Assembly (NCBI GenBank): GCA_903911145.1
Contig: CAIWCD010000036.1
Span: forward strand, 1 to 52,025
Length of the DNA stretch: 52,025 nucleotides
Source of the DNA: an uncultured delta proteobacterium
GTDB taxonomy: Bacteria > Myxococcota > Myxococcia > Myxococcales > 40CM-4-68-19
Direction of reading: 5' to 3'
Shown: positions 1 to 52,025 of the stretch, piece by piece
How positions within the stretch are numbered: the first letter of the stretch is position 1
How the letters are laid out: the number at the start of each line of letters is the position of its first letter
The notes under the pieces: model-generated
The model's input: the letters and a program-made list of their open reading frames with translations, nothing else
Told to the model about the DNA's origin: nothing
Database searches by the model: none
Position numbers and translations under genes: made by a program

Positions 1-540
1 ACCACCGCGGCTTATGGCGCCTGCCTGCAGATGTGGAGCTATATCCAGATGCCGGCCTTTGCGGTGGGGCAAGCGGTCTCGTCGATGGCGGCGCAGAACA
101 TCGGCGCCAAACGGTGGGAGCGCGTGCGGGTGATCGCGCTCAGCGGCGTCGCATTCAATTTCCTCCTCACGGGGATCTTGATCGGCGCGGTGCTGCTCTT
201 CGACCGGCACGCGCTCGGCCTTTTCCTCACCGATCCATCTTCGATTGCGATTGGACGGCATATCAATCACCTCGCCGTCTGGTCGTTCGCGTTCTTCGGC
301 GTCACGTTCGTCCTCTCCGGCGTCGTGCGCGCGACCGGAGCCGTGTTCCCGCCGCTGCTCATCCTCTTCTTTGCGATGTGGCTGGTGCGCATTCCCTTCG
401 CCAACCTCATGATTGGTCGCCTCGGGGCCGACGCGATCTGGTGGAGTTTCCCGATCAGTTCCCTGGTCTCGGTATCCCTCTCGATTGCCTACTATCGATT
501 CGGCAATTGGAAGGCGGCCCATATGCTCTCCAATCCATAG
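1..540 (+). CDS. MATE family efflux transporter, C-terminal part
   Basis: The reading frame is open from the first base of the window and ends at 540, so the gene is cut at its 5' end and about 179 residues remain. The visible part has the MATE pattern of hydrophobic helices: an AVGQAVSSMAAQNIGA stretch, which matches the conserved Q-N/G motif at the start of the second six-helix bundle, followed by about four more membrane segments. MATE proteins export cationic drugs and metabolites by Na+ or H+ antiport across the inner membrane. The gene converges on the SOUL gene with only 10 bases between stop codons. The substrate cannot be read from the sequence. Confidence 0.85.
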   Translation, partial: TTAAYGACLQMWSYIQMPAFAVGQAVSSMAAQNIGAKRWERVRVIALSGVAFNFLLTGILIGAVLLFDRHALGLFLTDPSSIAIGRHINHLAVWSFAFFGVTFVLSGVVRATGAVFPPLLILFFAMWLVRIPFANLMIGRLGADAIWWSFPISSLVSVSLSIAYYRFGNWKAAHMLSNP

Positions 541-550
541 CGCGCGCTGC

Positions 551-1174
551 TCAAGGCGAGCGGACCTCGATTAAAATCTCATTCGTGCGCATGAACCATG
601 GCTTGAACGGCGGATCATAGCGGGCCCAGATCGGCTCGCCGATGCCCACAAGCGACTCGTGCTGCATTCCCGCGCGCAGCTTGTCGAGATGCTCCTGGTA
701 ATTGCTCTGCGACCAGGTGCCCGAATAGGTGATCACCGCGAGCCGCCGCGCACCGAGTTCGCGCAGGTGGACGCGCGCATCATCGGGGACCGGCAACGTC
801 GCGAGCGTATAGGCCGCAGGCATGACGAACTGGATCTGCCAGTTGCGCGGGCCTCGCTGCTCCTGCGCGACCGGGGCCGTCATGGCGATCTTCGTTCCCT
901 CCTTCGCCTCCTGCGTGACGGGCGAGGTCATCGCGAGCTTCTTCGCGCCGCCGTTCTTTCCGAAGATATATCCGGCGAGCCGTCGGAATCCCTCATTGCC
1001 GACTTCGTCCGCTGCTCCCTCGACGATGGTCTCCGCAACGATATATCCGGGATATTGGCGCACTTCGAAGTCGTGATATCGCGCGACGACCTCGCTTCGG
1101 GGCTTTTCGATGGCCATGGCGACGCCTCCAATCAGGATGATGGCGAAACAGATTGCTCGAGCCGGGCGTCTCAT
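551..1174 (-). CDS. SOUL family haem-binding protein
   Basis: The 207-residue product belongs to the SOUL/HBP family of haem- or tetrapyrrole-binding proteins. Typical features are the start YHDFEVRQYPGYIVAET, the FRRLAGYIFGKN segment, and the paired KLAMTSPV and KIAMTAPV strands. The reading frame continues upstream to 1447, but the ATG at 1174 is preferred because it gives a hydrophobic N-terminal segment (residues about 6-22, AICFAIILIGGVAMA) that looks like a signal peptide or membrane anchor. The upstream extension is arginine-rich and overlaps the divergent gene. The role in the cell is not clear; bacterial SOUL proteins are mostly uncharacterised. Confidence 0.85.
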   Translation of the reverse strand: MRRPARAICFAIILIGGVAMAIEKPRSEVVARYHDFEVRQYPGYIVAETIVEGAADEVGNEGFRRLAGYIFGKNGGAKKLAMTSPVTQEAKEGTKIAMTAPVAQEQRGPRNWQIQFVMPAAYTLATLPVPDDARVHLRELGARRLAVITYSGTWSQSNYQEHLDKLRAGMQHESLVGIGEPIWARYDPPFKPWFMRTNEILIEVRSP

Positions 1175-1344
1175 GCGGCGGTGGATAACGATGGTGGAGA
1201 GAAGTTGCGAGCCGATTGCGAAACGACTTAGGGTCGCTCTCCGTGATCCCCACTTCGATCGATGCCGTTCCTCCGTCGCCGCGAACCCCCTCTCCTCGTG
1301 CGCGCTCGCTCGTGCTCGGCGGTGGCGGCGGCGACACGGTCTCC

Positions 1345-2010
1345 ATGCTCGTCGGCGGGCTGTTTCTCGTCCTGGGAACCGTCTTCGCACTGGTCTTCTG
1401 CTGGGACATTCCTGGCGATCTGCTGGTCGCCACCACCGGGCACACACAGCGCGGTGAGCTCGTCTCGCAAAAAGTCGATGAGAGCGTCAAGGTCAACGGC
1501 GTGCACCCGACCGTGGTGCGCTTCAACTACGTCTATGCAGGGAGGGAATATTCCGCGGAATCGAGCACGCTGACGGGCCTGTCTGGAATCCACGAGAACG
1601 GCTCGCCAGTGGAGGTCGAGGTCTCCACGGTCTATCCATCGCTGGCACGCATCGCGGGAACAACCCGTTCGTGGGCCGGATACCCGGCGCTCTTCGTCCT
1701 CATATTCCCGGTCGTCGGCGCACTGCTCTTCAGCTTCGCCGCTATCTCGCGCTTGCGCCGCCGCGACGCCTTCATCAATGGCAGGCCCGTGCTTGCGCAG
1801 GTCACCGGCGCCGATTGGGACCGCTCGATCCGCATCAATGGCCAAAACCCCTTTCGCGTCAGTTGGGAGTTTCTCGTCGACGGAAATCCCTATTCGGGGT
1901 TCATCCGTTCGATGAGCAGGCTCGCGCTCGCGGAGATCGCAGAGGCCACGACGCTCGTCGTCCTCTATAATCCGGAGCGGCCGAGCAGCAATACGCTCTA
2001 TCTCGAGTAA
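1345..2010 (+). CDS. DUF3592-like membrane protein
   Basis: The 221-residue product starts with a membrane segment (LVGGLFLVLGTVFALVF), has an extracytoplasmic beta-rich region (RGELVSQKVDESVKVNG to VEVSTVYPS), a second membrane segment near residue 120 (LFVLIFPVVGALLFSFAA), and a second beta-rich domain that repeats the pattern of the first (INGQNPFRVSWEF). This two-domain layout resembles DUF3592 proteins, which have no known function. The frame is open from a TTG at 1216, but the first ATG is at 1345 and sits directly before the membrane segment, so that start was chosen. It converges on the cytochrome-like gene with 12 bases between. Confidence 0.65.
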   Translation: MLVGGLFLVLGTVFALVFCWDIPGDLLVATTGHTQRGELVSQKVDESVKVNGVHPTVVRFNYVYAGREYSAESSTLTGLSGIHENGSPVEVEVSTVYPSLARIAGTTRSWAGYPALFVLIFPVVGALLFSFAAISRLRRRDAFINGRPVLAQVTGADWDRSIRINGQNPFRVSWEFLVDGNPYSGFIRSMSRLALAEIAEATTLVVLYNPERPSSNTLYLE

Positions 2011-2022
2011 TGCCGATATCCT

Positions 2023-3516
2023 CTAATGGATAGCAGGCGGCTCTTCCGCCTGCGCCGCGAGCTTGAGGAAATAGTCGACCAGCTGGCGTCGCTCTTCCTC
2101 TGTGAGATTGGAATCGCGCGGCATCTTATCGGCGCCTGACGAGAGCGAGAGTCGATAGAGCAGGTCGTTGATGAGCGGGCCGCGCGCGGTCTGCTGCGTG
2201 ACGAGCGCGCGCGTGAACTCTTTCGAGTCATCGAACGCAATCGCCGGGGCCATCTCTCCGTCGTGGCAACGCGCGCAAGCATCGAGGCCGAGCGGCCGCA
2301 CGGTCTCGACTTGCGGAGGCGCGCGCGGCGTCGCACTGGCCGTGAGTGGCGCGCTCCGGCGCCGCAGTTGCGCGCAATATCGATCATCGCTGGACCGCTG
2401 CACATGCAGGCGCGCGAAAGCAAGGTCGGTCGTTGAGACCTCCTGCGCGAGCAGCGGCTCAAGCTCGGCGAGCGCGGCGCCGCGAAAGTCGTACGTCCCT
2501 TTCTCGAGTGCCATCGTCCATTCGCGCGTCGATATCCCGAGACCGCGTTCCACCAGGAAACGAACGCGCATCTCCGTCTCATCGAGCGGCGGCGCAGGCG
2601 GGGCCTTGTACTCCGCGTCGGCGCCGCGATGTTGCTTGAGCACCGCTTGCGCCTGGTTGGCCAGCTCTGTCGACTTGCGAAAGGCAGGATATTCGCGTTG
2701 CCAGATATCCCGCAGCGGCGCACCGAGCAGCTCTTCGACGGAACAGCGCAGGTCAAGCGCGCCGAGCAGCGCATATCGATAGGCCGGATAACCAGGCGCG
2801 GCCGTAATCACCCGCGCGAGTTGTTGCAGTTGCTCCTTGCCGAGCAGGTCGCCGAGGAGCGCATTCGGAGAGCGCGGCGCGTGGCCCTCATATCCATGGG
2901 CTGCAATGGGCGCGAGGCGCGACTGCCATTCATTCGTCGAGAGGATGCGATAGCGAGGATCGCTCGGTTGACGCGAAAGGAACGCGAGAAGCTGTGCGCG
3001 CTCAACCCCCGTGAGGTCGACCTGCTCCCGTTCGCCATATGCGCCGGGCCAATGCGGATAGCTGTCCCAGATCGGGCGGGACGGCTCACCGTGGCACTTC
3101 AGACAGCGCGCTTCCTCGCGGAACTCCACCTTGCCGCGGCCGTCGGCAGGGAACTCGATCTCGCGGAAATGAAACCTCTTCGTAGTGGCATCGAACTCCA
3201 TCGTTTCAATCGCGAGATATCCCGCCTGCGTGGGCGCGCCGTTGAAGCTCAGAACGAAGTGTGCCGCGTTGTCGAAGAGCAGGACGCGCGGGGCGGCGAA
3301 GCTTGCCGCCTGCAGACTGCGGCTGTGAAACAAAAGCGCGTTGTGCGCGCGCTGGTCGGCAGGAAGGAGCGGGAGCAGCGCCTCGATGGAATGGATGTCG
3401 TGCTGTTCAATGAGTGCGCGCAGTGAATCGAAATCGCTCGCGGCCGCGCCCCGGGCGGTCGCGAGCAGTGCCGCCAGCAGGAATGTCGCCACACTTCGCA
3501 TCGTGGCGCCAAGCAT
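2023..3516 (-). CDS. Secreted cytochrome c-like protein with two CxxCH sites
   Basis: The product (497 residues) begins with a signal peptide (SVATFLLAALLATARGAAA) and carries two haem c attachment motifs: CLKCH near residue 138 and CARCH near residue 414. The second lies in a C-terminal segment that ends KMPRDSNLTEEERRQLVDYF, a usual cytochrome c methionine-ligand region. It is therefore probably a periplasmic diheme electron carrier or oxidoreductase. Two ATG codons compete for the start: 3516 has AAGG nine bases upstream and was chosen, while 3501 has no clear ribosome site; both give a full signal peptide. The gene is divergent from the dehydrogenase at 3625, a possible but unproven partner. 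Confidence 0.75.
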   Translation of the reverse strand: MLGATMRSVATFLLAALLATARGAAASDFDSLRALIEQHDIHSIEALLPLLPADQRAHNALLFHSRSLQAASFAAPRVLLFDNAAHFVLSFNGAPTQAGYLAIETMEFDATTKRFHFREIEFPADGRGKVEFREEARCLKCHGEPSRPIWDSYPHWPGAYGEREQVDLTGVERAQLLAFLSRQPSDPRYRILSTNEWQSRLAPIAAHGYEGHAPRSPNALLGDLLGKEQLQQLARVITAAPGYPAYRYALLGALDLRCSVEELLGAPLRDIWQREYPAFRKSTELANQAQAVLKQHRGADAEYKAPPAPPLDETEMRVRFLVERGLGISTREWTMALEKGTYDFRGAALAELEPLLAQEVSTTDLAFARLHVQRSSDDRYCAQLRRRSAPLTASATPRAPPQVETVRPLGLDACARCHDGEMAPAIAFDDSKEFTRALVTQQTARGPLINDLLYRLSLSSGADKMPRDSNLTEEERRQLVDYFLKLAAQAEEPPAIH

Positions 3517-3624
3517 AACAAGCTGCCTTGCGCCGCGGGGGAAGCATGGCGCTGCGCCAAACGGTCGCTCACTCCTTCGTGAAGCTCCCAAAGTCGCCCG
3601 CGGTTCGGCTATCTTGCGCGCCCT

Positions 3625-6102
3625 ATGTCCCAAACGAACCTGCCCAATCTCCCCAAGCGCGCTCGCGTCGTCGTCGTCGGTGGAGGCATCATTGGATGCT
3701 CCGTCGCCTATCACCTGGCCCATATGGGTTGGAAGGATGTCGTGCTCCTCGAGCGCGATCGGCTGACGTCGGGCACCACCTGGCACGCGGCTGGTCTCAT
3801 CGTGACGTTCGGTTCGACTTCCGAAACCTCGACCGAGATGCGCAAATACACGCGCGACCTCTATGCGCGGCTCGAGGCGGAGACGGGGCAATCGACGGGG
3901 CTCAAGCAGGTCGGCTTCATCGAGGTCGCAGGCGACGCCGATCGTCTCGAGGAGTATCGCCGCGTCTCGGCGTTCAATCGCCACTGCGGCGTCGACGTGC
4001 AGGAGATCTCGCCGCGCGAAATCAAGGATCTCTTCCCGCTCGCCAAGACCGAGGATCTGCTCGCCGGCTTCTACGTCAAGGACGACGGGCGCGCCGATCC
4101 CGTCGGCATCACGATGGCGCTCGCCAAGGGCGCACGCATGCAGGGCGCGACGATCATCGAGGGTGTCTCGGCGACGGGCGTGACCAAGGCCAATGGTGTC
4201 GTTACGGGAGTTACGACCGATGCAGGTACTATCGAGGCCGAATACGTCGTCAATTGCGCCGGAATGTGGGCGCGCGAACTCGGCGCGCGCTCGGGCGTCA
4301 ATATCCCGCTGCAGGCGGCGGAGCATTACTATCTGATTACCGAGCGGATGGCTGGTATCCGCAATGACTGGCCCGTGCTCGAGGATCCGGGCTCGCACGG
4401 ATATTTCCGCGAAGAGGGCGGCGGGCTGATGATCGGCCTCTTCGAGCCGATCTGCGCGCCGTGGAAGATCGGCGGAATTCCCTCCGACTTCTCGTTCGGC
4501 GAGATCCCGCCTGATTGGGATCGCATGGGGCCCTACGTCGAGAAGGCGATGAAGCGCATTCCCGCTTCATTGGAGACGGGCGTGCGCAAGTTCTTCTGCG
4601 GCCCGGAGAGCTTCACCCCCGATTTGCAGCCCTGCGTCGGCGAGGCGCCTGAGCTGAAGAACTACTTCGTCGCGGCCGGATTGAATTCGATCGGCATTCT
4701 GACCGGCGGCGGATTGGGCCGCGTGATGGCCCACTGGATCATCAACGGCCACGCCGACGTCGATATCACCGGCTTCAATCTCGACCGTCTGCATACCTAT
4801 CAATCGAACCCTGAGTATCGAAAGACGCGCACGGTCGAGTCGCTCGGCATGGTCTATCAATGCCATTACCCGACCCGCTCGATGCAGACCGCGCGCGGCG
4901 CCAAGGTATCGCCGGTGCACGATCGCCTCGCTGCGGCGGGTGCCTATTTCAAGGACGTCAGCGGTTGGGAAGGCCCCGACTGGTATGCGCCCAAGGGCAT
5001 TGAGCCGAAGGTCGACAAGCTCTCCTGGGGCCGCCACAACTGGTTCCCTTATTGGGAGGCCGAGCATCGCGCCACGCGCGAGGGCGTGATCCTGATGGAT
5101 ATGTCGTTCATGGCCAAGTATCGCGTGCAGGGACGCGACGCGGGGCGCGTGCTCAATCAGATCTCGGCGAACAACGTCGACGGGCCGAGTGGCATGATCA
5201 CCTATACGCAGTGGCTCAATCCGCAGGGCACGCTCGAGGCGGATTGCACGGTCACCAAGCTCGACGAGGAGTCCTATTGGGTGGTCGCGTCCGATACCGC
5301 GCACCGCCACGCCGAGACCTGGATGAAGCGCAATACCCCGAAGGACGCGCATATGTTCGTGACCGACGTGACGTCGGGATATGCGCAGCTCAATATCCAG
5401 GGTCCGCGCTCGCGCGAGCTGATGCAGGCGGTGACGACGGCGGATATGTCGAATGAGGCCTTCCCGTTCCGCACGGCGCGCGAGATCGATATCGGCTTTG
5501 CACGCGCTCTCTGCATCCGCATTACCTACTTAGGCGAGCTTGGATATGAGCTCTATATCCCTGCCGAGCAGGCGGCCCACGTCTACGGGCGGCTCACCGA
5601 GGTAGGAAAGGCATTCGATCTGCGCCACGCGGGATTGAAGGCGCTCGCCTCGCTGCGCATGGAGAAGGGATATCGCGACTATGGCCATGATATCGACAAC
5701 ACCGACAACGTCTTCGAGACCGGCCTCTCCTTCGCGGTCGATCTGAAGAAGCCCGACGGCTTTATCGGCAAGGAGGCCGTGCTCGCGCAGAAGGCGCGCG
5801 GTCCACTCACGCGGCGGCTCGTGCAGGTGCTGGTGAAGGATCCTGAGCCGCTGATGCACCACGCGGAGATCGTGCGCCGCGATGGAGTTGCGCTCGGATA
5901 TATCCGCGCGGCTTCCTATGGGCATACGCTCGGAGGCGCGGTGGGATTGGCGATGATTGAATCGCCGGGACGCAAAGAGCCGATTACGCCGGCGTGGCTT
6001 GAGACGGGGAAATGGACCGTGGAGATCGGGAATACGCAATATCCCGCGGTCGTGTCGCTCAAGCCGATGTACGACCCGGAGATGAAGCGGATCAAGGCGT
6101 AG
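3625..6102 (+). CDS. FAD-dependent dimethylglycine/sarcosine dehydrogenase-like protein
   Basis: This 825-residue protein has the full layout of the dimethylglycine/sarcosine dehydrogenase family. An N-terminal DAO-type FAD domain contains the dinucleotide motif VVVVGGGIIGCSVAYHL near residues 14-30 and the SGTTWHAAGLI segment, where the family's flavin-linking histidine lies. A central domain and a C-terminal GcvT-like folate-binding domain (about residues 430-820, ending with LTRRLVQVLVKD and the GYIRAASYGHTLGGAVGLA barrel) follow. Such enzymes demethylate N-methylated glycines and pass formaldehyde-level carbon to tetrahydrofolate. Substrate choice among dimethylglycine, sarcosine or a related amine cannot be decided. 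The next gene starts 16 bases downstream. Confidence 0.88.
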   Translation: MSQTNLPNLPKRARVVVVGGGIIGCSVAYHLAHMGWKDVVLLERDRLTSGTTWHAAGLIVTFGSTSETSTEMRKYTRDLYARLEAETGQSTGLKQVGFIEVAGDADRLEEYRRVSAFNRHCGVDVQEISPREIKDLFPLAKTEDLLAGFYVKDDGRADPVGITMALAKGARMQGATIIEGVSATGVTKANGVVTGVTTDAGTIEAEYVVNCAGMWARELGARSGVNIPLQAAEHYYLITERMAGIRNDWPVLEDPGSHGYFREEGGGLMIGLFEPICAPWKIGGIPSDFSFGEIPPDWDRMGPYVEKAMKRIPASLETGVRKFFCGPESFTPDLQPCVGEAPELKNYFVAAGLNSIGILTGGGLGRVMAHWIINGHADVDITGFNLDRLHTYQSNPEYRKTRTVESLGMVYQCHYPTRSMQTARGAKVSPVHDRLAAAGAYFKDVSGWEGPDWYAPKGIEPKVDKLSWGRHNWFPYWEAEHRATREGVILMDMSFMAKYRVQGRDAGRVLNQISANNVDGPSGMITYTQWLNPQGTLEADCTVTKLDEESYWVVASDTAHRHAETWMKRNTPKDAHMFVTDVTSGYAQLNIQGPRSRELMQAVTTADMSNEAFPFRTAREIDIGFARALCIRITYLGELGYELYIPAEQAAHVYGRLTEVGKAFDLRHAGLKALASLRMEKGYRDYGHDIDNTDNVFETGLSFAVDLKKPDGFIGKEAVLAQKARGPLTRRLVQVLVKDPEPLMHHAEIVRRDGVALGYIRAASYGHTLGGAVGLAMIESPGRKEPITPAWLETGKWTVEIGNTQYPAVVSLKPMYDPEMKRIKA

Positions 6103-6118
6103 AGCGGAAGTCGCGCAG

Positions 6119-7087
6119 ATGGCGAACAAGCTGACGTGGCTCGGCGTGAAGGCCGACGTGACAGTCACGACTGCCGCGCTGAAGCTCGCAAAAGCGGCAG
6201 GGCTGGTTCATCCGTCGCGCTTCATGCTCTGGCCCTCTGGCGCGTGGACGGGAGTCCACTGGCCGTTTGTCGACGCAGAACTGTTGAGCGCCGTCGCCGC
6301 GTTTCTCTCGAAGGAGACGCATGCTCCGGTGGTGACGTTCTACGTCTCCGACGGAGTATCGAGCGCGAAGATCTTCGACGGGGACAAGATCGTGTGGGGA
6401 GTTGATCGCCACAACGCAGCCGACGGCAGCGCGCGCATTCTGGGAGACGCCACGCGAGCAAGTCAGCTGCTCGCCGCATCACCAAGTCTGTTCGTTGAAG
6501 GAGACGAGTCGGACGAGTGGGACCATCTCGAGTTCGCGCTGGGCCTCGGGCTCGAATACGGCTCTCGCAAGGAGAAAGCGGTTTCGCTGGAGGGCAGCGA
6601 CACAGGCGGCGTCGAGTTCCGCGAGCGTCGGCCTGTGCGATTTGAAGTGGGTCGCAACTACTGGGATCGCATGCGGCAGCGAATTGTCCAATGCATCGCC
6701 CCTGAGGCCGATGATCAAGCGCGCGTGCGCAACCCGGCTGGTGAGGAGGAAGTTCGCTCCGGTAGTGACGTGCGCGAGCTGATGACCATCGCGGAAGTGC
6801 AAGAGGTGATGCGTCTGGTTGACTCTCCACCTCGCACCACGCTCGACCGCAAAGCGCGACGCAAGCGGGCCTCGGAACTTCGAGAGGACCCCTGGCCCTC
6901 GCCTTTCGAGATTGCCCGTCTCGTCGGTCAGCTGCGCGCGCTCTCGCTCGCAGGTGCGCTTACGGATCCAGTTGAAGAGGAACACCTCGCGAACTTTGCT
7001 CGCAGGCTCGCGCCAGAGTTGGCCGCGGTAATGGGCACGACGGAGGAGCAGAGCTTCAATCGCCTTGTTGGCAATGCGGCTTCGTGA
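6119..7087 (+). CDS. Hypothetical protein, unknown family
   Basis: I do not recognise this 322-residue soluble protein. It has no signal peptide or membrane segment. The N-terminal half (PSRFMLWPSGAWTGVHW, PVVTFYVSDGVSSAKIFDG) looks like a mixed alpha/beta domain; the C-terminal half is helical, charged and arginine-rich (DRKARRKRASELRED). The start has GGAAG upstream and lies 16 bases after the dehydrogenase gene. Codon choice looks less GC-biased than in the dehydrogenase, and the gene borders a toxin-antitoxin pair, so it may be part of a small acquired patch. That is inference. Confidence 0.6.
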   Translation: MANKLTWLGVKADVTVTTAALKLAKAAGLVHPSRFMLWPSGAWTGVHWPFVDAELLSAVAAFLSKETHAPVVTFYVSDGVSSAKIFDGDKIVWGVDRHNAADGSARILGDATRASQLLAASPSLFVEGDESDEWDHLEFALGLGLEYGSRKEKAVSLEGSDTGGVEFRERRPVRFEVGRNYWDRMRQRIVQCIAPEADDQARVRNPAGEEEVRSGSDVRELMTIAEVQEVMRLVDSPPRTTLDRKARRKRASELREDPWPSPFEIARLVGQLRALSLAGALTDPVEEEHLANFARRLAPELAAVMGTTEEQSFNRLVGNAAS

Positions 7088-7126
7088 AGTCGATGCAGTG
7101 ACGTTGCAAGCTTGTGGATGTCTGGC

Positions 7127-7435
7127 TCAGCCCTCGAGCCCGAGCACAAACCGGAGCGCATCGTCCAGCTCGCGAATCTTCGTGGCCGAGAGCGTGCCGG
7201 CGCGCTCGATCAGATCCACCTTGGGCAGCGTCACGAGCGAGTCGCAATTGATCACGCAGCCCGCGGGCAGGCCCTCCGCGCGGCCCACCTTGACCTCGGC
7301 GGCGAACCCTCGACTCGTTCGTGTCACGGGCCCGACGAGCAGGAGCGCGCGCACGGCGTAGGCCTCCCTGCGCGAGATGAGGACGACCGGCCGGCGCTTG
7401 TCGACATTTGCCCACCAGAGTTCGCCGCGCTTCAC
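7127..7435 (-). CDS. MazF/PemK-type mRNA interferase toxin
   Basis: The 102-residue product has the MazF/PemK fold signature: the N-terminal RGELWWANVDKRRPVVLISR strand pair, the VGPVTRTSRG loop that resembles the family catalytic arginine-threonine region, and the INCDSLVTLPKVDL segment. MazF toxins cut mRNA (sometimes tRNA or rRNA) at short sequences and are neutralised by the antitoxin made from the same operon. The start is GTG and overlaps the antitoxin stop as GTGA, so the two are translationally coupled. Length and motifs look complete, so the toxin is probably functional. Confidence 0.88.
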   Translation of the reverse strand: MKRGELWWANVDKRRPVVLISRREAYAVRALLLVGPVTRTSRGFAAEVKVGRAEGLPAGCVINCDSLVTLPKVDLIERAGTLSATKIRELDDALRFVLGLEG

Positions 7436-7698
7436 GACTCATCCCAGGGCAGATGCGAGAGCGCGCGGCGAGCGGCACGCCGGGCGTGGCGAACCTCGTC
7501 CGGGGATTCCGGATGGTCGACATACGATTGAACGTAGGCCTCCACGCGACGCTGCAGCGCCTGGGCGCGCACGAGTTCCGAGAGAGCGCGCCCAATCACG
7601 GCGCTTCGACTCTCGCCCGTGCGCACGCGAAGTCTCTCGACGGAGGCGAGAAGCTGGGCGTCGATGCTGCAGGCGATCTTCGCGGTTCGCGGTGCCAT
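7432..7698 (-). CDS. Ribbon-helix-helix antitoxin
   Basis: The 88-residue product starts with a ribbon-helix-helix DNA-binding domain: a beta strand (AKIACSIDAQLLASVERL) followed by RTGESRSAVIGRALSELV. The C-terminal tail is charged and probably flexible, as expected for the toxin-binding part of a MazE-like or ParD/CopG-type antitoxin. The frame extends to a TTG at 7710, but ATG 7698 is preferred; the 19-bp palindrome 7699-7717 lies directly against it. The antitoxin should repress its own operon through that site. Its gene precedes the toxin gene with a 4-base overlap. Confidence 0.85.
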   Translation of the reverse strand: MAPRTAKIACSIDAQLLASVERLRVRTGESRSAVIGRALSELVRAQALQRRVEAYVQSYVDHPESPDEVRHARRAARRALSHLPWDES

Positions 7699-7717
7699 GG
7701 TATGACTCAATCATACC
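7699..7717. promoter_or_regulatory. Probable autoregulatory operator of the toxin-antitoxin operon
   Basis: On the minus strand the sequence reads GGTATGA-TTGAG-TCATACC, a perfect 7-bp inverted repeat with a 5-base spacer that ends one base before the antitoxin ATG. Ribbon-helix-helix antitoxins bind such palindromes next to their own start, so this is the likely operator. No other element explains it. Confidence 0.65.
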
Positions 7718-7858
7718 GGCCCAACCTGCCAACGACAAGCCGGGCGACGCCTGGAAGAACTTCCCAAAGCACGGAGAGACACTTTCCAACCCTCCCCACC
7801 CGCACTCAATTTGATGTATGAGGGCCGCCCCACGTTTCTGCGGAAAGGCATTCTCATC

Positions 7859-8758
7859 ATGAAGAAGCTTGTGATCGCTTTCGGCGCGCTCGTCCTGGTT
7901 GCTGCTTGTCAGAAGGGCGGCGGAGCAGGCGGACCGTCTGCAGCTTCGCCGACCACCGAAGATGAAAAGACGCTCTACGCGCTCGGCCAGATGGTCGGCC
8001 GCCAGCTGCCCACGCTCAAGCTGAACCCGCAGGAGCTGGCGATGGTCCAGCGCGGAATCGGCGATGCGGCCAGCGGCGCGAAGTCGGAAATCGATATGCA
8101 GCAGTACGGTCCCAAGGTGCAGGCCTTCGCGAAGGGGCGCACCAACGCGGCCGCCGCGGCTGCATCGGCCGAGCAGAAGCAGAAGGATGAGCCGTATCTC
8201 GCCGCCGCCGAGAAAGAGGCCGGCGCGCAGAAGACCCAGTCGGGCATGGTCTACAAGGAGCTGACTGCGGGCACCGGCGAGTCGCCCAAGGCGACCGACC
8301 GCGTGAAGGTCAACTACGAGGGCAAGCTCTCGAACGGGACGGTCTTCGACAGCTCGTACCAGCGCGGCCAGCCGGCGACCTTCGGGCTCAACGGCGTGAT
8401 CCCCTGCTGGACGGAAGGCGTGCAGAAGATGAAGGTCGGCGGCACCTCGCAGCTCGTCTGCCCGTCGACGATCGCATACGGCGACATGGGCCACCCGCCC
8501 ACGATCCCGGGCGGCGCGGTGCTGACGTTCAAGGTCGAGCTCGTCTCGATCGAGCCGCCCGCTCCGCAGCCGCCTCCGGGAATGGGCGGAATGCCGATGC
8601 CGGGCATGAATGGAATGCCGGCGGGAATGAATGGAATGCCGGGCGGTCACCCGATGCCGATCACGATGCCGCCCGCTGCCGGCGGCGCCGCGCATCCGAT
8701 GCCGCCCACGCCGCCTCCCGCGGCTCCTGCAGCTCCGGCCGCGCCCGTGAAGAAGTAA
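7859..8758 (+). CDS. FKBP-type peptidyl-prolyl isomerase lipoprotein
   Basis: The 299-residue product has a lipoprotein signal (KKLVIAFGALVLVAAC, lipobox VAAC), a helical FKBP N-terminal dimerisation domain (TLYALGQMVGRQLPTLKL onward), and an FKBP C-domain (VKVNYEGKLSNGTVFDSSY, PCWTEGVQKMKVGG, PSTIAYGD). It should catalyse prolyl isomerisation and assist folding in the periplasm, anchored by lipid. The start is chosen at ATG 7859, with GGAAAGG upstream, because it begins the signal peptide; the frame extends to 7811. After the FKBP domain is a low-complexity tail of about 65 residues rich in Pro, Met, Gly and Ala with repeated GMNGMP units, absent from typical FKBPs. Confidence 0.92.
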   Translation: MKKLVIAFGALVLVAACQKGGGAGGPSAASPTTEDEKTLYALGQMVGRQLPTLKLNPQELAMVQRGIGDAASGAKSEIDMQQYGPKVQAFAKGRTNAAAAAASAEQKQKDEPYLAAAEKEAGAQKTQSGMVYKELTAGTGESPKATDRVKVNYEGKLSNGTVFDSSYQRGQPATFGLNGVIPCWTEGVQKMKVGGTSQLVCPSTIAYGDMGHPPTIPGGAVLTFKVELVSIEPPAPQPPPGMGGMPMPGMNGMPAGMNGMPGGHPMPITMPPAAGGAAHPMPPTPPPAAPAAPAAPVKK

Positions 8759-8783
8759 CCAGGGAATCGGTTGAATGCGATTG

Positions 8784-8823
8784 CGGCCGCCCTCCAGCGA
8801 TGAGCTGGTCGGGCGGCCGTTTC
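8784..8823 (+). terminator. Rho-independent terminator after the FKBP gene
   Basis: A strong hairpin begins 25 bases after the FKBP stop codon: CGGCCGCCC pairs with GGGCGGCCG and, after a small bulge, CCAGC pairs with GCTGG around a 5-base loop, followed by TTTCGCTT. The 14-bp stem and short T-rich tract support intrinsic termination. Confidence 0.8.
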
Positions 8824-8939
8824 GCTTCGCGATCTGCGATGTGCGCATCCTGCACTCAAGAGTTGTTTCGGCTTGCGCGCGTCTGGTGCGCAGAGTGAAG
8901 TGAGCACCCATCGAAGCCCCCTGCCCGAAGGGCACTCAC

Positions 8940-9854
8940 GTGAGCCCGATCAGCTTTCGCCGTACGCTGCACCAGCTGGGCCATCTCGTCCGACAGCGAC
9001 AGCAGATCGCGCTGCTGCTGCGTCAGAAGCTCTGGCACCCGGGCAGGATGCGCTATCCGGCAGGGCACTATTACTCGCCGGTCCCGTCGCAGAAAGACAT
9101 CGACGCGGGCGTGCGGCAGGTGCAGGACGAGGAGCTGACCGGCATTCAACTCGACCCGTCCGGACAGCTATCGCTGCTCGCGACTCTCGCCCCGCTGGCG
9201 GCGGCCGCGCCGTTTTCGGATCTGCCCGCGCGGCCTTATCGATACCATTTCGATAATCCCTCCTATTCGTGGGGAGACGCGCTGATTCTGTTCGGCCTCT
9301 TGCGGCATCTGCGGCCGAAGCGTTTCATCGAAGTTGGTTCGGGCTTTTCATCCTGTGTCGTTCTGGATACCAACGAGCATTTCCTCGAGCGGTCGATCGC
9401 CTGCACGTTTATCGAGCCTTACCCGCGCCTGTTGCTCAGCCTCGTGGGAGAGCAGCGAATCGCGCTCGTTGAACAGAAAGTCCAGGAAGTCGATCTCGCG
9501 CTCTTTGATACGCTCGAGGCCGGCGACGTTCTCTTCATCGATTCGTCGCATGTCTCCAAGGCCTACAGCGACATCAACCACATCCTGTTTCGCGTGCTTC
9601 CTCGATTGCGCCCCGGTGTCTGGGTGCATTTCCACGATATCTTCTATCCGTTTGAATATCCCGAAGCCTGGCTGCGCAGAGGGGTGTCGTGGAACGAAGC
9701 CTATCTGCTGCGGGCATACTTGATGGACAACGCGGCCTATCGCGTTCGGTTCTTCAACGACTACGTCGGCAAGAAACACCACGCCGCAGTTGCGAACGCG
9801 ATGCCTGGCTTTCTCAAGAATCCAGGCGGCGGTCTCTGGCTCGAACGACAATGA
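8940..9854 (+). CDS. Class I SAM-dependent methyltransferase-like protein
   Basis: The 304-residue product contains a methyltransferase fold with the SAM-binding motif FIEVGSGFSSCVVLDTN near residues 120-137, the acidic strand ending FIEPYP, and the GDVLFIDSSHVSKAYSDINH segment that resembles motif II-III of family 24 methyltransferases. An N-terminal helical region (residues 1-45) is rich in Arg, Gln and Leu. The start is GTG with GAAGGG seven bases upstream. The acceptor is unknown; relatives often act in glycan or natural-product modification. The gene follows the FKBP terminator and converges on the RIO kinase gene. Confidence 0.75.
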   Translation: MSPISFRRTLHQLGHLVRQRQQIALLLRQKLWHPGRMRYPAGHYYSPVPSQKDIDAGVRQVQDEELTGIQLDPSGQLSLLATLAPLAAAAPFSDLPARPYRYHFDNPSYSWGDALILFGLLRHLRPKRFIEVGSGFSSCVVLDTNEHFLERSIACTFIEPYPRLLLSLVGEQRIALVEQKVQEVDLALFDTLEAGDVLFIDSSHVSKAYSDINHILFRVLPRLRPGVWVHFHDIFYPFEYPEAWLRRGVSWNEAYLLRAYLMDNAAYRVRFFNDYVGKKHHAAVANAMPGFLKNPGGGLWLERQ

Positions 9855-9885
9855 AGACCAGAGGACCGTTCGAACGGCCTGCGCT

Positions 9886-11271
9886 CTAATCCTCGTCGTT
9901 CTCGCGAGGATTGTGCGGCTGCCGCTCAGCGCCGCTCCGCCGCTCCCCGTGCGGTCGGGAGTGATTCCGCTGCTGGTGCTGCGGGCGAGGACTCCCTTGA
10001 GCGTGCGGTGGCCGCGGATTTCCCGGCGTGTGCTGCGGTCGGGGATTCCCTTGAGCATGTGGCGGCCGCGGATTTCCCTGCGCGTGCTGCGGGCGCGGTT
10101 GATTTCCCTGCGCGTGCTGCGGTCGCGGATTTCCCTGCGCGTGCTGCGGTCGCGGATTTCCCTGCGCGTGCTGCGGGCGCGGTTGATTTCCCTGCGCGTG
10201 CTGCGGTCGCGGTTGATTTCCCTGCGCGTGCTGCGGTCGCGGTTGATTTCCCTGTGCGTGCTGCGGGCGCGGTTGATTCCCCTGTGCGTGCTGCGGGCGC
10301 GGTTGATGTCCCTGCGCCTGCTGCGGTCGCGGTTGATTCCCCTGCGCGTGCTGCGGGCGCGGATTTCCCGAAGCGTGCTGCTCGCGCGGCACGTAGGTGC
10401 GCGGTGCCTCGGGGCCAGTCCCACGCATGCTGCGTCCCGTGAACTGCCGCTTCTTCTGCTCGTCGCGGCGCGCGTCCTCGATCAGCCCGAGCACCTCGCG
10501 CGTGCCGGTCGCTTTCGCCGGCTCGACATAGTTGCCCGTCAGCTTGCTATCGCTCGTCAGCTCTCCTCGCTCGTAGAGCTGCCACATCTCCTCGGCATAC
10601 GGGATGCGGACCGCTCCGGGCACGAAGCGCTGCAGGAAGCGGTGCAGGTTGTCGACGTCGCGGATGAGCATCTTGCGCGCGTTGCCGTTGCTCGCGGCAT
10701 TCACCGACTGGGGAAAGTCGATCACCACCGGACCGTCGGCGGCCATCAGCACGTTGAAGTCGGAGAGATCGCCGTGCACGACGCCCGCGCTGAGCATTCG
10801 CGCCACCTCGGCGACGAGCTGCCCGAACACGTCCTGCGCCTCTTCGGGCGTGAAGTGCAGATCACCCAGGCGCGGCGCGGGCTCGCCCTCGGCATTGGCG
10901 ACGAGCTCCATGATCAGCACGCCGTCGATGAAGTAGTGCGGCTTCGGCACGCGGATGCCGACGCCCTGCAGTCGATAGATCATATCGACTTCAGCCGATT
11001 GCCACGCCTCTTCGTTCTGCGCCTTGCCGTACTTCGTGCTCTTCGCCATCGCGCGCTGGTCGCGGCTGGAGCGGACCTGGCGGCCTTCGGTGTACTCGGC
11101 GCGGTTCTGGAAATTGCGGTTCTGCGCCTCTTTGTAGACCTTGGCGACGCGCCACTCGCCGCCCGAGGCGACGACGAAGACATCCGCTTCTTTTCCGCTC
11201 TTCAACGACCGCGCGACCTCATCGATCACGCCGTGCTCGACGAGTGACGCGAGCCTGTCGGGAATTCGCAT
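9886..11271 (-). CDS. RIO family serine kinase with repetitive C-terminal tail
   Basis: The first 280 or so residues form a RIO-type atypical protein kinase. The nucleotide loop is SLKSGKEADVFVV, the catalytic loop VVHGDLSDFNVLM (Asp base and metal-binding Asn), and the metal-binding motif VVIDFPQSV. RIO kinases act in ribosome maturation in archaea and eukaryotes; bacterial roles are largely unknown. Residues 304-436 are about 14 copies of a 9-10 residue unit, consensus PRPQHAQGNQ, followed by a basic tail. The tail is probably disordered and may bind RNA or other polyanions, which is inference. Start ATG 11271; divergent from the Hsp70-like gene. Confidence 0.88.
   Translation of the reverse strand: MRIPDRLASLVEHGVIDEVARSLKSGKEADVFVVASGGEWRVAKVYKEAQNRNFQNRAEYTEGRQVRSSRDQRAMAKSTKYGKAQNEEAWQSAEVDMIYRLQGVGIRVPKPHYFIDGVLIMELVANAEGEPAPRLGDLHFTPEEAQDVFGQLVAEVARMLSAGVVHGDLSDFNVLMAADGPVVIDFPQSVNAASNGNARKMLIRDVDNLHRFLQRFVPGAVRIPYAEEMWQLYERGELTSDSKLTGNYVEPAKATGTREVLGLIEDARRDEQKKRQFTGRSMRGTGPEAPRTYVPREQHASGNPRPQHAQGNQPRPQQAQGHQPRPQHAQGNQPRPQHAQGNQPRPQHAQGNQPRPQHAQGNQPRPQHAQGNPRPQHAQGNPRPQHAQGNQPRPQHAQGNPRPPHAQGNPRPQHTPGNPRPPHAQGSPRPQHQQRNHSRPHGERRSGAERQPHNPRENDED
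9940..9954 (-). repeat. Dispersed hairpin repeat, copy 1 (diverged)
   Basis: The minus strand reads CCGCACGGGGAGCGG, two differences from the family core CCGCnCTGGGAGCGG. It lies inside the RIO kinase gene just after the tandem repeat, encoding RPHGERR. Confidence 0.45.
9964..10362. repeat. Tandem 27/30-bp repeat inside the RIO kinase gene
   Basis: About 14 units of 27 or 30 bp encode the PRPQHAQGN(Q) tail. Central units are almost identical at DNA level, which suggests recent expansion or contraction by recombination or slippage; units near the gene's 3' end have diverged (PPHAQGN, PQHTPGN, PQHQQRN). The 27/30 alternation is the presence or absence of one Gln codon. Confidence 0.95.
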
Positions 11272-11455
11272 TGCTGTCTGTTCTCCTCTGCTGACTGCGC
11301 GAGGTTTTGATCAACCGATGCCTCGAAGGGGCGAGAAACTACTCTCGAAGCGGCTGCGCGGAGAATCGGAAAAACGGCGCGCAGCGATCGTCGCGATGGA
11401 ATCGTTCATGCCCCGACCGATCGACCTCCTTGCGCAAAGGGGATATGAGCGAGCG

Positions 11456-13018
<1,563 letters not shown>

Positions 13019-13900
13019 CTACCGCGCCTCTCGGGCCGGCTTCTCGACCGCTGGTTGTTCCAGCCTCGGTGTGAGATCGCTCTCGACGCGCAGGTCGTTC
13101 TTGCCTCCGTGCTTGACCCGGTACATCAGCGCGTCGGCCGTGCGCATCGCCTCGTCGCTGCTCATGGGCGGGTCGGCGAAGCAGACCGCGCCGATGCTCA
13201 GCGAAACCGCGGGCGCCCCAACCTCCTCCGGCTCGCGCAGGCGCGTCTGCAACCGCGCAAGCACGCTCGTTGCATCCGCGGCCTCGCACTCGGGCAGGAG
13301 CAGCGCGAACTCATCTCCTCCGAGGCGCGCCGCCAGATCGCTCTCGCGGCAGATGCTCTGCGCGGCCTTTGCGATGCGAACGAGCAGCGCGTCTCCAGCT
13401 GCGTGGCCCCCGCGGTCGTTCACCTGTTTGAAATCGTCGACATCGATGCAGGCGATGACGAGCGGCTTCTTCGTGCGGCGGGTGCGCCGCAGCTCCTGCT
13501 CGAGCCGCTCGTGAAACACCCTGCGATTCGCGATGCCGGTGAGCGCATCGAACCGCGAGAGCTCCGTCTCCCTCGCGATCTGCGTGCGCAGCGTCGCGAC
13601 GACGACGGCGAATCCGATCAGCGCGCCGAGCTGGACGATGAGGTTCCAGGCCTCGACAAACGGCGTCGAGTAGTGCACGCCCGTCAGTTGATTCGAGGTC
13701 TCCCACGAGAGCATCGCGAGCGCCGCGATGGCGAAACTCAGGCGACGCCCGAACCCCCAGGCGATCAGCGCGACCGGCATGAAGTAGAGCGGAAAGACGC
13801 TCAGCTCCACACCCGTCGCGAAATCGACCAGGCCGACGAGCGCGGTCATCAGCGCGGCCAGAGCGAACGCGACCACAGGGCTGGCAGGCCTCCAGATCAT
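13019..13900 (-). CDS. Membrane diguanylate cyclase (GGDEF)
   Basis: The 293-residue product has four to five predicted membrane segments in residues 8-105, then a GGDEF domain that makes cyclic di-GMP from two GTP. The active-site signature GGDEF is intact at residues 194-198, and RESD at 185-188 is spaced exactly as the inhibitory I-site (RxxD five residues upstream), so product feedback is likely. The signal is probably sensed by the membrane part, which has no recognised extracellular domain. ATG 13900 is chosen over a TTG at 13930 in the same frame. It is divergent from the epimerase gene. Confidence 0.92.
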   Translation of the reverse strand: MIWRPASPVVAFALAALMTALVGLVDFATGVELSVFPLYFMPVALIAWGFGRRLSFAIAALAMLSWETSNQLTGVHYSTPFVEAWNLIVQLGALIGFAVVVATLRTQIARETELSRFDALTGIANRRVFHERLEQELRRTRRTKKPLVIACIDVDDFKQVNDRGGHAAGDALLVRIAKAAQSICRESDLAARLGGDEFALLLPECEAADATSVLARLQTRLREPEEVGAPAVSLSIGAVCFADPPMSSDEAMRTADALMYRVKHGGKNDLRVESDLTPRLEQPAVEKPAREAR

Positions 13901-14011
13901 GCGGCCACTATAGACGCGACATCGGATCAATGCCGTGTGATGCGCGGGTTCGACTCAGTCCAGAATCGAGGCGCAGTAGAAGATCGCGCCATCTCTCGTC
14001 CAGGAGCCCTC

Positions 14012-14944
14012 ATGCATGTGTTGATTGTTGGCGGTGCCGGCTTCATCGGATCCCACTCGACCGAAGCGCTGCTCGCGCGCGGTCACCATGTGACAGTTCT
14101 TGATGATCTGTCACATGGTCGTCGGGAGAACCTCCCTGCCGGTGTTCCGCTGGTGGTGCACGACGTGCGCGCGACGACTCTCTCGGAGGCGGTTGCGTCG
14201 ATCCGCCCCGATGCCGTGCTTCATCTTGCGGCGCAGATGGACGTGCGCAAGTCGGTCGCCGATCCCACCTTCGATGCGTCGGTGAATGTGCTCGGCACGG
14301 TCAATCTGCTCGAGGCCGCGCGCAGAGCGGGCGTGCGCCGTTTTGTCTTCGCGTCGTCGGGCGGCGCCGTCTATGGCGAGCAGGAGGTCTTCCCTGCGAC
14401 CGAGTCCCATCCGCGTCGTCCCGCGAGTCCGTATGGAGTCTCGAAGCTCTGCGGCGAGGAGTATCTCGCCCACTACGCGCTCGCGCAGGGAATGAGCTGC
14501 GCGGCGATGCGCTACGCCAACGTCTACGGCCCGCGCCAGGATCCGCACGGAGAGGCGGGCGTGGTGGCGATCTTCCTCGCGCGCATGCTCGCGGGGCAGG
14601 ACCCGATCATCAACGGAGACGGGCTGCAGACGCGCGACTACGTCTACGTCGGCGATGTCGCGCGGGCCAATGCACTTGCGCTCGAGTCTGACGTGCGCGG
14701 GCCGATCAACATCGGAACGGCGCGCGAGACGACGGTGGTGGAGCTCGCGAGGCAGCTCGCCGCGGCGATCGGGCACGAACGGCCCATCGGGCATGGACCG
14801 GGCAAGGCGGGCGAACAGCGCCGCTCGGTGATCAGCCCGGCGTGGGCGAGCGAGGCGCTCTCCTGGATCCCGACGGTCGGGCTGGAGGCCGGCGTCGCCG
14901 AGACGGCACGCTGGTTCCGCGAGCGGGCCGCGGTGAGTTCGTAG
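14012..14944 (+). CDS. NAD-dependent nucleotide-sugar epimerase/dehydratase (extended SDR)
   Basis: The 310-residue product is an extended short-chain dehydrogenase of the UDP-glucose 4-epimerase type. It has the Rossmann motif VLIVGGAGFIGSH at the N-terminus, the strand HLAAQMDVRKSV, the catalytic Ser in FASSGGAVYG, and YGVSK with the Tyr-Lys pair. DYVYVGDVARAN and INIGTA are further family hallmarks. It should interconvert a UDP- or other NDP-sugar used for surface polysaccharide; the exact sugar is not evident. CAGGAG lies five bases before the ATG. The next gene starts within 20 bases, so both are probably cotranscribed. Confidence 0.88.
   Translation: MHVLIVGGAGFIGSHSTEALLARGHHVTVLDDLSHGRRENLPAGVPLVVHDVRATTLSEAVASIRPDAVLHLAAQMDVRKSVADPTFDASVNVLGTVNLLEAARRAGVRRFVFASSGGAVYGEQEVFPATESHPRRPASPYGVSKLCGEEYLAHYALAQGMSCAAMRYANVYGPRQDPHGEAGVVAIFLARMLAGQDPIINGDGLQTRDYVYVGDVARANALALESDVRGPINIGTARETTVVELARQLAAAIGHERPIGHGPGKAGEQRRSVISPAWASEALSWIPTVGLEAGVAETARWFRERAAVSS
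14085..14119. promoter_or_regulatory. 12-bp inverted repeat in the epimerase gene, possible operator
   Basis: ACCATGTGACAG at 14085-14096 is matched by its exact reverse complement at 14108-14119, with an 11-base spacer. It sits 75 bp inside the epimerase gene. The core GTGACA-N13-TGTCAC recurs at 14948. Regulatory function is inference. Confidence 0.35.
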
Positions 14945-14947
14945 GAC

Positions 14948-14972
14948 GTGACAGTGAGACATATGATGTCAC
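14948..14972. promoter_or_regulatory. GTGACA-N13-TGTCAC site at the GH13 gene start, possible operator
   Basis: GTGACA at 14948 and TGTCAC ending at 14972 form an inverted repeat with the same 13-base spacing as the core of the site at 14085. It overlaps the ribosome site and start codons of the GH13 gene, so a bound protein could block expression. Function is inference. Confidence 0.35.
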
Positions 14973-16978
14973 ATCGTAACAACCTGTGCGCAACGGGATT
15001 GCGCCGTGCTGCCTCGCACCTCTCCTCTCTTCTGGCCGCCGCCGCGCTCGCGGTCTGCAGCGGCTGCACGGCGCACAGCGGCGGCTCCGATGGCGGCGCC
15101 GGAGATGGTGGCGGACGGGGCGACGCGGGCGCTCGTGACGGAGGCCTGCTGCGGGACGCAGGCGCCGATGGAGACGGCGGCGTCTTCGGCGCCACGCTCA
15201 TCGATGGTGGCGCGATGTTCCGCGTCTGGGCGCCCAATGCCACGGCCGTCGCCGTGCAGGGAGATTTCGGCAACGGCACACTCACCGCGCAGGGCGACGG
15301 AACGTTTGCCGGCAGTGTCGTCGGTGCGCACGCCGAGCAGCAGTATCGCTATGCGATCACGAACGACGGAACGACCTTTCTGCGCACCGACCCGCGCGCG
15401 ATGCTCGTCGGCGCGGATCCTGGTGGCGAGGAGCCCGCGGGCATACTCTTCAATCCGGGCGACCATCACTTTCTTCACGACGGCTTCGTTCCTCCTCCTG
15501 CACGCGAGGCTGTGATCTACGAGCTGCACATCGGCACCTTCGTTGATCCCGGAAACAACGGCGCGGGCACCTATTCGAGCGCCGCCAGCAAGCTTCAAGA
15601 TCTCGCGCAGCTCGGCGTGAACTACCTCGAGCTGATGCCCGCGGCGGAGTTCCCCGGCGAATATTCCTGGGGATACAATCCGAACTATCCGTTCGCGCCC
15701 GACCGCGCCTATGGCTCACCGGAGGAATTGCAGACGCTCATCGATGAAGCGCACGGGCTGGGAATGGGCGTGCTGCTCGACGTCGTCTTCAATCACTTCA
15801 GCGTCGACAGCGACACCACTCCATCGCTCTCGATGTGGTGCTTCGACGGTCCCTGCGATGGCGGCGGAATCTATTTCTCGCAGAGCTTGGCGACGCCGTT
15901 CGGTCCGCGCCCCTCCTATGGAGTCAAGCAGGTCCACGACCTCATCCTCGATTCGCTCGCGTCGTGGCTCATCAACTATCGCGTCGATGGCTTCCGCTGG
16001 GATTCGGTCGTCTACACGCGCAGCGACACTCCGGGCGGTGCGCCGCTTCCTTCGGGCGCGCGCCTGATGAAGGACGCAAACCTCGCCATCCACGCGCGCT
16101 ATCCAGATGCCATCACCATCGGCGAAGACCTCTCCGGCTGGGATGCGATCGTCGCGCCTGTCGATCCGGCAAAGCTCGACACCTACGAGAGCGGATATGG
16201 CTTCAACGGCCAGTGGGACGAGGGCTTCTATTACGCCGTCGAGCCACTCTTGATCGCGAGTGACGATGTGACACGAGATGTAACAGTGCTCGCGCCCACG
16301 CTGACGAGCGGAACGTCGATGAGCAACGTGCTCTACACGGAGAATCACGACAAGGTCGCGCCGCAGAACGGAGCCGATCACCAGCGTGTTCCGGCTCTGA
16401 TCGGCTCGTCGCAGAACAACTACTGGGCGAAACGGCGCGCGGGCCTCGGCATCGCGATGATGATGACGACGCCGGGGATGCCCATGCTCTTCATGGGACA
16501 GGAGTTCCTTGAAGCAACTCCGTTCCCGTTTGATCAGGGGCCTGCGCTCGAGTGGAGCAACGAGACGACGAACGCGGGCTTTCGCACGATGGTTCACGAT
16601 CTGATCGCGCTGCGGAAGAACGTCGCCGGGACGACGGCGGGACTGCTCGGCGACGGCGTGCAGCTGCTCGAGGCGGCCAATCGGCACAGCAACAAGACGA
16701 GCCCGATGATTGCGTTCCACCGCTGGGATCACGGCGGCGTCGGCGACGATACGGTCGTCGCCGCGAACTTCAGCAACGTGCAGCTCTCTCTTCCGATCGG
16801 CTTTCCGCAGCCGGGCATCTGGCACGTGCGCTTCAACAGCGACGACACGACCTACTCGGCGGATTTCGGCGGAACGCACTCGAGCGACGTCAACGCGATC
16901 GGTCCCTCGCGTGACGGGATGGACCAGTCGGGCACCGTGCAGCTCGGGCCATACAGCGTGGTGATCCTCTCGCAGTAG
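14963..16978 (+). CDS. Secreted GH13 family glycoside hydrolase/branching-type lipoprotein
   Basis: The product (671 residues from ATG 14963) has a lipoprotein-type signal ending LAVCSGC, a short Gly/Asp-rich linker, a CBM48/E-set domain (FRVWAPNATAVAVQGDF), and a GH13 alpha-amylase barrel. Catalytic elements are visible: nucleophile Asp in VDGFRWDSV, acid/base Glu in ITIGEDLSGW, and the third acid in YTENHDKVAP. CBM48 plus this barrel resembles 1,4-alpha-glucan branching enzymes or maltooligosyl-trehalose trehalohydrolase, but export is unusual for them, so a role in degrading external alpha-glucan is also possible. The frame extends to GTG 14948; ATG 14963 or 14966 fits the signal peptide better. 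It follows the epimerase gene closely. Confidence 0.85.
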   Translation: MMSHRNNLCATGLRRAASHLSSLLAAAALAVCSGCTAHSGGSDGGAGDGGGRGDAGARDGGLLRDAGADGDGGVFGATLIDGGAMFRVWAPNATAVAVQGDFGNGTLTAQGDGTFAGSVVGAHAEQQYRYAITNDGTTFLRTDPRAMLVGADPGGEEPAGILFNPGDHHFLHDGFVPPPAREAVIYELHIGTFVDPGNNGAGTYSSAASKLQDLAQLGVNYLELMPAAEFPGEYSWGYNPNYPFAPDRAYGSPEELQTLIDEAHGLGMGVLLDVVFNHFSVDSDTTPSLSMWCFDGPCDGGGIYFSQSLATPFGPRPSYGVKQVHDLILDSLASWLINYRVDGFRWDSVVYTRSDTPGGAPLPSGARLMKDANLAIHARYPDAITIGEDLSGWDAIVAPVDPAKLDTYESGYGFNGQWDEGFYYAVEPLLIASDDVTRDVTVLAPTLTSGTSMSNVLYTENHDKVAPQNGADHQRVPALIGSSQNNYWAKRRAGLGIAMMMTTPGMPMLFMGQEFLEATPFPFDQGPALEWSNETTNAGFRTMVHDLIALRKNVAGTTAGLLGDGVQLLEAANRHSNKTSPMIAFHRWDHGGVGDDTVVAANFSNVQLSLPIGFPQPGIWHVRFNSDDTTYSADFGGTHSSDVNAIGPSRDGMDQSGTVQLGPYSVVILSQ

Positions 16979-16983
16979 TCGCG

Positions 16984-18969
16984 CTACTTCACGCGCTTGA
17001 TGTGCACGCCCGGATCCTTCGCGTCGGGCTTGCGCGCGGACTTCTCGAACTCCGGCGCGGCAGTCGAGACGATCTGAAAACGCGTCTCGCTCGGCAGGAT
17101 CTCGATCTTGCCGATCTGCTCCTTCACCACGCCGCCGCGACGACAGATGAGCGGCAAGAGCCAACGCGGATCGGCATTGCGGCCGCGGCCGACGTCGACG
17201 GAGAACCAGACCGAGTCGTTGAACGCGGTGTGGCTGCGCAGCTTCTTGCCTGCAGCGCCCTTTGGCTCCTTCGACCAGGGCGAACTCGGCGGACCCGCCG
17301 GCGCGCGCGCGGGAAAGCTCGCCGGTTTCGTGTGCGAAGGCTCGCCTGCAGCGTGCGTGCGGGCGTGCTTCGCGGCTCCGTGTGCGGGACCAGCGGCGTG
17401 CAAAGCCTTGCTGGGAGCGGACTCGCGCGCGGTTGCATGCGTGCGTGGATGTTCGCTTGCTGCCGCGTGTGAAGCCTTCGCGCGGGGATGATCTGCGGCG
17501 GCCGCATGCGGGGCCTTGGTGCGCGCGTGCTCACTCGCATGCGGTGCGGCGCTCGCGAAGGTCGGCTGCGCGCGCGGATGCGTCGGCACGTACTGGCCGG
17601 GACGCGGCAGGCCCTTCGACTTCGCGCCCGCCTGCACTTGAGTGGAGAGCGGAAGCTCTTCGGGCGCAGGGAGGCTTGCGCGCTGGACCGCCACCAGCGC
17701 GGCCGCGAGCTGTTCGGGAGTCCGCTTGGTGAGCAACTCGCGTGCGACCGCGAGATCCTCCTCGGCGGGAGATTTCGAGCGCTCCTCGAGATCGCTGACG
17801 AGGCGCGCGTGATCGCGCTCGCGGATCTGCTCGGGGCCCGGAGGCGGCAACCAGGTCGCGCGCGCGCCGGCCTTGCGCAGCATCAGCTCGGCCGTCCGCT
17901 GCGAGCCACCGGGCACGAGGAGAACGCTGACACCCTTGCGACCCGCGCGGCCGGTGCGTCCGCTGCGGTGCTGCCAGACCTCTGCGTTCTGCGGAAGATC
18001 GGCCTGCACGACGATCCCGACGTCGGGAAGATCGAGACCGCGTGCGGCAACGTCAGTCGCCACCAGCACGCGCGCACGTCCATCGCGAAGCGCCTTGAGC
18101 GCACGCGTCCGCTCCGGCTGCGTCAGCTCGCCCGAGAGCGCGACCGCCGAGAAGCCGCGCTCGACGAGGCTCGCGTGCAGGTGATTGACGTGATCGCGCG
18201 TGCCGCAGAAGACGATCGCGGTCTGCGCATCGGCGGCGCGCAGCGTGTTGACCACCGCGTGTTCGCGCTCGCGCGAGGCGATGAGATGCGCGCGCACCTC
18301 GATGTCCTGGTGGGCCTGCGAGGGCGGCGTCGCCGAGACGCGCGCCGCGTCCTGCTGGAACTTGCGCGCGAGCTGCTCGATCGCGGACGGGATCGTCGCG
18401 GAGAAGAGCAGGGTGCGCCGCGCGGTCGGTGCGTCGCGGAGAATTCGCTCGAGCTCGTCGCGGAAGCCCATGTCGAGCATTTCGTCCGCTTCGTCGAGCA
18501 CCACCGCGCGAAGCGCATCGAACTTCAGGCTGCGCCGCTCGAGATGATCGACGAGACGACCTGGCGTGCCGACGACGAGATGCGGTCCATCGCGGAGCGC
18601 GCGCAATTCGCGGCCCATCTCGACGCCGCCTACACACGTCGCGATGCGCGCGCCCGCGGGTCCGAGCAGCCACTCGAGCTCGACCGAGATCTGGTGCGCG
18701 AGCTCGCGCGTCGGCGCGACGATCAGTGCGAGCGGAGTGGGGGCCGCGGCGAACTTCTCGGCTCCCGTGAGCAGCTCGCGTGCGAGCACCAGACCGAACG
18801 CCAGCGTCTTCCCCGAGCCGGTCCGCGACGAGACGAGCAGGTCGCGTCCGCGCAGCTCGGCCGCGAGCACGGCCTCCTGCACAGGCGTGGGGCTCTCGTA
18901 CCCGCGCGCTGCAATCGCGCGCAGAATCGGAGCAGGGATCTCGAGCTGATCAAACTTGGTGCTGGACAA
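16984..18969 (-). CDS. DEAD-box RNA helicase with DbpA-type RNA-binding domain
   Basis: The 661-residue product carries the DEAD-box motifs in order: the Q-motif region YESPTPVQ, Walker A SRTGSGKT, PTRELAHQ, TPGRLVDH, VLDEADEMLD, the motif III SAT, and the C-terminal HRSGRTGRAGRKG. The last 75 residues (FNDSVWFSVDVGRGRN to RFQIVST) match the DbpA RNA-binding domain, which targets 23S rRNA in E. coli DbpA, so a role in ribosome assembly or RNA remodelling is likely. Between core and RNA-binding domain is a roughly 90-residue His/Ala/Arg/Pro-rich low-complexity linker. The start is TTG with AGAAGGA upstream. It converges on the GH13 gene with 5 bases between. Confidence 0.93.
   Translation of the reverse strand: MSSTKFDQLEIPAPILRAIAARGYESPTPVQEAVLAAELRGRDLLVSSRTGSGKTLAFGLVLARELLTGAEKFAAAPTPLALIVAPTRELAHQISVELEWLLGPAGARIATCVGGVEMGRELRALRDGPHLVVGTPGRLVDHLERRSLKFDALRAVVLDEADEMLDMGFRDELERILRDAPTARRTLLFSATIPSAIEQLARKFQQDAARVSATPPSQAHQDIEVRAHLIASREREHAVVNTLRAADAQTAIVFCGTRDHVNHLHASLVERGFSAVALSGELTQPERTRALKALRDGRARVLVATDVAARGLDLPDVGIVVQADLPQNAEVWQHRSGRTGRAGRKGVSVLLVPGGSQRTAELMLRKAGARATWLPPPGPEQIRERDHARLVSDLEERSKSPAEEDLAVARELLTKRTPEQLAAALVAVQRASLPAPEELPLSTQVQAGAKSKGLPRPGQYVPTHPRAQPTFASAAPHASEHARTKAPHAAAADHPRAKASHAAASEHPRTHATARESAPSKALHAAGPAHGAAKHARTHAAGEPSHTKPASFPARAPAGPPSSPWSKEPKGAAGKKLRSHTAFNDSVWFSVDVGRGRNADPRWLLPLICRRGGVVKEQIGKIEILPSETRFQIVSTAAPEFEKSARKPDAKDPGVHIKRVK
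17398..17420 (+). repeat. Dispersed hairpin repeat, copy 2
   Basis: The sequence GTGCAAAGCC followed by TTGCTGGGAGCGG matches the family unit GCGCAAAGCC-n-CTGGGAGCGG, although its left stem is altered (TTG for CGC). It lies in the low-complexity linker of the helicase gene. Confidence 0.5.
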
Positions 18970-19081
18970 GTGGTCCTTCTCGCGGCCGTTTCAAAGGCCT
19001 GCGCCCGCGGAAATGCGGCGGCGCATCATAACAAGTCGCGGCACTCCGCCGGGGAACGTCTCGCGCGAATCCGATCACGAC

Positions 19082-19114
19082 AGCGCCCGACCGCTCCCAG
19101 AGCGGCCCGGCGCT
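19082..19114 (-). repeat. Dispersed hairpin repeat, copy 3, at the metallophosphatase gene end
   Basis: The minus strand has the core CCGCTCTGGGAGCGG (19091-19105) inside a larger hairpin in which AGCGCC pairs with GGCGCT. It begins at the stop codon of the metallophosphatase gene and may serve as a transcription-ending hairpin, but no T-run follows. Confidence 0.6.
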
Positions 19115-20441
19115 ACTGCCTCGCCGTCACCGTCCAGCTGCTGCCGGGGTTGCTGTTGATGTCGTACTGCGTGAACAGCAGCGTTCCGTCCGACTTCTGC
19201 TGTACGCGGCAGTAGCCCGTGTGCGTGGCGTTGGCGCCGCCGAGGCCGCAGATCACGCTGCGACCGCCGAACTGGGTCGTGTTGTGGGCGTAGTTGTGAT
19301 CGTGCGCGGTGAGGATGAGCGAGTAGTGGTGGCTCTGCAGCACGGTGAGCGGTCCGGTCGGTCCCATGCGCGAGCCCGTGACGGGATGGTGCTTGACGAT
19401 GATCGTGTAGACCGAGTTCGCGTCGGCGTCGGTGAGCGTGTTCTCGAGCCAGCTCTGCGCTGCGGCGTCGAAGAAGTCGTCGGCGATGAACACGAACGAC
19501 GCGCGCCCAAACCGCGTCTGAATCTGCAACGCGTAGTACGGCATCGTCTCGTGCGAGACCTGCGCGAGCGCAGCGATGAAGGCTGCGTAGTTCGCGTCGG
19601 TCGGATTGGCCGAGCAGTCCGCGCCGCCCTCGCACTCGTGATTTCCCATCGTCATGAAGAACGGCACGGGGAATCCGACGAGGCCCTGGACGTAGAGCGC
19701 CATCTGCGTCTGCGCGGCGGCGGCGTTCTGGCTGCACACGTACATGTGATCGCCGAGGTCGAGCGCGAACTGCGGATGCATCGAGGCCATTGCCTGCGCG
19801 ATCTGCGCGAAGGTCGCCGTTGGATAGGTCGCGGCGCTGCTGCAGGTCGGCGGCCGCGTATCGCCGGTGAGCACGAAGTCGAGCAGATCGACCGCGCCGC
19901 CAGTCGGGCCGATCGGTCCGGCATCGGCGGCGCCGCCGTCTTGACCGCTGCTGCCACCATCGACGTTGCCAGCGTCGATTGAGCCGGCATCGAGATCGCC
20001 ACCATCGAGCGCTGGGCCTGCGTCGCTGCCAGCGTCGATTGAGCCGGCATCGACTTCGCCGCCATCCAGCGCGGGTCCGGCATCGCTGCCAGCGTCGAAG
20101 TTGCCAGCGTCGATCGAGCCGCCATCGAACTCGCCGCCATCGAGCGCTGGGCCAGCGTCGCTGCCGCCATCGTGCGCGGGGCCGGCATCGCTGCCGCCGT
20201 CGTGCGCGGGACCTGCGTCGCTGCCGCTCACGACGATGCCTCCGTCGGGCCCTGCTGAGTCGCCCTGGCACGCACCGTTGATGCAGTTGTCTCCAGGATC
20301 GCAGTCGTCGTCGGTGACGCAGCTGCCGCCGAGCGTGGTGACCGGGATCACCGGACCGCTGCAGGCGCTGGTGAGCATCGTCGCGATTGCGAGCGCACGG
20401 ACGACGAGAACTGCGAGGCGGCTCCCTGCGTCGCTGCTCAT
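19113..20441 (-). CDS. Calcineurin-like metallophosphatase lipoprotein
   Basis: The 442-residue product has a lipoprotein signal (lipobox near TSACSG), a Cys-rich segment (CVTDDDCDPGDNCINGACQG) common in secreted myxobacterial proteins, a long SDAGPALDGG-type repeat linker (about residues 70-175), and a metallophosphatase domain. Metal-binding motifs are visible in order: VLTGDTRPP, LDLGDHMY, MGNHECEG, VKHHPVTGS and TAHDHNY. It should be a dinuclear-metal phosphoesterase outside the inner membrane. The start is placed at ATG 20441, with GAGGAT upstream; 20444 is an adjacent alternative. Confidence 0.87.
   Translation of the reverse strand: MSSDAGSRLAVLVVRALAIATMLTSACSGPVIPVTTLGGSCVTDDDCDPGDNCINGACQGDSAGPDGGIVVSGSDAGPAHDGGSDAGPAHDGGSDAGPALDGGEFDGGSIDAGNFDAGSDAGPALDGGEVDAGSIDAGSDAGPALDGGDLDAGSIDAGNVDGGSSGQDGGAADAGPIGPTGGAVDLLDFVLTGDTRPPTCSSAATYPTATFAQIAQAMASMHPQFALDLGDHMYVCSQNAAAAQTQMALYVQGLVGFPVPFFMTMGNHECEGGADCSANPTDANYAAFIAALAQVSHETMPYYALQIQTRFGRASFVFIADDFFDAAAQSWLENTLTDADANSVYTIIVKHHPVTGSRMGPTGPLTVLQSHHYSLILTAHDHNYAHNTTQFGGRSVICGLGGANATHTGYCRVQQKSDGTLLFTQYDINSNPGSSWTVTARQ
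19920..20225. repeat. Degenerate repeat encoding an Asp/Gly/Ala/Ser linker
   Basis: Units of about 30 bp encode SDAGPALDGG, SDAGPAHDGG and GGSIDAGNFDAG variants inside the metallophosphatase gene. The encoded stretch is acidic and probably an extended spacer between lipid anchor and enzyme domain; calcium binding by its Asp-rich units is a possibility only. Confidence 0.85.
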
Positions 20442-20493
20442 CATTGGATCCTCGTTGACATGCGCCGACCGTAGCACATATCCGACGAAGGGC

Positions 20494-21792
20494 CTAGTCT
20501 GCCGGCTTGCGGCCCTTCTCCTTCGCGCCCGCTGCGCGGCTCGGCAGCGACGGAATCCAGGTCGCGATCGCCTCGCTCTTCCCGCGAATCTCCATCGGCG
20601 GGGCCGGCGTCCATCCGAACGAATCTCCCGCGTGTTCGCGCGTGGTCTGCGACGCGAGGAGCGACACGCCGTGTGTCTTGGTGAGCCCCTCGATGCGGCT
20701 CGCCGTGTTCACCGCGTCGCCGATCGCGGTGTACTCGCGCCGCTGCGAAGGACCGATGGTCCCCACCACGACGCGGCCGGTGTGGAGTCCGATGCCGATG
20801 CGCAGAGCCTCTTCGCCGCGCGCGGCTCTTCTCGCGTTGAGCGCAGAGAGCGCTTCGAGCATCTCGAGCGCGCAGCGCACCGCCGCCTCAGCGTGATTGG
20901 CCTGCGCGGTCGGTGCCCCGAAGTAGGCCATGATCCCATCGCCGATGAACTTGTCGAGCGTGCCGTGCGCGCGGAAGATCACCGCGACCATCGCCTCGAG
21001 ATATTCGTTGAGCAGCGCGACCACGTCGGGGCTCTCCATCCGCTCCGCCATCGCGGTGAAGCCACGGATATCCGCGAAGAGCACCGTCACCTCGCGGTGC
21101 TCGCCCGTTCGATCCGGATGAGGCTGGAGGATCTGCTCGCGCACGCCAGGAGAAAAGTAGTGTCCGAGCCGCTTGCTCTGCGCCTGTTCGTGAACCGCGC
21201 TGTGGATGAGCTGCGTGCTCTGTTCGATCAGCACCGAGCAGGCCGCGCCCGTCGCGCCGAGCACCACCATCACATACGGCCAGCCGACCTCGGCGTTGCC
21301 CACCAGCACGAGCAGCGCGATCTGCAACACGATGCCCATCAGCGTCGCGATCACGACATTGCTCTTGCGCAGGGAAAGTCCGGAGAAGGCGATCGCCATC
21401 GCGAAGACTCCGACCGTGAACACGCCATTGCTGCGCGCGGCGAGCGCGTCGGGGGCGCCCAGGATGCTCAGTGCCTGCGCGAAGAAGATCGCCGGCATGT
21501 CGAGAGTCGCGAGCGTGTACCAGGCGTAGCGCAGGATGAACGCGAAGCGAGTACCGGCGAAGTAGAGCAGCACCGCCGCAGCGCAGACGACGCCGACGAG
21601 CAGCTGCTCCGAGCGCGGCGCGCCCCCGATGCCTGCGCGCGCAAGAATCACCACCGACGCGAACCAGATCGTCGTGCCAACTGCGCGCAGGAGGAGAAAC
21701 CGGCGTGCGTTCTTCTCGCGCTGCGCGACCAGCGTGCGCTCGAATGCGCGCCAGGCGGTGCCGCCTTCGGATCTCTCCTCTTCCTCGTACAC
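20494..21792 (-). CDS. Membrane class III adenylate/guanylate cyclase
   Basis: The 432-residue product has about six membrane segments in residues 30-195, then a class III cyclase domain. It shows the metal-binding [17 protein letters not shown], a second catalytic Asp in [14 protein letters not shown], and the transition-state Asn/Arg pair in [14 protein letters not shown]. It should make cAMP (cGMP not excluded) in response to a membrane or intracellular signal. The frame extends to a TTG at 21882 that overlaps the neighbouring hydrolase gene, but GTG 21792 with GAAGAGG seven bases upstream is preferred. The hydrolase gene upstream is on the same strand. Confidence 0.85.
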
Positions 21793-21863
21793 GCCTGGTG
21801 CCTCTTCGGTTGCGCAGCGCTGACCAACGTCAAGTCTATCCGAGTCCTGCTCGCGGTGAGCGA

Positions 21864-22757
21864 CTAGGCGGAGGCCGGGCAAAGCCAGTGCAGCAGTGCC
21901 GCGTTCACCCTCTGCGCCGCTTCGTTCTGCACGAAGTGTCCGGCCCCTTCGATGAGCTCGATGGTCGGAGAATTTCCCTCGGCGAAGAACGGCCGCATCG
22001 CCGTTTGATCAACCAGCTCAAGGCCGAGAAAGCGATCGCTCGTCCCCCAGATCACCTTCGTCGGCGCCGCGATCGGGTGGCGTTGCGCATCGCGGAGGAT
22101 GCCCGGATTCCGGAAGGCGGCGCGGTAGTAGCCGATGGCCGCGTGGGCTGCGCCCGGCTGCTGCATCGATTCGCGATAGGGCGCGAGCACCTCCGGCGTC
22201 CAGACGTCGCGGACGCTCGAGCCGCCGCGAAGCGATCGCGCGATCGCGGCCGCCCCGTCGCGCGTGAGGATGAATTCCGGCAGCAGCGGGAGCTGGAACG
22301 CGAACATGTACCAGGAGCGCAAGAGCTGGCGCGGATTGGTCAGCAGTGCACGCGCGAAGACCGCAGGGTGCGGCATGTTCAGCACGACGAGGCGCTCGAC
22401 GACCTGCGGCTGCAGTATCGCCGTGCCCCACGCGATCGCGCCGCCCCAGTCGTGGCCGATGATCGTCGCGCGCTCTCTGCCGCACGCCTGCACCAGTGAA
22501 GCAACGTCTTGCGTGAGCGTGTGCAGATCGAACGGCCCGAGTTTATCGGTGCCGCCGTAGCCGCGAAGATCGGGCGCGACCGCGCGAAATCCTGCGGCTG
22601 CGAGTGCCGTCAGTTGGTGCTGCCAGGAGATCGCCAACTCAGGAAAGCCGTGCAGGAGAAGGGCGAGCGGTCCATCCGCGGGTCCGGCGGCGAGCGCGTG
22701 AAACGAGATCCCGTTGGCGCGCAGACGGAGGTGTTCGAACGGCACCGGCGATGGCAT
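21864..22757 (-). CDS. Alpha/beta hydrolase, epoxide hydrolase-like
   Basis: The 297-residue product has an alpha/beta hydrolase fold: oxyanion segment [13 protein letters not shown], nucleophile elbow GHDWGG (Asp nucleophile, as in epoxide hydrolases and haloalkane dehalogenases), a later acid in WGTSDRFLG, and the catalytic His in [10 protein letters not shown]. The HGFPE motif favours an epoxide hydrolase. ATG 22757 has GAGGG seven bases upstream and is preferred over an in-frame ATG at 22817, which would run through the GTGGAAC repeats. It is divergent from the glycosyltransferase gene, and the two may share regulation. Confidence 0.87.
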
Positions 22758-22773
22758 CGGGACACCCTCAAGT

Positions 22774-22815
22774 GTGGAACATCGTGTGGAACAGTCGTGG
22801 AACGCTGCGTGGAAC
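22774..22815. promoter_or_regulatory. Four GTGGAAC iterons in a divergent promoter region
   Basis: GTGGAAC occurs at 22774, 22786, 22797 and 22809, all in the same orientation and spaced 12, 11 and 12 bp, about one DNA turn. The array lies between the hydrolase start (22757, minus) and the glycosyltransferase start (22862, plus). Helically phased direct repeats point to a cooperatively bound regulator. No regulator gene is adjacent. Confidence 0.6.
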
Positions 22816-22861
22816 ATATAGAGCCGAACCGATTGGTGGCGCTTGCGGTAACAGTGGACGG

Positions 22862-24109
22862 ATGCGAGTCGCGCTGCAGACCTGGGGTTCAGACGGAGAC
22901 ATCCGACCGATGATTGCACTCGCCGCCGGGCTCGTGCGGCGCGGACACAGCGCGACGATCTCGATCGGCAGCGTCGACAACAAGGACTACAGCGCGATGT
23001 GCAGCGCCGTCGGCGTCACCGCGATGCACGCCCCGCGCGAGTGCGCGATCGACGTCACGCGGTGGATGGGCGAGATGGGCCACACGCGCAATCCGCTCAA
23101 GATGCTTCGCTTCCTCCACGAGCGCGCGCTCTTCCCGGCGTTCGCGGAGATGGCCGAAGCGGCCGAGGCGCAGGTCGCGGATGCGGATCTGGTCGTCGGC
23201 CATTTCGTCGCCGCGCCGATGCGGGTCGCAGCAGAGAAGCGCAAGCTGCCGTTCGCGTCGGTCGCCTTCTGGCCGGGGCTGATCGCCGACTCGTCGAGGC
23301 CCCCCGAGGGCCTGCCGCACCTCGGCGGCTTCTTGAATCGGATGCTCTGGAGCGGCGCGTTTGCGCTCATCGATCGCACCGTCGGCGAAGGCTATCGCGC
23401 CCACTTTCGCGCCCACGGACTTCCTGCACCGTCGGGCATCATGGAGATCTGCTACTCGCCGAAGCTCAACCTGATCGCCTCAAGTGGGCGCCTCTGGCCG
23501 CACGTGCGCGACGTGGGTCCGCACCGCTTCTGTGGCGCGTTTGCGCTGCCGGGCGAAGCGGAGCCGGAGCCGCTGCCGCCGCAGATCGAAGAGTTTCTCG
23601 CTGCGGGAGAGCCCCCTCTGTTTCTCACGCTCGGGTCGATGGGCCAGCTCGAGCCGGACGCGAGCGAGGCGCTGCTCCTCGAGGTTGCCGAGCGGTCCGG
23701 GCTGCGCGCGATCATCCATCACGATGCACGCCGTCCGCTCCCAGCGCGGCCGGGAGAGAGATTCCAGTTCATCGGCCGCACCAATCACGCGGCGCTCTTT
23801 CCGCGGTGTCGAGCGATTCTCCATCACGGCGGCGCGGGCACGACGCACACGGCGCTCGCAGCCGGCAAGCCCGCGGTCGTGGTCGGCTTCATGGAGGAGC
23901 AGCTCTCGTGGGGCAAGTCGCTCGTGCGCAGCGGCGTCGGCGGCGGCGTGTTCCGCTACGCCTTCTCAGACCCCAAACAGATCGGAGCCGCTCTGGGTGC
24001 GGCCGGGCGCGACTTGGCGCTGTGCGCGCGGGCAGCGGAACTGGGAGCGCAAGTGCGTGCTGAAGACGGCGTTGCGACCGCCTGCGCGCAGCTTGAGGCG
24101 CTCGTGTAG
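22862..24109 (+). CDS. UGT-like glycosyltransferase (GT1 family)
   Basis: The 415-residue product resembles GT-B fold sterol/lipid glucosyltransferases. It starts VALQTWGSDGDIRPMIALAAGL, with the GD-P motif of the acceptor domain, and in its C-terminal half has PLFLTLGSMG and the donor-binding HHGGAGTTHTALAAGKP, as in UDP-glycosyltransferases of family 1. It likely moves a sugar from a nucleotide donor to a lipid, sterol, polyketide or carotenoid acceptor. The specific acceptor cannot be predicted. ATG 22862 is the first start in the frame that gives the conserved N-terminus. Confidence 0.87.
   Translation: MRVALQTWGSDGDIRPMIALAAGLVRRGHSATISIGSVDNKDYSAMCSAVGVTAMHAPRECAIDVTRWMGEMGHTRNPLKMLRFLHERALFPAFAEMAEAAEAQVADADLVVGHFVAAPMRVAAEKRKLPFASVAFWPGLIADSSRPPEGLPHLGGFLNRMLWSGAFALIDRTVGEGYRAHFRAHGLPAPSGIMEICYSPKLNLIASSGRLWPHVRDVGPHRFCGAFALPGEAEPEPLPPQIEEFLAAGEPPLFLTLGSMGQLEPDASEALLLEVAERSGLRAIIHHDARRPLPARPGERFQFIGRTNHAALFPRCRAILHHGGAGTTHTALAAGKPAVVVGFMEEQLSWGKSLVRSGVGGGVFRYAFSDPKQIGAALGAAGRDLALCARAAELGAQVRAEDGVATACAQLEALV
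23735..23751 (-). repeat. Dispersed hairpin repeat, copy 4
   Basis: The minus strand reads GGCCGCGCTGGGAGCGG, an exact match to the family core. It is inside the glycosyltransferase gene and encodes RPLPARP in the sense direction. Confidence 0.6.
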
Positions 24110-24219
24110 GACGTGCTCGAAGCCGTGCGTGTCACATCGGCGCGGCAGGCAAGTCACTCTCTGTGTGGTCGTGCCGAACGCGCTCGTGGCGCCCCGGACG
24201 CGACGGCACTGGAGTGGTC

Positions 24220-24900
24220 ATGGGCACCGCATCACGCAAGAGCTCGATGGCAGGCACGATCGCGTTCACGATGCTCTGCGCCGCGCTGGTGGCGGCCTGC
24301 GAGCATGGTCGCGGCGGCTTTTCGCACGCGTCGAGTTCGTGGGGACACGCAAGCGGGTGGGGCAGTTCGTCGAGCGCGACGCACAATCCGGTGAGCGCGC
24401 CGCCCGTCGCGCACAGCGTCTCGACCAGCGCCCCCACGCCGCCTCGCAGCGGGAACAGCTCCTCTGGTTCGCGCGCACCGACCGCGCAGCCGATCGTTTC
24501 GTCCCTGCCGCCTCCTGCGCCGAGGAACACTCCACGCGCGCCGTTGGGCATGCGGCCCGTCACGCTCGGCGTTCATCCCCTCGCGCCGGTTGGACGGATC
24601 GAACACCAGCCGAATGAGGTTGAGCGCTTTGTCGTGCGGTTCATCGATGCGTCGACCGACCTGCTCGTCGCGGCCAGCGAGAGCGCGGCGATGTCCGACG
24701 CGGAGGATGAGGCGTTCGATGAACCACTGCCCGTCGAAGCGTTCGCGGTGGGGCCGGCCGACGGGGCTGTGCTCTTCGGTGCCGATCTCGATCCGCAGAT
24801 CTGCGAAGACCTCGCGCCTGGCGCGACGCACATCCCGCGCGGCTGCTCGGCGCAGTCGCTCAGGGCATCTGAAAGTGGCGCCGCAGGATCGATTCGGTGA
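24220..24900 (+). CDS. Hypothetical lipoprotein, Ser/Pro-rich
   Basis: I do not recognise this 226-residue protein. It has a lipoprotein signal (AGTIAFTMLCAALVAAC, lipobox LVAAC), a Ser/Gly/His-rich segment, a Ser/Pro/Ala-rich segment (about residues 45-110), and an acidic C-terminal part (FVVRFIDASTDLLVAA, DAEDEAFDEPLPVEAF). ATG 24220 has GGAG five bases upstream. Its 3' end overlaps the convergent mutH gene by 41 bp. Confidence 0.6.
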   Translation: MGTASRKSSMAGTIAFTMLCAALVAACEHGRGGFSHASSSWGHASGWGSSSSATHNPVSAPPVAHSVSTSAPTPPRSGNSSSGSRAPTAQPIVSSLPPPAPRNTPRAPLGMRPVTLGVHPLAPVGRIEHQPNEVERFVVRFIDASTDLLVAASESAAMSDAEDEAFDEPLPVEAFAVGPADGAVLFGADLDPQICEDLAPGATHIPRGCSAQSLRASESGAAGSIR

Positions 24901-25552
24901 ACGCAGTCCGCAGATAGAACGCACGCGGCGCGGCGCGCACGGAGGCTCCATCTTCGTCGAGCGCGCTGCGGAGATCGGCAGCGTTGCGCCCTTTGGGCCG
25001 CAGTTGCAGCACGACGCCGCGGTGCCCGGTGATGCGCGCGAGAAACCCCTCGTCGATCAACTCGACGATCTCTTCGTAGTCGTGGCGAAGCCGGGCAAGC
25101 TCTTCGGGCGACGGACTCCAGAGCAGCGCCGAGCCGCACCGACGCCCTGCGAGCGCAATCGCCGGATCCGCTTCGACGACCACCCACGCCACGCGCGCGA
25201 GCTTCTTGCGCACCGCCGAGTTCTCCCAGCTGCGATCGGGTTTGGCGAGATCGAGCGAGGCCACGAATGTCGACTCGCACGGCCGGCCCATCCGATCGAC
25301 CGGGATCGATTTCAGCTCGATGCCGAGCGCAGGAAAATCAGGCTCCGCGTGCGAGCCGGCGGTCGCGCCCAGCGCGCGCTCGAGCAGCTGCCCGACCCAA
25401 CCCTTGTTCTTCCTCAGATCGGCCGGGCTCTTGATCTGGAGCTGCTCCGCGAGCTCGCCGAGTGTGCGCCCCGCCAAGGCGTCCATGCGCGCGCGCAACT
25501 CCGCTTCATCTCGCGGCGGCAGGCAGCGCGGCATCTGGTGGCGCATCGTCAT
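24860..25552 (-). CDS. mutH: DNA mismatch repair endonuclease MutH
   Basis: The 230-residue product closely resembles E. coli MutH (229 residues) along its whole length. MutH nicks the unmethylated strand at hemimethylated GATC sites when activated by MutS and MutL. The catalytic residues of the E. coli enzyme (Glu56, Asp70, Glu77, Lys79) are all present here two positions later: LLE at 58, PDF with Asp72, and IELKSIP with Glu79 and Lys81. Other family segments are LGELAEQ, KNKGWVG, RCGSALLWSP and RAFYLRTAF. ATG 25552 has AAGG eight bases upstream. It lies 11 bases after the glycosyltransferase gene and is probably cotranscribed with it. mutH is mainly known from gammaproteobacteria, so transfer is likely. 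Confidence 0.93.
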   Translation of the reverse strand: MTMRHQMPRCLPPRDEAELRARMDALAGRTLGELAEQLQIKSPADLRKNKGWVGQLLERALGATAGSHAEPDFPALGIELKSIPVDRMGRPCESTFVASLDLAKPDRSWENSAVRKKLARVAWVVVEADPAIALAGRRCGSALLWSPSPEELARLRHDYEEIVELIDEGFLARITGHRGVVLQLRPKGRNAADLRSALDEDGASVRAAPRAFYLRTAFTESILRRHFQMP

Positions 25553-25563
25553 CGTGCGGGCCT

Positions 25564-27096
25564 TCAGCGCAGGCGGGAGAGAATGCCGATCAGCTGTTCG
25601 GCGCGCTGTCGATAGGTGTGCCGCGACAGCACCGCGCGCATTCCTGCCGCGGCGATCGCCTCGCGTTCCTCCTCGTGCGCCAGATAGTGGCGGGCCTTCT
25701 GAATCAGATCGCGCTCGTCGCAATAGGTGATGATCTCCTCTCCGGGCGTGAGCAGCCGCGCAAGATTCGGCACCTCATTGGTGAGCAGCATCGCGCCGCA
25801 GGCGGGCACTTCGAAGCAGCGATAGTTCACGTCGTCGGCAATGCTGCGATTCAATCCGATGCGATAGGACGCGACGGCGGCGACCATATCGGGACCAATC
25901 GTGTTGATATGCCGTGTAATCGGAATCTCACTCTGCAGACGCGCAAGCCACGCGGCGCGCGACGAGATCATCGAGCCGCAGAATCCGACGTCGTGCAGTC
26001 TGTTGGCATTCGCTGGCGGGCGAACCAGCTCGGCGTCGATCGCGTTGGGAAACCAGTCGCTCCCTCCCACCACATCGCGAAAGGCCGGGAGATACTGCTC
26101 GGCCGAATTGAGCAGATGATCGATGCGCTGCCTGCGGCAGAATTCGATATGCGCAGCGAGCACGCAATGGGAATCAATGCTCCAGAAGAGCTTGCGTCCC
26201 TTGAAGCTCGAGAGATCGGGGTGCCAGCCGCTGTCGTAGTTCTCCAGCGTCAGCACCGCGTCGCAGCCGCGCGAGATCTCCTCGAAGGGGGTCGCGTAAT
26301 TCGGATATCCCAATCCCCAGACGAGAGCCTCGACACCGAGCTCGTTCAGGCTGCGCGCGAGTGAGAGCGCTTCGCGATAGTCGCGGTTGCGCTCGTGGCG
26401 GCCGCGCTCCTGGATGAGCAGCAGCTTGAGCGGGCGCGCGGTTCGCAGAGATTCCGCGAGTTGGCGCTGGTGCAACTCGACCGTCTTCTCCTCTTCATCG
26501 AAGACCTGCCCGACGAACTGCAGCCCCTGCCTCGGTGTCGGGAAGGGCCGATGATCGAAGAATTCGTCGTGCACCAGCGACTGCGCCGCGACGAGCGGAT
26601 GCACGACGCGCGCGAGGAACTGCTGATCGACCTGGTAATGATTACCTCGTTGATATCCGTTGATATTCTCGTTGATATCGCGCAGGAGCGGCGCCTTGAC
26701 GCCCCACATGCCCCCGAGGATCGGCATGTTGTGCTGCGGATGATCGCGCATGATGTGGAACGACTTGTCGCTCGCGAGCCAGGCATCGACGGCAGCCTTC
26801 TCCCGCTCATTGAGCCTTGAATCGCAGTCGCGGCTGAGCATGACGGAGACGTTTTGATCGGCCGCCGCCGAGAAGCGCCAGAACATCCCGCGCCAATCTC
26901 CCGCTTCCTTGTGCTCGATCACCTCGGCGCCGCGGGCGCGCAGACCTTCGACGATCGTGCGCGGCGTGCTCGCTCCAACGGCGAAGCGCGCGGTCCAGCC
27001 GGGATAGATGCGCGCGCATAGCTCCGCATTTCGCAATGCCCCGATCGTGTAGCGAGGATTGTCGCCCCAGAGGCAGAAGCTGATGATCTTGAGCAT
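25564..27096 (-). CDS. Two-domain glycosyltransferase-like protein with CgeB-type C-terminal domain
   Basis: The 510-residue product has two parts. The N-terminal ~210 residues (IISFCLWGDNPRYTIGALRNAELCARIYPGW, then SVMLSRDCDSRLNEREKAAVDAWL) look like a glycosyltransferase-like domain with a DxD-type CDSR site. The C-terminal ~290 residues match the CgeB/glycosyl transferase 1 type (LLLIQERGRHERN, FWSIDSHCVLAAH, FCGSMISSRAAWL, RCFEVPACGAMLLTNEVPNL), seen in spore-maturation CgeB proteins. It is likely involved in surface glycan synthesis. The start ATG 27096 is 31 bases from the divergent DUF1345 gene; mutH follows on the same strand. Confidence 0.75.
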   Translation of the reverse strand: MLKIISFCLWGDNPRYTIGALRNAELCARIYPGWTARFAVGASTPRTIVEGLRARGAEVIEHKEAGDWRGMFWRFSAAADQNVSVMLSRDCDSRLNEREKAAVDAWLASDKSFHIMRDHPQHNMPILGGMWGVKAPLLRDINENINGYQRGNHYQVDQQFLARVVHPLVAAQSLVHDEFFDHRPFPTPRQGLQFVGQVFDEEEKTVELHQRQLAESLRTARPLKLLLIQERGRHERNRDYREALSLARSLNELGVEALVWGLGYPNYATPFEEISRGCDAVLTLENYDSGWHPDLSSFKGRKLFWSIDSHCVLAAHIEFCRRQRIDHLLNSAEQYLPAFRDVVGGSDWFPNAIDAELVRPPANANRLHDVGFCGSMISSRAAWLARLQSEIPITRHINTIGPDMVAAVASYRIGLNRSIADDVNYRCFEVPACGAMLLTNEVPNLARLLTPGEEIITYCDERDLIQKARHYLAHEEEREAIAAAGMRAVLSRHTYRQRAEQLIGILSRLR

Positions 27097-27127
27097 GCGC
27101 GTCCTGTGGTTCCGATATCATCGCGCG

Positions 27128-27802
27128 ATGCCCGAGTCTCGCGGCCTCTTCTCTCCATTCGTGCTACGCCATGCACTCGCGCGAGCGATCCTCGCCTGCG
27201 CATTTGGCGGAGCCGTCTACGCGCTGCTCTATGCGCTCCACGCGCCGCCGACGCTCTCTGCACTGGGCGGTTGGGATGCAGGCGGCGTGCTGCTTGCCGC
27301 GCTCGCCTGGGGAAATATCGCAACGGCCAATGCCGACCAGACGCGGGCGCGCGCGGCCGCCGAGGATCCGGGCCGCACAGCGGTCTATGCACTCATCCTG
27401 CTGACCTCGAGCGCCAGCCTCTTTGCCTCGACGGTACTGGTGCGCGGCGTCAAGAGCGCGCCGCTCTTCGAGGGCCGGGCGCTGCTGTTTCTCTGTCTGG
27501 TCGCGGTCGCGCTCTCGTGGACGCTGACGCATCTCGCCTTCGCGCTCAGATATGCGCACCTCTACTATCGCGAGGACAACGAAGGGATCGGCGGCGCCGA
27601 ATTCGCCGGCGGCGCGGCGCCCGATTACTTCGATTTCGTCTATCTCGCCTTCACGGTCGGGATGTGTTTCCAGGTCTCGGATACGACCATCTCGAGTCGC
27701 CAGATTCGCCGCACGCTGCTGCTGCACGCGACGATGTCGTTCACCTACAACACGGTGATTCTCGCCTTCGTCTTGAATCTCGCGTTCGGTCTCGCGGGAT
27801 AG
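27128..27802 (+). CDS. DUF1345 membrane protein
   Basis: The 224-residue product is an integral membrane protein with about five or six segments (for example IAYALLYALHAPP-type region at 15-45, LLAALAWGNIATA, LFASTVLVRG, LLFLCLVAVALSWTLTHLAF, and a C-terminal ILAFVLNLAFGL). The conserved cytoplasmic-face stretch YYREDNEGIGGAEF and the PDYFDFVYLAFTVGMCFQVSD segment are diagnostic of DUF1345, a family of unknown function that often resembles ion-channel proteins. It is divergent from the glycosyltransferase gene and convergent with the spermidine-synthase-like gene. Confidence 0.85.
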   Translation: MPESRGLFSPFVLRHALARAILACAFGGAVYALLYALHAPPTLSALGGWDAGGVLLAALAWGNIATANADQTRARAAAEDPGRTAVYALILLTSSASLFASTVLVRGVKSAPLFEGRALLFLCLVAVALSWTLTHLAFALRYAHLYYREDNEGIGGAEFAGGAAPDYFDFVYLAFTVGMCFQVSDTTISSRQIRRTLLLHATMSFTYNTVILAFVLNLAFGLAG

Positions 27803-27811
27803 TTCCGCCCA

Positions 27812-31265
<3,454 letters not shown>

Positions 31266-31266
<1 letters not shown>

Positions 31267-31290
31267 CGCAAAGCCGCGCCAGGAGCGGCC
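31266..31290 (+). repeat. Dispersed hairpin repeat, copy 6
   Basis: The sequence GCGCAAAGCCGC followed by GCCAGGAGCGGCC matches the family, with a GCC-A change in the loop. It begins at the last base of the argG stop codon and its stem GCCGC-GCGGC could act as a transcript-end hairpin. Confidence 0.6.
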
Positions 31291-31311
31291 GGGAGCGACT
31301 GGACCCTTTCG

Positions 31312-31347
31312 CGCGACCGTACATTTTGTACAAATTGTACGGTCGCG
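31312..31347. promoter_or_regulatory. 36-bp near-perfect palindrome upstream of the TPM gene, probable operator
   Basis: The sequence CGCGACCGTACA ... TGTACGGTCGCG flanks a centre containing TTTGTACAAA, which is itself palindromic. Only one symmetric base pair out of 18 fails. GTAC occurs at 31319, 31328 and 31337, exactly 9 bp apart. It lies 46 bp after argG and 92 bp before the TPM gene. It lacks a T-run, so an operator seems more likely than a terminator. Confidence 0.6.
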
Positions 31348-31438
31348 GCGGAGGAGATCTGGTTGAGCGGCCCATCGCAGCAGCGCTGAAGTAGCGACGC
31401 GCGATTCGAGCTTCGTTCGATTCAGATAAGCTCGTCCG

Positions 31439-32599
31439 ATGCACCTGCGCACGTTGCAGATTGCGGCACTCGTTCTTACGTTCGCTGCCAGCGCGGCCCA
31501 CGCGAGTCCGCTGCCGCTGCCGACCTTCAGCGGCTACGTCGTCGATCAGGCGCAGATCATCGAGGCGCCCAATCGGCAGATCATCAACGACCTCGCCTCC
31601 GAGCTCGATCATGCAGGAACCGCGCAGCTCGCGCTCTGCACCGTCAGTGCCGAGACGCTCGGCGACACTTCCAAAGAGGAGTTCTCGACTGCGCTCTTCA
31701 AGCAGTGGGGCCTCGGCCACGGCAAGCAGAAGGCCGACGGCGTGCTCATCTTCATGGTGCCGGGCCCGAGCGGGAAACGGCGCATCCGCGTCGAGGTCGG
31801 CTACGCGATGGAGGCGCTGCTCAACGACGGAAAAGTCGGCGCGCTGATCGACACGTATGCCGTTCCGCGACTGAAGACGGGCGACTACGGAGACGCGGCG
31901 TCGGCGCTCGCGCGGGCGATCGCGCAGGTGATTCGCGCTGACGCGGCCGCGGGCGGTCAGAGCCTGCCGGGTGCGAACGGAATGCGCGGAGGAGTCGGGA
32001 TCGGAACCGATCATCCGCCCGAGCCTCCCACGCAATGGGAAGCTCTCTGGGCCGTGCTGGGCGCGATGATCCTGCTCTTCCTCACGCTGTTCGCCAGCTA
32101 CAAACTGGAGAAATTCGTCCGCTTCAAGATGGCCGCGTTTGCGCTCCTGCTCACCGGGTCTGCTGTCGCGGCGCTGCTCTACTACCCGAGCGTCATACCG
32201 GCACTCATCGGCTGGATCTCGCTCGTCATCGGCCTGCTCGGCAATGCGTTCATGTACGCGCTGATCGCGGAGCGCAGATGTCCGAAGTGCGGCGGCTGGC
32301 TGCGCTTCAGCTACGAGATCACCGAGAAGCCCACGTACCGCGACTTCGGCGAAGGCGTGTACATCGCGAACTGCAAGCAGTGCGGCTTCGACCGGCGCAC
32401 GCCCGAGAAGCTCGATCGGGTCGGCGCTCCGGGCCAGGGATTCTGGAGCGGCGGCAGCAGCGGCACAGGTTCGGGCAGCGGCGGCACCAGCAGCAGTGGA
32501 AGCCGCAGCGGCGGTGGCGGAGGCAGCAGCAGTTCGGGCGGATTCTCCGGCGGTGGCGGAGGGGATTCGGGTGGCGGCGGAGCGGGGCGCGACGTCTAG
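31439..32599 (+). CDS. TPM-domain membrane protein with zinc ribbon (YgcG type)
   Basis: The 386-residue product has a signal peptide (LQIAALVLTFAASAAHA), a periplasmic TPM domain (FSGYVVDQAQIIEAPNRQIINDLASEL, GVLIFMVPGPSGKRRIRVEVGYAMEALL), three membrane segments near residues 203-275, a cytoplasmic zinc-ribbon-like pair (RRCPKCGGW and NCKQCGFD), and a Gly/Ser-rich tail. TPM proteins have been linked to phosphatase activity in thylakoid TLP18.3 and to protein quality control, but bacterial members are poorly defined. The tail's composition suggests a disordered region. It is preceded by the 36-bp palindrome. Confidence 0.87.
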   Translation: MHLRTLQIAALVLTFAASAAHASPLPLPTFSGYVVDQAQIIEAPNRQIINDLASELDHAGTAQLALCTVSAETLGDTSKEEFSTALFKQWGLGHGKQKADGVLIFMVPGPSGKRRIRVEVGYAMEALLNDGKVGALIDTYAVPRLKTGDYGDAASALARAIAQVIRADAAAGGQSLPGANGMRGGVGIGTDHPPEPPTQWEALWAVLGAMILLFLTLFASYKLEKFVRFKMAAFALLLTGSAVAALLYYPSVIPALIGWISLVIGLLGNAFMYALIAERRCPKCGGWLRFSYEITEKPTYRDFGEGVYIANCKQCGFDRRTPEKLDRVGAPGQGFWSGGSSGTGSGSGGTSSSGSRSGGGGGSSSSGGFSGGGGGDSGGGGAGRDV

Positions 32600-32631
32600 G
32601 GGGTGTCCCGATCAGTCGCTCCCCTCGCGCG

Positions 32632-33924
32632 CTACGTCTTGCGCGCGACGATCTTCTCGAGCCCGCCCATGTAGGGCCGGATCGCTTCGGGCAGCACGAT
32701 GCTTCCGTCTTCCTGCTGCCCGTTCTCGAGGATCGCGACGAGCGTGCGGCCGATCGCGAGGCCCGAGCCGTTGAGCGTGTGCACGAGGCGCGGCTTCTCG
32801 CCGAGAGCAGGACGGAAGCGGATCTGCGCGCGCCGCGCCTGGAAATCGCCGAACGACGAGCAGCTGCTGATTTCGCGGAACGCGTTCTGTCCGGGCAGCC
32901 AGACTTCGATGTCGTACGTCTTCTCCGAGCCGAACCCCATGTCGCCAGAGCAGAGCAGCACGACGCGGTGGTGCAGGCCGAGGCGCTTGAGCGGCTCCTG
33001 CGCGTCGTCGACGAGCTGCTCGAGCGCGGCCTGCGAACTCTCCGGCGTCTCGAAGCGAACCAGCTCCACCTTGTGGAACTGGTGCACGCGGATGAGCCCC
33101 TTGGTGTCCTTGCCCGCGCTGCCCGCCTCGCTGCGGAAGCAGGGCGAGAACGAGCAGTACTTCAGCGGCACGGACGGATTGTTCGGATCGCCGAGGATCT
33201 CGTCGCGGTGCAGATTCGTGATCGACACTTCGGCGGTCGGGATCAGGTAGTGGCCCGAGGTTGTCTTGAAGAGATCCTCCTCGAACTTCGGCAGCTGGCC
33301 GGTGCCGCGCATCGACGCTTCGTTGACGAGATAGGGCGCGAGAACCTCGAGGTAGCCGCGCTCGCGATGCAGGTCGAGGAAGAAGCGGGCGAGCGCGAGT
33401 TCGAGGCGCGCGATGTCGCCCTTCGCCACCCAGAACCGCGCGCCCGAGAGTTTCGCGGCGCGCTCGAAATCGAGCAGGCCGAGCGCCTCGCCGAGATCGG
33501 TGTGCTCCTTCGGCTTGAATGTGAATGACGGCTTCGCGCCGAACGCGCGCGCCGGCTGCTCGACATTGCCCGTCGCATCAGGACCGGGCGGGACGCTCGC
33601 GTGCGGAAGATTCGGGACGTTCAGCAGCCGATCGCCAATCTGCGCCTCGACGAGCACGAGCTTTTCATCGAGGAGCTTCACGCCGTCGGAGAGACCTTTG
33701 AGCGTCGCGCGCAGAGCGGCCTGCGCCTCGCCCTTGAGCGTGCGCATCTCGTCCGAGCTCTTCTTCTGCGACGCGCGCATCCCTTCGCTCTCGACGATCA
33801 GCTTCTTGCGCTCGGCGGCGAGCTCAGCGATCTGCGCGAGCTCCGCACCGACGTTCGCACCGCGCGTGGACAGGCGTGCGCGCACTTCATCAAGATTCTG
33901 AACCACCCAGCGCAGGTCGAGCAT
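32632..33924 (-). CDS. serS: Seryl-tRNA synthetase
   Basis: The 430-residue product has the N-terminal coiled-coil arm of seryl-tRNA synthetase (LDLRWVVQNLDEVRARL to about residue 100) and a class II catalytic core: motif 2 (CFRSEAGSAGKDTKGLIRVHQFHKVELV) and motif 3 (NGSGLAIGRTLVAILENGQ). It charges tRNA-Ser. ATG 33924 has GGAGG seven bases upstream. It stands alone in the window as a single gene, convergent with the TPM gene. Confidence 0.97.
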   Translation of the reverse strand: MLDLRWVVQNLDEVRARLSTRGANVGAELAQIAELAAERKKLIVESEGMRASQKKSSDEMRTLKGEAQAALRATLKGLSDGVKLLDEKLVLVEAQIGDRLLNVPNLPHASVPPGPDATGNVEQPARAFGAKPSFTFKPKEHTDLGEALGLLDFERAAKLSGARFWVAKGDIARLELALARFFLDLHRERGYLEVLAPYLVNEASMRGTGQLPKFEEDLFKTTSGHYLIPTAEVSITNLHRDEILGDPNNPSVPLKYCSFSPCFRSEAGSAGKDTKGLIRVHQFHKVELVRFETPESSQAALEQLVDDAQEPLKRLGLHHRVVLLCSGDMGFGSEKTYDIEVWLPGQNAFREISSCSSFGDFQARRAQIRFRPALGEKPRLVHTLNGSGLAIGRTLVAILENGQQEDGSIVLPEAIRPYMGGLEKIVARKT

Positions 33925-34060
33925 GCGTACGCCTCCAGAGGGAGAGAGGGCGCGGTGTAGTCCCGGCGGCGCGCAGACGTCAACCGACGAAACGCTTCTC
34001 GCGCTCGTCCTCTAGCGCGCGGACGCCCGCCCCACTTGCACCGGCGCGCGTCTGTGTGCG

Positions 34061-34474
34061 ATGCGCACGCGCATGTTTTCCGTCACGCAAGAGATCGCCT
34101 TCTGCTACGGGCATCGGCTGCTCGGTCATCCCGGCAAGTGCGCGCGCCTGCACGGCCACAACGGCGTCGCGCGCCTCACGCTGCGGGCCGAGGCTCTCGA
34201 TGCGCAGGGGATGGTCGTCGATTTCGACGTGCTCGGCGCGCGCGTCGGCGACTGGATCGCGCAGACGCTCGATCACCGCATGCTGCTGCACCGAGGAGAT
34301 CCGGCCGCGGTCGCGCTCGCGCAGATCGGCGAGCCGCTGCTCGCGCTGCCGTTTCATCCGACCGCCGAGGGGCTCGCGAAGATGATCTTCGAGCACGCGC
34401 GCAGCGAGGGATTGCCGATCGCGCAGGTGGAGATCGTCGAGCAGCCGGGCAGCATCGCGACCTACTCGGAGTAG
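34061..34474 (+). CDS. queD: 6-carboxytetrahydropterin synthase-like (QueD)
   Basis: The 137-residue product belongs to the 6-pyruvoyl-tetrahydropterin synthase/QueD family. Visible features are the zinc-binding histidines in YGHRLLGH and the LHGHN pair, the catalytic Cys in KCARLHGHN, the VVDFDVLG strand and TLDHRMLL. In QueD the usual product is 6-carboxytetrahydropterin for queuosine synthesis; a PTPS-type activity is an alternative. No queC, queE or queF gene is close by. An ATG at 34073 is a possible downstream start. It converges on the YkgJ-like gene, with a repeat copy between. Confidence 0.85.
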   Translation: MRTRMFSVTQEIAFCYGHRLLGHPGKCARLHGHNGVARLTLRAEALDAQGMVVDFDVLGARVGDWIAQTLDHRMLLHRGDPAAVALAQIGEPLLALPFHPTAEGLAKMIFEHARSEGLPIAQVEIVEQPGSIATYSE

Positions 34475-34480
34475 TTCCAA

Positions 34481-34504
34481 CCCTTGCTGGGCGCGGCTTT
34501 GCGC
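34481..34504 (-). repeat. Dispersed hairpin repeat, copy 7, between convergent genes
   Basis: On the minus strand GCGCAAAGCCGC is followed by GCCCAGCAAGGG, matching the family left half and the CTGGG loop but with a diverged right stem. It lies between the stop codons of queD and the YkgJ-like gene, a usual place for a two-way terminator. Confidence 0.55.
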
Positions 34505-34899
34505 TATTCGAGCTTCTGGTCTCTTCGGCGCGCGTGGCACTCGTCGCTGCCCGCCTCGACGGTGCGGCACGGCTTGGGGCGCACGACATAGATCGAGCAG
34601 CGCACCTCTTCGCCGAGTTTTCCCTCGAGCGCGATGCAGCGCTGCTCTCTCCCGATCAACTTCAAGTGCGTCTCGCTCTTTGAGTTGATCACGCAGAGCT
34701 TCGCGATCAGCTCGGGCCGCTTGCTCAACGCATCGCGCGGCTTCACCTCGACGTAATCGATGTAACGCTCAGCCTTGTTCTCGTTGCTGTTGCAGCAGCA
34801 GGCGCCGCACGTCTGGCAGTCGAGAGGCACGTCACTCTGCGCGCTCCTCGCGGAGGGCTTTGCTGCGGTGTTCCCGCGTCGCTGCGCAGCGCGCGCCAC
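34504..34899 (-). CDS. YkgJ-type Cys-cluster metal-binding protein
   Basis: The 131-residue product carries the YkgJ/Fe-S oxidoreductase-like cluster motif CQTCGACCC in its N-terminal third, with further Cys at CVINSK, CIALEG, CSIYVV and CRTVEAGSDEC. The family is described as zinc- or iron-chelating and has no settled role. The start is GTG, 3 bases after the regulator's stop codon, so it is the last gene of a minus-strand operon with the regulator, the TonB receptor and the His-rich protein. Confidence 0.8.
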   Translation of the reverse strand: MARAAQRRGNTAAKPSARSAQSDVPLDCQTCGACCCNSNENKAERYIDYVEVKPRDALSKRPELIAKLCVINSKSETHLKLIGREQRCIALEGKLGEEVRCSIYVVRPKPCRTVEAGSDECHARRRDQKLE

Positions 34900-34902
34900 T
34901 GC

Positions 34903-35292
34903 TCAACTCTCGCTCGTGCTGGCGAGCAGCTCGACGAGCCGCGACGGAAGCGTCATCGGCGCGAAGGGCTTGCCGATCACGCCGCGCGCGCCTCGTGCAA
35001 CGAGGCTGCTCACCGTGGCTGCGTCGCAGGTCGCGGTCATGAATACGACAGGGATCGCGCGCGTCGCGGGATTTGCGCGCAGCCCGGAGAGCGTCGCGGG
35101 CCCGTCGAGCCCCGGCATCATCACGTCCATCAGGATGAGATCGGGCAGCTCCGTCGGCGCGGAGGATAGAGCTTCGGCGCCGCTCGCGCAGAGCACCACC
35201 TGCCACTTGCCAACCGAGCGCAGGCTCACCTCGCCGAGCTTGCGGATGTCGGGCTCGTCGTCGACAAGCATCACTTTGCGAATGGGCGTCAC
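34903..35292 (-). CDS. Single-domain response regulator (receiver)
   Basis: The 129-residue product is a CheY-like receiver with no output domain. It has the acidic pair DDEP near residue 12, the phospho-accepting Asp in DLILMDVMMPG, the conserved Thr/Ser in VVFMTAT, and the Lys in GVIGKPF. It probably takes phosphate from a kinase encoded elsewhere and acts by protein contact. GTG 35292 is chosen (PIRKVMLVDDEPD N-terminus, AGAGAAG upstream); an ATG at 35271 would remove part of the first strand. It lies 29 bases after the TonB receptor gene. Confidence 0.85.
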   Translation of the reverse strand: MTPIRKVMLVDDEPDIRKLGEVSLRSVGKWQVVLCASGAEALSSAPTELPDLILMDVMMPGLDGPATLSGLRANPATRAIPVVFMTATCDAATVSSLVARGARGVIGKPFAPMTLPSRLVELLASTSES

Positions 35293-35321
35293 CGCTTCTC
35301 TATGCACGTTTTCGCGCGCGA

Positions 35322-37592
35322 TCAGAAATAGAACGTGCCGGTGAGGTGGGCGGCGATGGGCGCGCCGGGCGTGTAATGGAGGTCGGTGACGGGATGCGTC
35401 TCCGGCGTCCAGGGAGCGCCGCTTGTCGAGATGGTGTGGCCGTCGGGTGGATTCACGACCTGCGTGACGTTGGCGAACTGCGCCTCGCGAAAGACGGAGT
35501 TGGTGACGTTCTCCACGATGAGTGCGGCGCTCCAGCGTTTCGCGGTGTAGCTCACCTGCGCGTCGAAGACGGTGTAGCCCTGCGCGACGAGGTTGCAGCG
35601 CTGTCCTGCGGCGGTCGATGCGTCGAGCGCGGGCGAGCATTCGGGGACGCCGTTGCCCTGCGTGAATTGCGTGCCGGGCCTGTCGCCGATGTGCCGCATG
35701 CGCACCGCACCGCCGAATCCACTCGGGTGGCGCGCCGAGAGTCCGGCCGTGATCGTGACTGGCGGCGCGAGCGCGACGGCGTTTCCGTTGCCCGCGTCCA
35801 CCTTGTACTGGCTGTGCGAGAAAGTCGCCTCTGCGTCGGCCGCGAGCCAACTCAAGAGCTGTGCGCGCCCTTCGAGATCGACGCCGTAGCGCGTGGTCGC
35901 GCCCGAGGCTGTGTTGCCGCCCGTGTCGCCGTTCCAGACCAGCTCGCTCTGCAGATCGAGCCGCCAGAGCGCCGCCGCGAGCTCGAGGCGATCTCTGAAG
36001 AGATGCGTGCGCGCGCCGAACTCGCCGCCGATCGCGCGCGGCAGCGAGCCCGAGCCAGCACTCTCGACGGCAGCGCGCGCGTCGTTGGAGTGAAAGCCCT
36101 CGCCGAAGTTGAAGAAGAGCTCGAGCTCTTCGATCGGCGTCACGACGACGCTGGCCTTCGGCGAGAGGATCGCGCGCGAAGCGTCGGGCGCGATCGGAGT
36201 CGGATGCTCGGCGTCGAGAGATCCATCTGCCTTGTTCGAGTGGACGTCGAAGGCGAAGAGATCTCCGCGCGCGCCGAGGATCACGCGCAGGTATTTCGGG
36301 GCGCGCCAGTCGAGCTGCGCCCAGAGGCCACCGCTTGTCTCCTGCGTGTCGGTGTCGACGCACGCGGCGGCGACGCCGAAGCAGTCAGGCAGGCGGGCAC
36401 GCTGTTCGACGTGCCAGAGCTGCGCGTGGATGGTGTCGCTGCGAAACTGCGCACCCATCGAGATGAAGAGCGCGCCCGGCAACGTCTCGCGCAGCACCTT
36501 CTCGTAGCGAAGATTTCCCGCGACCACCGTGCGCTCATCGTCCTGCTCGATCTCGTCGCCGTGGATCGGATCGCGCAGCTGGAAGGTGAAGTCGTTGAAG
36601 AGCGTCAGGCCGTAGCGAATGAGGGAAAGGTTTGCACTCAAACGATCTCCCGCGTTCGACTTGTAGGTGTAGGCCGCGATCATCTGCAGCCGCTCTGTCG
36701 AGCCGCCCTCGGTGGGATCGATCGAGTCGAAGCGGCCGAGAAATCCATCATCGACGAGGCGGGCGGGGATCTGTCCGGAGCCCGTCCAGCTTGATTCATA
36801 TGCGGTCGCGAGCAGCGAGAATGTTCCACGCGAGAGCTCGAAGGTGTCCTTCGCGAAGAGGTTGAAGCGCTGCAATTTCTCCAGCGTCGTGAACGGGCCG
36901 TTGGTTCCGTAGGCCTCGACCGCGAACCAGGGCCGCGACGATCCGAGATCCGGCGTCGCGATGCCGAGCACGCGCCAGGTGTCGAACGAGCCGCCCGTCG
37001 CCGTGACCTGCGCGCGCTCGACCTGCTTGCGCGTGACGAGGTTCGCCGCGCCTGCCGTGTCGAAGTCGCCGTACTCGGCGAAGTAGGGGCCCTTCGTCAC
37101 GTCGAGCCGCTCGATCGCTTCGGGGATGATGAAGTGGAGATCGCTGTAGCCCTGCCCGTGCGCGTGCGAGGGCAGGTTGATGGGAATGCCGTCGAGGTAG
37201 ACGGCGACGTCGGTGCCATGATCGGCGTCGAAGCCGCGCAGGAAGAGCTGGTCCGCCTTGCCGCCGCCCTGGTGCTGCGCGGTCACGAGGCCGGGCACGA
37301 CGCGCAGGATCTCCTCGGGGCTGTTCATCGGCCGTTCGAGAAAATCGAGATCGCGCACGGTGCGGGAGCTGGCGGCGCTGAAGGTGCGCTCCGCTTCGAT
37401 GGTGGCCGAGAGTCCGGCGTCGGGCATCGCTTCGTCGCCGGGCGCGACGTCGGCATCGGGATCGAGGGCTGCGCCAGCATCGGCCGGCGGCACCGGCTCG
37501 GCGCGCGCTGCGCGGATTGCGCCGAGGAAGGGGATGGAGAAGAGAAGTGCGACGATCGCGCAAGGCCGCGCTGGGCGTGGAGTTGCGAGCAT
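35322..37592 (-). CDS. TonB-dependent outer-membrane receptor
   Basis: The 756-residue product has a signal peptide (residues 1-30), a short Asp/Ala-rich linker, a plug domain (PMNSPEEILRVVPGLVTAQH, LFLRGFDADHGTDVAVYLDG, DVTKGPYFAEYGDFDTAGAAN) and a beta barrel ending with the terminal aromatic GTFYF typical of outer-membrane proteins. It should import a scarce ligand, such as a metal complex, using TonB energy. The ligand is not known. ATG 37592 has GGAG eight bases upstream. Its N-terminal codons lie within a dispersed repeat copy. The His-rich protein gene upstream and a receiver and YkgJ-like gene downstream suggest a metal-related operon. Confidence 0.9.
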   Translation of the reverse strand: MLATPRPARPCAIVALLFSIPFLGAIRAARAEPVPPADAGAALDPDADVAPGDEAMPDAGLSATIEAERTFSAASSRTVRDLDFLERPMNSPEEILRVVPGLVTAQHQGGGKADQLFLRGFDADHGTDVAVYLDGIPINLPSHAHGQGYSDLHFIIPEAIERLDVTKGPYFAEYGDFDTAGAANLVTRKQVERAQVTATGGSFDTWRVLGIATPDLGSSRPWFAVEAYGTNGPFTTLEKLQRFNLFAKDTFELSRGTFSLLATAYESSWTGSGQIPARLVDDGFLGRFDSIDPTEGGSTERLQMIAAYTYKSNAGDRLSANLSLIRYGLTLFNDFTFQLRDPIHGDEIEQDDERTVVAGNLRYEKVLRETLPGALFISMGAQFRSDTIHAQLWHVEQRARLPDCFGVAAACVDTDTQETSGGLWAQLDWRAPKYLRVILGARGDLFAFDVHSNKADGSLDAEHPTPIAPDASRAILSPKASVVVTPIEELELFFNFGEGFHSNDARAAVESAGSGSLPRAIGGEFGARTHLFRDRLELAAALWRLDLQSELVWNGDTGGNTASGATTRYGVDLEGRAQLLSWLAADAEATFSHSQYKVDAGNGNAVALAPPVTITAGLSARHPSGFGGAVRMRHIGDRPGTQFTQGNGVPECSPALDASTAAGQRCNLVAQGYTVFDAQVSYTAKRWSAALIVENVTNSVFREAQFANVTQVVNPPDGHTISTSGAPWTPETHPVTDLHYTPGAPIAAHLTGTFYF
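37554..37580 (+). repeat. Dispersed hairpin repeat, copy 8, in the TonB receptor signal peptide
   Basis: GATCGCGCAAGGCCGC followed by GCTGGGCGTGG matches the long form of the family (GATCGCGCAAAGCCGC...). On the coding strand it gives RPARPCAIV in the signal peptide. Confidence 0.6.
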
Positions 37593-37692
37593 GCTTGGAG
37601 CTCCAACAAAAGCGGATGGGCAGCGTCCACGCGCGCACAAAGGCGCAGCGCACGACGCCGCGAGAGGAGATCGAACCGAGAAAATGCAGCGC

Positions 37693-38340
37693 TCAGCTCA
37701 GCGCTGGCGGCGGCGATTGGGCGCGCGGCGTCCGTTGCCACGCAGGCAGCGCGACGCGCACAGAAGCGTCGCGCGCGGCGAGCGCTGGCGTCTCGACGAT
37801 CGGGGCTGCGAGCTGCGCGGGCGGCGGCGCGGTGAGCAGCGCAAGCGCTGCGTGCGCGAGCGAGCCGTGGCCGTGCTCGAGCGGATTGCGCGAGGACTCA
37901 TCGCCGCCGTGCGAGTGGCCCGCAGGCCCATGCGAATGCGGCGCGCCGTTCGGGCCGTGCGTGTGGAGATGCCCGCTCCCGTCGTCGTGCGGCGCGCGCG
38001 CGTCCTGCGTGCGCAGCTCGTAGGCGACGAGCGGTCCGTAGACCCAATCGACCTCCGGAGCGACCGGGTCCGACTCCGCGAGGATCGTCTCCTCCCACGC
38101 GAGCGCATCGACCGGGAGAGCCGCCGCGAGCTGCTCGTCGGTCGGTGCAAACTCGCTCGCCGCGGCCCGCGCGAGTGCGAGCTGCGCGTCCAGTGCGTGC
38201 GATTCGCGCAGGTGCTCCTCTGCGTGGACGAGCGGCGCTAAGAGCACGCCCGCGATCCAGATGATTCCCAGCGCGATCGCGCAAAGCCGCACTGGGAGCG
38301 GCCGGCGTGACGTGCTCTGGATGTGGAGTGCGTCGAGCAT
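37693..38340 (-). CDS. Secreted His-rich hypothetical protein
   Basis: I do not recognise this 215-residue family. It has an N-terminal signal peptide (LPVRLCAIALGIIWIAGVLLAPLVHA), a helical Ala/Leu/Glu middle part, and a histidine-rich segment (HDDGSGHLHTHGPNG, APHSHGPAGHSHGGDES, LEHGHGSLAHAALAL) followed by a Pro-rich C-terminus. Such His/Asp/Gly stretches commonly bind Zn, Ni or Cu in the periplasm. It lies 100 bases before the TonB receptor gene on the same strand, so it is probably a periplasmic partner in metal uptake or buffering. Function is inferred from composition and context. Confidence 0.65.
   Translation of the reverse strand: MLDALHIQSTSRRPLPVRLCAIALGIIWIAGVLLAPLVHAEEHLRESHALDAQLALARAAASEFAPTDEQLAAALPVDALAWEETILAESDPVAPEVDWVYGPLVAYELRTQDARAPHDDGSGHLHTHGPNGAPHSHGPAGHSHGGDESSRNPLEHGHGSLAHAALALLTAPPPAQLAAPIVETPALAARDASVRVALPAWQRTPRAQSPPPALS
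38275..38307 (+). repeat. Dispersed hairpin repeat, copy 9, in the His-rich protein signal peptide
   Basis: GATCGCGCAAAGCCGC followed by ACTGGGAGCGGCCGGCG is the longest and cleanest family copy, with stem GCCGC-GCGGC. It encodes RPLPVRLCAIA on the opposite strand, in the signal peptide. Confidence 0.65.
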
Positions 38341-38420
38341 GCGTGCGCCAGCGACCGAGGGAGCGCACGACTTCTAGCACATCGTCGCCACGCAGGGCGG
38401 TGCCGATCGCTCCACGCCCG

Positions 38421-39320
38421 CTACCGAATCTCGACCGGGATCTTCCCGAAGCGCCCGGCGCGATAATCCTCGATCGCCTCGACGATCTCGCGCTCGGTGT
38501 TCATCACGAACGGTCCGTAGCGGGCGAGCGGCTCTGCAAGCGGCTTTCCGGCGATCAGCAAAAGCGAGAGCGGCTCGGTCGCGTCATCCGGCACCGCGAT
38601 CCGCACGCCGTCGCCTTGGTTGTCAAAGACAACCATCTGGCTCTTTCGCGCGCCCGTCTTCTCTGCGCCGAACAGTCCCGATCCAGAGATGAGATAGGCG
38701 AACGCATTCGAGCCCGCGGGCAGCGGCTGCTCCCACGTCGCCCCCGGCTGCAGCGTCGCGTGCAGATAGGTGATGGGAATGCGCGTGTCGATCACCGCGC
38801 GCACGCCGAACGCCTCGCCCGCGATCACCCGCACCGAAACGCGCCCGTCCTTTCCCAGCGCGGTCGGGATGCGAGTCGCCGCGACATCCTGGTAGCGCGG
38901 ACGCATCCGCTTGTCGGCCGCCGGGAGGTTCACCCAGAGCTGGAAGCCATGCATCTTTCCGCCGCGCGCCTGGAACCCGCGCGTCGGCATCTCCGAGTGG
39001 ATCACGCCGTCGCCCGCGGTCATCCACTGCACGTCGCCTTCGCGCAGCACGCCGTGGTTGCCCTGCGAATCGTGGTGCTCCATCTCGCCCGCGAGCAGAT
39101 AGGTCACCGTCTCGAAGCCGCGGTGCGGATGATCGGGCGCGCCGCTCGCTTCGCCCGGACCGTGCACGCTGGGGCCCATCTCGTCGAGGAGCAGGAAGGG
39201 ATCGACCTGGAGAATTCCGTGGCGCGGGAACGGCCGGTTCACTTCAAAGCCTGCGCCCTCGGTCTGGTGGAGGCTCTGCACGACGCCTGCGACGGCCCGG
39301 ATGGAGATGTTTTCACTCAT
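38421..39320 (-). CDS. Pirin family protein
   Basis: The 299-residue product is a two-cupin pirin. It has the metal-binding PDHPHRGFETVTYLLAGEMEHHDSQGN and GDGVIHSEMP segments, with the three His and one Glu ligands of pirins, and the C-terminal pirin_C domain (LHATLQPGATWEQPLPAGS onward). Bacterial pirins can have quercetinase activity or serve as regulators; the choice is open here. ATG 39320 has GGAAG four bases upstream. It is divergent from the lipoprotein gene. Confidence 0.92.
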   Translation of the reverse strand: MSENISIRAVAGVVQSLHQTEGAGFEVNRPFPRHGILQVDPFLLLDEMGPSVHGPGEASGAPDHPHRGFETVTYLLAGEMEHHDSQGNHGVLREGDVQWMTAGDGVIHSEMPTRGFQARGGKMHGFQLWVNLPAADKRMRPRYQDVAATRIPTALGKDGRVSVRVIAGEAFGVRAVIDTRIPITYLHATLQPGATWEQPLPAGSNAFAYLISGSGLFGAEKTGARKSQMVVFDNQGDGVRIAVPDDATEPLSLLLIAGKPLAEPLARYGPFVMNTEREIVEAIEDYRAGRFGKIPVEIR

Positions 39321-39411
39321 GTGACTTCCTTTCAGCGAGGTTCGATGCCGTGCTACGCGCAAGAGGTTCATGCGCGACCTGCGCCCGGCGTCGCAATCGG
39401 AGATCCGCTCG

Positions 39412-40059
39412 ATGGTCCGACTCTCTCACTGCGCCCGAACGATCCCCGCTGCGATCTGTTGCCTGACGTTCGCGGGATGCGGCGGCGCCGGCAGCAGCGG
39501 CTCGGCGACCGTGACCGGCGCGGTCGGTGGAACCAACTACAGCGCGCTCGCGTTCTCTGAAGTCACTGCGGTGGTGGTGCGCAACGACCTCTGCACCGTC
39601 GACCACGTCCAGAGCGCGTACTCGGCGATCGAGATCCTGCTCTCGCTGCGGCCCGGCCTCTGCCAGAGCGAGAGCACGCAGGTGCAGCCCGCGAACAACA
39701 CGCTCATCATCCTCGACCTCGAGGAGACGAGCGCGACGAGCAGCGCGGCGCTTCCGCTCGGCAGCTACACCGTGGGGCCTGCGGGCCACACAACTGGAAC
39801 CGACGCGTCGGGAAATCCCTACAGCGCGACGGCAACCGCCGAGACGCTCGACACCACCTGCTCACTCGTCGGCGGCGCAGCAGCGACGGGCGGCACCGTG
39901 AGCATCAGCGCCATCGATGGAAATGATGTGACCGGGTCGTTCAGCATTTCGTTCGGCAGCGGCGCGCTCGTCGGCACCTTCGCCACTGCACCCTGCGCGC
40001 TCACCAACGAGCAGTTCTGCGCAGCGAAACTTCCGCGGCAGTTGACCTGCTCGGATTGA
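39412..40059 (+). CDS. Hypothetical lipoprotein, Ser/Thr/Gly-rich
   Basis: I do not recognise this 215-residue protein. It has a lipoprotein signal ending LTFAGCGGAG, then a beta-rich globular part low in charge (FSEVTAVVVRNDLCTVDH, SLRPGLCQSES, TLIILDLEET) with scattered Cys that could form disulfides. ATG 39412 has GGAG nine bases upstream; the frame extends 42 bases further. The dienelactone hydrolase gene follows by 20 bases, so it may be cotranscribed. Confidence 0.6.
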   Translation: MVRLSHCARTIPAAICCLTFAGCGGAGSSGSATVTGAVGGTNYSALAFSEVTAVVVRNDLCTVDHVQSAYSAIEILLSLRPGLCQSESTQVQPANNTLIILDLEETSATSSAALPLGSYTVGPAGHTTGTDASGNPYSATATAETLDTTCSLVGGAAATGGTVSISAIDGNDVTGSFSISFGSGALVGTFATAPCALTNEQFCAAKLPRQLTCSD

Positions 40060-40079
40060 TCATCGCAAGGAGACTGACC

Positions 40080-40811
40080 ATGACCCACGCCACTTCGCAG
40101 ACCGTTTCGCTCGCGACCTCCGCCGGGCCGATGCAGTGCCAGCTCTTTCTGCCCAAGGGCGACGGACCGCGCGGCGCAGTCATCGTCGTGCCCGAGGTGT
40201 TCGGGCTGATGCCGGCGATCCTCGAGACGGGCGAGTGGCTCGCGCGCGCTGGATATCTCGCGCTCTGCATCGAGATCTTCCACCGCACCGCTCCCGCGGG
40301 CTTCGTCAGCGAGAAGCACGACTTCGCCGCGGTGGGCCCGCACTTCAAGCCGCTCATGAACGACGGGCTCGCTGAAGATCTCGCCGCCGCGCGCGACTTC
40401 CTCGCCAAGCAGCCGCGCTCGAATGGGAAGGTCGGCGTCCTCGGCTATTGCGTCGGCGGATTCGCGGCCTACCTCGGTGCCTGCCGCACGAAGCTCGCCG
40501 CGAGCGTCGCCTACTACGGCGGCGGGATCGTCAATGCGCGCCCGCAGATGACAGCGCTCGCGCCTCTGCTCGCAGAAACGGTGACCTGCCCGGTGCTCGC
40601 CCACTTCGGCGCGGACGATGCGTCGATCCCCGCGAGCGATCGGGAGGCGATCGATGCGCGACTCACGCAGCTCGGCGTTGCACACGAGTTCATCACCTAC
40701 GCAGGTGCGGGACACGCATTCGGCAACTACGAGCGGCCGAGCTTCAATCCGATCGCGACCGCGCAGGCGTGGGCGAAGACGCTCGCGTTTCTCGCGCCGC
40801 TGCTCGCTTGA
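40080..40811 (+). CDS. Dienelactone hydrolase family protein
   Basis: The 243-residue product is an alpha/beta hydrolase of the dienelactone hydrolase family. The catalytic triad is visible: Cys in GYCVGGFAAYLG, Asp in GADDASIPASDRE and His in AGAGHAFGN. Enzymes of this family open lactones or ester-like bonds, as in chloroaromatic breakdown, though many have other substrates. ATG 40080 is supported by AAGGAG seven bases upstream. It follows the lipoprotein gene closely. Confidence 0.93.
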   Translation: MTHATSQTVSLATSAGPMQCQLFLPKGDGPRGAVIVVPEVFGLMPAILETGEWLARAGYLALCIEIFHRTAPAGFVSEKHDFAAVGPHFKPLMNDGLAEDLAAARDFLAKQPRSNGKVGVLGYCVGGFAAYLGACRTKLAASVAYYGGGIVNARPQMTALAPLLAETVTCPVLAHFGADDASIPASDREAIDARLTQLGVAHEFITYAGAGHAFGNYERPSFNPIATAQAWAKTLAFLAPLLA

Positions 40812-40844
40812 TCGCGCAAACCCACGCTGGGCGCGGCCTTACGC
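40810..40844 (+). repeat. Dispersed hairpin repeat, copy 10, after the dienelactone hydrolase gene
   Basis: GATCGCGCAAACCCACGC followed by TGGGCGCGGCCTTACGC matches the long family form with a diverged left stem. It begins at the end of the dienelactone hydrolase gene and runs into the 3' end of the convergent gene. Confidence 0.55.
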
Positions 40845-41450
40845 TTCGCGCACCAGCGTGAAGTAGTGATCGAGCGGCTTCTCTTCCTTGTGCGCGGAGC
40901 CGATCGAGACGTGCTTCGAAACACGGCGCATGAAGTCGCGCGTGTGAAAATAGACCAGCCGCTGCAGCCCCTGGCTGTTGGGAATCACGCGCGGCCAACC
41001 CTCGACGACCGCCGTGTCCGGCACCTCGAAGTAGTCGACGACGATCGCGCCGCGCTCCTCCCAGAGCTTGTTTCCGGCGGTCGGCTTGGCGACGAAGAAG
41101 CCCGGACCGATCACGCCGCGCGTGATCCCTTCGTTGTAACCAAAGAGGCGGGCCGCGCTGTTTTCCGGGCGGCAGAACCGCTTCTCGAAGAGGCGGAACG
41201 GACCCGGCACCGGGAGTGTGTTGCGTCCGAAGTGGCGCACGGCCGTTCGCGCGCCCGTGCTCTCGGGCACGAAATGCGTCAGGTCGATTCCCGTCGTCGG
41301 CGCGAGGTTCCAGAGCTTGCGCTGCGCGGCACGACCGAGCGCGCGCGTCTCGGCGAGGCGGGCCTCGTGCGAAATGCCGTCGAGGTGCGCGCAGATCGCG
41401 GCGAGGTCTGCCTTTGCATCGAGGAGCGTCTGCAGGGTTTGCGGATTCAT
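40839..41450 (-). CDS. Conserved-looking hypothetical protein
   Basis: I do not recognise this 203-residue soluble protein. It has no signal peptide or membrane segment. Features are a helical N-terminus (residues 1-60) and a mixed alpha/beta remainder with LPVPGPFRLFEKRFCRPENS, GYNEGITRGVIGPGFF and VIPNSQGLQRLVYFHTRDFM. ATG 41450 is chosen; it is 22 bases from the divergent peroxiredoxin start, so the two promoters overlap. No function is proposed. Confidence 0.6.
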   Translation of the reverse strand: MNPQTLQTLLDAKADLAAICAHLDGISHEARLAETRALGRAAQRKLWNLAPTTGIDLTHFVPESTGARTAVRHFGRNTLPVPGPFRLFEKRFCRPENSAARLFGYNEGITRGVIGPGFFVAKPTAGNKLWEERGAIVVDYFEVPDTAVVEGWPRVIPNSQGLQRLVYFHTRDFMRRVSKHVSIGSAHKEEKPLDHYFTLVREA

Positions 41451-41472
41451 GGGACGCAAGTATACAGCCCGC

Positions 41473-42033
41473 ATGGCTCTCGACATCGGATCAGCGGCGC
41501 CGGACTTCTCTCTTGCATCCACCAGCGGCGGCGAGGTTTCGCTCAAGTCGCTGCGCGGATCGAAGTTCGTCCTCTATTTCTATCCAAAGGACGACACGCC
41601 CGGCTGCACAGTCGAGGCGTGCGATTTCCGCGACAACCTCGCGCGCGTGAAGAAGGCCGGTGCGCTTGTCTTCGGCGTCTCGAAGGACACGCTCGCCGCG
41701 CACGAGAAGTTCCGCGCGAAGTATTCGTTGCCGTTTCCGCTGCTCTCTGATGCGGGCAACCTTGTCGCGCGGGCCTACGGCGCATTCGGCAAGAAGCTCA
41801 TGTACGGCAAGCAGGTTGAGGGGACGATCCGCAGCACGTTCGTCATCGACGAGAAGGGGAAGGTCGAACAGGTCTTCTCTCCCGTGAAGGTCAAAGGCCA
41901 CGTCGACGCCGTTCTCACGGCGCTGCGAGGGGAGGGCGCGCCGGTTGTCGCCGCGAAGAAAGTTCCTGCAGCGAAGAAAGTGACTGTCGCAAAGAAGGCT
42001 GCTTCTGAAAAGAAAGCTACTTCCAGGAAGTAA
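41473..42033 (+). CDS. bcp: Bcp-type peroxiredoxin with Lys/Ala-rich tail
   Basis: The 186-residue product is an atypical 2-Cys peroxiredoxin of the Bcp/PrxQ type. The peroxidatic Cys is in YPKDDTPGCTVEACDF, the resolving Cys five residues later. It reduces peroxides using thioredoxin. After the peroxiredoxin fold comes a tail of about 30 residues rich in Lys and Ala (AAKKVPAAKKVTVAKKAASEK), similar to histone H1-type tails and unlike E. coli Bcp, which has none. The tail may bind DNA or another polyanion; this is inference. It is divergent from the gene at 41450. Confidence 0.93.
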   Translation: MALDIGSAAPDFSLASTSGGEVSLKSLRGSKFVLYFYPKDDTPGCTVEACDFRDNLARVKKAGALVFGVSKDTLAAHEKFRAKYSLPFPLLSDAGNLVARAYGAFGKKLMYGKQVEGTIRSTFVIDEKGKVEQVFSPVKVKGHVDAVLTALRGEGAPVVAAKKVPAAKKVTVAKKAASEKKATSRK

Positions 42034-42053
42034 GTCACTTCCCGACAACCCCC

Positions 42054-42941
42054 ATGCGCGCTCCTCCTCGAATCTTCTCTGTGGCACTCGCGTTCATCGC
42101 GGCGGCGAGTCTCCTCGCCTGCGAAAGTTCGGACGGGTCGATGTTCTTTGGCGATGGATGGAAAGAGTGGATCGCGCAGGCGGTGACGAAGGACACAACC
42201 GACTCCGACCGACAGTGGGAGCTGCTCAACTGCTGGCGCCCCGCGAGCTGGCACGGTGAGTCCCTCATCGCGAGCGCCTATCGCGTGACGGCGGTGCGCA
42301 TCCTCGGCAAGGAAGCGGACAACGCGCGCCGCTACGAGGCGGACATCGAGATCACGCCGAACCTGGCGAACTCGTCGCCGACGGTGCAGGGGCTCAAGGC
42401 TGGCACAGCGAACGCGACCGTGGCGGGCGTCGCGACGCGCGGGGAGGCCGGAGGGAAGATGTATCTCTTCCCGTGGAAGTCCGCGGTCACCGAGACGCAT
42501 TGGTCGCTCGTCGCGCGCAGTGGCGCCCATGCGACCATCGATCCGGCGGTCCGCGATGTGGGCATCGTCGAGTTGCTCTCCGCGCAGACGAGCCTTTCGC
42601 CGACGTTGTCGCGTCTCGAGAAGGGAGCGAGCTGGACGGGCAAGTTCGGCGTGCAGCTGACGATGGGCTCCGACGACTACTCGCGCGACTACGACGAACT
42701 GGTCGTCGCGGCGCGAGCGGGAGAGACGCTGAAGCTTCGGATCGTTTCACAGACAGCGAGTCCGATCGGCGCGTGGCTCGCCCCGCCGGTGAGCGCATTT
42801 CCGCACCAGCTCGCAACGGCGATCGTTCCCGCGAATGGAGCAGGTGAGCTGCTGTACCAGGCGCCGGTCGATGGCGAGCTGCGGCTGGTGATCTGGAAGG
42901 GCAAACTCGACCCAGCGGGGAGCTACACCGTCTCGCGCTGA
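42054..42941 (+). CDS. Hypothetical lipoprotein
   Basis: I do not recognise this 295-residue protein. It has a lipoprotein signal (IFSVALAFIAAASLLAC, lipobox SLLAC) and a long beta-rich body with the segments LNCWRPASWHGESL and WKSAVTETHWSLVARSG. It resembles no family I can name. ATG 42054 lies 20 bases after the peroxiredoxin stop, with no strong ribosome site. It may follow the peroxiredoxin gene in one transcript. Confidence 0.6.
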   Translation: MRAPPRIFSVALAFIAAASLLACESSDGSMFFGDGWKEWIAQAVTKDTTDSDRQWELLNCWRPASWHGESLIASAYRVTAVRILGKEADNARRYEADIEITPNLANSSPTVQGLKAGTANATVAGVATRGEAGGKMYLFPWKSAVTETHWSLVARSGAHATIDPAVRDVGIVELLSAQTSLSPTLSRLEKGASWTGKFGVQLTMGSDDYSRDYDELVVAARAGETLKLRIVSQTASPIGAWLAPPVSAFPHQLATAIVPANGAGELLYQAPVDGELRLVIWKGKLDPAGSYTVSR

Positions 42942-42993
42942 ACGTGGCCGCAGCGATCGCGCTCATCCTCTCCCCGCGCGGGCGAGCGCGATT

Positions 42994-43374
42994 CTATCGC
43001 TCGTCTGGATCGTCGACCGGTTCGAGTTCGCGCTCGTCGATCCAGAGAGCACCGTCCTGTTCGACGAGCGGAAGACCGCGCAGAGAGCGGCCGGGACACG
43101 CGCCGCGCACGCAGAGCCCGCTCGATGGATCGAAGTAGGCACCGTGCGCCTGGCATTCGAGCAGGCCGTCGCTCGAGAAGAGTTTGCCGTCGCCGAGATC
43201 GAGCGGCTGCCCTCGGTGGGGGCAGACATTGTGGTACCCGCGCACCGCCCCATCGGGAGCGCGGATCGCAAATCCCTCGAGCGGAACCTTGCCGTAGCGC
43301 GTCTGCACGAGACCCAGCTCGAACCGCGCGGAGAGCGTGCCGCGCAGGCCGTCGCTCGCGCAGAGGCGCTTCAT
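42994..43374 (-). CDS. Rieske [2Fe-2S] domain protein
   Basis: The 126-residue product is a single Rieske ferredoxin-like domain with both cluster-binding motifs: CPHRGQPLDLG and CQAHGAYFDP. Such small proteins carry electrons or serve as components of dioxygenases; no oxygenase gene is nearby. Its ATG overlaps the stop of the cobalamin adenosyltransferase gene by four bases (ATGA), so the two are translationally coupled. The biochemical reason for coupling is not clear. Confidence 0.88.
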   Translation of the reverse strand: MKRLCASDGLRGTLSARFELGLVQTRYGKVPLEGFAIRAPDGAVRGYHNVCPHRGQPLDLGDGKLFSSDGLLECQAHGAYFDPSSGLCVRGACPGRSLRGLPLVEQDGALWIDERELEPVDDPDER

Positions 43375-43946
43375 CGAGATGCGTCCGCGCGGGCCACCCA
43401 CGGCACTTCGCTCACGCCGAGGCGCAGGTTCGCCGCGCGCGCCATGGTGAAGAGCAGATCGCTGACGCGATTGACGTACGCGAGGGCCTCACTCGAGACC
43501 GGGCCGTGCTGCGAGAGAGTCACGACAGCCCGCTCGGCGCGGCGGCAGATGGTGCGGCAGAGATGCAGCGAGGCCGCGCTTGGCGATCCCGCGGGGAGAA
43601 TGAATGTCTTCATCGGCGGCAGCTCGGCGGTGAGCCGATCGATCTCGCGCTCGAGACGCGCGGTGTCCTCGGCGCGCAGGCGCGGAACACTCTTCGGCGC
43701 GCTCTCGGGATCGGGCGTCGCAAGCTCGGCACCGAGGTTGAAGAGATCGATCTGCAGCGTGCCGAGAAACAGCTCGAGATCGGCGACGCGAAGATCGCAG
43801 AGAGAGATCCGGGCCACGCCCAGCGCGGAGTTCAGCTCGTCGATATCGCCATAGGCCGCGACGCGCAGGTCGTCCTTGCGCACGCGCGGTCCGCCGAAGA
43901 GCCCCGTCGATCCATCGTCGCCATTGCGCGTGTAGATGCGTGTCAT
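43371..43946 (-). CDS. ATP:cob(I)alamin adenosyltransferase (PduO type)
   Basis: The 191-residue product matches PduO-type corrinoid adenosyltransferases: the N-terminal RIYTRNGDDGSTGLFGGPRVRKDD, the YGDIDELNSALG segment, and the C-terminal RRAERAVVTL and YVNRVSDLLFTMAR. It transfers the adenosyl group of ATP to reduced cobalamin, making coenzyme B12 for enzymes such as methylmalonyl-CoA mutase. No B12-dependent enzyme gene is in the window. A Rieske protein gene follows with a 4-base overlap. Confidence 0.93.
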   Translation of the reverse strand: MTRIYTRNGDDGSTGLFGGPRVRKDDLRVAAYGDIDELNSALGVARISLCDLRVADLELFLGTLQIDLFNLGAELATPDPESAPKSVPRLRAEDTARLEREIDRLTAELPPMKTFILPAGSPSAASLHLCRTICRRAERAVVTLSQHGPVSSEALAYVNRVSDLLFTMARAANLRLGVSEVPWVARADASR

Positions 43947-44006
43947 GCAGCGAGGGTAGGGCGGTTGCCCCCGCCATGGAAGCGGGGAGTTGCTGCGTGC
44001 CGCAGT

Positions 44007-44603
44007 TCAGCTCGAAACCGGCGCGCCCGCGCTGCTGCTCATCGGCTTGAGTTTCACCGCGACGGCGCTTCCCTCGACGAACGTGGCGGCGTGCGGGTTC
44101 CCAGTCGCGACGAGCAGCGGCAGCGACTGACCGACCGCGAATTCGATCCGCGGGTTGGTCACTGCAAAATGGCCGCGACCAGTGACTCCCTGGTTTTCGA
44201 ACTGCAGCGCGACGTACGTGATCGGTGCACCGTTGAGCGTCATGCTCTGAGCCATCGAGATCTGACCTTCGATCAGCTCCCCGTCGCGAATGAGGCGTCG
44301 CATCGCCTCGCGCCGCCGATCGACCCAGGCCGCGAATGGAAGCCAGGAGAGCGCGAAGAGCGCCGCGCCCACGAGCACGAACATTCCGATGCGCTCCCCG
44401 GTCATCGGGTGCACGAGCGCCTGCGGCAGCAGGACCAGGCCGCTCATCGTCGCCAGAGTGCAAAGCGACAACGCGACGATCCCGTAGAGGAAGCCCCAGA
44501 AGAAGAATCCGATGGACGGCACGAGCCTTTGCGCCACGCGGACGACCAGCTCCTCCTCGCGCGGCGATGGCTGCTCGCGCACCGCTGACAACTCGTCGTC
44601 CAT
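44007..44603 (-). CDS. Hypothetical two-segment membrane protein
   Basis: I do not recognise a firm family for this 198-residue protein. It has a charged N-terminus, two membrane segments (GFLYGIVALSLCTLATMSGLVLL and GMFVLVGAALFALSWLPFAAW), and a soluble beta-rich tail (DGELIEGQISMAQSMTLNG, TYVALQFENQGVTGRGHF) that recalls the extracytoplasmic DUF3592-type domain of the protein at 1345-2010. The relationship is tentative. ATG 44603 is used. It is divergent from the pseudouridine synthase gene. Confidence 0.55.
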   Translation of the reverse strand: MDDELSAVREQPSPREEELVVRVAQRLVPSIGFFFWGFLYGIVALSLCTLATMSGLVLLPQALVHPMTGERIGMFVLVGAALFALSWLPFAAWVDRRREAMRRLIRDGELIEGQISMAQSMTLNGAPITYVALQFENQGVTGRGHFAVTNPRIEFAVGQSLPLLVATGNPHAATFVEGSAVAVKLKPMSSSAGAPVSS

Positions 44604-44743
44604 AGATCCAGGTCCTCTCGTTCGATTCCTTCGAAAGACAGCGCGACCCCGTTGTATCGCGCCACGAGAGCATCACCGCGTGTGGCGCACGTCGGTTGAC
44701 CCTGCCGCGTGTTGCCGCGATCTGCGCTAGAAGGCGCAGCTCG

Positions 44744-45760
44744 ATGCTCGAATTCAAAGTGACAGCAGATGCCGCCGGACAGCGCCTCGACAAGTTCCTG
44801 CGCAAGCGGCTGACCACCGTTCCGCTCAGCCATCTCTACAAGATGGTGCGTACGAAGAAGGTGCGTGTGAACGGTGCGCGCGGCGACATCGCGCAGCTGC
44901 TCGCCGAGGGAGATGTCATCTCGGTGCGTGGTCCCGAAGAGCAGCTGATGGGCCCCCCTCCTGCGCCAGCGTTCCGTGAGCAGTCGGTCCATGCGCAGCG
45001 AAAGCCCGCCAAGCAGGAGTTCGGCATCCTCTACGAGGACGAGCACATTCTCGCGTGCGACAAGCCCGCGGGACTCGCCATCCATCCTGGGACAGGCGTC
45101 CCACAAGACACGCTGGTCGATCAGGCGCGCGCCTATTTTGAGCGGCAGGGGCTCGTGATTCCGGCGGGCGAGTACAAGCCCAGCCCCGCGCACCGACTCG
45201 ATCGTGAGACGAGCGGCATCGTGCTGGTGGCAAAGACGCGCCAGGCGATGGTGAAGCTCACCGAGATCTTCACGGCGGGAGAAGCGCGCAAGCAGTACCT
45301 CGCGCTGGCGAAGGGGCGCTTTCAAAAAACAAGCGGCACCATCGAGCTGCGCCTGCCCGAGCACCAGCAGACGGCCGAGTCGAAGTCGGTGCGCGGCGTG
45401 AACATGCAGGAGGCGGTGACGCACTGGACGCGGCTCGACGGCGGTCCCGAGGCGACGCTGCTGGAACTCGTGATCGAGACGGGCCGCACGCATCAGATCC
45501 GGCGCCACCTCGCGGCCATCGCCCATCCCGTGATTGGCGACAGCAAGCACGGCGACTTCGTGTTCAACCGCCAGGCGCGCGCAAAGTTCGGCCTCAAGCG
45601 GATGTTCCTCCACTCGGCCTTTCTCGCCATCGCGCACCCGATCACGGGCAAGCGGATGCAGTTCGAATCGCCGCTCCCGAAGGAGCTCGCAGAGTGTCTG
45701 CCGCGCGCCGGCATCAACTGGACGGCGCGCGCACGATTGCCGTCTCCGCCGCGACGGTGA
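44744..45760 (+). CDS. RluA-family 23S/tRNA pseudouridine synthase
   Basis: The 338-residue product has an N-terminal S4 RNA-binding domain (QRLDKFLRKRLTTVPLSHLYKMV) and a RluA catalytic domain with the active Asp in AHRLDRETSGIVLVAKT near residue 150 and the LVIETGRTHQIRRHLAAI segment. It should convert uridines to pseudouridine in rRNA or tRNA; the length and S4 domain fit RluC/RluD. The frame continues upstream, but the ATG at 44744 gives the conserved N-terminus and has AAGG upstream. It is followed by a 275-bp gap before the PBP1A gene. Confidence 0.9.
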   Translation: MLEFKVTADAAGQRLDKFLRKRLTTVPLSHLYKMVRTKKVRVNGARGDIAQLLAEGDVISVRGPEEQLMGPPPAPAFREQSVHAQRKPAKQEFGILYEDEHILACDKPAGLAIHPGTGVPQDTLVDQARAYFERQGLVIPAGEYKPSPAHRLDRETSGIVLVAKTRQAMVKLTEIFTAGEARKQYLALAKGRFQKTSGTIELRLPEHQQTAESKSVRGVNMQEAVTHWTRLDGGPEATLLELVIETGRTHQIRRHLAAIAHPVIGDSKHGDFVFNRQARAKFGLKRMFLHSAFLAIAHPITGKRMQFESPLPKELAECLPRAGINWTARARLPSPPRR

Positions 45761-45879
45761 CTCGAGCGCCGCGGGCACCGCCACGTCGAGCGGGATTCGT
45801 GTTCGGGCATCTCGACGGCCATGTTCGGATACGCATTCGCATTCTGAATTCGACTCTGTCTTGTCCTCCGCCGGAATAA

Positions 45880-46010
45880 GCCGCGGGGCGTGGAGTTGCC
45901 TGAGCCGCGCGCAGTTCAGGAGCGGCCTTACAAAGGTGTGGATGAGCACATTCTGCGTCGGCCGCGGATGCATGTTTGAGCACGGCTCAGGCAACTCCGC
46001 GCCCCGCGGC
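45880..46010. repeat. 28-bp inverted repeat enclosing 75 bp, upstream of PBP1A
   Basis: Arms 45880-45907 and 45983-46010 are reverse complements along all 28 positions except one G-T wobble (45891 against 45999). They enclose 75 bp with no reading frame of note. It occupies the gap between the RluA-family gene and PBP1A. It could be a palindromic mobile remnant, a structured RNA or a two-way terminator. The rest of the gap (45761-45879) shows nothing clear. Confidence 0.75.
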
Positions 46011-46035
46011 GCACTTCGACTAGGATGCCGCGCGC

Positions 46036-48588
46036 ATGACTGTCAGCGACCAGAATCAACCCACTCCCGCGCCCCTCTGGCGACGCGTCCTGTCGCGCTT
46101 CCTCCGCCGCCCGGGCAAGCGGACGATCCTCGACAAGCTCGCGATCGCGTTTGGCGCGCTCGTCATTCTCGTCGGAATCGCGCTCGCGATCGGCTACGCC
46201 TCGATGGCCAAGGGGCTGCCCTCGATCGACTGGGCGCGCCACTACCGCCCGCCCATCGTCACCGAAGTCTGGAGCGGCGATCAGCAACTGATCGGCGAAT
46301 ACTCGGTCGAGCGCCGCAAGGTCGTCTCGTACGACCGTATCCCGAAGAAGCTCGTGCAGGCGCTCATCGCGAGCGAGGACGCCGATTTCTTCGACCACCA
46401 GGGCATCAGCTTCACTGGTTTATTCCGCGCCTTCTTCAAGACGTTCATTCTGCGCCGGCATATGCAGGGCGGCTCGACGCTCTCGCAGCAGACGGCCAAA
46501 GCGATTCTCGCCAGCGTCGAGGGCGTGAAGGCCGCGCACGTCCGCTCCGGGTGGGCCGGCAAGCGCCGTTATCTGCGCGAGCTGATCTTAACCTGGCGGC
46601 TCGAGCGCAATTTCACCAAGGAGCAGATTCTTAATCTCTACTTAAATGAAGTTTATCTCGGTCATCACAGCTATGGCGTGCAGGCAGCGGCCGAGAACTA
46701 TTTCCGCAAGAACGTCTGGGAACTCACGCTTCCGGAAATGGCGCTGATCGCGGGATTGCCGCAGGCGCCGTCGAGCTATTCCCCCTTCTCGCATCCCGAG
46801 GCGGCGAAGGGGCGTCGCGGATATGTGCTGCGCCGTATGCTCGAGGAGAAGATGATCTCGCAGGCCGAGCACGACGCGGCGGCGGCAGCGGCGATCGAGG
46901 TCTATGCCGTTCCCGATATTTCGCGCGAGACGGCTCCTTATGTCAGCGAGCACGTCCGTCGTGATCTGGTCGCGCGCTACAGCAATGAGCGCTTATTAAA
47001 AGATGGGTTAAAGGTCTTCACGACGGTGGATCTTGAGAGGGAGATCGACGCGTCGGCGGCCACTCTGCGCGGCGTACTCGAGGTCGATAAGCGACAGGGC
47101 TTCCGCGGACCGCTCGCGCATCTTGCAGCGAAGGATTGGCCTGAGTTTATTGCTAAGGAGACGGCGTTTCTCAAGGAGCCGCCGCCCTCGGGTGGCAAAG
47201 GCCAGGAGGTCATCGCAGCGCTCGTGACGGAGCTCGACGCGAATGGCTCCGGTGCGCTCGTACGCGTTGGACCCGATAAGGGACGGATTCCCGTTTCGCT
47301 CGCAGTGTGGGCGCGCAAGCCCAATCCCGAGTTGAATGCCGCCAACGCTCGCATCGTTTCATTGAAAGGGGTGATTGCGCCCGGCGATATCGTCCTCGTG
47401 CGCGATGTGACCGACGCAGCCCTCGCCAAGGGAGATAAGACCTATTCGCTCGAGCAGGACCCGCAGATTCAGGGCGCGCTCATCTCGATGGATCCGAGCA
47501 GCGGATATGTCGAGGCGATGATCGGTGGATATGATTTCGAGAAGTCGGAATTCAATCGCGCCTTCCAGGCCTGCAGGCAGCCCGGTTCGGCGTTCAAGCC
47601 GATCATCTACAGCGCCGCGATTGAGCAGAAGGGCTTTACCGCCTCGACGACGCTGCTCGATGCGCCGCTGGTGACCGACGACGAGAGCACCGGAAAGCGC
47701 TGGAAGCCGAACGACTTTGAAGAGACGTTCGAGGGCGAAGTACCGGTGCGCAAGGCACTGGTGCATTCAATGAATATCCCCGCCATCCGCACGCTGCAGC
47801 AGGTCGGCGTCAAGCCCGCGGCGGCGTGGGCGAAGAAGCTCGGCATTACCAGCAAGCTCAACGAGGATCTCTCAATGGCGCTCGGCTCCTCGTGCGTCAA
47901 TCTCTGGGACCTGACCAACGTCTACGCGCTCTTCGATCGCATGGGCAAGCGGGCCAAGCCGATCTTCTTGCGCCGCGTGCTCGACCGTGATGGGCGCGTC
48001 TTGGAAGACCATAGTTCCTACTACGACGCCTCGACGACGCTCGATGACCGCATTGCCGCGGGATATTCACGCCTCTTCGATCAGCCCGAGCAGGTGATTG
48101 CGCCGGAGACCGCGTTTCTAATCACCACGTTAATGGAGGCTGTCTGCAAGCCGCCAGGCACGGGCGGACGCGCGGTGGCGCTGGGCAAGCCGGTCGCGGG
48201 CAAGACTGGAACGACCAACGACCTCTTCGATGCCTGGTTCGTCGGATATACCCGCGACCTCGTGACAGGGGTCTGGGTTGGCTATGACAATTACGACCAG
48301 CCGATGGATAAGTATGAGACGGGCGGACATACGGCGCTGCCAGTCTGGCTCGAATATATGCAGCGGGCATTAAAAGGAGTTCCGCAGCTCTCGTTTGAAT
48401 CGCCGAGCGATCGGATCATCTGGGTTGATATCGACCCGGAGACCGGGGCCCGGATGCCGCCGGAGTCGCGCGGCGGCGTCCTGCAGGCTTACCTGGCCGG
48501 GACCGAGCCGCAGCTTGCGGGCTCGCCCGGTGCTGCTCCTGCGACGCAGCCTGCCGCTGCAGATGCCGTGACGCACGGCGGGCTTTGA
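46036..48588 (+). CDS. mrcA: Bifunctional penicillin-binding protein 1A
   Basis: The 850-residue product is a class A penicillin-binding protein that polymerises and cross-links peptidoglycan. It has a short cytoplasmic tail, a membrane anchor (residues 39-60), a GT51 transglycosylase domain (IASEDADFFDHQGISFTG, HMQGGSTLSQQTAKAIL, NLYLNEVYLGHHSYGVQ), an OB-like insertion (about residues 390-460), and a transpeptidase with SxxK in PGSAFKPIIYS (near 517), SMN in HSMNIPAIRT (near 578), and KTG in AGKTGTTND (near 722). The gene contains at least eight TTA Leu codons, rare in this GC-rich setting. tatB follows by 13 bases. Confidence 0.95.
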   Translation: MTVSDQNQPTPAPLWRRVLSRFLRRPGKRTILDKLAIAFGALVILVGIALAIGYASMAKGLPSIDWARHYRPPIVTEVWSGDQQLIGEYSVERRKVVSYDRIPKKLVQALIASEDADFFDHQGISFTGLFRAFFKTFILRRHMQGGSTLSQQTAKAILASVEGVKAAHVRSGWAGKRRYLRELILTWRLERNFTKEQILNLYLNEVYLGHHSYGVQAAAENYFRKNVWELTLPEMALIAGLPQAPSSYSPFSHPEAAKGRRGYVLRRMLEEKMISQAEHDAAAAAAIEVYAVPDISRETAPYVSEHVRRDLVARYSNERLLKDGLKVFTTVDLEREIDASAATLRGVLEVDKRQGFRGPLAHLAAKDWPEFIAKETAFLKEPPPSGGKGQEVIAALVTELDANGSGALVRVGPDKGRIPVSLAVWARKPNPELNAANARIVSLKGVIAPGDIVLVRDVTDAALAKGDKTYSLEQDPQIQGALISMDPSSGYVEAMIGGYDFEKSEFNRAFQACRQPGSAFKPIIYSAAIEQKGFTASTTLLDAPLVTDDESTGKRWKPNDFEETFEGEVPVRKALVHSMNIPAIRTLQQVGVKPAAAWAKKLGITSKLNEDLSMALGSSCVNLWDLTNVYALFDRMGKRAKPIFLRRVLDRDGRVLEDHSSYYDASTTLDDRIAAGYSRLFDQPEQVIAPETAFLITTLMEAVCKPPGTGGRAVALGKPVAGKTGTTNDLFDAWFVGYTRDLVTGVWVGYDNYDQPMDKYETGGHTALPVWLEYMQRALKGVPQLSFESPSDRIIWVDIDPETGARMPPESRGGVLQAYLAGTEPQLAGSPGAAPATQPAAADAVTHGGL

Positions 48589-48601
48589 GAGGACGTAAGC
48601 C

Positions 48602-49273
48602 ATGTTCGGGATGTCATTTGTCGAGCTGTCGATCGTCGCGGTGCTCGCGCTGCTGCTGCTCGGGCCGGATCAGCTGCCGGGCGTCGCGCGCACGCTGGGC
48701 AAGACGCTGCGCGAACTTCGGCGCGCTACCGATGATCTGAAGCAGACGTTCGAGACGGAGATGGTGAAGCTCGACGCCGAGGTCAAGCAGCAGCCGACGC
48801 GTCCGGCGCCGCCGCGCGCTCCATCAATGGGCGCCGCGCAGACGGTGCTGGAGACGACGGCAGTCAGCTCCGTAGAGACTCTGCCCGCGCCGGCTGCACC
48901 GCTCCCTCTCGATCAGGTTCGCCGATCGGCGCCTCCTCCTGCTCCGCCGCTCGATCCGGCCGCAATGCGTGCCCGGGCACGTGCCAATGCTGGGCCGCTC
49001 GATCCAGGCTCCGCGCGCGCGGCCGCTCGGATGGCGGCGGTAGAGGGTGCCGCGCAGGCATCTTCGCCCGCACCTCAAGCGGGGCCGGTTGCGGATATCA
49101 ACGGGGATATCAAGCTGGATACCAATTCGAATCCCCAATCGGATGCTCCGCCTGCAGATCCGACCGATACGTTCACGCCTCTGCGCACGGCCAATGCCGC
49201 ACCCACAATGTCTTCGCCGAGCGGTGCCCCTGAGGCGACGATTCCCCGCGTGCGCAAGCCGGATCCTTCGTGA
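48602..49273 (+). CDS. tatB: Sec-independent protein translocase subunit TatB (TatA/B type)
   Basis: The 223-residue product has the TatA/B N-terminus: MFGMSFVELSIVAVLALLLL, a short GPDQLPGVARTLG amphipathic start, and a basic amphipathic helix KTLRELRRATDDLKQTFE. It is part of the twin-arginine export machine with TatC. The remaining ~150 residues are a Pro/Ala-rich and probably disordered tail. The GTG of tatC overlaps the stop. No separate tatA gene is seen, so a TatA-like gene may lie elsewhere or this protein may serve both roles; TatB is the better fit because the gene is next to tatC and the protein is long. Confidence 0.87.
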   Translation: MFGMSFVELSIVAVLALLLLGPDQLPGVARTLGKTLRELRRATDDLKQTFETEMVKLDAEVKQQPTRPAPPRAPSMGAAQTVLETTAVSSVETLPAPAAPLPLDQVRRSAPPPAPPLDPAAMRARARANAGPLDPGSARAAARMAAVEGAAQASSPAPQAGPVADINGDIKLDTNSNPQSDAPPADPTDTFTPLRTANAAPTMSSPSGAPEATIPRVRKPDPS

Positions 49274-50055
49274 GCGAGTCCGCCAGCAGCAAGGCCGCGC
49301 CCGGCCCGGAGGACGACGTCCATCTCTCGCTGCGCGAGCATTTGATTGAGCTGCGCAAGCGTTTGATGTGGGCCATCATCTGGCTCTGCGTCGGCTTCGC
49401 GATCTGCTGGTTCTGGTCGAAGCCGATCTACGACTTCCTCGTCATGCCGGTGAAGAACGCGCTGCCGGAGGCGCAGCGCGCGACGCCATTCAATTTCAGC
49501 GAACTGACCACGCCGTTCTTCGTTTATCTAAACGTCGCGCTCTATGGCGGCCTCTTCCTCGCGTCGCCCGCGATCCTCTGGCAGATCTGGGCATTCATTG
49601 GTCCGGGCTTATATCGGCGCGAGAAGCGCAGGGTGCTCCCGTTCGTCTTCGTCGCGACCGGCCTGTTCCTCGGTGGTGCCGCGTTTTGCTATTACGTCGT
49701 GCTCCCGCCTGCCTTCGAATTCCTCATTCAATCAGCCGGCTCGGATATCCATCCATTGCTGATGATGGACCAGCAGCTTCCGCTGGTGATGTCCTTGCTC
49801 GTCGCGTTCGGCATCGTCTTCGAGCTGCCGCTGATCCTCACATTCCTCGCGATGCTCGGGATCGTCGATACCAAGTTCCTCACCAAGTATCGCCGCCACG
49901 CGATTGTGCTCAACACGCTGATCGCGGCGATCGTCACTCCGACGGGCGATCCGTTCAACCTCGCGCTGATGGCCGTCCCGATGATGGCGATGTACGAACT
50001 CGGCGTCCTCGGCGCGTGGATCTTCGGGAAGAAGAAGGTCGCACCACCGACGTGA
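49270..50055 (+). CDS. tatC: Sec-independent protein translocase subunit TatC
   Basis: The 261-residue product is TatC: the N-terminal LREHLIELRKRLMWAIIW, six membrane segments, and the family signature regions TPFNFSELTTPFFVYL, PAILWQIWAFIGPGLYRREKR and the late LNTLIAAIVTPTGDPFNLALMAVPMMAMYELGVL. It receives twin-arginine signal peptides and forms the core of the export site. The start is GTG, overlapping the tatB stop as GTGA, so the two are coupled. It ends the PBP1A-tatB-tatC operon. Confidence 0.97.
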   Translation: MSESASSKAAPGPEDDVHLSLREHLIELRKRLMWAIIWLCVGFAICWFWSKPIYDFLVMPVKNALPEAQRATPFNFSELTTPFFVYLNVALYGGLFLASPAILWQIWAFIGPGLYRREKRRVLPFVFVATGLFLGGAAFCYYVVLPPAFEFLIQSAGSDIHPLLMMDQQLPLVMSLLVAFGIVFELPLILTFLAMLGIVDTKFLTKYRRHAIVLNTLIAAIVTPTGDPFNLALMAVPMMAMYELGVLGAWIFGKKKVAPPT

Positions 50056-50180
50056 TCTGCGCGCCGAGACGAGTGCTCCGTGCCGCGCCGCTCCTCATCG
50101 GGAGAGCGCGCGCGCCGCTGGTCGCATCGTTGCGCTGGATCTCGGACGCGAACAGTGCTAGCAAGCCGCCGTTCTTTTGT

Positions 50181-50253
50181 GTCCCCATCGTCTAGAGGCC
50201 CAGGACACCGCCCTTTCACGGCGGTAACCAGAGTTCGAATCTCTGTGGGGACG
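50181..50253 (+). tRNA. tRNA-Glu (anticodon TTC)
   Basis: The 73-base cloverleaf is complete: acceptor stem GTCCCCA pairing with TGGGGAC, discriminator G, anticodon stem CCGCC/GGCGG with loop CTTTCAC (anticodon TTC at 50215-50217), and the TTCGAAT T-loop. CCA is not encoded. The gene is followed closely by an integrase gene, a usual position for an integrated element. Confidence 0.95.
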
Positions 50254-50255
50254 TT
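50230..50255. other. Predicted integration site (att) in the tRNA-Glu 3' end
   Basis: Tyrosine integrases often recombine at the 3' half of a tRNA gene, and here the integrase gene lies 30 bases after it. The T-arm and 3' acceptor strand are the most likely core. The second copy would be at the far end of the element, beyond the window. The boundary is a prediction, not seen. Confidence 0.35.
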
Positions 50256-50283
50256 CCTCTCTCGTTGATTTTACTGCGGTTTT

Positions 50284-51429
50284 CTACGCCGGAACCGATT
50301 CTTCCCAAATTCTTCCCAGTTTTTCGGGAGAATTCTGAATCGGTGACGTCGGCTCGAGCAGCCGAATCGCGCTCTGCGTCGCCTCGGGCGACAGGTGCAT
50401 GTAGCGGAGCGTCGTGGCCAAGTCCGTATGGCCAGCCAGCTCCATGATGGACCTTGCCGGGGCCCCCTTCATCGCGAGATGCGAGCAGAAGGTGTGCCTC
50501 AGGACGTGCACCTTCCTCGATGGCTTCATGCCGGCCGCAGTCAGGATGGACGGCATGCTGTCGTTGATCGCGGTTGTGGTGAGTGGCCCATCGTCGACGG
50601 TCAGAAGCACACGCGGCCCCTTCTTGTGGCGGATCGCCTGCAGTGCCTCTGCCAGCCTCGTGGTCAAATGCACGGTTCGAGCACGCCCTCCCTTTGGGGA
50701 AGTGATGACCCCCTTGTAGAGCGTGCCACGCACAGTCAGCTGACCCAGGTCGAAGTCAACGTCGGACCACGACAGCGCCGCCATCTCTCCTCGTCGAAGG
50801 CCTGCATCGCCGCCCAACAGCACCATCGCGTACAGCTTTGGGTCGAGCGCCTTGGCCGCAGCAGTCAGCGCTGCATATTCGTCGAACGAGTAGAACTCAA
50901 CCCTTGGGGCCATCGCCTTTAACTTCTTGATACGCACGGGTGCCCGGTTGAGCACGCCGTTGTCAAAGGCGAAGTTGAGCAGCTTAGACAGCACGCCGAG
51001 AATGCAGTTAACCGTGGCTGATTCCAGATGCTCGAGGTCGGATTTCAGGGAATTGATATCAGCTAGATCGATCTCGTCGAGTTTCTTCTTCCCCAGCTTC
51101 GGCACCAAATAGAGGTCCAACCGATACTTGTAGGTATCCGCCGTCGTCTCCTTGAGCCGATTCGCCTCCAAGTGCTCTTTAATGAATCTGGATTTGAATT
51201 CGGCCAAGGTCGGTACCTCCTTTCTGAGCTTTTCGCCCTTCAGCAGTTTCTTCTCGGCTTCGTCCCGGATTGCGAAAGCGAATCGCTCGCCTTCTTTGTG
51301 CGCTTGCTTTTCCGTGCCATTGAAGCCCCTCTTCGCTCGTCTCCACGTCTCGTCGTTAAGCTGCACGCGAACGTCGATCCGCCAGTCAAACTTCGGTCCG
51401 TTCCATCTTCTAACTACTGTCTTGATCAT
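50284..51429 (-). CDS. Tyrosine recombinase/phage-type integrase
   Basis: The 381-residue product has an N-terminal SAM-like DNA-binding domain (LKGEKLRKEVPTLAEFKSRF, EANRLKETTADTYKYRLD) and a catalytic domain. Catalytic residues are Arg212 (AGLRRGEM), His308/Arg311 (HVLRHTF), His334 (GHTDLAT) and the Tyr343 nucleophile (LRYMH), all present. It cuts and rejoins DNA at an att site. ATG 51429 with AAGGAG six bases upstream is chosen over a frame extension to 51486. It faces the tRNA-Glu gene. GC content is visibly lower than in the chromosomal genes. Its start overlaps the excisionase gene stop (ATGA). Confidence 0.93.
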   Translation of the reverse strand: MIKTVVRRWNGPKFDWRIDVRVQLNDETWRRAKRGFNGTEKQAHKEGERFAFAIRDEAEKKLLKGEKLRKEVPTLAEFKSRFIKEHLEANRLKETTADTYKYRLDLYLVPKLGKKKLDEIDLADINSLKSDLEHLESATVNCILGVLSKLLNFAFDNGVLNRAPVRIKKLKAMAPRVEFYSFDEYAALTAAAKALDPKLYAMVLLGGDAGLRRGEMAALSWSDVDFDLGQLTVRGTLYKGVITSPKGGRARTVHLTTRLAEALQAIRHKKGPRVLLTVDDGPLTTTAINDSMPSILTAAGMKPSRKVHVLRHTFCSHLAMKGAPARSIMELAGHTDLATTLRYMHLSPEATQSAIRLLEPTSPIQNSPEKLGRIWEESVPA

Positions 51430-51809
51430 CGCCGACTCCTTCGAGCCATCGATGACGCACGCGAAAACCATTCTAACAGATCGCACTGTCTCCAGAGAAG
51501 TCGTCGTCCAGGATGAACAGACCGAGGTAGATGACCACGCTCGTACATCGCGTAGACGGCCTTCCTGCTCGAGACCTTTAGAAGGACCATCAAATCCGAA
51601 GACGTAAGAAACGCGTTTGCAGGCAGATTTGCCAAATCAGAGACGGTAGCGGGAAGCGGCAGATCTGGCTCATCCTGCAAATCCTCGAACTCGCACCCAG
51701 GCGACGGCAACGACGAAACCTCAGGGAAGTGGAAGAGCTGCGGCGGCGGCGCGTACTGACTGCTGCATAGCAATAGCTTACTGATTATTGATGGTTGTAC
51801 GGAAGACAT
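51426..51809 (-). CDS. Excisionase/HTH_17-type DNA-binding protein
   Basis: The 127-residue product ends in a small helix-turn-helix domain: ANAFLTSSDLMVLLKVSSR, then KAVYAMYERGHLPRSVHPG and RLLWRQCDLLEWFSR, typical of MerR-like excisionase (AlpA/HTH_17) domains. The N-terminal ~60 residues are Pro/Ser-rich and unassigned. The frame is open from a TTG at 51872, but ATG 51809 is preferred; neither has a strong ribosome site. It overlaps the integrase start by four bases, so it is coupled to it and probably controls excision or integrase expression. Confidence 0.7.
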   Translation of the reverse strand: MSSVQPSIISKLLLCSSQYAPPPQLFHFPEVSSLPSPGCEFEDLQDEPDLPLPATVSDLANLPANAFLTSSDLMVLLKVSSRKAVYAMYERGHLPRSVHPGRRLLWRQCDLLEWFSRASSMARRSRR

Positions 51810-52025
51810 AAGGATGGGACCAAAGCTTTCTATTCTTAAGGTGGTATCTAAGGGTTCACTGCATCCCCACAACCTTCACGGGGTATGGAAGCGATCACCA
51901 AGAACCGCGGCGGAACGATCGCGGCGAGCGCGATCGCTGGAGCCGTCAGGCAGGCGTCCGCGGCGCGGGGATCCGCGACACGAACGTGAGCTGAGGCGAG
52001 CAGCGTGGCGGGGCGTTACTCGACT
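51810..52025. other. Non-coding end of window, upstream of excisionase-like gene
   Basis: The first part (51810-51870) is AT-rich and probably holds the promoter of the excisionase-integrase operon. The remainder is GC-rich again. A 34-codon frame at 51885-51989 starts ATGGAAGCG but has no clear ribosome site, so I do not call it. No attachment repeat of the tRNA 3' end is visible here. Confidence 0.4.

Follow-up and report, generated by a model that had tools for sequence, protein, structure and literature searches.

A Myxococcota genome with a canonical MutH of apparently native descent, a Dam-type methylase and endonuclease motifs retained in MutL

In textbooks, MutH is restricted to E. 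coli-like bacteria. Reviews ascribe methyl-directed mismatch repair to a few gammaproteobacteria only (PMC8744996, PMC3848065). E. coli MutL is without the DQHA(X)2E(X)4E motif, an absence that the literature ties to MutH, and the nuclease motif of MutL is said to be missing only in some MutH-using gammaproteobacteria (PMC3848065, PMC8744996). A literature search, with subscription papers outside its scope, returned no description of MutH in Myxococcota and none of MutL nuclease decay outside the gammaproteobacteria. The Myxococcota MutH clade and the MutL decay reported here are probably new to the literature.

The DNA analysed (the window, 52,025 nucleotides) was the complete contig C36 of a draft genome, G000, of 5.30 Mb, 99% completeness and 53 contigs. 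The mutH gene was read on the minus strand at 24860..25552, with an ATG at 25552 and a stop codon at 24860-24862, and encodes 230 aa. The protein scored 264 bits against the NCBIfam MutH equivalog NF003458 (cut-off 243) and 87 bits against Pfam MutH PF02976 (cut-off 23); with TIGR02248 it reached 224.6, slightly below that model's own cut-off of 229.9. It matched the E. coli MutH structure 1azo in the PDB with E=8e-62, and pairwise alignment with E. coli K-12 MutH (229 aa) gave 48.2% identity and 63% similarity over 226 aa. As a sequence match the score is well past chance level.

The PD-(D/E)XK catalytic stretch was assigned from alignment columns to 25310..25381 (minus strand), where E58, D72, E79 and K81 correspond to E. 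coli E56, D70, E77 and K79 with identical spacing. The four catalytic residues at E. coli spacing and the length of 230 against 229 aa, both remarked on in the first-pass annotation, were thus borne out by the alignment and by the reading of the frame. From the alignment and the codons, the DNA-contact residues R185-P186-K187 (24992..25000, minus strand) were equated with E. coli R184-P185-K186, and Y213 (24914..24916, minus strand) with E. coli Y212, which we take to be the residue that reads GATC and its methyl group. The counterparts of E. coli F94 and K48 were likewise conserved in the alignment. Judged by its sequence, the window protein is a canonical MutH nicking endonuclease, and as a protein it is ordinary.

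The partner genes, for which a genome search had been suggested in the first-pass annotation, were all found. A Dam-type methylase lies at C48:163499-164410 (TIGR00571, 261 bits, over the cut-off), MutL at C14:232416-234362 (487 bits) and MutS on C5 (877 bits). The methylase is 37% identical to E. coli Dam and carries the FNGL-R-N-x-x-G-x-FNVPFG segment of GATC enzymes. Its gene is solitary, unpaired with a restriction enzyme, and has a bamA-like gene on one side and a lolD-like ABC gene on the other; in blast searches one or both of these neighbours stood beside dam in 6 of the 9 family relatives with visible flanks. GATC occurs in the window once per 110 bp (474 observed, 426-513 expected), with no avoidance. 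With its canonical MutH residues and length, a Dam-type methylase unpaired with a nuclease gene, MutS1, MutL and dense GATC in the window, G000 shares the components of the E. coli system, and by gene content the Dam/MutHLS-like set is genetically complete. The differences are that G000 belongs to another phylum, whose MutH proteins form a separate clade, and that its mutH lies behind a glycosyltransferase gene.

Three further observations were made on the methylases. A second, divergent D12-class adenine methyltransferase of G000 (L003, G000:C16:1-2846; TIGR00571 72 bits, below the cut-off) lies close to an integrase-like ORF at the end of a contig and probably derives from a mobile element. 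Dam over the cut-off was not found in several MutH-bearing relatives (G152, G180, G189-G195, G202 and G203); G152 (L087, L030) is a closed genome of 4,350,553 bp with MutH and no Dam-family match. G168 (L182, L223/L229), which bears MutH and has lost the MutL nuclease site, encodes two full-length Dam-type methylases.

In the proposed mechanism, GATC would be methylated by the solitary Dam-type enzyme, and the new strand would be transiently unmethylated after replication. A mismatch would be found by MutS, which would recruit MutL; MutH, once activated by MutL, would nick whichever strand is unmethylated at a hemimethylated GATC close by, and excision would thereby be directed to the new strand. 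The genes, their catalytic and recognition residues, the MutH clade, the dense GATC and the confinement of MutL nuclease-site loss to MutH-bearing relatives were observed; the GATC specificity of Dam, the methylation, the MutL-MutH contact and the nicking are inferred.

MutL is where G000 departs from E. coli. The metal-site motifs DQHAxxE, ACH and CxHGRP, missing from E. coli MutL, are retained in G000 as DQHAAHERMNYQ, ACHASVRA and CAHGRP. The first-pass annotation had raised the question of a MutH-responsive MutL but had not foreseen this retained site. A MutL without the endonuclease motif is a trait of the E. coli-type system, and since the motifs are present here G000 was filed as a variant, perhaps E. 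coli-like in its working, rather than as a standard member. In its DQHA(X)2E-type site, and in a QPLLVP segment that resembles the beta-clamp motif, G000 MutL is like that of MutH-less repair in Bacillus subtilis, Neisseria and Pseudomonas, to which G000 adds a complete MutH as well as a Dam-type methylase. The MutL proteins of the family of G000 (f1) differ from those of MutH-less repair in having Q in place of the final E of DQHA(X)2E(X)4E and CAHGRP for CPHGRP, in members with and without MutH; the metal site still has its D, H, E, C and C/H. All f1 members in which the C-terminus was seen, those with MutH and those without alike, keep DQHAAHER, ACH and CAHGRP. MutH, Dam and an active MutL nuclease therefore probably coexist in f1, and two potential nicking enzymes, MutH and MutL, are probably still present in the G000 lineage. 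From these motifs, the family is best read as being in a dual-nuclease or intermediate state.

Because the f1 MutL site is intact regardless of MutH, MutH may be dispensable there. This leads to an alternative in which MutH is intact but marginal, repair depends on the MutL endonuclease, and MutH and Dam are a dispensable leftover vanishing from the family. The intact metal site in every f1 member with a visible C-terminus fits this account, as does the distribution of MutH, which is found in 4 of the 12 f1 genomes and is missing from 8, some of them nearly complete (G012, 97%; G014, 100%). Against it, the active-site and recognition residues are fully kept in 4/4 f1 copies even though the other copies differ from that of the window by 36-40%, which points to purifying selection and to a MutH still in use, and Dam over the cut-off is kept in 11/12 f1 genomes. 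We consider the marginal role unlikely and favour a MutH that takes part in repair.

The MutL proteins of 73 genomes of the phylum were aligned, and three truncated MutLs were excluded from the counts. A site was scored as lost when any of the metal-site motifs (DxHA..E, ACH/ACQ, CxHG) was gone, a criterion chosen with the alignment in view, which weakens the count. Of the 23 genomes with MutH, 12 had lost the endonuclease site; of the 47 lacking MutH, none had (Fisher p=1.3e-7, kinship ignored). Mapped on a MutL ATPase-domain tree, these losses amounted to at least 6-7 independent events, all on MutH-bearing lineages; the probability of such clustering by chance was ~0.002-0.01 by branch length, with 40-47% of the tree length bearing MutH. 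A sister-pair test of MutH against MutL loss gave ~2.4 agreeing, 0 opposing and 5.6 uninformative pairs and was not significant, with few informative pairs. The C-terminal dimerisation domain scored over its cut-off in 9 of 10 checked site-lost MutLs, as expected if the nuclease alone had been dispensed with. In these alignments the MutL decay of the phylum parallels the gammaproteobacterial pattern, and it is unexpected and probably new.

Two MutL variants of the alignment are recorded separately. The MutL of G152 was tried as a site-lost case and dropped; it is degenerate (DLHACRERIAW, ACQ, CLHGKP) but likely keeps the metal ligands, and it was counted as kept. In G055 and G121 (L089, L102), of a Myxococcaceae-like large-genome family without MutH and without Dam over the cut-off, D[AP]HAALERAR and C[SI]HGTVVV replace DQHAxxER and CPHGRP.

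Directly upstream of mutH, on the same strand, lies a glycosyltransferase-like gene (PF13524) at 25564..27096 (minus strand). Its stop codon is separated from the mutH start by 11 bp and is overlapped by GAAGG, a possible mutH ribosome-binding site; the two genes are probably co-transcribed, an arrangement that does not imply a functional link. A search for a shared mutH neighbourhood within family f1 gave none. Methyltransferase-like ORFs were found beside MutH at 0 of 24 phylum loci, most of them viewed with flanks of only 1.5 kb, which gives no sign of a restriction cassette, and such a cassette was rejected on this ground.

These flanks also bear on whether the window protein could be a GATC restriction enzyme, or another DNA-processing enzyme of the Sau3AI/MutH fold, with no part in mismatch repair. 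It shares the fold superfamily and the catalytic residues with Sau3AI and other PD-(D/E)XK GATC endonucleases, and a weak similarity to Sau3AI was detected (E=1.4e-5) at 64 bits against a family cut-off of 300. However, it is a single-domain protein of 230 aa, without the second domain of Sau3AI (~475-509 aa), it has no partner methylase at its own locus, and GATC is undepleted in the window. Its MutH equivalog score and the tracking of MutH by MutL nuclease decay across the phylum also speak for MutH, and we regard a Sau3AI-type function as very unlikely.

The distribution and descent of MutH were examined, first by a census of matches over the Pfam cut-off. It placed MutH in 6 of the 145 genomes from the order and in 25 of the 195 from the phylum, across ~14 families. 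A maximum likelihood tree was built from 91 sequences. Besides all 25 phylum MutH, these included 48 MutH drawn from 229 sampled genomes of the class to which Methylophaga belongs, ten named gammaproteobacterial loci, the E. coli protein and distant MutH-like proteins (Bdellovibrionota and others). All 25 phylum sequences formed one clade (93/92; 94% of bootstrap trees) apart from gammaproteobacterial MutH. Within it the order follows families: the four f1 sequences group together (100/96), joined by f7 (99/91) and then f9 (94/71), both of the same order, and the MutH of f26-f31 and of f21/f23/f25 likewise fall in clades. A constraint that put gammaproteobacterial MutH in one clade could not be rejected by the AU test (p=0.67), and the constrained tree had a higher likelihood than the unconstrained one. 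The two groups look like separate old clades in a tree whose root is unresolved. One very ancient exchange of MutH between Myxococcota and gammaproteobacteria may have taken place, in either direction. About twelve MutH state changes are required on the MutL tree, so vertical descent requires many losses to be accepted.

The first-pass annotation had held that MutH in a member of this phylum implies transfer. Recent acquisition of mutH from a gammaproteobacterium by horizontal transfer would be in keeping with its patchy presence and with the identity of the window protein to gammaproteobacterial MutH (~48-56%), which is comparable to that among members of the phylum. The tree instead recovered a deep native clade, the very outcome that the first-pass annotation had named as refuting its view. 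The clade spans ~14 families; in it the f1 copies are nested with f7 and f9, and gammaproteobacterial MutH fits one separate clade, for which the constrained tree scored higher. The implied transfer was therefore abandoned; the clade test offers it no rescue, and a recent acquisition is highly improbable.

The first-pass annotation had also taken the genome to be non-gammaproteobacterial, and in this it was right. The partial 16S of G000 is 73% identical to that of E. coli across the first 550 bases, and the genome looks like Myxococcales. G000 is firmly placed outside the gammaproteobacteria, and we infer that it belongs to Myxococcota, order Myxococcales, family f1. That the contig was binned from another organism is scarcely credible and was rejected, since, draft in 53 contigs though G000 is, its estimated contamination is 0.24%, the closest MutH relatives are in three other f1 genomes and the contig GC of 65.7% agrees with the 65-67% of other contigs of the genome.

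We consider it likely that the window encodes a true MutH, whose gene has come down within Myxococcota from an early ancestor with many losses along the way, and which acts here in Dam-directed mismatch repair. G000 is best read as a native methyl-directed mismatch-repair branch in a dual-nuclease state, its function being predicted from its genes. A broader reading, which we advance with reserve as somewhat less than probable, is that Myxococcota hold a second native Dam/MutH repair lineage in which the MutL nuclease was repeatedly lost only where MutH was kept, f1 being an intermediate with MutH and a competent MutL in one pathway. Myxococcota, as another phylum in which MutH forms a clade of its own and the MutL nuclease has decayed repeatedly, would be a natural replicate of the gammaproteobacterial step, and f1 would offer living intermediates in the shift of strand choice from nicking by MutL to GATC-directed nicking by MutH. 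Strand-sorting repair of this kind may not be peculiar to E. coli, and G000 may show it at a halfway stage.

Among the distant relatives, single-domain MutH-like proteins of Bdellovibrionota and others (L014-L018, L022) were 27-34% identical and kept the catalytic residues but carried V or L at the K186 position; they look like an undescribed sister family. In MutH-like proteins of Candidatus Poribacteria (L019, L020) the D-E-K catalytic positions aligned as N-K-C, and these proteins are possibly inactive or misaligned.
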